Source: Prevotellaceae bacterium (GTDB lineage: Bacteria > Bacteroidota > Bacteroidia > Bacteroidales > UBA932). Taken from it: a stretch of DNA of 38,070 bases. Each line of letters opens with the position of its first letter. Positions within the stretch are counted from its first letter, which is position 1. A model generated the notes under the pieces. It worked only from the letters and a program-made list of their open reading frames with translations. It searched no databases and was not told the origin of the DNA. Both the position numbers and the translations under genes were made by a program. This document shows positions 1 to 38,070 of the stretch, piece after piece. The stretch covers positions 1 through 38,070 of the forward strand of contig JAIRMW010000038.1 in NCBI GenBank assembly GCA_031258415.1, in the 5' to 3' direction.

Positions 1-103
1 CCTGAAATGAACTGCTTTAATTTTCATGGCAATTTATTTTTGAATTAATAATAAAGAACAGTATGTGTTTTTTAGCATACGCATATAATAGGCCGTTGGC
101 TTC

Positions 104-130
104 CCGGAGACTCCGGAGACTCCGGAGACT
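104..130. repeat. Short 9-bp tandem repeat (CCGGAGACT x3)
   Basis: Direct reading: CCGGAGACTCCGGAGACTCCGGAGACT downstream of the surface-protein gene. Confidence 0.7.
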
Positions 131-312
131 GAACTACACAATGCAGTTCCCTTCCCGAAGCCTCCGGCCGGCCGGCAGCACACGCCGGCATAGCCGCACA
201 GCCCCTGCCGGAAGATACGGCAAGGCGACTGAGCAATCGGTTAAACGGGAAGCGAAGCATGGGCTGTTTATACGGGTAATTTCATTGATTAAGGGCGCCT
301 GCCAACCTACAG

Positions 313-1980
313 CTACAATACGCACCGGAAGCGGATAATAGAGCTCGCGATGTCGGCGCCCGTGGTGCAGACACCGCTACCGACGAAGCCCACGTGGTAA
401 TAGACGCTACCAGAAGGAGTACTGCTCCAATAGAAGACACCGAAAGTGTAACCGCCGGACAGGCTAGCTCGATTGTCACACATACACTCGAGTTCAGTGC
501 GCGTAGGCAAGCGTGCGCCTCTATCGCGGCAGTAAGTATCAGCAGTGCTCCATGCTCCGGATCCGTCAATGGGCGATGTAGTCTGGTAAACTCTCAAACC
601 CGGACAACCGGGCACTTCGCGGCAATCATTAATTGTTACCTCTCTTGACGGGGAAGTAGTTCCGGTGCAATGGGCATTTTTCCCCTGTACGGTATAGCTG
701 CCGGAAGACGTTACTGTGTACGTGCTGCGGGTACCGGTTTGTACTTGCGAGTCCTCCTTATACCATGTAAAACTGGTGGCGCCGGTCGCGGAGGCGGTAA
801 GGGATACCGTAGCGGCTGGGCAGGTATTGCTGGCGTCGCCGGTTATCGTTGCTGCGCTAACCGCCGTGTGCACCGTAACCGTCCCGTAGGCCGCCGCGCT
901 GACGCAGCCGGTCGAGTTGGTAACGGTAACGCTGTAGGTCGTGGGGCCGACCGACAAGTCGTCGGTGGTGTAAGTGTTGGCGGGCGTCGTAACCGCTGCC
1001 GCGCCGCCTACTATCCAGCTATAGGTCGTCGACGAGGTGGCGTTGGCGGGCGTGGCCGTCAAGGTTACTGTCCCGTCGCCACAGCGTGCAGGGCCGGTGG
1101 TGGTAACCGCCGGGGCCTCTTCGACGGTCAGCGTCCAGCTTCCCGTCGAAGCCAGCGGCGTAAGGCCGCACGTCCGGTCGTTCACCTTGCGGGTGTAAGT
1201 ATATGTGCCGGCGGTCGCGGCGTCGGCGGGCGGCGGGGTATTGTCGGCGCCGGTAGCGTCGGCGATTAGGACGCCGTCTTTATACCACGAGTAGGCCAGC
1301 TGGCCGTCGCCGCCGCTAAATGGCATGAGGCCGACGATGGTTGTCGGCGTACCGCCTGCGCAGACCGTCTCGCCGGTGGTCGGGATGGCGCCCGGTACGA
1401 TAGGCTGATTGACCACGAAGCCCGGACAGCCGGTCGAGTCGGTAATGCTCGTGATACATACGCCTGCGTCGTCGAACATATACGAGGGTTCGCGTGTCGT
1501 GCCGTTAATAACGAAGGGCGGCGTGCCGCGTAGCGCATAGCCGCCGCCGGACTGCTGCGTAGCGTTGGGCGGATAGTCGGAGGCGTAGGCGCAGACGTTG
1601 AATGGGGTGTTGGCGGGCGCGGCCAGCGTAACGGTCATCGCGGCGTCGAACGCGCCCGAAGGATTGCCGGCTAAATAGAAGCCGCGATAAGGCAGGGCTA
1701 TGGGAAACGAGAGGGTGCCGGCGGTGGTCGTGGCGCCGGTGATGGTAGCCGCCGTCCAGTGGCCGGTCGAGCCGTCGGGGTTCACCGTGCGGACGTCGGC
1801 AAAAATCCATACCGTATCGCGGTGGTCGGGCGGCGTGGGGGCGGTCGTCCAGCCGACGTGGAACGTCAGCGTCGGCACGGCGCCTTCGGTATGGCTCAGT
1901 TGCGTAATGCCCACCACGCTTTGTCCCCAGACAGCCGACAGGGACAGGACTGAAACAGTCGCTAAGAATAATCTCTTCAT
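313..1980 (-). CDS. Secreted Ig-like repeat surface protein with C-terminal DUF1566/Fib_succ_major-like region; paralogue of the gene at 36631
   Basis: 555-aa ORF, signal peptide MKRLFLATVSVLSLSAVWGQS, Thr/Gly-rich Ig-like repeats, C-terminus with LPTRTELECMC...YWSSTPSG...RFRCVL. N-terminal ~190 aa resembles the protein at 36631. Confidence 0.8.
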   Translation of the reverse strand: MKRLFLATVSVLSLSAVWGQSVVGITQLSHTEGAVPTLTFHVGWTTAPTPPDHRDTVWIFADVRTVNPDGSTGHWTAATITGATTTAGTLSFPIALPYRGFYLAGNPSGAFDAAMTVTLAAPANTPFNVCAYASDYPPNATQQSGGGYALRGTPPFVINGTTREPSYMFDDAGVCITSITDSTGCPGFVVNQPIVPGAIPTTGETVCAGGTPTTIVGLMPFSGGDGQLAYSWYKDGVLIADATGADNTPPPADAATAGTYTYTRKVNDRTCGLTPLASTGSWTLTVEEAPAVTTTGPARCGDGTVTLTATPANATSSTTYSWIVGGAAAVTTPANTYTTDDLSVGPTTYSVTVTNSTGCVSAAAYGTVTVHTAVSAATITGDASNTCPAATVSLTASATGATSFTWYKEDSQVQTGTRSTYTVTSSGSYTVQGKNAHCTGTTSPSREVTINDCREVPGCPGLRVYQTTSPIDGSGAWSTADTYCRDRGARLPTRTELECMCDNRASLSGGYTFGVFYWSSTPSGSVYYHVGFVGSGVCTTGADIASSIIRFRCVL

Positions 1981-2046
1981 TGTTTTTGTTATTTTATTTA
2001 ATTTTGTAGTTGTATCTGTTTATTTTATGGCTTGCAGTAGCGGCTT

Positions 2047-2071
2047 TTTTTTGATTAACTTATTAAGTTAA
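2047..2071. repeat. Proximal arm of 25-bp exact inverted repeat pair (TTTTTTGATTAACTTATTAAGTTAA)
   Basis: Exact reverse complement of 2395..2419. Confidence 0.85.
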
Positions 2072-2394
2072 GAATTTACAAACAGCAACGACTGAAAACC
2101 AAAGAAGAAGGTCTCTATTTTTGCGTCGGGGAATGAAAAAGGGGAAGAATAAAAAAGCAGATAGTCGTTTTGGAGCATTCCAATAGTTATGAGAACAAGA
2201 ACTTAGAACGAAATAACGCGGGACGAAAAAGGGGAAGAAAAATGTTTCTTTACAAAAAACAAAAAAATAAACGCAAGGTTATAAGGTTTTTATAATGCAA
2301 CGATAAAAGAAAATCGACGGCGGAGAAGAAAGCGCGGACGAGCGCCGGAAGAGATTGGAGATGAAGTGTGAAGAACGTGAAAAAAGCATTTTGA

Positions 2395-2419
2395 TTAACT
2401 TAATAAGTTAATCAAAAAA
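2395..2419. repeat. Distal arm of 25-bp exact inverted repeat pair; part of a near-perfect 29-nt palindrome (2389..2417)
   Basis: TTAACTTAATAAGTTAATCAAAAAA is the reverse complement of 2047..2071. TTTTGATTAACTTAATAAGTTAATCAAAA is palindromic except for the central base. Confidence 0.85.
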
Positions 2420-2429
2420 GAAGGTGTTG

Positions 2430-2459
2430 CAAAGGTAGTATATTTTTTTCATACACAAC
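2430..2459 (-). promoter_or_regulatory. Bacteroidetes-type promoter, TACCTTTG -7 box with GTTG at -33 (N18), directed toward the 313..1980 gene
   Basis: CAAAGGTA at 2430..2437 (minus strand TACCTTTG); CAAC at 2456..2459. Confidence 0.6.
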
Positions 2460-2468
2460 CCTGTTTTT

Positions 2469-3179
2469 TTATACACCCAATAAAAAAAGGCATGGTTTTT
2501 TGTGAATATCCGGCAGGGGTTGGGTTCTCCACCAAGCAATGGGGGCGGTGCGAATAAACTGTTGCGGCTGCGTAAGGCAAACGGCGATACACAGGCGGGT
2601 GGCCGGCGCGGCGGTCTTCAGGACGTCCGATAGCAGGGCGATATTGCGGTACGGGGTTTCGATGAACAGTTGCGTTTGGCCGTTGCGGATAGCCGCCTGT
2701 TCCAATTGTTTGATCCGTTGCTGTCGTGGGCGAGCCTGTACCGGCAGGTAGCCGGCGAATGCAAACGACTGCCCGTTGAGTCCCGAAGCCATCAGGGCGA
2801 GCAGCAACGACGAAGGCCCCACCAGCGGGATTACGTCGATATGATGCTCATGCGCGATCTGCACCAGCGCCGCGCCCGGATCGGCTACCGCCGGCGCCCC
2901 CGCTTCGCTCAACAGCCCCATGTCGTGGCCGTCCAGCAGCGGCTGCAAAAACCGAGGCACCTGTTCGGGCGCCGTATGTTCGTTCAGTTCAAAAAAGGTC
3001 AGCGCGTCGATCGGCGTCTCGATCCCGGCCCTGCTCAGGCAGCGTCGCGCCGTGCGCAATTCCTCCACCACGAAAAACCGCAACCGCCGCACGACGGCCA
3101 GGGTTCCCTGCGGAACGACCTCTTCGAGGGGGTTGTCGCCGATGGGCGTCGGAATCAAATATAATTTTCCGGGAGGCAT
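2469..3179 (-). CDS. SAM-dependent methyltransferase, RsmI-like (tetrapyrrole methylase family)
   Basis: MPPGKLYLIPTPIGDN...EELRTARRCL...LLSEAGAPAVADPGAALV...PLVGPSSLLLALMASGLNGQSFAFAGYLP, RsmI-family motifs; short divergent Bacteroidetes-type paralogue. Confidence 0.85.
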   Translation of the reverse strand: MPPGKLYLIPTPIGDNPLEEVVPQGTLAVVRRLRFFVVEELRTARRCLSRAGIETPIDALTFFELNEHTAPEQVPRFLQPLLDGHDMGLLSEAGAPAVADPGAALVQIAHEHHIDVIPLVGPSSLLLALMASGLNGQSFAFAGYLPVQARPRQQRIKQLEQAAIRNGQTQLFIETPYRNIALLSDVLKTAAPATRLCIAVCLTQPQQFIRTAPIAWWRTQPLPDIHKKPCLFLLGV

Positions 3180-3206
3180 GGTCGAGAGATACTATAAAGG
3201 AAGGGT

Positions 3207-5627
3207 TCAGGCGGAGGTTTTCGTTTTCGTGTTCCGTTCGAGCGCAAACCGGAGCACGTCGGTAATGGTTTTTACGTAATGGAATCGAAGCCCCGCAATA
3301 TAGATTTCCTTGATTTCCTTAATATCCTTTTCGTTTTCGGCCGATAGCACGACGTCCTCAATGCCTGCGCGTTTGGCGGCCAGTATTTTTTCTTTGATAC
3401 CGCCTACCGGCAACACTTTTCCGCGCAGCGTAATTTCGCCGGTCATCGCAATCCCTTTGCGAACCTTCCAGCCGGTGAAGGCCGAGGCAAGCGACGTAAC
3501 CATCGTAATGCCGGCCGAAGGGCCGTCTTTCGGAATGGCGCCTTCGGGCACATGAATGTGCACATTCCATTCGTCGAATGTGCCGGCGGGCAAAGCCAGC
3601 AGGTCGGCATGCGCCTTAATGTACTGGAGCGCCAGCGTAGCCGATTCTTTCATCACCTCGCCCAGATTTCCGGTGATGGTCAGGACGCCTTTCCCCTTGC
3701 TCAGGCTCGACTCTACAAATAATATTTCGCCGCCGTTAACCGTCCATGCCAGACCGGTAACGACGCCCGTAAATTCGTTGCCCTGATACATTTCTTTCAA
3801 GTATTTCGGCGCCCCGAGAATGTCGACGACCGCCTTTTCGCTCAGTTCGGCTCTTGTTTTTTCGCCGAGGGCGATCTTTTTCGCATAATGCCGGGCGATC
3901 TTGGCTAATTGTTTATCCAGCGCCCGCACGCCTGCCTCGTGCGTATACCGGTCGATCACGATCGATAGCAGTTTCTCCGATATTTTAATGGCTTTGGGCT
4001 TGAGTCCGTGCAATTCTAACTGTTTCGGGAGCAGATGCCGTTTGGCGATTTCCACTTTTTCCTCGACGAGGTAGCCGCTCATATTAATCATTTCCATACG
4101 GTCGCGCAACGCGGGATGGATGTTGGCAATATCGTTGGCCGTCGTAATAAACATCACCTTCGACAAATCGTAATCCAGTTCCAGATAATTGTCGTGGAAC
4201 GAGCAGTTCTGCTCCGGGTCGAGCACCTCGAGCAGGGCCGAAGAGGGGTCGCCGCGAAAATCGCTCCCCACCTTGTCGATCTCATCCAGAATAATCACCG
4301 GGTTTCCCGATTTGCATTTTTTTATGGTTTGAATAATGCGCCCCGGCATGGCGCCGATGTATGTTTTGCGATGTCCGCGTATTTCCGCTTCGTCGTGCAG
4401 GCCGCCAAGCGAAATGCGCCCGAACGAACGCTCCAGCGCCCGCGCCACCGACTTCCCGAGCGAGGTTTTTCCTACGCCCGGCGGGCCATACAGGCAAAGA
4501 ATCGGCGACTTCAAATCGCCTTTCAGCTTGATGACCGCCAAATGCTCGATGATCCGGTCTTTGACCTGCTCTAATCCGAAATGGTCTTCGTCCAGAATTT
4601 TCTGTGCATTTTGCAGGTTCAAGTTGTCGACGGTATATTCGCCCCATGGCAGTTCCAGCAAGGTTTGCAGGAAATTGTACTGGATACTGTAATCGCTGGC
4701 GTAGGTGTTCATGCGCTCTAATTTTTGCACTTCCTTTTCAAAGGTCTCCGCCGCTTCCTGCGGCCATTTTTTGGTCGCGGCTTTTTCGCGTAGCTCTTTT
4801 ATTTCGTCGTCCATATTGCCTATTCCCAGCTCGTCCTTAATGGTTTTAAGCTGGTTGTGCAAATAGTATTCGCGTTGCTGCTGGCTGATTTCCGTATGCA
4901 CCTTTTGTTGAATATCGTTGCGGATTTTCAACACGTCGATTTGCTTGTTAAGCAGTTCCAGCAGTTTGGTCGCCCGCTTTATCATATCGTCTTCTTCAAG
5001 CAATGCCTGCTTGTCTAACGGGTTTTCCACGTCGAGGCTGGCCGCGATATAATGAATTAAAAAGCTGCGGCTGTCTACATTTTTAATGGCGTATTCTACT
5101 TCCTGCGGCAAATGCGGCGAGAGTTTGACAATATGCAGCGCCACCGCCCGAATAGAGCCTATCAGCGCATCGTAATGTTTGTTGGGCATCGAGGGAACCG
5201 TATCGTTGCGGGCTGCGATAGCCGCTACAAAATAGGGGTCGTCGGAAAGCATTCGCTTGATTTCAAAGCGGCGCACGCCTTGCAGGATAGCGGTAATAGC
5301 GCCTTCCGGGATTTCTACTATTTTCAGGATTTTTGCCAGCGAGCCTACTTTTTGCAAATCGGACGCCTGCGGATTATCGATTTTCGCGTCATTTTGCGTG
5401 ATGGCGCCCAGCAGTTGCGAGCCGGAATGCACATCGCGCAGCAGGCGTATGGATTTTTCGCGGCTGACGGTAATGGGCATAATCATGCCCGGAAACAATA
5501 CGGCATTGCGCAGGGGCAATAACGGAAGGTGTTTAGGGACGTCCGGGGCGTCATTGTTGAGTTCTTCGTCCGGAAATATAGGGATATAATCTATTTCTTC
5601 ACTTCCCCAATTGCTTGCATGTATCAT
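3207..5627 (-). CDS. lon: ATP-dependent Lon protease
   Basis: LON N-domain, Walker A GPPGVGKT, Walker B VIILDEID, catalytic [10 protein letters not shown] and proteolytic-domain signature. Start chosen at [11 protein letters not shown]; alternative start 5669. Confidence 0.97.
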
Positions 5628-5744
5628 TGTGTGTATCTTTTTAATTAGTATTATTTTGTTTCTTTGCAAAGCGGCTTGCGTCCGTCCTCTGCCATTCTGT
5701 CATCTAAAATGCTCCCCGCTTAGTAGACAAGCATCGTGCCAAAA

Positions 5745-7130
5745 TTAGAAAAACGGGGTGATAAGCGTAATATAAAAGCCTCCTTCCCGTTTCCGGTTGA
5801 TGGAGTAGTCTACTCGGAGAACTATATCATAGTAGGTTACTAAATCGAAACCGCCGCCGCCACTATACAGAAAAAGATTTTGCAGGTCGTTGTGTCGGGT
5901 GGCATGACGGTTATACGAATAGCCGCAATCGACAAACAGGTTGGCATAGATGGTAAAATGAATTTTATTGAATTTATCGAGTGTCGACAGCCATTTTATT
6001 TCATACGTTTGCGTAGGCATGACCAAAAAGCGCAAGGTGTTTTTGAATAATACAAAATACTCGCCGTCCATCACATAATCTTCGTAGCCGCGCAAGTAAT
6101 AATTATCGTATCCCAACGCCCGCTTGGCGATATAGGCCTCGCAGTTGCTGATTGACAACTTGGCGCCTAATGAGCCGGCGTAGAACCAGCGGCGCGACAG
6201 CGGCCAATAGGTCGCAATTTCAGGATACAGATCGCCGCTCAGCAAATGGCCATCCAGCGCGGCGACGGCCGACGCGGTTATTTTCCACAGTGTGCCGCTA
6301 AGCGGGTATGCGTACGAATCGCGATAATCGCTGGCGTACGAATACCGGGCATTCAGCGTATGACGTTGTGTCTGGGTGCTGCCCCAATAATCGGGATTCA
6401 GATGAAGCAGCGTATCGTCGATGGTAACATGCTCGTAGCTCAGCCGGGCCGTCTGTCGCTCGCGTATCTGTGGGCGGAACGAATAGTGGATACCGGCCGA
6501 ATAGCGCTCCCGGATAGCCCGTCCTTCGGTGGTTACGTAGACGGGCTGATTATTCTCGGTCATGTAGGCCAGATTGTGCAGCCGGTTGTAGCCGCCCGAA
6601 AGCCCCAACAGATGCCGGCGGTTTTTATCGAGCGAGATGTCGGAATATGAAAAAGACAGCCCGCGTTGATAACCGATACGCGCGTTGATATTCATATTTT
6701 CATTCAGCCCGCGCATATTTTCGATATTCACGCCGGCGCCCAAGGAAAACCGGGACCAGTCGGGATGCCGAATCCAAGTGCTGATATTCCGGTCTTCAAA
6801 GACCAGATCAACCACCGGCCAGATATACCAGCGCTCTTCGACTTTGATATACACGTCGACAGCGCCGTGGTCACGTACCGTATCGGATACGTACACATAG
6901 TTAAAAAGCAGGGTATTGAAAATATTTTGTCGGGAGATTTCCAATTGGCGGCGAAAATCGGCCGATGGCAACGTATCGCCCGTAGCGAACGTCAGTTCCC
7001 TATAGATAATCGACGCCCGCGACTGCTTGTTTCCCGACAGGGAAATGCTGTTGACCGTTACATTTTGCGTATACAGTGGATAGCTTATCAGGTATAAAAC
7101 CAATATGATGTAATAATATATAGCCTTCAT
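5745..7130 (-). CDS. POTRA/BamA-like outer-membrane beta-barrel protein (Omp85 superfamily)
   Basis: Signal peptide MKAIYYYIILVLYLISYPLYTQ; POTRA-like VNSISLSGNKQSRASIIYRELTFATGDTL; C-terminal Tyr/Gly-rich strands ending ITPFF. Start moved to the internal Met at 7130. Confidence 0.8.
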   Translation of the reverse strand: MKAIYYYIILVLYLISYPLYTQNVTVNSISLSGNKQSRASIIYRELTFATGDTLPSADFRRQLEISRQNIFNTLLFNYVYVSDTVRDHGAVDVYIKVEERWYIWPVVDLVFEDRNISTWIRHPDWSRFSLGAGVNIENMRGLNENMNINARIGYQRGLSFSYSDISLDKNRRHLLGLSGGYNRLHNLAYMTENNQPVYVTTEGRAIRERYSAGIHYSFRPQIRERQTARLSYEHVTIDDTLLHLNPDYWGSTQTQRHTLNARYSYASDYRDSYAYPLSGTLWKITASAVAALDGHLLSGDLYPEIATYWPLSRRWFYAGSLGAKLSISNCEAYIAKRALGYDNYYLRGYEDYVMDGEYFVLFKNTLRFLVMPTQTYEIKWLSTLDKFNKIHFTIYANLFVDCGYSYNRHATRHNDLQNLFLYSGGGGFDLVTYYDIVLRVDYSINRKREGGFYITLITPFF

Positions 7131-7230
7131 AAAAGGCATCAAAGGTACAAAAAAAATCAGTACCGGCAGCACGCGACGAAAGTCCGGTGAAAGTAAATAG
7201 TCGCTCCTTAAGATTCAAATACAGGTTTGA

Positions 7231-7699
<469 letters not shown>

Positions 7700-7715
7700 T
7701 AAATACTGTTGATAT

Positions 7716-8246
7716 ATGAAAAAATTATTCGGTTATTACTTGGCGGCCATGCTACTTGTAGCCGCCGGCGGTTGCGACTGGTTTAACACAACCTTTTTGG
7801 GAGTTCCCTCTACCGGGCAACCCTCTCCGGCGTCGTTAGCACAATCCCGACAGGACAGCCTTGCGCAGGCAGATACAATCGTGACCCGGACAGCGGACGA
7901 TTCGACCCAAACGTCAACGGCGGACGCTTCGGAACAAATCCGTCCGGCCGCGACGGCGCCGCTGCCGGCTGTAACGGATTCCGTGCCTAATCAGCGTTAT
8001 CATGTGATTGTCGGAAGTTTTAAAAAGCCGGAACATGCCGACCGTATGCGGCGGCTATTGCAGGATAAAGGATACGCGGCGCAGCAGATGGTTTTTAAAA
8101 ACGGCTTTTTCTGTGTATCCGTTTCGTCGCATCCGGACGTACGCACAGCCCGAGAGCAATTGAAACTCGTGCTGTCTATGGAACTTTGTCCCGACGACGT
8201 ATGGGTCTACGACTCGAATACGCTTTTGCACCACGACGTTTTATAG
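7716..8246 (+). CDS. SPOR-domain lipoprotein
   Basis: Lipobox LLVAAGGC; C-terminal SPOR-like YHVIVGSFKKPEHADRMRRLLQDKGYAAQQMVFKNGFFCVSV. Confidence 0.85.
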   Translation: MKKLFGYYLAAMLLVAAGGCDWFNTTFLGVPSTGQPSPASLAQSRQDSLAQADTIVTRTADDSTQTSTADASEQIRPAATAPLPAVTDSVPNQRYHVIVGSFKKPEHADRMRRLLQDKGYAAQQMVFKNGFFCVSVSSHPDVRTAREQLKLVLSMELCPDDVWVYDSNTLLHHDVL

Positions 8247-8278
8247 GGGCGCCCGGCTCGCCGGAAGGAGGGGCTGCA

Positions 8279-8968
8279 CTACATTTTTAGTTGGGCGGCA
8301 AACCATTTCCACAGCGCCTCGTCGGGCAGGGGGGCGATGACGGTCAGGGGTTCTTTTTTGACCGGGTGTATCAATTCGATACGGCGTGCATGTAGCGAGA
8401 TGCTGCCGTCGGGGTTGGAACGCGCCGCGCCGTATTTCAGATCGCCTTTTACGGGGCAGCCGATAGCCGCCAGCTGGCAGCGGATTTGATGATGGCGCCC
8501 GGTCAACAGCTGCACCTCCAGTAGATGATAATGATCGCTGCCGGCCAGTAGCCGGTATTGCAGCCGCGCTTCTTTCGCGTTGGGCGAAGGCGTGTTGCCG
8601 GCATACGATTTGTTCTGTTTTTCGTTGCGCGTCAGATAATGCGTCAAGACGTCGGCGTCTTTGGCGGGGCGGTTTTTGACTATTGCCCAATAGACTTTGC
8701 GCACGTCGCCGGTACGGAACAGTTCGTTGAGGCGCTCCAGCGCCTTGCCGGTTTTGGCAAACAGCGTAACGCCGCTTACCGGCCTGTCGAGACGGTGGGG
8801 AACGCCTATAAAGACGTTGCCCGGTTTATGGTCGCGCTGCCGGATGAAATCCTTCAACTGTTCGCACAGAGGGCAGTCGCCGGTGCGGTCGCCCTGCACG
8901 ATGTCGCCCGCGCGTTTATTGACCATGATAAGGTGATTGTCTTCGTAGAGAATGGTCAGCACGGTCAA
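8279..8968 (-). CDS. RluA-family 23S rRNA pseudouridine synthase
   Basis: [20 protein letters not shown] (catalytic HRLD), [27 protein letters not shown]. Confidence 0.93.
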
Positions 8969-9780
8969 TACTGCTCTTTTTCGTCCGGAAAACAGCCCGC
9001 CTTGACGTCCTTAACATAGTGCCGGAAGGCTTCCTGCATGGCGTCGTACAGGTTGGCGTAACGGCGGAGGAAACGTGGCGAAAACTGCCGGTTCAGCCCC
9101 AGCATGTCATGCGCCACCAGCACCTGCCCGTCGACAAACCGTCCGGCGCCAATACCAATCATCGGGATTTTCAATTCTTCGGTTACCCGTTTACCCAGTG
9201 CGGCCGGGATTTTTTCCAGCACGACGGCAAAACAGCCGGCCTCTTCCAGCAGGTGAGCGTCTTCGAGCAGCCGCGCCGCTTCGGCTTCGTCTTTCGCACG
9301 TACGGAGTAGGTGCCGAATTTCAGGATCGACTGCGGCGTCAGTCCCAGGTGTCCCATAACGGGAATGCCAGCCGAGAGGATGCGTTGCACCGATTCCAGC
9401 ACATCCCGTCCGCCTTCGAGTTTCACCGCGTCGGCTTCGCTTTCCTTCATCAGCCGGATGGCGGAATGCACGGCTTCTTTCGAATTGCCCTGATAGGTGC
9501 CGAAAGGCATATCGACTACCACCATCGGGTTTTTCACGGCCCGCACCACGCTTTGCGCATGGTAAATCATTTGCTCCAGCGTAATAGGCAGCGTCGTTTC
9601 GTGCCCGGCCATGATGTTGGCCGCCGAATCGCCCACCAGCATGATATCTACGCCGGCGGTGTCCATAATGCTGGCCATCGTATAGTCGTAGACCGTGAGC
9701 ATGGCGATTTTCTCGCCGCGCTGCTTCATTTCGCGCAATCGCCGGGTGGTTACCACCCGTTTCTTTCCTTCTATTGACAT
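8965..9780 (-). CDS. panB: 3-methyl-2-oxobutanoate hydroxymethyltransferase
   Basis: [55 protein letters not shown]...[11 protein letters not shown]...KLEGG...GHLGLTPQS; 4-bp overlap with the downstream RluA-type gene. Confidence 0.96.
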
Positions 9781-9806
9781 CGTATGCTATTTTATCTTTG
9801 GTTGCC

Positions 9807-9851
9807 GCAAAGGTACATGAAAATTTTAAATGTACACGCCAACGGATAAAA
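9807..9851 (-). promoter_or_regulatory. panB promoter region (TACCTTTG box) within a 45-bp element shared with 35951..35995
   Basis: CAAAGGTA at 9808..9815; GCAAAGGTACATGAAAATTTTAAATGTACACGCCAACGGATAAAA differs at 5/45 positions from the copy at 35951. Confidence 0.7.
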
Positions 9852-9896
9852 AAGGAGGCCACGCACCGTTGGCGACGTCGACCCGGCGGAACCGAA

Positions 9897-10025
9897 GAAA
9901 ACGACACGCCCCCGTCCCGTTGCCCGCCCGCCATTCATCCCCTGTCGGAAAATGCGCCCCGCCGCAGGCCATTCATATCAATAGAAAACGACACGCCCCC
10001 GTCCCGTTGCCCGCCATTCATCCCC
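9897..10025. repeat. Direct repeat pair of ~42-46 bp (GAAAACGACACGCCCCCGTCCCGTTGCCCGCC..ATTCATCCCC)
   Basis: Copies at 9897..9942 and 9984..10025, differing by a CGCC insertion. Confidence 0.8.
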
Positions 10026-10031
10026 CCATTA

Positions 10032-10241
10032 CCGGACAGTAATGGCGCATTACTGTCCGGTAATGGCGCAAAGCTGGACAGTAATGCGTCATTACTGTTC
10101 AGTAATGGCGCAAAGCCGGACAGTAATGACGCATTACTGTCCGGTAATGGCGCAAAGCCGGACAGTAATGCGCCATTACTGTCCGGTAATGGCGCAAAAC
10201 CGGACAGTAATGCGCCATTACTGTCCGGTAATGGGGAAAAA
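10032..10241. repeat. Tandem array of five 42-bp units, each with a 13-bp-stem, 3-nt-loop hairpin
   Basis: Units 10032, 10074, 10116, 10158, 10200; consensus CCGGACAGTAATG NNN CATTACTGTCCGG TAATGGCGCAAAG. Adjacent units abut with no spacers. Confidence 0.95.
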
Positions 10242-10342
10242 AACGCCCCCTTACGAATCCAATAGAACAAATATAATATATTTATTATCAACTAAAAAGA
10301 GTGGCGTCCCGTCAGCTTTTTTCAGGACATGACACCGGAAAG

Positions 10343-10426
10343 TCGAGGATCGAGCATCGAGCGTCGAGCGTCGAGCGTCGAATATCGCACGTCGCACGTC
10401 GAGCATCGAGCATCGCATATCGCACT
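10343..10426. repeat. Degenerate 7-bp tandem repeat, 12 units (TCGAGCR / TCGCACG)
   Basis: tcgagga tcgagca tcgagcg x3 tcgaata tcgcacg x2 tcgagca x2 tcgcata tcgcact. Confidence 0.85.
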
Positions 10427-10454
10427 ATTTTATTCCGACATTCATTTTTTTTTG

Positions 10455-10462
10455 TACCTTTG
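10455..10462 (+). promoter_or_regulatory. TACCTTTG -7 box for the sigma-54 activator gene
   Basis: TACCTTTG 6 bp upstream of ATG 10469. Confidence 0.55.
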
Positions 10463-10468
10463 CCCATC

Positions 10469-11680
10469 ATGGATTTACAAACAATCAAACAACGCTTTAA
10501 TATTGTCGGAAATTCCTTGGAATTGAACCGCGCAATCGACGTAGCCCGGCAAGTAGCGCCTACCGATTTGTCGGTGCTGATTACCGGTGAGAGCGGGGTG
10601 GGTAAAGAAGTATTTTCCCAAATCATCCACCAGTACAGCAACCGGAAGCACGGGCTGTATATGGCCGTCAATTGCGGAGCTATTCCCGAAGGGACGATCG
10701 ATTCCGAACTGTTTGGGCATGAAAAAGGCTCGTTTACCGGGGCGCAGGAAATGCGCAAGGGGTATTTCGAGGCCGCCCACAACGGGACGGTCTTCCTCGA
10801 CGAGGTGGCCGACCTGCCACTCGCTACGCAAGTCCGGCTGTTGCGGGTGCTGGAGTCGGGCGAATTTTTGAAAGTGGGGTCATCGCAGACGCAAAAGACG
10901 AATGTGCGCGTGGTGGCGGCGACGAATGTCAACCTGCTGCAATCTATTCAAACCGGGCAGTTCCGCGAGGATTTATATTACCGCCTCAATACGGTACCGA
11001 TTCATATCCCCCCCCTGCGGGAAAGGCGCGACGATATTTATCTGCTTTTTCGGAAATTTGCCGTCGATTTTGCCGACCGGTTTCGGATGCCGTCGGTGCT
11101 GCTCTCCGAGTCTGCGCAGCGCCTGCTCGAAGATTATTACTGGCCGGGCAACATTCGTCAATTAAAAAATGTAGCGGAGCAATTGTCGGTGCTCGAAAAA
11201 AGCCGTCGTATCTCGGCCGAGACGCTGGCGCATTACCTGCCGGAACAGGCCGTCGTCAATTTGCCGACGCTTTACCGCCCTAAATCGTCGGACGCGGGTT
11301 TTGCTTCGGAACGCGATCTTATGTATAAAATTTTATTCGACCTTCGGCAGGATATGAACGACTTGAAACAGGTGGTACACGGGCTGGTGCACGGCGCGAT
11401 CGTTCCGCCGACGAACGTAACGGTGGTGCCGTCCGTCGATCCCAAGTCGGCGTCCTACAGCCCGCATTTCCCGGCCGCGGCGACCGAAGACATTACCGAC
11501 ACGGCTACCGACGAAACGCTTTCCATCCACGCAAAAGCGGCGGAGCTTATCCATAAGGCGCTGGAACGTCATCACGGGAAACGTAAGCTGGCGGCCAAAG
11601 AACTGGGCATCTCCGAGCGTACGCTGTACCGGAGAATTAAAGAATACGGACTGGACGAATCGGAATGGAAAGAGCAGTAA
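10469..11680 (+). CDS. Sigma-54-dependent transcriptional activator (AAA+, Fis HTH) without N-terminal sensor domain
   Basis: GESGVGKE Walker A, ELFGHEKGSFTGA, GTVFLDEV, FREDLYYRLNTVPI, C-terminal HHGKRKLAAKELGISERTLYRRIKEYGL. Start at MDLQTIKQRFNIVGN. Confidence 0.93.
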   Translation: MDLQTIKQRFNIVGNSLELNRAIDVARQVAPTDLSVLITGESGVGKEVFSQIIHQYSNRKHGLYMAVNCGAIPEGTIDSELFGHEKGSFTGAQEMRKGYFEAAHNGTVFLDEVADLPLATQVRLLRVLESGEFLKVGSSQTQKTNVRVVAATNVNLLQSIQTGQFREDLYYRLNTVPIHIPPLRERRDDIYLLFRKFAVDFADRFRMPSVLLSESAQRLLEDYYWPGNIRQLKNVAEQLSVLEKSRRISAETLAHYLPEQAVVNLPTLYRPKSSDAGFASERDLMYKILFDLRQDMNDLKQVVHGLVHGAIVPPTNVTVVPSVDPKSASYSPHFPAAATEDITDTATDETLSIHAKAAELIHKALERHHGKRKLAAKELGISERTLYRRIKEYGLDESEWKEQ

Positions 11681-12246
11681 CAACCCCCCGGAGCACGGCC
11701 TTCCATCGGCGTATCACGGAACCCGGCCTGCGCAGGCGTCGTCCCCTGCAAATCGCCTTGGCGGTGCTGGTGCTGGCGCTGGCCGCGACGGGCTGCCGCG
11801 GCGGCTATTCCTTTACCGGCGCTTCGCTCTCGCCCGATACGAAAAGTATTACGATCGACTATTTCCAGAACATGGCGCCGGTAGTCATGCCCACGTTGAG
11901 CAATACGTTTACCGAAACGCTGATAAGCAAATTCCGCCAACGAACGCGATTAACCTTTACGGACTTTGGCGGCGACCTGACGTTCGAGGGCGAAATTACC
12001 AATTACGACGTCCAGTCGATCGCGATACAGGCCAACGAACAGGCCGCCCAAAGCCGCTTGACAATAACCGTCAAAGTACGCTATACAAATGCGCAGGACG
12101 ATAAGCAGAACTTCGACCGGTCGTTCTCCGAATACGAAGATTTTAGCGCCTCGCTGTCGCTGGACGCGGTGCAGGACGACCTTATCCCGCGTATTGTGGA
12201 CAAACTGACCGAAAGTATTTTTAACGCATCCGTAGCAAACTGGTAA
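11665..12246 (+). CDS. lptE: LptE-family LPS assembly lipoprotein
   Basis: ATGCRGGYSFTGASLSPDTKSITIDYFQN...LSNTFTETLISKFRQRTRL; follows the sigma-54 gene and precedes secG as in Bacteroidales. Confidence 0.85.
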   Translation: MERAVTTPRSTAFHRRITEPGLRRRRPLQIALAVLVLALAATGCRGGYSFTGASLSPDTKSITIDYFQNMAPVVMPTLSNTFTETLISKFRQRTRLTFTDFGGDLTFEGEITNYDVQSIAIQANEQAAQSRLTITVKVRYTNAQDDKQNFDRSFSEYEDFSASLSLDAVQDDLIPRIVDKLTESIFNASVANW

Positions 12247-13163
12247 TGGACCCGAGCTCCTTTTATACGCTTTTAGCCTCCCCGAGGCCGACCGGCCACG
12301 ATACGGTGGCGGAATTGCAGGCGCTGACCAGCCGTTATCCGTGGTTTTCACTGGCGCACCAGTTACTGTATGAAACCCTGCTTCGCAATAACAGACAAAA
12401 CGCCGGCCATTATGCCGCTCTAGCCGGCGTGCATACCGTCGACCGGCCTCATTTCTACCTGCGACTCCAGCAACCCGCAGTCGCTCTTCCGTCGCCCGCC
12501 GAACCCGACGCAGACGACGCAGACGACGACATTATCGACTTCATAGACGATACGCCAATCGCGCCGCCGGTCGAGGAGGCCCAATCGTCGCCCGCAGCGC
12601 CGGACGAAACGGACAAAACGGATGAGGCAGGCGAAACAGGCGAAGCTCCGGCGCTCGCCGTAACGCCGGAAACAGAGGAAGCCGAGGAAACAGACGCGAC
12701 GCAGACCGTCCCGGAAACAACCCCCACGCGCCCCCCCGAACAGGAAACAGCCGAACAGGAAGCAGTCGAACAATCGCCGGAACCGACGGCCGGAGCCGCC
12801 TCTCCGTCGCTCCCCTCGAAGCCCGCCAGACCTTCCTTTTTCGTCGCCGGCGGCGAATACTTCGATGCGGCCGATTTCTCCGACATCGATTTAACCGACG
12901 ACGACCCGCTGTCGCAGTTTATTAAAGAGCAGCCGCGAATAAACCCGAATACGTCGCCCCTCTACTCGATCGACTGGGAAGACGCCCCCGAGAAACGCCG
13001 TCAGCCGATCGATTTCGTTACCGAAACGCTGGCTCAAATATATACCGAACAGCAACTGTACACCCTGGCGATTGAGACCTTTGAAAAATTAATTTTGCAA
13101 ATCCCGGAAAAAAACGCTTACTTTGCAGCCCAAATTAAAGAATTAAAGAAACACAATAAATAA
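12246..13163 (+). CDS. Conserved Bacteroidales hypothetical protein with acidic low-complexity centre
   Basis: Start overlaps lptE stop (TAATG). Glu/Thr/Ala-rich middle; C-terminal FVTETLAQIYTEQQLYTLAIETFEKLILQIPEKNAYFAAQIKEL resembles a TPR-like helical pair. Confidence 0.75.
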   Translation: MDPSSFYTLLASPRPTGHDTVAELQALTSRYPWFSLAHQLLYETLLRNNRQNAGHYAALAGVHTVDRPHFYLRLQQPAVALPSPAEPDADDADDDIIDFIDDTPIAPPVEEAQSSPAAPDETDKTDEAGETGEAPALAVTPETEEAEETDATQTVPETTPTRPPEQETAEQEAVEQSPEPTAGAASPSLPSKPARPSFFVAGGEYFDAADFSDIDLTDDDPLSQFIKEQPRINPNTSPLYSIDWEDAPEKRRQPIDFVTETLAQIYTEQQLYTLAIETFEKLILQIPEKNAYFAAQIKELKKHNK

Positions 13164-13169
13164 TACGAT

Positions 13170-13529
13170 ATGTATACGATTATAGCCATATTATTAATTT
13201 TAGCAAGTATTTTGCTCACGCTGGTAGTATTAGTACAAAATTCAAAAGGCGGCGGACTGGCAGCCAATTTTGCGGCCGGCAACACGGCCTTCGGCGTGCG
13301 TCAAACAGCCGATTTCTTGGAAAAAGCGACGTGGTCGTTGGCGGTGGCCGTACTGGTTCTTTCGTTGATGGCCACGATGTTTGTCCCTACGGGTACCGAC
13401 GGTCGGCGGTCGGCCGTACAACGGGAACTGGAACAAGTGCAACCCGGCCAGCCCGACTTTTCCAACCTTCCGGCGCCCGTGCAGCCGCAACCGGAAACGC
13501 CGCAAATACCGGAGTCCTCTACACCGTAA
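13170..13529 (+). CDS. secG: Preprotein translocase subunit SecG
   Basis: MYTIIAILLILASILLTLVVLVQNSKGGGLAANFA...FGVRQTADFLEKATW. Confidence 0.93.
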   Translation: MYTIIAILLILASILLTLVVLVQNSKGGGLAANFAAGNTAFGVRQTADFLEKATWSLAVAVLVLSLMATMFVPTGTDGRRSAVQRELEQVQPGQPDFSNLPAPVQPQPETPQIPESSTP

Positions 13530-13561
13530 CCAATCTGTACTTGATATAGACATTCGCAATG

Positions 13562-13595
13562 AAAGGGAGTTGACGTTGACCAGCTCCCTTTTTTG
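13562..13595 (+). terminator. Rho-independent terminator after secG
   Basis: AAAGGGAG-TTGACGTTGACCAG-CTCCCTTTTTT stem-loop followed by a T-tract. Confidence 0.8.
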
Positions 13596-13646
13596 CTTTT
13601 AGCATACCGTCCGTAGCCGTTGTTTCATGATCCTGTGGACGTATTT

Positions 13647-14684
13647 TCAGGCGTCCGCCTCATCCTTCTTCCAGCCCTGCGCACGCAGTTCTACCGCCTG
13701 ATTGTCGGGAGTAATCAGGAAGGCTCCCTCCGAGGCGTCGCACAGATGGCCGATAATGTCTACGTTTTGCAAGTCCTTTCGGAGCGTGTCGTAGGAGGAA
13801 AGCGGCACGGTAAAAAGCAACTCGTAGTCGTCGCCTCCATGGAGCGCCGCCGTAACCGCATCGATCTGTATTTCGTCGGCCATACGGAAGGTCTCCGCCG
13901 CAATCGGCAACCGTTCCAGATAGATGCGTGCCCCACATTGCGACTGCCTGCACAGGTGCAGCACCTCCGACGCCAGTCCGTCGCTCACGTCGATCATAGC
14001 CGTCGGCCTTAGATTGATGGCGGCCATTGCATCGATAATATCTTTTCGCGCTTCGGGCTTCAGGTAGCGCTCAAGGATGTATTCAAATCCTTGGAACTGC
14101 GGTTGCTTGCGACTATGGCCCTCAAATACCCGTTTTTCGCGCTCCAGCAACTGCAATCCCATGTAGGCTGCGCCAAGATTACCTGTCAGGCACAGCAAAT
14201 CTGTTTTTTTCCCGCCCGATCGATAGACTATTTTGTCGTGCGGCGCTTCGCCAATAACGGTAATGCCAATCGTCATGCCGGTCATCGACGGGGCGGTGTC
14301 GCCGCCTACGAGATCAAGCCCATATCGCGCACAGGCCGCTTTGACGCCGGCATAGATCGCCTCTAAATCCTCCACAAAAAAACGCTTCGATACCCCGATC
14401 GACAGCAGGATTTGACGCGGGGTAGCGTTCATGGCATAAATATCGCTGATCCCCGCCACCACCGTTTTATATCCTAAATGCTTCAGCGGGGTATACGTCA
14501 GATCGAAATGGACGCCTTCGAGCCATAATTCGGTCGACACAAGCGTCTCCGCCTGCTCGTAGCGAACGACCGCCGCATCGTCGCCAATGCCTTTGACGGT
14601 CGATGGTTGAGCGCATTCAACGAGCGTTGCCAGACGTTCAATCAGATTAAATTCGCCCAACGAGGCTATATCGGTTTTTTGCAT
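13647..14684 (-). CDS. thiL: Thiamine-monophosphate kinase
   Basis: GEFNLIERLATL...VKGIGDDAAVV...VSTELWLEGVHFD...GISDIYAMNATPRQILLSIGV...LVGGDTAPS...MIDVSDGLASEVLHL. Alternative start 14702. Confidence 0.94.
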   Translation of the reverse strand: MQKTDIASLGEFNLIERLATLVECAQPSTVKGIGDDAAVVRYEQAETLVSTELWLEGVHFDLTYTPLKHLGYKTVVAGISDIYAMNATPRQILLSIGVSKRFFVEDLEAIYAGVKAACARYGLDLVGGDTAPSMTGMTIGITVIGEAPHDKIVYRSGGKKTDLLCLTGNLGAAYMGLQLLEREKRVFEGHSRKQPQFQGFEYILERYLKPEARKDIIDAMAAINLRPTAMIDVSDGLASEVLHLCRQSQCGARIYLERLPIAAETFRMADEIQIDAVTAALHGGDDYELLFTVPLSSYDTLRKDLQNVDIIGHLCDASEGAFLITPDNQAVELRAQGWKKDEADA

Positions 14685-14714
14685 GGCCGCATTTTTATGC
14701 ACAAGACTGTTTTT

Positions 14715-16343
14715 TTATTTTCTTTCCGGTTCGTTATTCATCAACAGGCTCACCGCTTTTTCCAGCGTACTGTCAATTTCCGCAATCATCATGTAGTAGG
14801 CCTGATTTTCCATCGGGGTGTTCCGTCCGATGTAGGCACGCAGGTGCACGTCGATGATATGGCGGCATTCTTCCCATTCGGTATCGGTGGCAACCAAGCC
14901 CATATCTGCGGCGTACCGGCGGAACAGCGCATCGAAACGATAGTTGGAAAAATAGATAGTCAGTTTATTGAGGCTCTGTATGGCGTTGAGTTCTTTGCGG
15001 TGCTGATCGACAAATTGCAACGCAAACAGATATATCAGGTTTCTACGGTTGATGGTGAGAAACCATGCATTCACGCCGGTTGTATCAATGGGCACAAATA
15101 CGTCGGGCATAATGCCGCCCCCGCCATACACCACCTTTCCTTGCGGGGTATAGAAGCGCTCGCCGCTCATTTTGGCGCTGTCCGACGTACTCATTTCGCC
15201 GTTTTTATAGCGGTCAATCAATTCATGTTCGTAGGCCTGCCGGTTGTCTTTCGTGTAGGGTTTCTGGATCAAGCGTCCGGTGGGCGTGTAGTAGCGGGCT
15301 ACCGATATTCGCAGGCCGGAGTTGTCGCTGAAGAACACCGGCTCCTGCACCAGCCCTTTCCCGAATGACCGTCGTCCGACAATCACTCCCCGGTCGTTGT
15401 CCTGAATGGCGCCGGCCATTATTTCGCTGGCCGATGCGCTGTTTTCGTCAATCAGTACGGCGATGCGGACGTCGCGGCACTGGCCGTCGCCGGTGGCTCT
15501 GTAGTCGTTGCGCCGGCGTACGCGGCCTTCGGTATACACAATCAGGTTGTCCTGTTCGAGGAACTCGTTGGCTATTTCAAACGATTGTTCGAGCAGGCCG
15601 CCGCTGTTGCCTCGCAGGTCGAACACGAGGCTTCGCATGCCTTCTTTTCGCAGGAGCGTTACGGCCTCCAGAAATTCCTTGTGCGTCGTTTTTGAGAATT
15701 TCGACAGTTTGATATAGCCGACTTCCTCGTTGATCATATAGGCCGCCTCTACGCTTTTGACCGGGACTTTGTCGCGTATCACCGTAATCGGCACCAAACG
15801 TTCTTCGCCGTGGCGGGCAATGCCTAACCGGGCTTTCGTTCCCCGCCGTCCCCGCAGTATTTTGACAACGACGTTCTGGCTCAGTTGCTGGCCGGCGATC
15901 AGCGAATCATTGACCGTAACGATGCGGTCGCCGGGCTGAATACCGGCGCGTTCGGACGGGCCTCCGGCGATGACGCTCATCACCACCACCGTGTCGTTTG
16001 GCATGTTAAACGTAACGCCGATGCCGTCAAAATTTCCTTCGATCGACTCGTTGGCCTGCGCCATGTCTTCGGCGGAAATATAGTCGGAATGAGGGTCTAA
16101 CTTTTCCATGATAAGCGGAAGCGTGCTCTCAATTAATTCCGGCACATTGACGGTATCCACATAGTGGCTCTGAATTTGTTGGATAACTAATTCCAGCTTA
16201 CTCAGTTCTTTCGACGTGTCGATGGGCAGCGTATGGGGTCTGATGGCCGTACGCTGGCCGATATAGACGCCGACCAGTAAAAACAGGAGCATTAGAATCC
16301 ATTGTAAGAACGGTTTTCGTGGCGTGGGTTGAACGGTATTCAT
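14715..16343 (-). CDS. S41-family C-terminal processing protease (PDZ plus tail-specific protease)
   Basis: N-terminal TM, PDZ (GIGVTFNMPNDTVVVMSVIAGGPSERAGIQPGDRIV), DENSASASEIMAGAIQDNDRGVIVGRRSFGKGLVQ. Alternative start 16358. Confidence 0.93.
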   Translation of the reverse strand: MNTVQPTPRKPFLQWILMLLFLLVGVYIGQRTAIRPHTLPIDTSKELSKLELVIQQIQSHYVDTVNVPELIESTLPLIMEKLDPHSDYISAEDMAQANESIEGNFDGIGVTFNMPNDTVVVMSVIAGGPSERAGIQPGDRIVTVNDSLIAGQQLSQNVVVKILRGRRGTKARLGIARHGEERLVPITVIRDKVPVKSVEAAYMINEEVGYIKLSKFSKTTHKEFLEAVTLLRKEGMRSLVFDLRGNSGGLLEQSFEIANEFLEQDNLIVYTEGRVRRRNDYRATGDGQCRDVRIAVLIDENSASASEIMAGAIQDNDRGVIVGRRSFGKGLVQEPVFFSDNSGLRISVARYYTPTGRLIQKPYTKDNRQAYEHELIDRYKNGEMSTSDSAKMSGERFYTPQGKVVYGGGGIMPDVFVPIDTTGVNAWFLTINRRNLIYLFALQFVDQHRKELNAIQSLNKLTIYFSNYRFDALFRRYAADMGLVATDTEWEECRHIIDVHLRAYIGRNTPMENQAYYMMIAEIDSTLEKAVSLLMNNEPERK

Positions 16344-16347
16344 AACA

Positions 16348-16842
16348 TTATATTTCATCGAATTTAATATATAACACAGAGACGCCGGCTCGCCGGAGCA
16401 GTTCCAGCCCGTCGTCGTGATGGTATTCGCTGCAATAGACCACCCGCCGGATGCCTGCCTGAATAATCAGTTTGGCGCATTCCATGCAGGGGGCGGCGGT
16501 AACGTACAGGGTGGCGCCTTCGCTGCTGTTGTTGGATCTGGCGACTTTCGTAATGGCGTTGGCTTCTGCGTGCAGCACATAGGGTTTGGTATGCCCGGTT
16601 TCATCCTCACAGCGGTTTTCAAAGCCGGCGGGCGTGCCGTTGTAGCCGTCGGAAATAATCATGCGTTCCTTGACGATGAGCGCGCCTACCTGCCGACGCC
16701 GGCAATAGGAGTTTTCAGCCCATACGCTCGCCATTTTCAGGTAGCGTTTGTCGAACTGCAGTTGTTTGGCTTCGTTGGAGACGGCGTCCGGCAGGGGCGC
16801 TACAGGGATGGAACCTTCGGTATTCATTTTCTTTAACAACAC
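16348..16842 (-). CDS. Deoxycytidylate (dCMP) deaminase
   Basis: CRRRQVGALIVKERMIISDGYNGTPAGFENRCED...VLHAEANAI...TAAPCMECAKLIIQAGIRRVVY. Confidence 0.93.
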   Translation of the reverse strand: MLLKKMNTEGSIPVAPLPDAVSNEAKQLQFDKRYLKMASVWAENSYCRRRQVGALIVKERMIISDGYNGTPAGFENRCEDETGHTKPYVLHAEANAITKVARSNNSSEGATLYVTAAPCMECAKLIIQAGIRRVVYCSEYHHDDGLELLRRAGVSVLYIKFDEI

Positions 16843-16851
16843 AATGGGGGA

Positions 16852-18507
16852 TTATTTTGGCAACTGGTACAAAAAGCGTTTGATGCTCTTTTTCGGCGTT
16901 TTCTCAAATTCCTCCGGACGGATTTTGACGGACGCCAGTTGCGAATAGGCCGGCAATTCTTCGTTGACCTTCACCCGTATGTCTTCCATCAGCTGGTGCA
17001 GTTCCTGATCGCGGATGCCGTCGGTTTCGGCGGCGGCGTGGTCGGGGAAAATCAACGCTACCAGCTTGCCGTCCTGCTCCAGTACCAGCGATTCGACGAC
17101 ATAGGGTTTGTTGTTGATGTAGTCTTCGATTTCTTCCGGGTAGATATTCTGTCCGGAAGGACCCAATATCATGCTTTTACAGCGTCCGCGAATGTAGAGG
17201 TAGCCGTCCCTGTCCATGACGCCGACGTCGCCGGTACGCAGCCAGCCGTCGTCGGTCAGGGCTTCGCGCGTGGCGGCCTCGTTGTGGTAGTAGCCGATAA
17301 ACACGTTGTCGCCCCGTACCAGTATTTCGCCGGCGATGGTAGCCGGATCGGGCGAATCGACTTTCACTTCCATGCGCGGCGTAGCTTTGCCGCACGAGTA
17401 CAGCGGCGTTTTGCTGTAGTCTTCATACGTGATAATCGGCCCGCATTCCGTCATGCCATAGCCGACGGTGTAGCGGAAGCCGATTTGTTTGAAAAACATT
17501 TCGGCTTCGCGGTTAAACGCCGCGCCGCCGATAATCACTTCGACAAACTGGTTTCCGAACACGTTGTTAAGCGCCGTCAGGAATTTCTTTTTCACCGACT
17601 GCTCAATGATCGGCAACTTCAGCAGCATCTTTACCGACATTTTTTCCAGCAGCGGCTGCAACTGTTTCTTATAAATCTTCTCAATAATCAGCGGCACGGA
17701 TATAATGAGCGTCGGTTTGATTTGCTCAAACGCCTCCATGATGACTTTCGGCGTCGGCATCCGGGTTAGGAAATGCACGTGCATCCCTATGGACGTTTCG
17801 TAAAGAAACTCGAACATCAGGCCATACATGTGCGCCATCGGCAACATCGACACCACCGTCGCCTGATTGTTCAGTTGAGGCAGCGCTTCCTGTGCAAACA
17901 GCAGGTTGGACAACAGACTGCGATAGGGCAGCATGACGCCCTTCGACATCCCCGTTGTCCCCGACGTGTAGTTAATCACGGCCAGCTCGTCAGGTTTGTC
18001 GTGATGATAGGCAATATGCTCCGGTCGGAAGTTTTTCGGGTATTTTTTCCCGAACCGTTCGTTCAACCGCTCCCGCGCAATGCGTAGCGATTCGTCCTTG
18101 CAAAACAGGATCGAGAAATCCAGCAGCGAAATAATGGCGTCCAGATTGGGCATCGCCCGCTCGTTCAGGTTTTCCCATACCAGATCGCCCACAAACAGCA
18201 GCCGTGCGTCCGAATGATTGACGATGTGGTGCACATTGTCCGGTTTGAACTCGTGCAAAATCGGCACCACCACCGCCCCATAGGTTATCGTGGCCATAAA
18301 CGCCACTCCCCAATTCGCTTGGTTGCGCCCGCACAGCGCGATCTTGTCGCCCTTGCGCAGGTTGCACTCCTCGAAAATAATGTGCATCTTCGCAATGCGC
18401 CGCGCCACATCTTTATAATGCAGCGTGGTGCCCTTGTAGTCCGACAGCGCCGGACGATCCCAGTTATCTTTGAAACTCTGCTCAAAACAAGTAATAAAAC
18501 TGTCCAT
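16852..18507 (-). CDS. Long-chain acyl-CoA synthetase (AMP-binding enzyme)
   Basis: INYTSGTTGMSKGVMLPYR, YGMTECGPIITYED, WLRTGDVGVMDRDGYLYIRGRCKSMI. Confidence 0.93.
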   Translation of the reverse strand: MDSFITCFEQSFKDNWDRPALSDYKGTTLHYKDVARRIAKMHIIFEECNLRKGDKIALCGRNQANWGVAFMATITYGAVVVPILHEFKPDNVHHIVNHSDARLLFVGDLVWENLNERAMPNLDAIISLLDFSILFCKDESLRIARERLNERFGKKYPKNFRPEHIAYHHDKPDELAVINYTSGTTGMSKGVMLPYRSLLSNLLFAQEALPQLNNQATVVSMLPMAHMYGLMFEFLYETSIGMHVHFLTRMPTPKVIMEAFEQIKPTLIISVPLIIEKIYKKQLQPLLEKMSVKMLLKLPIIEQSVKKKFLTALNNVFGNQFVEVIIGGAAFNREAEMFFKQIGFRYTVGYGMTECGPIITYEDYSKTPLYSCGKATPRMEVKVDSPDPATIAGEILVRGDNVFIGYYHNEAATREALTDDGWLRTGDVGVMDRDGYLYIRGRCKSMILGPSGQNIYPEEIEDYINNKPYVVESLVLEQDGKLVALIFPDHAAAETDGIRDQELHQLMEDIRVKVNEELPAYSQLASVKIRPEEFEKTPKKSIKRFLYQLPK

Positions 18508-18603
18508 AACGTAGTTAATATGATTAATTGTGTTTACTATTCTTTACTAACATTGACGCCTTCTCTCCGGCTTTATTTTCTTTTCTTTCTTTATCCTTCC
18601 TCA

Positions 18604-20433
18604 TTACTCAAACGTCTGCATTTCGCACAGGCGCTTATACACCCCCTGCTGCGCGATTAATTCCGCATGGGCGCCCTGTTCTACTATTTCCCCTTTTTGC
18701 AATACCACAATCAGGTCGGCATGTTGGATCGTCGACAGGCGGTGAGCGATCACAATCGACGTTCGGTTTTGCATCAGCCTTGCGAGGGCGTCCTGCACCA
18801 GCCGTTCGCTTTCCGTATCGAGCGCCGAGGTGGCTTCGTCGAGGATTAAAATCGGCGGGTTCTTCAGTACCGCGCGGGCGATGGAAATACGCTGGCGCTG
18901 GCCGCCGGAAAGCTTGCAGCCACGGTCGCCTATATTCGAGCGGTAACCGTCGGGCATTTGCATAATAAATTCGTGGGCGTTTGCAATTTTGGCCGCATTG
19001 ATCACGGCTTCCTCCCGCATATTTTCGCTACCAAAGGCAATATTGTTAAATACCGTATCGTTAAAAAGAATGGCCTCCTGCGTTACCACGCCCATCAACC
19101 CGATCAGGTCGTGCGGGTCGTAGTTTTTGATGTTGACGCCGTCGAGCCGGATTTCGCCGTCCGTAACGTCGTAAAAGCGGGGCAGCAAATCGACCATCGT
19201 GGTTTTCCCCGCGCCCGACTGCCCTACAAGGGCTACCATCTGGCCTTTCTTTACGGTCAGGTTGATGTGATGCAGCACCGGCTCGCTTTGGTAGGCAAAA
19301 CATACATCACGGTATTCGATACGGTCGTTAAATGCGCTTACGGCCATCGGGTTTTCGCTTTTCCGAATGGTTACAGGCATGTCGAGAATGCCGAACACCC
19401 GTTCGCCGGAAACCAGCCCACGCTGAATAAGGGCGTAGGCGTGCGCCACCGACCGCGCCGGTTCCAACAGTTGATAGTAGAACAGCCAATAGCCCATAAA
19501 AGCGCCGATAGTCATATCAAGGCGACCGTTTTCAACCATCCAGCCTCCGTAGAAAAAGATGGCCATCCCGACGAAGATGCCGAGAAATTCCGACAGGGGC
19601 GAGGCTAATTCCAGACGGTTGAACGTTTTTTTTGAGATCGCGCGGTGGGCGCTGTTGGTTTCTTCCATCCGGCGGCGCACATACCGTTGGGCATTGAAGG
19701 CTTTCACGATGCGGATGCCGGAAATCGTTTCTTCAAACTGCGAGACAATACGCGCGATTAGCGCCTGCGCTTCGCCGGAACTCCGGCGAAGTTTCCGGCC
19801 GACTTTACTGATAAAATAGAACGACACGGGGAGGGCTAACAGCGTTATCAGGGTTAATTCGGTAGACATGTAAAACAGGACGCATAAATTCCCCACCACT
19901 AATAACGGTTCGCGAAGGATAATGTGAAACGAGCTGGCGACTCCGTTTTGCACTTCGGTTACGTCGTTGGATATGCTGGACAGGATTTCGCCTTTCCGCT
20001 GATTGTTGAAAAAACCGACGTCCAACCGCGTGATTTTTTCATACAACGCGCTGCGTATGCGCTGCATGACCGATGTGCGCATCCCGACTAATATTCGTTG
20101 GGAATAGTATTTGCAAAAATTAGCCAGCAGCGAGGCGACAATCAGGGATACGCATACAAAACCCAACGCTCCTACCACGCCATAGTGGGTTACAAAGGAA
20201 TAGAGATAGTACGAAAACAGCGCTTTGAAATAGTCGATACTAATGGAAAAGGTCGGCCATTCGACTGCGGCGCTTACCGTTTCTTTGCTGAAGATAACAT
20301 CGATCAACGGGATGATAAGGACAAAATTCAGGATGCCGAAAATCAGACCAAGGAGGCTTGTGATTATATATTTGGGCCAGTAGCGGCTATAGGGTTTGGC
20401 AAAGGCCAGTATGCGGAGAAATGTCTTTATCAT
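18604..20433 (-). CDS. MsbA-like ABC transporter (permease plus ATP-binding)
   Basis: ABC-type TM domain; VALVGQSGAGKTTMVDLLPRFYD, LSGGQRQRISIARAVLKNPPILILDEATSALD. Start set at MIKTFLRILAFAKPY; the ORF-track extension to 20655 overlaps the next gene. Confidence 0.94.
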   Translation of the reverse strand: MIKTFLRILAFAKPYSRYWPKYIITSLLGLIFGILNFVLIIPLIDVIFSKETVSAAVEWPTFSISIDYFKALFSYYLYSFVTHYGVVGALGFVCVSLIVASLLANFCKYYSQRILVGMRTSVMQRIRSALYEKITRLDVGFFNNQRKGEILSSISNDVTEVQNGVASSFHIILREPLLVVGNLCVLFYMSTELTLITLLALPVSFYFISKVGRKLRRSSGEAQALIARIVSQFEETISGIRIVKAFNAQRYVRRRMEETNSAHRAISKKTFNRLELASPLSEFLGIFVGMAIFFYGGWMVENGRLDMTIGAFMGYWLFYYQLLEPARSVAHAYALIQRGLVSGERVFGILDMPVTIRKSENPMAVSAFNDRIEYRDVCFAYQSEPVLHHINLTVKKGQMVALVGQSGAGKTTMVDLLPRFYDVTDGEIRLDGVNIKNYDPHDLIGLMGVVTQEAILFNDTVFNNIAFGSENMREEAVINAAKIANAHEFIMQMPDGYRSNIGDRGCKLSGGQRQRISIARAVLKNPPILILDEATSALDTESERLVQDALARLMQNRTSIVIAHRLSTIQHADLIVVLQKGEIVEQGAHAELIAQQGVYKRLCEMQTFE

Positions 20434-20462
20434 AATGTACGATTGGTGGGTTAGGCATCGCG

Positions 20463-20693
20463 TTAATCGTTTTGTTTTATTTCTTCGTAATCTACGTATT
20501 CGCCTATGGTCTCGTCTACTTTTTTTCGTATCCGGGGCGGTTGCGAGGGGCGGTTGGCTGCGTGGTCGTTGCCGGACAGGTAGTCTTCCATCCGCTTGCG
20601 GGCGCGGCGCATCATCCAGCCGAAGACGAGCCGAGGAAGACCCGGCATCAGCCACAGCGCTATCATGATTAGGAGTACAACTAACAGTTCCAT
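20463..20693 (-). CDS. DUF4834-like small membrane protein
   Basis: 76 aa: MELLVVLLIMIALWLMPGLPRLVFGWMMRRARKRMEDYL...; operonic position. Confidence 0.65.
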   Translation of the reverse strand: MELLVVLLIMIALWLMPGLPRLVFGWMMRRARKRMEDYLSGNDHAANRPSQPPRIRKKVDETIGEYVDYEEIKQND

Positions 20694-20694
20694 A

Positions 20695-23022
20695 TTATTC
20701 TTCTTTTACGGCTCCGGTGTTCATATCTATCGTAACGGTTCGGCCGGCGGTGGTGGTGAGCGTCAGCGCCGGCGGTTGTTGCCGGACGACGACCGGCGTA
20801 TTCGGTCGGACGACGACCGGCTGTTTCGGCGTCAGGCGGATATTCCCCCGTCGGTCGAGGAAGCAGGTTGCCTTTTCGTCGCATACCATAATGTAATCGC
20901 GGCTGCCTGCCCGGAAGAAGGCCGGCGCACGGGTGAGCGCCGCCGGCGCCGTATACGTTTGCCAGCCTTCTACGGCCAGCCCCTTTTTGTCGTACGCCCG
21001 GACGGCTCTATTGGCAAAGCCGATAAATACCCGATACTCGCGGTCTTTATTATAATCGAATACCGCCAGATAGCGTGCCGGCGAGGGCAGCGCCAGCGGG
21101 TACAGGGCTACCGGATTGCCGTTGCGGTCTATCAGGTAGATTTTGCCGGCGGTAATAAACAGCATCTGTAGTTTCCCGTTTTTATAAAAGTCTATTTGGT
21201 ATACCGAGTCCTGAATAGCGCCGTCGATTTTTTGCGACCATAGCGTTTTACCCTTCTCGTCGGACAGGGCGATGACCTGATCGCCGTCTTGCGTCAGGTA
21301 CTCGGTCGCTTTTGTAGTATGATTGACGACCGGGAATTTCCGAAGGGCGGCGGCGGGGGAGGCTGTCGCCGGTGCGGGCGTAGCGGAGGGCGACGGCGTA
21401 GCGACGGGCGGCGGCGGTTTGGGTTTGCTTTTCGTATCGTAGACGGAAAAGAAAGTGGCATACAGTTTATCGCCCGACGGGCGCATTTGCAGCCCGGCGA
21501 CCTTGAAGCGGTCGTTTTGCAGGGCTTGCGCCCACCGGTTTTGCAGCGACGGATGGAGGAACGCGAGAATCTCGGCGTTGTAGGTCGCATTGGGATGCAC
21601 GAACAGCGACAGCAGCCCGCTGCTGCAATACGGCGACGCCGGAGAGTCCTGCAAATACTTCTTGAGCGGCGTATATTTTTGATGGAACGAGGCCAGCAAC
21701 TCCTTGTTGCCGCCGAAAATAACCCAGTTGTCTTTGACCGTAAAATAGCTGTCGTCCGTGTTAAACAGCTCGCCAAACAGTCCCGGCAGCAGTCCTTTGG
21801 CCGGATTATAATACAATCCGTCCGGGCTTTTCGGATCGACTTTCCATGGCATTCGCCGGTCGGCGGCAATGCCTTTCAGCTGTTCCAGCACAAACGTCGG
21901 GTTGGCGGTTTTAATCATACTCAACCAGCCGCCGTGTTCGTCGGGGATGCAGGCCAAGCCGATTTCCTTCACGAATAGCGACGAAAACAGGTCGTTGACG
22001 TTCTGGCTATACGCTTCGCCAAGCGTAATCAGGTTGTTCCGGTAGGGCGTCAGCATTTTATGCCGGTCTAAAAAATACTTGTAGCCGTTGAGAAAGCGGT
22101 CGACGTCGGCAAAACCGACATTCAGGGCGATCGCGGCGGTTTCGGGCAAAAGCGACCACAGCGTATTCTCGCCGCCATGCTGCGCCAGCAGCAGCGCCAG
22201 ATAGGTATTGTCGGTAAACGAGGGGAAAACAAATCCGTTCAAATGAATGACCTGCGGCGTTATTTCGCCGTCGAGGGCGGTCCAGTCGGCCAGATAAGGA
22301 ATGACGGGCATATAGTTGCGCCAGTAGGCGCTCCCGACGGACGTGAAAAAGGCGTTCATCGCCCGGTGATTGACAAAGAAACGGACGTCGGTGTAGGCGC
22401 CCGAGGTTTTTACAATGTCTTGAAATGACTCATTGTCGCGGAGCGAGGTATTACTGTGGACGTGGCGCACCGCGTTTTGCAGCAGCAACTGCGAATCGCT
22501 GAACAGCGCCAGCCGGTCGACCAGCGCCGCGTACAGCAGGGCGTCGCCCCGCCCGATGGTAGCGATAAAAGTCCCGTGGTACGACTGCTCCGACACCGGG
22601 CGCCCGCCTGTGTGCAGCAGCCGCTCCCATTTTTCATTCGCCCCGACCGGCGGCATCGCAAAGGCGTATAACGACGCCGTACTGTTTTTCCCTTTCGGGT
22701 GTACCGAACAAACCAGATCGGATTGCAGCGCTTCTCCGGCGGCGCTGTTGCCCTGAGCCTCCGCTTTAACATCCTGCAACCACTGCAAAAAAAGATGGTC
22801 GGTCGATACAAACCCCTGCCATCCTGAGGCGGGATTGGCAAAGGCGTCATGGAACAGGGAGGCCTGCTCGAAATAGCACAGGTAGAGCACGTCTAACGGT
22901 ACCGCCCGAATAATATCTACCCGGGGCGTATGCTGACGCCACTGCGACCGTAACAGCCAGAAGGCTCCGAACAGTACGGCACAGCTCAATACAACACTTA
23001 TAATCCAACGTTTCCTCCTCAT
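20695..23022 (-). CDS. Large membrane-anchored/exported hypothetical protein (DUF3352-like)
   Basis: 775 aa, N-terminal TM (RRKRWIISVVLSCAVLFGAFWLL); C-terminal beta-propeller-like segment (LYLIDRNGNPVALYPLALPSPARYLAVFDYNKDREYRVFIGFANRAVRAYDKKG). Confidence 0.65.
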   Translation of the reverse strand: MRRKRWIISVVLSCAVLFGAFWLLRSQWRQHTPRVDIIRAVPLDVLYLCYFEQASLFHDAFANPASGWQGFVSTDHLFLQWLQDVKAEAQGNSAAGEALQSDLVCSVHPKGKNSTASLYAFAMPPVGANEKWERLLHTGGRPVSEQSYHGTFIATIGRGDALLYAALVDRLALFSDSQLLLQNAVRHVHSNTSLRDNESFQDIVKTSGAYTDVRFFVNHRAMNAFFTSVGSAYWRNYMPVIPYLADWTALDGEITPQVIHLNGFVFPSFTDNTYLALLLAQHGGENTLWSLLPETAAIALNVGFADVDRFLNGYKYFLDRHKMLTPYRNNLITLGEAYSQNVNDLFSSLFVKEIGLACIPDEHGGWLSMIKTANPTFVLEQLKGIAADRRMPWKVDPKSPDGLYYNPAKGLLPGLFGELFNTDDSYFTVKDNWVIFGGNKELLASFHQKYTPLKKYLQDSPASPYCSSGLLSLFVHPNATYNAEILAFLHPSLQNRWAQALQNDRFKVAGLQMRPSGDKLYATFFSVYDTKSKPKPPPPVATPSPSATPAPATASPAAALRKFPVVNHTTKATEYLTQDGDQVIALSDEKGKTLWSQKIDGAIQDSVYQIDFYKNGKLQMLFITAGKIYLIDRNGNPVALYPLALPSPARYLAVFDYNKDREYRVFIGFANRAVRAYDKKGLAVEGWQTYTAPAALTRAPAFFRAGSRDYIMVCDEKATCFLDRRGNIRLTPKQPVVVRPNTPVVVRQQPPALTLTTTAGRTVTIDMNTGAVKEE

Positions 23023-23084
23023 CTATTTATTGAAAAAATCAAGTTGCTTTATTCCTTTTTTGAAAGGCGCAGGCAACAGGACTG

Positions 23085-23092
23085 CAAAGGTA
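23085..23092 (-). promoter_or_regulatory. TACCTTTG -7 box for the 20695..23022 operon
   Basis: CAAAGGTA on the plus strand, 62 bp upstream of the ATG. Confidence 0.55.
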
Positions 23093-23152
23093 CTAAATTT
23101 TTATATTTTAAACAGGCGATGGCCGTCGGCGGCAATGACCCGTTGCCGGGAG

Positions 23153-23411
23153 GCTGCAAAGGGTCATTGTAGCCTGCTGCAAGGGGTCATTGCAGCCTGC
23201 TGCAAGGGGTCATTGTAGCCGGCTGCAAGGGGTCATTGCAGCCTGCTGCAAGGGGTCATTGCAGCCGGCTGCAAGGGGTCGTTGCAGGGGGGCTGCAAGG
23301 GGTCGTTGCAGGGGGGCTGCAAGGGGTCATTGCCGGGAGGCTGCAAGGGGTCGTTGCAGGGGGGCTGCAAGGGGCCGTTGCAGGGGGGCTGCAAGGGGCC
23401 GTTGCAGGGGG
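23153..23411. repeat. Tandem array of ~11 hairpin-forming 23-bp then 24-bp units
   Basis: Five 23-bp units (GCTGCAAGGGGTCATTGCAGCCT) at 23153..23267, then 24-bp units (GCTGCAAGGGGTCGTTGCAGGGGG) from 23268; arms GGCTGCAA/TTGCAGCC. Confidence 0.92.
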
Positions 23412-23500
23412 CGGTCGTTGTCGTCGCTTCGGGAGGAGGACGATGGCCGGCGTATCCTGAAAAAGCGTTATCTTTGTTGTAAATTAAATATGTATTACGA

Positions 23501-24121
23501 ATGAAAAAGACATTGCTTATTTTTATTGGTGCTATCGGTATAGCTGCCTGCAATCAGCCCGCGTCGAGCGGATCGGCGGCGGGGACGGAGTCGCCGTTCG
23601 AGGGTTTTGTTTCCATCGCGCCGGGCGAGATCGGGGAGAACCCTTTTACGCGCATTGACGCCGCGTATCTGATTACCGCCGGCGACGGCGACGATTATAA
23701 TACGATGACGGCCGGCTGGGGTAGCTGGGGTATTTTCTTTAGCGAGCCGACGGCTACGTGCCTGCTGCGCGCCAACCGCTATACGCTGGAGTATATCCGG
23801 CGGACGAGGAGCTATACGCTGGCTTTTTTTGACGACGTATGGCGCGAAGAGGTGCTTTATTTCGGGCAGTCTTCCGGGCGTACCGGCGATAAGATGAAGG
23901 CGCATCCGCTTACGGCGGTCGTTACGCCGGCGGGGAATGTGGCGTACCGGGAAGCGTCGCTGATTATGGAGTGCGAACTGGTGCAGCTATCGACCGTCCA
24001 TCCCGACGATTTTTTTCGCGACAGCGACCGGGCTTTCATCGACGGGGGGTACGAGGAGGCGAAGGACTATCATAAATGGGTAGTCGGCAGGATTACGAAT
24101 GTCTGGGTGAAGGCCGACTGA
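23501..24121 (+). CDS. Predicted lipoprotein of the flavin reductase / flavoredoxin-like family
   Basis: Lipobox MKKTLLIFIGAIGIAAC; FTRIDAAYLITAGDGDDYNTMTAGWGSWGIFFSEPTATCLLRANRYTLEYIRRTRSYTLAFF resembles the flavin-reductase FMN-binding split barrel. Confidence 0.75.
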   Translation: MKKTLLIFIGAIGIAACNQPASSGSAAGTESPFEGFVSIAPGEIGENPFTRIDAAYLITAGDGDDYNTMTAGWGSWGIFFSEPTATCLLRANRYTLEYIRRTRSYTLAFFDDVWREEVLYFGQSSGRTGDKMKAHPLTAVVTPAGNVAYREASLIMECELVQLSTVHPDDFFRDSDRAFIDGGYEEAKDYHKWVVGRITNVWVKAD

Positions 24122-24153
24122 CGGTCTGATCCGGGGGGGCGGCGCGGGAGGGC

Positions 24154-24813
24154 TTAGAACAGCAGTCGCATCACCGCGTCCGTATCCGAGAAGTCGGCGA
24201 TGGTTTCCGGCGTGTAGGCGCGTACGGCGGCCTCCGGCAGTGTCGTGGTGAGGCCGATGACGCGCATGGCGGCGGCCTGCGCGGCGGCGAGGCCGGACGC
24301 CGAGTCTTCAAAGACGACGCACTGCGCCGGCGGTACGGACAGATCGGCGGCAGCCAGCAGGTAGCACATCGGGTGGGGCTTGCCTTCCGTAATGCGGTCG
24401 GCCGATACGACGACGTCGAACAGTTCGCGCAGGGGGAGCGTGCGGAAGACGATCGCCAGTTTGGCGTCGCCCGAGCTGGTTACTAATCCCATTTTGACGT
24501 TTCTTTGTTTCAATGCACGCAGGAATGGAAATGCGCCGGGAATGGGGATCATGTTCAATTGCAGATCGAAGCGGTGGCTGGCGGCTTCTATTTCCTTCCG
24601 GGTCGATATGGGCAGGTGGGAAAAATGGCGGGCGAGGATGCCGGCCAGCGTTACGCCTTTCACCAGCCGGTCGAGGCGGGGGGTGTCGGGGCAATAGCGC
24701 TCGCCTGTTTGCCGCCAGAAGACGTCGTACTGCGATTCGGTGTCGATGAGCACGCCGTCGAGGTCGAAGAGGACGGCGGCGGGGGCGGGATGTCGTTTCG
24801 TCGTATTATTCAT
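24154..24813 (-). CDS. HAD-superfamily hydrolase (beta-phosphoglucomutase-like)
   Basis: AVLFDLDGVLIDTES, GLVTSSGDAK, GKPHPMCYLLAAADL, VFEDSASGLAAAQAA. Confidence 0.92.
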   Translation of the reverse strand: MNNTTKRHPAPAAVLFDLDGVLIDTESQYDVFWRQTGERYCPDTPRLDRLVKGVTLAGILARHFSHLPISTRKEIEAASHRFDLQLNMIPIPGAFPFLRALKQRNVKMGLVTSSGDAKLAIVFRTLPLRELFDVVVSADRITEGKPHPMCYLLAAADLSVPPAQCVVFEDSASGLAAAQAAAMRVIGLTTTLPEAAVRAYTPETIADFSDTDAVMRLLF

Positions 24814-26995
24814 CGTATTTATTTTCCGTAAGGTGTCTAAAATGATTGACGACGGCTTTGATTTCCGCGTAGCTGTAGTCGGGGCCTAAGGCTTCCTTGA
24901 TAGACGAGGCGGCCAGCGGCTCGCCCCTGACGACCGATGCGACCAACGGGAGGATGACGTCGATCTTTTCCTGCGGCACAAGATCGGTAACGGCCAGCTC
25001 GCCGCTCGTTACGAATGAGGCCAGATGCCCTTCGATGGTCGATACGGCATAGTTTCGTTCGCGGGCGATTTCGGCCACGGTTTTGCCTTCGCGAAATAAT
25101 TGCAGGCTTATGCGCCGGGTTTCGCCTTTTTCGAGTCGCGGTTTTTTTTCGTCTTTCGCGGCTGCCGCCGCCGCGTCGTCCGGGCGGTGCAGCGGCGGCA
25201 GCGCCACGCCGTCGGCCATCAGCGACGTGTCGTCGTAGCGTACCGTGGCGAGGCGCGAGGCAAACCGGATGATGGCGCTTTCCAGTTCGCACAGTTTCCG
25301 GACGTAGGCTTTGGCTTTTTTCATGCGGACGACCGTCGCGATATGTTGCTGCAAGGGTTGCAGGAGTTCCGTATGCAGGGCGTTATGGAAATAGACTACG
25401 GCTTTGGTGCAGCGTTCTTTCAGCGGCGCGAGGCCGTCGCCGTTTTCCGCACGGCCGATGAGTTGTTCGAGCTGCTGCTGAAATCGGGCGGCCACCGCCG
25501 ACTGTTGCATGGCGGCCTCGTAGAGTTGCGCCGCCAGTTCATGGGCGCTTTGCAGGTCGTCGGAGATTTTAGCGGACGTCATTCGGCTATGTCCGGCTAT
25601 TAAATAGACTAAAGGCTGCCAGTTGAAATGGGCGATCAGCTGTTCGCCCCGGAAGCGGCGCTTTGCGATGTCGAGCGTTTGCCGGAGGCGGTCGAGCGGC
25701 GGTTCGGTGCGCGAGAGCGCCAGCGCATGGCTGTCGGTGCGAATACATTCCGGGGTTATCGGCGACAGGAGGGTAATGCCGTCGAGCGAGGTCGATCGGC
25801 TAAGCGCGACGTAGGCCTGCCCGGCGGCAAATGCCTGCGCCGCGTCGATCACTACGCGGTCGAACGTCAGCCCCTGACTTTTGTGAATGGTAATCGCCCA
25901 GGCCAGCCGCAAGGGGTATTGCCGAAAAGCGCCCAATACTTCTTCTTCGACCTCATTGCGTTCGTTGTTGAGCGTATAGCGGACATTCTCCCACGTTTCG
26001 GGTTCGATGCTGAAAGGTTCTTCGGCGCCTTCGGGGCGCACATAGATGCGGTCGCCGGCAATATCGACGATGGTCGCGATTTTGCCGTTATAGTAGCGGC
26101 GTTTGTCGCCCGTATCGTTTTTGATGAACATCACCTGCGCGCCTTTTTTCAGGACGAGGTTTAATTCGGTAGGCAGGGCGGCCTCGGGAAATTCGCCCGT
26201 GATGCTTCCGGCGAACGTCTGCGCCGGGAGGGGGATGGCGGCCAGACGGTCGGCATTAATCCGGTCGGCCTGATAATTATGCGTACACAGGATGATCGCG
26301 CCGCTGTCGGCAGGCGGCACATAATGCGGGCGGTAGCGCCGGAGGAGTTGCGCCCGGTCGGTCTCCGAGAGCTCGTTGTTTCGTACCCGGTTGAGCAGTT
26401 CGACGAAAGCCTGCTCTCGCTGCCGGTATACGGTTTTCAGTTCGAGGTAGAGCGGCGGCGCCTTTTGCAGGGCTTTGGCGTGGAAGAAGAAGGGGCTTTC
26501 GTAACAGGTTTTCAGCAGCGCCCATTCGTCGTCTTTGACCACCGGCGGCAGCTGAAACATGTCGCCGATATAGAGCATTTGCAGTCCGCCGAAGGGTCGG
26601 GCGTTTCGCCGGACAAAGCGCAGGGTGGCGTCGATGGCGTCGAGCGTATCGGCGCGCAGCATACTCGCTTCGTCAATAATGAGCAGTTCGACCTGCTGCA
26701 AGAGTTCCTGTTTTTGTTTGCCGAACTTAAACAGGTCTTTCACGCGGCTGTTAGGGAGGTAGGGGTCGAAAGAGAGCTGGAAGAGGGAGTGCAGGGTAAC
26801 GCCGCCGGCATTGATGGCGGCCACGCCCGTAGGCGCTGCGACGACGGCGCGTTTGGGCGTATTTTGCGCGATGTACTTCAGAAAAGTCGTCTTACCCGTA
26901 CCGGCTTTCCCGGTTAAAAAGAGGTGTTGCGAAGTCTGGTTTACAAACTCCACCGCTAAGCGAAATACCGGATCCTGATTGTCGATCGTCATCAT
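24806..26995 (-). CDS. PIF1/RecD-like helicase with C-terminal helix-turn-helix
   Basis: LTGKAGTGKTTFLKYI, LLIIDEASMLRADTLDAID, AWAITIHKSQGLTFDRVVIDAAQAFAAGQAYVALSRS; C-terminal HTH. The start at 27019 overlaps the promoter box, so 26995/26992 is preferred. Confidence 0.9.
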   Translation of the reverse strand: MMTIDNQDPVFRLAVEFVNQTSQHLFLTGKAGTGKTTFLKYIAQNTPKRAVVAAPTGVAAINAGGVTLHSLFQLSFDPYLPNSRVKDLFKFGKQKQELLQQVELLIIDEASMLRADTLDAIDATLRFVRRNARPFGGLQMLYIGDMFQLPPVVKDDEWALLKTCYESPFFFHAKALQKAPPLYLELKTVYRQREQAFVELLNRVRNNELSETDRAQLLRRYRPHYVPPADSGAIILCTHNYQADRINADRLAAIPLPAQTFAGSITGEFPEAALPTELNLVLKKGAQVMFIKNDTGDKRRYYNGKIATIVDIAGDRIYVRPEGAEEPFSIEPETWENVRYTLNNERNEVEEEVLGAFRQYPLRLAWAITIHKSQGLTFDRVVIDAAQAFAAGQAYVALSRSTSLDGITLLSPITPECIRTDSHALALSRTEPPLDRLRQTLDIAKRRFRGEQLIAHFNWQPLVYLIAGHSRMTSAKISDDLQSAHELAAQLYEAAMQQSAVAARFQQQLEQLIGRAENGDGLAPLKERCTKAVVYFHNALHTELLQPLQQHIATVVRMKKAKAYVRKLCELESAIIRFASRLATVRYDDTSLMADGVALPPLHRPDDAAAAAAKDEKKPRLEKGETRRISLQLFREGKTVAEIARERNYAVSTIEGHLASFVTSGELAVTDLVPQEKIDVILPLVASVVRGEPLAASSIKEALGPDYSYAEIKAVVNHFRHLTENKYDE

Positions 26996-27016
26996 TGCAT
27001 GCTTTAAATAAGGCTG

Positions 27017-27024
27017 CAAAGGTA
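27017..27024 (-). promoter_or_regulatory. TACCTTTG -7 box for the helicase/HAD operon
   Basis: CAAAGGTA on the plus strand, ~22 bp upstream of ATG 26995. Confidence 0.55.
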
Positions 27025-27061
27025 GTAATTTGTTTATTGATGCAATGAAGAAATGGAGTTA

Positions 27062-27103
27062 GAGGAGGCGGAGGAGGCGGAGGAGGCGGAGGAGGCGGAG
27101 GAG
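27062..27103. repeat. 9-bp tandem repeat (GAGGAGGCG x4.7)
   Basis: Direct reading. Confidence 0.9.
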
Positions 27104-27277
27104 TTAATGAACAATGAACCATTGGCCGGAGGCTATTCAGCCCTGACGGGAAATGCGCTCCGCAGCGGCCCTTCCTCTGTGCCCCTCTGTGCAACCTCCG
27201 TGTCCTCTGTGCAAGAAAAAGGGAACACAGAGCGCCCGGAGGAGCATAGAGGAACACAGAGCGTGTACCGCCGCAGG

Positions 27278-27304
27278 CCATTATTCATTGTTCATTATTC
27301 ATTG
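27278..27304. repeat. 27-bp repeat CCATTATTCATTGTTCATTATTCATTG (copy 1; overlaps the 3' end of the caspase gene)
   Basis: Identical to 36097..36123. Confidence 0.85.
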
Positions 27305-28780
27305 TTCATTGGGTTCTGTTTTGAGCAGTTGCCATTCTTTCCATTGTTCGCCCAATCCGTAGCCTCCCTGTACAGAGGGCGTTTGCTCTTGCCGGTTAAT
27401 GTCCCACGACGACGATTTGACTTCCCGCACGAGGTAGTCCGACAATTCCCCGAAGGTAACGTGTCCTCGCGTTTCTTTCAGTCGTTTCAGTAAGAAGTAG
27501 GTGAATATTCCATGTCCTTTTTCGCGGTATGGGTAGGCGGTTTGGGTACCTGTGGCGGCGCTGAATACGACTAAGTTTCCATGCAGCACGTCGGGGTTGT
27601 ATTCAATGGCAATGCCCCGTCCGTTGTGCAGGGCAGTCAAGGGCCCGGAGGCCGTAACGCCGCTGAAGCAGGCGTCGAGGAAGACGGTCGCCGACAAGGG
27701 GTTCATCGCAATGAGGTCGGCATAGAGGTCGGTGGTTTTCAGAGCCGTTTTGTGGAGGATGTCGGAGCAGGCATCGACAGGCAGGAGGAAGGTTTGTCGA
27801 TTGTCTTTGTCGGCCATGCCATGTCCCGCATAATAGAAGAGGCAGTGGACATTCCCGTTTTTGGCACGGCTCGATTTTCGGAGGAAATCGAGCGCTTTCA
27901 TCATGCTTCCGACGGTTGCGTCGCGGAGCGGCCCTCGACCGTAGACGTTGTTTGGGGGGACGCCTAATGTTTTCGTTACGTATTCGTAGAATGCCGCGGC
28001 GTCGTTTGCGGCAAAGAGCGTTTGCGGTTCATATTTGTAGTGCTCATTTCCGATAATGACTACGTAGGTATTCGTGTTGTCGGGCTCCCTGACGGGAATG
28101 TCGACGTCGACGTCGGAGAGTCCGGACGCCGGGCTGGTCGAACTGTCCGTCGAAAGCTGCCGGGCAAAGGCCGGCGTCGAGTCGAAGACCGGCGTGAGCG
28201 CCGGCGAGCGTATCGGGGGCCATGCCGACGGCATCCGTACCGGGTCGAAGCGGCGGGGGTCGCCGCTATAATACGTGTAGCGTTCGCCGGCGGCGGTTAT
28301 AAAGGTCAGTTTGCCAAGCCGGATGTTACGGTCGGTAAAATAGAAGTCGGGGTTCACTTTCCGTGCCAATTCAAAGTTCCGTTCAAACGCTTCGGCTTCC
28401 GTCCGCGGCACGTAGAGGGTAAAATCGCCGAAGGGCTCCGAACGGATCAGGAAAAGCTGGCTGTTGGCGTCGTAGTCGATAATCCGCAAGGGCGCCCATC
28501 GGACGTGCTGCCCGATCAGCTGTTTATAGGCGTCGATGGCCTCGCCGGTCAATTGGCGTATCTTTTCGTTGCGTTGCGCTTCGGTTACGCGCCGGCGGTA
28601 TTCGTCGGCCGATTCGTAGCGTCCCTGCTGCTGCCATTGCTCAATCCTCGGGACGACGTAGCTGCGGACATAGTCGTCGATCCCCAGTATAAACCGGAAG
28701 GGCTTGCTGACGGCGCTCTGCGCCTGCGCCAGGGAGACCGCTGCTACAAGAAAAAGAAGGATGCCCGACGTTTTTTTCAT
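27299..28780 (-). CDS. Secreted caspase-family (peptidase C14 / metacaspase-like) protease
   Basis: Signal peptide MKKTSGILLFLVAAVSLAQAQ; caspase-fold YVVIIGNEHY...VHCLFYYAGHGM (His codon 27821..27823) and SATVFLDACFSG (Cys codon 27668..27670). Alternative start 28801. Confidence 0.9.
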   Translation of the reverse strand: MKKTSGILLFLVAAVSLAQAQSAVSKPFRFILGIDDYVRSYVVPRIEQWQQQGRYESADEYRRRVTEAQRNEKIRQLTGEAIDAYKQLIGQHVRWAPLRIIDYDANSQLFLIRSEPFGDFTLYVPRTEAEAFERNFELARKVNPDFYFTDRNIRLGKLTFITAAGERYTYYSGDPRRFDPVRMPSAWPPIRSPALTPVFDSTPAFARQLSTDSSTSPASGLSDVDVDIPVREPDNTNTYVVIIGNEHYKYEPQTLFAANDAAAFYEYVTKTLGVPPNNVYGRGPLRDATVGSMMKALDFLRKSSRAKNGNVHCLFYYAGHGMADKDNRQTFLLPVDACSDILHKTALKTTDLYADLIAMNPLSATVFLDACFSGVTASGPLTALHNGRGIAIEYNPDVLHGNLVVFSAATGTQTAYPYREKGHGIFTYFLLKRLKETRGHVTFGELSDYLVREVKSSSWDINRQEQTPSVQGGYGLGEQWKEWQLLKTEPNEQ

Positions 28781-28855
28781 ATTGTTCACTCTACGTTTCA
28801 TATCTATTATCTAAAAAAGGGTGTCTATCATTCCGTATGCAAAAGGAAGTCTGCG

Positions 28856-29836
28856 TTACATTCGCACGAGCCGGAAGCCCAGCCGCGTGTCGGCGCTCTC
28901 CGGCGTGTCGGCGTTTCGGATCGTGAGGCGACAGTATCGGCCGTCGTCGTACCACGATCCGCCCCGACTGGCGCGATCCGTCCCCGTGTCGGGGCCGGTC
29001 GGATTGACCCGGGCGGACGCAGAATACGGTTCGTGCCAGTCGCTGCACCATTCCCAGACATTGCCGCACATATCGTAAATGCCCAACTCGTTCGGCTGTT
29101 TAGCCCCGACGTTGTGAGTGGAGCCTCCGGCGTTGTGGCGGTACCAGCCCACCTCGTCGCAGCGATGGCCGCCGCTGTATTTATACTTTTTGCCATACAC
29201 GCCGCCCCGAGCGGCATATTCCCATTCGGCTTCGGTGGGCAGACGGTATTTGTGGGCGGTCTGGCCGTTAAGCCTGACGATAAATTCCTGCACGTCGTGC
29301 CAACTTACGTTCTCGACCGGCCGGTCGTCGCCTTTGAAGAACGACGGGTTGGAACCCATTATATACGTCCATTGCGCTTGCGTTACCTCGTAGCGACCGA
29401 TGTAAAAATCGCTGAGCGTTACTTCGTGCACCGGCCTCTCGCCGCTATAACAGTCGTCGCCCTGCTCGTCCGTGCAGCCCATCCGGAAAACGCCGCCGCG
29501 CACAAACACCATGCTCATCTCAACAACCACCTTAAAGATGAATGCGCCGGCCATGATATTTTCCGCTCCGCAGTCCCACACAATCTGTTTGTCGCCGCCG
29601 GTTTGGTCATGCAGGTCGCCGGATATATGGATACACGGCTTAAAGACCTCGCCGTCGACGTCGGCGTATAAAAGCGACAGGTCAACAGGTACTCCGGTTT
29701 CGAGATGACAGGCTACCACCACCTTGCCGTCGATTAACTGCGCTTCGACGTTGCGTATGGTCTGCGCATAAAGCGCTCCGGGCAACCACCAGAGGATGGT
29801 CGCCCAACTACAATAGCTCTTCCATGGTTTTTTCAT
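28856..29836 (-). CDS. Exported SUMF1/formylglycine-generating-enzyme-like protein
   Basis: Signal peptide ending ALYAQT; FVRGGVFRMGCTDEQGDDCYSGERPVHEVTLSDFYIGRYEVTQAQW...YRLPTEAEWEYAARGG...GNVWEWCSDWH...RGGSWYDDGRYCR...LGFRLV. Confidence 0.93.
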   Translation of the reverse strand: MKKPWKSYCSWATILWWLPGALYAQTIRNVEAQLIDGKVVVACHLETGVPVDLSLLYADVDGEVFKPCIHISGDLHDQTGGDKQIVWDCGAENIMAGAFIFKVVVEMSMVFVRGGVFRMGCTDEQGDDCYSGERPVHEVTLSDFYIGRYEVTQAQWTYIMGSNPSFFKGDDRPVENVSWHDVQEFIVRLNGQTAHKYRLPTEAEWEYAARGGVYGKKYKYSGGHRCDEVGWYRHNAGGSTHNVGAKQPNELGIYDMCGNVWEWCSDWHEPYSASARVNPTGPDTGTDRASRGGSWYDDGRYCRLTIRNADTPESADTRLGFRLVRM

Positions 29837-29842
29837 AGTGAT

Positions 29843-30904
29843 TTAATGGTCGATTTTGCTGATAAACCCCCATTTACCGTTATGCAGCACCCGCACCATG
29901 CCTTCCGAGAAAAAACCAACCTGATCGAATTGCGGCACGATGACCCATTCCCCCGTTTTGTCGATAAATCCATACATCCGTCCCTGTTTGGCGCTGGCCA
30001 ATCCTTCCGAGAAAAATCCGACGTGCTCAAATAACGGCTCGATGACCCATTCGCCCGTTTTGTCGATAAATCCCCACTGTCCGTTGTGCATCACGCGGGC
30101 AATGCCATCCGCGAAATAGCCGACCCATTCAAATTGCGGCTCAATCACCCACTGTCCGGCGGTATCAATAAACCCGTAAAGTCCGTCTTTTTCCGCTTCC
30201 GCCAGTCCTTCGGAAAAGGAACTGACCGACGTAAACTGCGGCTCAATCACCCATTGGCCGGAGGCATCAATAAATCCCTCTTTGCCATCGTGCATAGCCC
30301 TTGCTAAACCTTCCGAGAAAAACCCGACCTGCTGGAATTGCGGTTCGATGACCCACTGTCCGGTGGTATCAATAAATCCTTCCTTTCCGTTATGGCGAGC
30401 CCATGCCAGCCCTTCGGAAAAGAAGCCTACCGACGTAAACTGGGGCTCGATGACCCATTGGCCGGCCGTATCGATAAACCCCTCTTTCCCTTCGTGTGGC
30501 ACCCATGCCAGCCCCTCGGAAAACGCGCCTACCGACGCGAAATTCGGTTCGATCACCCATTGGCCGGTGGTATCAATAAAACCCTCTTTGCCCTCGTGCT
30601 TGACCCACGCAATACCGTCCGAAAAATTCCATGCTTTTTCAAACATCGGTTCAATCACCCATTGGCCGACGGCGTTGATAAACCCTTCTTTGCCATTGTG
30701 CCGCGCCCATGCGAAGCCTTCTGAGAAAAAACCAACATATTCAAATTGAGGGGCAATTACCCACTCCCATTGCGCGTCGTCGTCGTCCGTGTTTGGCGTT
30801 CTCGCGGCCAATGGGGTACCGGCATACCATAGGCAAACAAAAAAAATAAATGTTCCTGATTTTACAATTGAAAATAACTGTCTGTCTGTCGCTAACTGTT
30901 TCAT
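29843..30904 (-). CDS. Exported WG-repeat protein (nine 34-aa repeats)
   Basis: Repeats of QWVIEPQF..VGFFSEGLAWARHNGKEGFIDTTG, nine copies with no length variation; N-terminal signal-like hydrophobic segment. Confidence 0.92.
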   Translation of the reverse strand: MKQLATDRQLFSIVKSGTFIFFVCLWYAGTPLAARTPNTDDDDAQWEWVIAPQFEYVGFFSEGFAWARHNGKEGFINAVGQWVIEPMFEKAWNFSDGIAWVKHEGKEGFIDTTGQWVIEPNFASVGAFSEGLAWVPHEGKEGFIDTAGQWVIEPQFTSVGFFSEGLAWARHNGKEGFIDTTGQWVIEPQFQQVGFFSEGLARAMHDGKEGFIDASGQWVIEPQFTSVSSFSEGLAEAEKDGLYGFIDTAGQWVIEPQFEWVGYFADGIARVMHNGQWGFIDKTGEWVIEPLFEHVGFFSEGLASAKQGRMYGFIDKTGEWVIVPQFDQVGFFSEGMVRVLHNGKWGFISKIDH

Positions 30905-31009
30905 ATCCTTTCATCTTTAAATATTTACAACGTAAGTTATTTCTATCGTTTTCGATCATTCTTTCCTGTTGCGGACGGCCTCTTTACAGAGAAACAGGCA
31001 TTAGTATAT

Positions 31010-31036
31010 AAAAAACCGCTTCCCGCGATGGGGAAG
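31010..31036 (-). terminator. Rho-independent terminator downstream of the transglutaminase-like gene
   Basis: Minus strand CTTCCC-CATCGC-GGGAAG-CGGTTTTTT. Confidence 0.65.
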
Positions 31037-31165
31037 AAAAGCGTTACCTATCTATTGTTAGGCGCTTCCTGTTGTTCAATGTCCGTCCTTCGATTTTCAT
31101 CGTTTCTTTACGTTAATAAGCCCTGATAAAGCGCAAACCGGCGCGGCCGGTCTCAAGAAAGTCCG

Positions 31166-32608
31166 TTACCGCACGGCTATAATACGGGCGCTTTTATTCA
31201 GGTATTTCGGCATGCACTGGCCAATCCGGGCGCCGAAGTAGGTGGGGTCGCAAATAGTATATTTGTCGTCGTTGTAGGTAACATAGGAACCGGGCGTTTC
31301 ATCGTTGAAGCACACGGCTACGGCCACATGGTCGTCGTACTCAAGCCCGACTACTTTCAGGCCGGTAAGTTTGCGCACAAGGTAGGCGAAGAGCACAGAA
31401 TTGTCCTCGCAATCGCTGTACGGGTAGGTGAATAGCTCTTCGTAGAAAAAGAACTTCTCATGGCCGAACTGCTGTTCATCGGCTTTATACGGAAAACTTT
31501 CATGCATAAAACGCAACAGCAATGCCACTTTCTCCGAGTCGCTTTTTCCTTGCAGGAAGGGCATAAACGTTTCCCATAGCGACTCGTTTACATCGCTCGA
31601 ACAGTCGGAATTGAAGTAAACCGACAAGTTCGTTGCAGGCACCCGGCTGTAAAAGGCAAGCGCATAGGGATTATATACGATTTCGAATGCGCTGTCGAAC
31701 GTTTTGCTGTTAAATGCTTGTTTGCTCCCGCTGTAAGCGGCTTGCAACGCGGCGGTATTGGCTAGCCGGAGCCCCTGCTTTTTTGCCCGTCTTTCGTCGT
31801 CGGGGTATGTCGACATGGCGGCGACCGCAGGGCGTTCGACAAGGTAGTACCGGTCGCCCGACACAATAATGGACGCCAGTTCATATACTTCATCGTCAAT
31901 AGCCAATAACAATACCAGTTCGTTTCTCGCCGTTTCGGTTGCAAGGCGTACTTTATAGTTGCTGCAATCGAGCACAAAGGCAATAAATATCCGTCTTTCG
32001 TCCGGCTGCGACGACGGATATATGTTTGCGGCGATTTCTTTAACCAGCAAATAATAGCCCCAGTCGCTCAGCGCATAAATCTTTTTAATAAGCAGGCACT
32101 GATAAACAAACTCGGGATAATTGGCTTCGGCGAGCGTAGCCCAGAAATGGCCTACTTCGTCTTCCGACACGCTGGGCAGCGTTACCAAAAAAGCCTTGTC
32201 GTACTTGATTGTTAAAGTATGACCCAATACGCTAACAGTGGTTTTCTCGTACTGCACGCCGGTTGATTGTTCGGGTTCTTCCGGCTCCAAAGGCGTTGCT
32301 TTCGGCGGCGTTATCACGTCGGGCAACGCCGGCAGTTCGGCGTCGGGAATGTCAATATCCGGATCTGCTACGGGCGGCTCTACCGGCTGTGGTTTTACCG
32401 GTTTTTTTCGCCCCATATACACCTCATATTCTGTCCACTTCTGCTTAAGATATTCGGCAAATTCGCGTTGTCGATCCTGTTTATACGTTTCAAATTGCTG
32501 CGCCCTTTCCTGTTTATACCTCTCGAAACTATCCGTTTGTGCATAACTCGCAACCGGTATGACGACCAATAGCGCCGCAACGGTTAATCTGTAATAATTC
32601 GTCTTCAT
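31166..32608 (-). CDS. Exported protein with C-terminal transglutaminase-like cysteine-catalytic domain
   Basis: Signal peptide MKTNYYRLTVAALLVVIPVASYAQT; charged coiled N-terminus; Pro-rich linker; YPYSDCEDNSVLFAYLVRKL...DDHVAVAVCF...YTICDPTYFGA gives a Cys400/His427/Asp454-like triad. Confidence 0.75.
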   Translation of the reverse strand: MKTNYYRLTVAALLVVIPVASYAQTDSFERYKQERAQQFETYKQDRQREFAEYLKQKWTEYEVYMGRKKPVKPQPVEPPVADPDIDIPDAELPALPDVITPPKATPLEPEEPEQSTGVQYEKTTVSVLGHTLTIKYDKAFLVTLPSVSEDEVGHFWATLAEANYPEFVYQCLLIKKIYALSDWGYYLLVKEIAANIYPSSQPDERRIFIAFVLDCSNYKVRLATETARNELVLLLAIDDEVYELASIIVSGDRYYLVERPAVAAMSTYPDDERRAKKQGLRLANTAALQAAYSGSKQAFNSKTFDSAFEIVYNPYALAFYSRVPATNLSVYFNSDCSSDVNESLWETFMPFLQGKSDSEKVALLLRFMHESFPYKADEQQFGHEKFFFYEELFTYPYSDCEDNSVLFAYLVRKLTGLKVVGLEYDDHVAVAVCFNDETPGSYVTYNDDKYTICDPTYFGARIGQCMPKYLNKSARIIAVR

Positions 32609-33414
32609 AATACTCGTTGATTCTTACTAATCTTGTATTGCACAAAACCGGCTGTTTGCCGGTCGGGACTGATACGCGCCAGCCAATTCAACACCGAATG
32701 ATAATCCATTTGTGTTTTCATATAAGGCACATCATCTTTTGTATACACCACAATCATCCGATTCGTTTCTTCGTCCGACAAGGGATTGTGTTTCGTCAGC
32801 CGGTAGGTAATCCTGTTGGTGGTTGGAAAATCGATCTGTCGTCCCGCCTCGCACAGCCGGTTTGGTTCATCGGGATTAGGATATAGCAAGGCGCCGGAAA
32901 GGTCATGTTCAAAAACAAATATTTTTAAATAGCCTTTTTTATTTGGCGTAACGCTAAACGAAAGGGACGCATCCTGTGCATATACCGCTTTTATACCCTT
33001 TATCTTAATCGCAAACGAAGGGTCGGCGCTTTTTTCGTAGATACGGACAGTAGCGTCAATCGTTACCTTCATCCGCACCATGTTTGTGCCGTCCATGGTA
33101 ATAATCTCCGGCTTTTGTTCCACTATTGCAAAGTCGATAATCGTTCCCCGCGTTTCATTGGTCGATATTTCCGCGTAGGCTTGGCCGCTGTTGTCGGAAA
33201 ACAACGTAGCCATAGACGATACGTTTTCTTCCACCCCGGACTTCCTCAACGCATTGATTTTAGCTTCAACCAAGGCTTTTTCGGTCGCTTCCTCGGGGGT
33301 AATATTACTTACCGTCCACTCGCCCTGCGCTCCCTTAACCGGAATATCCCGGTATTGTGCCGCAAGCCATGTAGCGTTAGCCAGTAGCATTACTGTCAGA
33401 AGGTTCCGTCTCAT
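32605..33414 (-). CDS. Exported DUF4384-like domain protein
   Basis: Signal peptide MRRNLLTVMLLANATWLAAQ; DASLSFSVTPNKKGYLKIFVFEHDLSGALLYPNPDEPNRL resembles the DUF4384 core; 4-bp ATGA overlap with the next gene. Confidence 0.7.
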   Translation of the reverse strand: MRRNLLTVMLLANATWLAAQYRDIPVKGAQGEWTVSNITPEEATEKALVEAKINALRKSGVEENVSSMATLFSDNSGQAYAEISTNETRGTIIDFAIVEQKPEIITMDGTNMVRMKVTIDATVRIYEKSADPSFAIKIKGIKAVYAQDASLSFSVTPNKKGYLKIFVFEHDLSGALLYPNPDEPNRLCEAGRQIDFPTTNRITYRLTKHNPLSDEETNRMIVVYTKDDVPYMKTQMDYHSVLNWLARISPDRQTAGFVQYKISKNQRVL

Positions 33415-33523
33415 TTGTCGAATTGTTAAGAGCTAAAACACCAACGGTTTCGATGCTTACGCGATAGGACGTGTAACTCCCTCGGCTATTCCACAGACTT
33501 ACACGCCTTATACTAACGATATG

Positions 33524-34111
33524 TTATTTACGCGCGTTGAACAATTCCATCGCTTTGTCAAACTCCTTGTTAAACTGGTATTCATCAAAATCCAGTCGGT
33601 CTTTGGCTTCCTGCGATATCCTGCTGCCTAAGGATTTACCAATGTCTTCGTGAGCCATTTCCAATGCGACGAAACAAGTATATTGATTGGTCGATTTCGA
33701 TTTATAAAGCTTTTTGCCTTTGTTTACGACGTTCGACAATACCTGTTGTACGGCAATCACACTTTCGGCCTGGAATTTAGTACCGGCATCCGACACTTCG
33801 TCAATCCCGTGATTTCGCAAATACTGCTTTGTCGCTTCCTGCACAACCGATTGTATATCGCCGGCAATAGCTGTTTTCGCATTCTGAATCGCAATCTTTT
33901 CAGCAATGGTTCGATCGGTACTGACACCTTGCGCCACTGCCCGGAAAAACTTCTTGTCCGTTTGATACTCTGATCCTACAAACGGGTCAATTTGTTCTAC
34001 CATGTCGGAGTCCTTGTCCATCGTAGCAACCTTTTTAGATCCGCCACAACTTGTTGCAAGCAACGTAAGCCCTGCAACGCAAATCGTAATAAATAAATAA
34101 CGTGTTTTCAT
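33524..34111 (-). CDS. LPP20-like lipoprotein
   Basis: Lipobox LTLLATSCGGS; GVSTDRTIAEKIAIQNAKTAIAGDIQSVVQEATKQYL resembles the LPP20/LPP-like fold. Confidence 0.7.
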   Translation of the reverse strand: MKTRYLFITICVAGLTLLATSCGGSKKVATMDKDSDMVEQIDPFVGSEYQTDKKFFRAVAQGVSTDRTIAEKIAIQNAKTAIAGDIQSVVQEATKQYLRNHGIDEVSDAGTKFQAESVIAVQQVLSNVVNKGKKLYKSKSTNQYTCFVALEMAHEDIGKSLGSRISQEAKDRLDFDEYQFNKEFDKAMELFNARK

Positions 34112-34234
34112 GTGATTTGTTACATTTTTAGTGTTTATAAAAAATTAAATTGTTTGTTTGTCCTGTTTTTTACTTTAAAGTATAATGACACTTTTTTTTC
34201 GTTTGTGACAGTAGAAAAAAATATTTTTAAAAAT

Positions 34235-34786
34235 TTATTCCGTATCAACCGAGTCGGAAGAAGCATAATGCGGCCTGGGCACAGCCATAATAGGCGTTAA
34301 TACATCCGTCCGGCTGTTATCGTTGCTTTTGGTTTCGAGCGTATCGCGGCTTGGTTTGTTTTTGGTTCCGGGTGATTTCTTTTTTACCGGCGTATTGTCG
34401 GCGCTTGCCGGGACTGTCGGCTTAACAGGCAACACGGGAGTAGGCGTTTTTATCCGGTCGGCAGTATCGATCGGCGTGTCGGCTGTCATGTTTGGCGGAG
34501 GTACGCTGTCGGGCAGATTATGTTTAAGGAATAATAATGCGCCGGAGCAAAGCAGCAACAATACGGCTGCCGCTGCCAGGATCGTTTTCCAGACCACACT
34601 ATGCGCGGTCTGCGTCTGCTCCTCGGATTGTAGCGTTTGCGCCAGTTTCCGGACAGCATCGACCTGCGCACGGCAATCTTTACACGATAAAAGGTGTTCT
34701 TGAAAGATTTTTTCCTGCTCGTCGCCTAATTGATTTAAAAGGTAGCATTGAATCAATTTCCCTCTCGAATGAATGCACTTGCTCAT
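34235..34786 (-). CDS. Membrane anti-sigma factor with zinc-finger (HxxxCxxC) motif
   Basis: MSKCIHSRGKLIQCYLLNQLGDEQEKIFQEHLLSCKDCRAQVDAV, one TM helix (TILAAAAVLLLLCSGALLFL), Pro/Thr-rich periplasmic tail; start overlaps the sigma gene stop by ATGA (34783..34786). Confidence 0.82.
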   Translation of the reverse strand: MSKCIHSRGKLIQCYLLNQLGDEQEKIFQEHLLSCKDCRAQVDAVRKLAQTLQSEEQTQTAHSVVWKTILAAAAVLLLLCSGALLFLKHNLPDSVPPPNMTADTPIDTADRIKTPTPVLPVKPTVPASADNTPVKKKSPGTKNKPSRDTLETKSNDNSRTDVLTPIMAVPRPHYASSDSVDTE

Positions 34787-35937
34787 GATTCCTGAAGAAT
34801 TGTTTTTAAGTGTTTTAATACATTTTTTTTCGTTCTTGTACATTCCTGCCGCAGTTTTTCGTTCAAGCGTTTCCGCTCGCTATCCGAAAGAATTGCGCCA
34901 TTATAGCGTTCATTAATAATTTCGTCGTACGAAAGCCCGTTTACCGACACGTCTATCAACAAATTTACTTTGTCCTGCCGTTTATCCACCAGCCGCTTGT
35001 GCAGCGGATGACGCGTATCGAGCAAGATGACGGCGGCCAATTGGGCCATCGCATATTCATTTTCAACATCGTAATCAATAGGCAACGAAGCAGAAGCTTC
35101 ACTGCTCTTATCAACTAAATGGAAAACGGAGGCATCCAATTCACCCGTAATTTCGTCTTGCTTATTTTTCCGACAATATTCATGTATTTTATTGATACAT
35201 ACCTTATATGCATAGTTTCGAAAATGAACGGCATCGTTAAACACTACTTTCTGCATCTGCACTTTCTTACTCAGTTCCACATAACTTTCGGTAACAACTT
35301 CGTCTTTTGCGATGTCTCTATACGTAGATGACCAAATTTTCGATTTTGTGACACTGATTGCGATTTTATTTAGCAACTCGTACACGCAATGCCAAAAATC
35401 GTTATCGTTACGACGCAATTGTACAATAAACTGGTCGAAACGAAGCGGATACATTTTCAAAATTTCATTCCAAAAATAGCGCTTGAGTTCGTCCGGGGTG
35501 GAAAACTTCCTGTCGGAATAATAAAATAGTTGAAAAATGTCGTTAAAAATCAATGTCGTAAGGAAAAACGACAAACTCCGCCGAACTTTTATCGCAGTAT
35601 CCAGTTCAGAGGGTACCGACTTTTCTCGAAGGCAATCGAGTTGTTGCTGTAAGTGAATGCGAAGTGTTCGTGCAAAAGGATTTTTCGTCTCTTTTTGCTT
35701 CTGCTGTTCCACAAAATGGGCATACCCAATTCGAGCATACAAAAGCGGCACTAATTCTTTACGAAGCACATGAATATTGATCGCAACACTGTGTGTCTGC
35801 GGTATTAGGTCGGCTATCAGCGTTTGCCGAAACGATTGGGGAAAACCGAGATACGACAATTCTTGTTTTTCCCACTCCTTCACTATTATTTCAGCGATTG
35901 CCTGAGCAATTAGTGTATTATTAGTCTCCATAATCAA
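34783..35937 (-). CDS. Divergent sigma-70-like factor with ~200-aa N-terminal extension
   Basis: Region-2-like VTESYVELSKKVQMQ...HFRNYAYKVCINKIHEYCRKNKQDE and region-4-like VNLLIDVSVNGLSYDEIINERYNG...KLRQECTRTKKNVLKHL; overlaps an anti-sigma gene. Confidence 0.6.
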   Translation of the reverse strand: MIMETNNTLIAQAIAEIIVKEWEKQELSYLGFPQSFRQTLIADLIPQTHSVAINIHVLRKELVPLLYARIGYAHFVEQQKQKETKNPFARTLRIHLQQQLDCLREKSVPSELDTAIKVRRSLSFFLTTLIFNDIFQLFYYSDRKFSTPDELKRYFWNEILKMYPLRFDQFIVQLRRNDNDFWHCVYELLNKIAISVTKSKIWSSTYRDIAKDEVVTESYVELSKKVQMQKVVFNDAVHFRNYAYKVCINKIHEYCRKNKQDEITGELDASVFHLVDKSSEASASLPIDYDVENEYAMAQLAAVILLDTRHPLHKRLVDKRQDKVNLLIDVSVNGLSYDEIINERYNGAILSDSERKRLNEKLRQECTRTKKNVLKHLKTILQES

Positions 35938-35950
35938 ATATGATAGTAAT

Positions 35951-35995
35951 GCAAATATACATGAAAATTTTGAATTTACACGCCGACGGATAAAA
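35951..35995 (-). promoter_or_regulatory. Promoter region of the sigma-factor locus (TATATTTG box); second copy of the 45-bp panB-promoter element
   Basis: CAAATATA at 35952..35959; GCAAATATACATGAAAATTTTGAATTTACACGCCGACGGATAAAA matches 9807..9851 at 40/45. Confidence 0.7.
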
Positions 35996-36096
35996 TTTCT
36001 CCCCGAAAAATTATAAGGGAAGGTTGCAAAAATTCTTGAGACCCTATGCGTTGAATAACTGTGTGCTTGAGCATACGGGGGTGAGTTGCCGAACGC

Positions 36097-36123
36097 CCAT
36101 TATTCATTGTTCATTATTCATTG
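36097..36123. repeat. 27-bp repeat CCATTATTCATTGTTCATTATTCATTG (copy 2)
   Basis: Identical to 27278..27304. Confidence 0.85.
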
Positions 36124-36285
36124 AAATAAGGGTATAAGGTTCGGAGGTGGGGGGACTTTCCGTGCTACTACCGTTGTTTTGTTTTTTAAATAAGGGGGAA
36201 ATAAGGTTTTTCTGCGATTTGCTTCGCGTTACGAACAGCCTGTTGAAAGCGCCGCCCTTTTTTTTCCCTTCTTACGCCCTCGTTT

Positions 36286-36316
36286 TTTGCACTTTCGGAA
36301 TTTTCTCGTACCTTTG
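36286..36316 (+). promoter_or_regulatory. Bacteroidetes-type promoter TTTG-N19-TACCTTTG upstream of the 36631 gene
   Basis: TTTG 36286..36289; TACCTTTG 36309..36316; ends 2 bp before the distal inverted repeat. Confidence 0.7.
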
Positions 36317-36318
36317 TT

Positions 36319-36348
36319 TTACTTCTGATAATATACATTATCGGAAGT
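36319..36348. repeat. Distal arm of 30-bp exact inverted repeat pair
   Basis: TTACTTCTGATAATATACATTATCGGAAGT, reverse complement of 36512..36541; itself nearly palindromic. Confidence 0.92.
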
Positions 36349-36417
36349 AGTCCGAACACTCTTTCCAAAATATTTTTTCAAAATTATAAAGTCAAGCGTA
36401 TTATAAATGTGTTTTAA

Positions 36418-36449
36418 GGGGGATTTTTGTCTGTCCCCCGTCTTTTTTT
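36418..36449 (+). terminator. Rho-independent terminator between the inverted repeats
   Basis: GGGGGA-TTTTTGTCTG-TCCCCC-GTCTTTTTTT. Confidence 0.75.
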
Positions 36450-36511
36450 GAGTTCCGTCTTTCCTCTGTGTCGTCATATCAAGCCTCTGTTTTTGTTATT
36501 ATTACAAGCTC

Positions 36512-36541
36512 ACTTCCGATAATGTATATTATCAGAAGTAA
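36512..36541. repeat. Proximal arm of 30-bp exact inverted repeat pair
   Basis: ACTTCCGATAATGTATATTATCAGAAGTAA, reverse complement of 36319..36348. Confidence 0.92.
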
Positions 36542-36630
36542 CGATAGACGCCCATTTCCGTTATAACGCCCCCCAAGACAACAAATAAACACAGTAAAAA
36601 TCAATAAACACACATAATATTCATAAAACG

Positions 36631-38070
36631 ATGAGAAAAATATTTCTGTATCCCTTGTTATTCCTCTGTTTAACGCCTGTTTTCGGACAGTCGATCGAGG
36701 TCGAAATTCAACATCTTGGCGCCAATTATTCCGCGACGCCTCCTACCGTTACGTTCGAGGTTTTCTGGGACGCCGCGCCTACATCTCCTCGCCACCGCGA
36801 TACGGTCTGGCTGTTTGTCGACGTCCAGCCGATTAATCCCGATAACTCGGTGGGCGCGTGGCGTCCCGCTACCATTACCGCCGTGGCGCCGCCGCTCGGC
36901 GCGGGCACGGTCATTCCTTCTTCGCTCAACGGACGCGGCTTTTACCTCGACGGGCATACGGGCGCCGTCCCGTTCAGTTCGACGCTCACCGTGTCGCTAA
37001 GCCCCGACCTCAACGGCGCGAAGTTCAACTGGTGCGCCTACGCCTCCGACTACCCGCCCAACGCCACCGAAGGCGCCGGGCATTACGTGCTGCACGGTAC
37101 GCCGCCCTTCGTGGTCAATGGCGATACGCTGGCGCCGGGCGTCCGCGCCTTCACCGGTTGCATCGACGTCCTGACCGACGCCACCGGCTGTCCGGGGCTC
37201 GTGCCGGCGAGACCGGTCGTTACGGCCTTCGTCGCCACGCCCGATACCATTTGCGCAGGCGATACGGCGGCGCTCACGGCTACGGCCACCGGCGCGTCGG
37301 AATACAGCTTCGACGGCGGCCAGACGTGGCAGGCGGCGCCGACCGCAAGGGTCGCCCCGACGAGTGATACCACTTATAATATATATGTGCGCAACGGCGC
37401 CGGCTGCACGGTAACTGCGACAACGGCGATAAAAGTCTACCCGATGCCTGTGCCGGCGTTCGTTTCCGCGCCCGACACGGTATGTTCGGGCAGCGTTGTG
37501 ACGGTTGTCGCCGGCGGCGGCGCCTCGTACTGCTTTACCCATACCTGCGAGGGTTGCGCCCACAATCCCTACCACACCGGCAACGATACGCTCCCCGAAT
37601 TTGAGTGCCGGTTTAGCGGCGCAAGCTGCTCCTACAGTTCCTCCGGCACGTATCGTTTCACGATCCCCGACGGCGGCAGCACCGTATGGGTGCGGGTAAT
37701 GAGCGAGCACGGCTGCCTCGACAGCATCTCGACGTTTATAGCCGTGGGCGGCAAGCCGACCCCGCCCGCGCTCTCCGGCGGCGTCTATTGCGGCAGCGGC
37801 GCCCTGTCCCTGTGGGGGCTGAGCGGCTACAGCTACCAGTTAGTTAATCCGGTGAACAGCCAAAGCGAAGGCGCGGAGGAATTGGGCGCCGGCGCTCCCA
37901 TCTACTTCCCCTTCACCCTGCCCGGCACTTACAGCTACGCGGTCAGGATCACCGAGCTTTCGTCGGGATGCACAAACACGAGCAGCCCGCAGACGCTGCA
38001 CATTCACCCCGAGTTCTTTCCCGGCTCGATCGACGCCGGCAGCGATACGGTTTGTTACGGCGCGTCGGTC
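36631..38070 (+). CDS. Secreted Ig-like repeat surface protein, 3' end beyond the window; paralogue of the 313..1980 gene
   Basis: Open frame from ATG 36631 to window end: MRKIFLYPLLFLCLTPVFGQSIEVEIQHLG...HRDTVWLFVDVQPINPDNSVGAWRPATIT...FNWCAYASDYPPNATEGAGHYVLHGTPPFVVNG. Missing from the ORF track because no stop lies in the window. Confidence 0.85.
   Translation, partial: MRKIFLYPLLFLCLTPVFGQSIEVEIQHLGANYSATPPTVTFEVFWDAAPTSPRHRDTVWLFVDVQPINPDNSVGAWRPATITAVAPPLGAGTVIPSSLNGRGFYLDGHTGAVPFSSTLTVSLSPDLNGAKFNWCAYASDYPPNATEGAGHYVLHGTPPFVVNGDTLAPGVRAFTGCIDVLTDATGCPGLVPARPVVTAFVATPDTICAGDTAALTATATGASEYSFDGGQTWQAAPTARVAPTSDTTYNIYVRNGAGCTVTATTAIKVYPMPVPAFVSAPDTVCSGSVVTVVAGGGASYCFTHTCEGCAHNPYHTGNDTLPEFECRFSGASCSYSSSGTYRFTIPDGGSTVWVRVMSEHGCLDSISTFIAVGGKPTPPALSGGVYCGSGALSLWGLSGYSYQLVNPVNSQSEGAEELGAGAPIYFPFTLPGTYSYAVRITELSSGCTNTSSPQTLHIHPEFFPGSIDAGSDTVCYGASV

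Follow-up and report, generated by a model that had tools for sequence, protein, structure and literature searches.

Terminator-based invertons are known from Clostridioides difficile (PMC2784873), in which the cwpV locus, inverted by RecV, has its promoter outside the invertible DNA and an intrinsic terminator in the OFF transcript (PMC2784873). In Bacteroides fragilis, the master invertases Mpi, Tsr0667 and Tsr19 act in trans on many promoters (PMC4747536). Tyrosine recombinases are also linked to phase-variable type I restriction-modification hsdS loci, of the PsrA type (PMC7096588), and inverton group 145, composed of hsdS and a tyrosine recombinase, is common to Bacteroidota and Firmicutes (PMC11892184). 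We analyzed a stretch of 38,070 nt from a Prevotellaceae bacterium (the window; contig JAIRMW010000038.1 of assembly GCA_031258415.1), the right end of which carries a leader element in front of a surface-protein gene. We consider it likely that this element belongs to a dispersed family of site-specific inversion switches that control large secreted proteins in the manner of cwpV and are served in trans by an HsdS-type recombinase.

The closest known system in mechanism is cwpV. The two have in common a fixed promoter just outside the distal repeat and a surface protein, together with a recombinase encoded elsewhere (here a candidate) and an intrinsic terminator in the (here predicted) OFF transcript, and they resemble each other in the segment itself, which in cwpV is ~195 bp long with neither promoter nor ORF inside. 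However, the cwpV terminator spans the repeat/segment junction whereas here it lies inside the segment, and the present element further differs by its ~25 copies per genome, its 28-bp dif-like sites and the open frame of its presumed ON orientation, as well as by phylum and recombinase. With the B. fragilis master invertases, likened by description, it would share the use of a single recombinase for many dispersed surface loci; there, the promoter (or a coding cassette) inverts, whereas the present promoter stays in place and it is the terminator-bearing leader that would invert. The likeness to hsdS loci lies in the recombinase family (60-71% identity to hsdS-linked genes) and in the arm sequence, once over 21 identical nucleotides, but coding cassettes are reshuffled beside the recombinase at those loci, as opposed to non-coding leaders at distant loci here. 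The near-palindromic 11+6+11 site and its core are similar to those of XerCD/dif, from which the element differs by being multi-copy, with inverted pairs upstream of genes. The case combines a cwpV-like leader logic, a master-invertase-like dispersion and an HsdS-type site, and we file it within the invertons. A limited literature search returned no description of a terminator inverton from Bacteroidota, nor of one multiplied to ~25 loci per genome.

The features of the locus are collected in Table 1. The initial annotation had described two exact, nearly palindromic inverted repeats with a promoter just outside the distal one, and this geometry was confirmed: the 30-nt repeats are 100% complementary over a 163-nt spacer, within each arm lies a 28-bp near-palindrome (ACTTCTGATAATATACATTATCGGAAGT or the reverse complement thereof) with a Xer/dif-like 11+6+11 layout, and the promoter TTTG-N19-TACCTTTG ends 2 bp left of the distal arm. 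The asymmetric spacer gives the 28-bp site a direction, so that the two can be said to be inverted relative to each other.

Table 1. Features of the leader element and of the gene that follows it in the window
Feature	Position	Strand	Description	Basis
Conserved outer-left segment	36250..36318	+	Carries the fixed promoter; outside the invertible part; copies mostly 94-98% identical	Sequence
Fixed promoter	TTTG 36286-36289; TACCTTTG 36309-36316	+	TTTG, N19, TACCTTTG	Sequence
Distal inverted repeat	36319..36348	+	28-bp Xer/dif-like site 36321-36348, ACTTCTGATAA TATACA TTATCGGAAGT	
Small ORF	36319..36477	-	52 aa, MTTQRKDG...KKYFGKSVRTTSDNVYYQK*; antisense in this orientation, exits through the repeat	
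Putative invertible segment	36349..36511	.	163 bp; common (presumed OFF) orientation in the window	
First hairpin	36394..36415	+	AAGCGTAT-TATAA-ATGTGTTT; upstream of the terminator	Alignment, centroid fold
Intrinsic terminator	36418..36449	+	7-pair stem, U-tract GUCUUUUUUU; faces the gene in this orientation only	Pattern scan, folding
Proximal inverted repeat	36512..36541	-	Site 36512-36539, opposite orientation	
Gene presumed to be regulated	36631..38070	+	Runs off the contig	

The window's own genome (G000) is a MAG of 1.84 Mb in 166 contigs, 68% complete, and carries ~20-25 near-identical copies of the unit formed by promoter and segment. A 401-bp query gave 54 matching stretches in G000, many of them stopping at contig ends, and the 28-bp site pattern occurs there at 28 places against none for a reversed control pattern, which excludes a chance origin of the site. 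The conserved unit consists of ~69 bp with the promoter, a site, 163 bp and a second site, the outside promoter being conserved in every aligned copy. When 60 related genomes were searched, clear matches beyond G000 were found only in two genomes of the same genus, G003 and G008, with single weak matches in G044 and G050. Both same-genus genomes display the same architecture; they are Prevotellaceae bacterium Nc350_bin165 and Cc175_bin23, respectively, names that we take to be those of a termite-gut MAG series, and all three genomes are fragmentary MAGs. Scanning 300 genomes of the family for the site gave 26 occurrences in G000, 15 in G003 and at most two elsewhere, with a pattern that misses G008 owing to the variant core GTAACA present there. 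In Rfam, no bacterial family was found for the element; only a microRNA model matched, weakly and far below its threshold, and these matches are driven by the long inverted repeat. Some paired sites have a different setting. On contig C101 of G003 (L052, 4312-4529), a pair of the same type lies upstream of a SusC/TonB-receptor-like gene with no TAnCTTTG promoter beside the site; on C99 of G003 (L051, 47-263), the sequences flanking the pair form inverted repeats of their own; and C59 of G000 (L016, 3117-3335) bears a decayed copy in which one arm is degraded and neither site has an adjoining promoter.

Wherever contigs reach the gene side (C140, C131, C38 and C133 in G000; C62, C78 and C95 in G003; C125, C130 and C4 in G008), they lead to a single gene family. 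The gene in the window encodes a signal peptide and a genus-specific N-terminal domain (~190 aa), followed by weak Ig_7-like (CHU_C-associated) repeats. On contigs extending beyond the right site, the gene that follows shares this signal peptide and N-terminal domain; Ig_7 and CHU_C domains (type IX secretion, T9SS), or Lcl_C, are found among the members, and relatives end in Lcl_C or CHU_C. All nine genomes of the genus have this family, each with 12-138 matches, and a test of four genomes from other genera found none. Another member (555 aa, Ig-like) stands at the opposite end of the window on the minus strand (313-1980), with no site pair upstream. In the leader of the same family, L241 (G003 C108), L234 and L217 (G006) display a different inverted-repeat pair (GATTGATTAACTTATACTGT; TTTTTTGATTAAATTTCTTGTTTAATCAAA; TAGTTAATCAAAA), ~225-315 bp apart, possibly a second inverton class in the genus. 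Same-genus genomes devoid of the inverton (L218, L227, L236, L237 and L240, from G001, G005 and G002) have a conserved, self-complementary leader of ~300 nt, ~300 bp before the surface gene, with the motifs TTTATTC, AAACGTGG ... CCACGTT and GAATAAAAGTTGCC, more divergent in L240; this leader gave no Rfam match and may be a structured regulatory RNA.

To determine how the segment is oriented, each copy was read outward from its promoter through the adjoining site, which gave 31 readable copies in the three genomes. Against the constant outside, both orientations of the segment were found: 27 copies are oriented as in the window (17 in G000, five in G003 and five in G008) and four are inverted (two, one and one), with inverted promoter-site-segment junctions on C126 and C146 of G000, C107 of G003 and C209 of G008. 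These counts compare copies across loci and not the states of one locus, since the flanks of the inverted contigs are distinct, marking them as other loci rather than one locus seen twice. Inversion at the window's own locus is what these sequences would predict.

The orientation of the segment bears directly on the terminator. The initial annotation had placed a rho-independent terminator between promoter and gene, and had argued that inversion would bring its T-tract to the wrong side of the stem; both points held. No terminator-like site other than the hairpin GGGGGATTTTTGTCTGTCCCCC+GTCTTTTTTT was found in the region; it lies on the plus strand only (one found, 0.2 expected), with a folding energy of -13.8 kcal/mol (z -2.8). 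Its T7 tract begins 3 nt past the stem, a gap that caused a strict terminator scan to miss it, and it was detected by a pattern scan. The first hairpin varies in sequence among copies with pairing mostly kept, as judged by eye. Using a common rule of stem and U-tract, we found AAGCGC-TTTTCGG-GCGCTT followed by 4-5 T on C16, C114, C95 and C62 of G003, and a similar terminator on C45 of G000, in the common orientation only in all cases. In G008, the copies have a hairpin at the same place but, in the OFF orientation, it is followed by no canonical U-tract; a terminator accounts for G000 and G003 and perhaps not for G008. From terminator polarity only, which sets the ON and OFF labels, the common orientation is probably OFF.

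In the mechanism that we propose, the fixed promoter, of the Bacteroidota type, would start transcription at or inside the distal repeat and, in the common orientation, the transcript would meet the one-way intrinsic terminator and stop (OFF). Strand exchange between the two 11+6+11 sites would flip the 163 bp. The U-tract would then no longer lie downstream of the stem, the open frame and its conserved A-rich leader would be in sense and read across the proximal repeat, and the polymerase would continue into the gene (ON). A single recombinase would act in trans on all copies.

Two other explanations of the element were weighed. In Bacteroidales, invertons usually take the form of invertible promoters (PMC4747536; PMC11892184), and the initial annotation had pointed to a TAATTTTG box within the segment that inversion would direct at the gene, which would then be driven as in the B. 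fragilis capsule loci. The box is indeed found on the minus strand at 36379-36386 of the window, where it would face the gene after inversion, but it has no TTTG at the -33 distance and is lost in copies C133, C14 and C111a, so that the second part of the claim fails and an internal promoter was rejected. No conserved inner promoter was observed, whereas the outside TAnCTTTG promoter is present at 31 of 31 readable copies from three genomes, a count that is partly by construction as copies were called from this promoter, which the aligned copies display independently. A classical invertible promoter is thus, in our view, improbable. Even more so is a mobile element of the MITE kind, with the 30-bp inverted repeats as its termini and no regulatory inversion, which we can hardly credit: it would account for many near-identical copies with terminal repeats, yet homology is not confined to the element but takes in the promoter (69 bp and more) and, on C131, reaches the gene side, the element always stands between promoter and gene wherever the gene is on the contig, and the inner part is inverted relative to the constant outside in four copies.

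A terminator switch served in trans calls for a recombinase. The initial annotation had proposed looking for an invertase gene, and this search provided a candidate in G003 and G008 and none in the 68%-complete G000 assembly. The candidate, which makes up a third class of recombinase within the genus, is a XerA-like tyrosine recombinase of 267 aa (85% identical between G003 and G008), found in none of the six same-genus genomes without the site and adjoining hisS, named from its sequence, in both. R126, K148, H214, R217, H240 and Y249 are invariant; matches to XerA/XerC models are below cut-offs, and XerA-type structures were matched (4a8e, 5hxy). A search of G000 for hisS, run without a positive control, returned nothing, and with hisS missing too, the absence of the recombinase from this assembly says little. 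The recombinases of G000 comprise a partial XerD-like gene, a 387-aa integrase (C15) and a weak fragment (C109), with no Resolvase-family match that would indicate a serine invertase. The C15 integrase (Arm-DNA-bind_5/SAM_5) was rejected, its closest same-genus matches being ~26-36% identical over partial length and not tracking the element, and C109 was rejected as weak. A long low-complexity coding repeat (ALSSAQVALSSAQAALSSAQ...) starts at 2927 on C15 (L048), beside the integrase.

Homologues of the 267-aa protein with 60-71% identity occur in Bacteroidales, Chryseobacterium, Treponema and Clostridia (Bacteroidota, Firmicutes and Treponema), and the ones inspected closely have hsdS genes around them, as in G023 and G024 where the gene is between hsdS genes. 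At 78 such recombinase loci, excluding the two same-genus ones, the arm RCTTCYGATAA, with TTAT correctly spaced from it, gave 73 sites in 47 loci, against a median of one site in one locus for 142 permuted arms, a few of which reached up to 45; we attribute the high-scoring permutations to the same Clostridial sites. Most readable sites at hsdS loci encode the HsdS motif SDNxHY (SDNxHYE), so their conservation there is not wholly driven by recombination. At locus L163, from Muribaculaceae, ACTTCTGATAATATACATTATACGCAGT marks the start of a silent hsdS cassette; this site is identical to that of the window over 21 nt and is preceded by unrelated sequence. Judging from these sequences, the 267-aa protein is the best candidate and probably an HsdS-type invertase acting in trans. 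It probably belongs to the same family as inverton group 145, which was matched by description, as was PsrA. Overall, the proposal of a phase-variation inverton, OFF as presented, for a surface protein gains support from the orientations (27 versus 4), the one-way terminator and a candidate invertase family that uses the same site.

The small ORF is antisense in the window and, after inversion, would be in sense between promoter and gene. Across copies, the inverted orientation contains an open frame of 40-60 codons running out through the repeat. In 20 of 20 complete copies taken in this orientation, the ATG lies 62-85 nt inside the element, in most cases preceded by a conserved A-rich stretch, and the frame is open to the second site or past it. 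The chance of an open frame in shuffles is 5-19% for each of nine divergent representatives, which are partly related, so that these probabilities do not simply multiply. The pN/pS ratio of the ORF is 1.25 in G000, 1.84 in G003 and 0.55 in G008, and a functional peptide was rejected, with no amino-acid purifying selection in two of the three genomes and a mild one at most in G008. The ORF reads TSDNVYYQK where HsdS reads SDNLHYEG, in the same frame; a homology between them is suggestive only and was set aside, as the site is open in two of its three frames and several G003 copies use the other one. Judging from the open frames and the pN/pS ratios, it may be the frame rather than the peptide that is under selection, a lead towards translation-dependent read-through.

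This lead could be taken further, to a switch in which ON-state ribosomes on the small ORF would shield the leader from Rho and the OFF leader, untranslated, would be terminated by Rho. The open frames and their shuffles, the conserved A-rich start region and the unconserved amino acids of G000 and G003, as would be the case if translation counted rather than its product, would all fit, and G008, lacking the U-tract, would be accounted for. Rho is moreover known to act on an inverton leader at C. difficile flgB (PMC7446863). Against this stand the good intrinsic terminators of G000 and G003 in the OFF orientation, the relatedness of the nine representatives and the low pN/pS of G008, and we regard a translation switch as rather doubtful. 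As for the enzyme, host XerC/XerD might act on dif-like sites with the HsdS-type recombinase uninvolved. A 28-bp palindromic site with a central hexamer has been described, and XerC of U. parvum inverts a phase-variable locus (PMC3599477). XerC/XerD-like genes are, however, also present in same-genus genomes without sites; the distribution of the 267-aa recombinase, in contrast, follows that of the sites, and the loci of its relatives carry the same arm. The 11+6+11 layout and the core ATAATGTATATTAT are as in what we take to be the E. coli dif sequence. No host dif site was identified, and exact core matches in other genomes are unrelated. We find the action of host XerC/XerD unlikely.

We thus retain cwpV-type inversion switches served in trans by an HsdS-type recombinase. 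Tentatively, and with less than even confidence, we picture a recombinase family that shuffles hsdS genes having turned into the genome-wide master switch of a surface-protein family, flipping terminator-bearing against translatable leaders, with an open frame of arbitrary sequence as an anti-termination device. If our reading is right, an uncultured, probably termite-gut lineage would have a repertoire of large secreted proteins switched ON and OFF in combination, and the element would show how one recombinase family may shift from hsdS shuffling to the control of surface genes.
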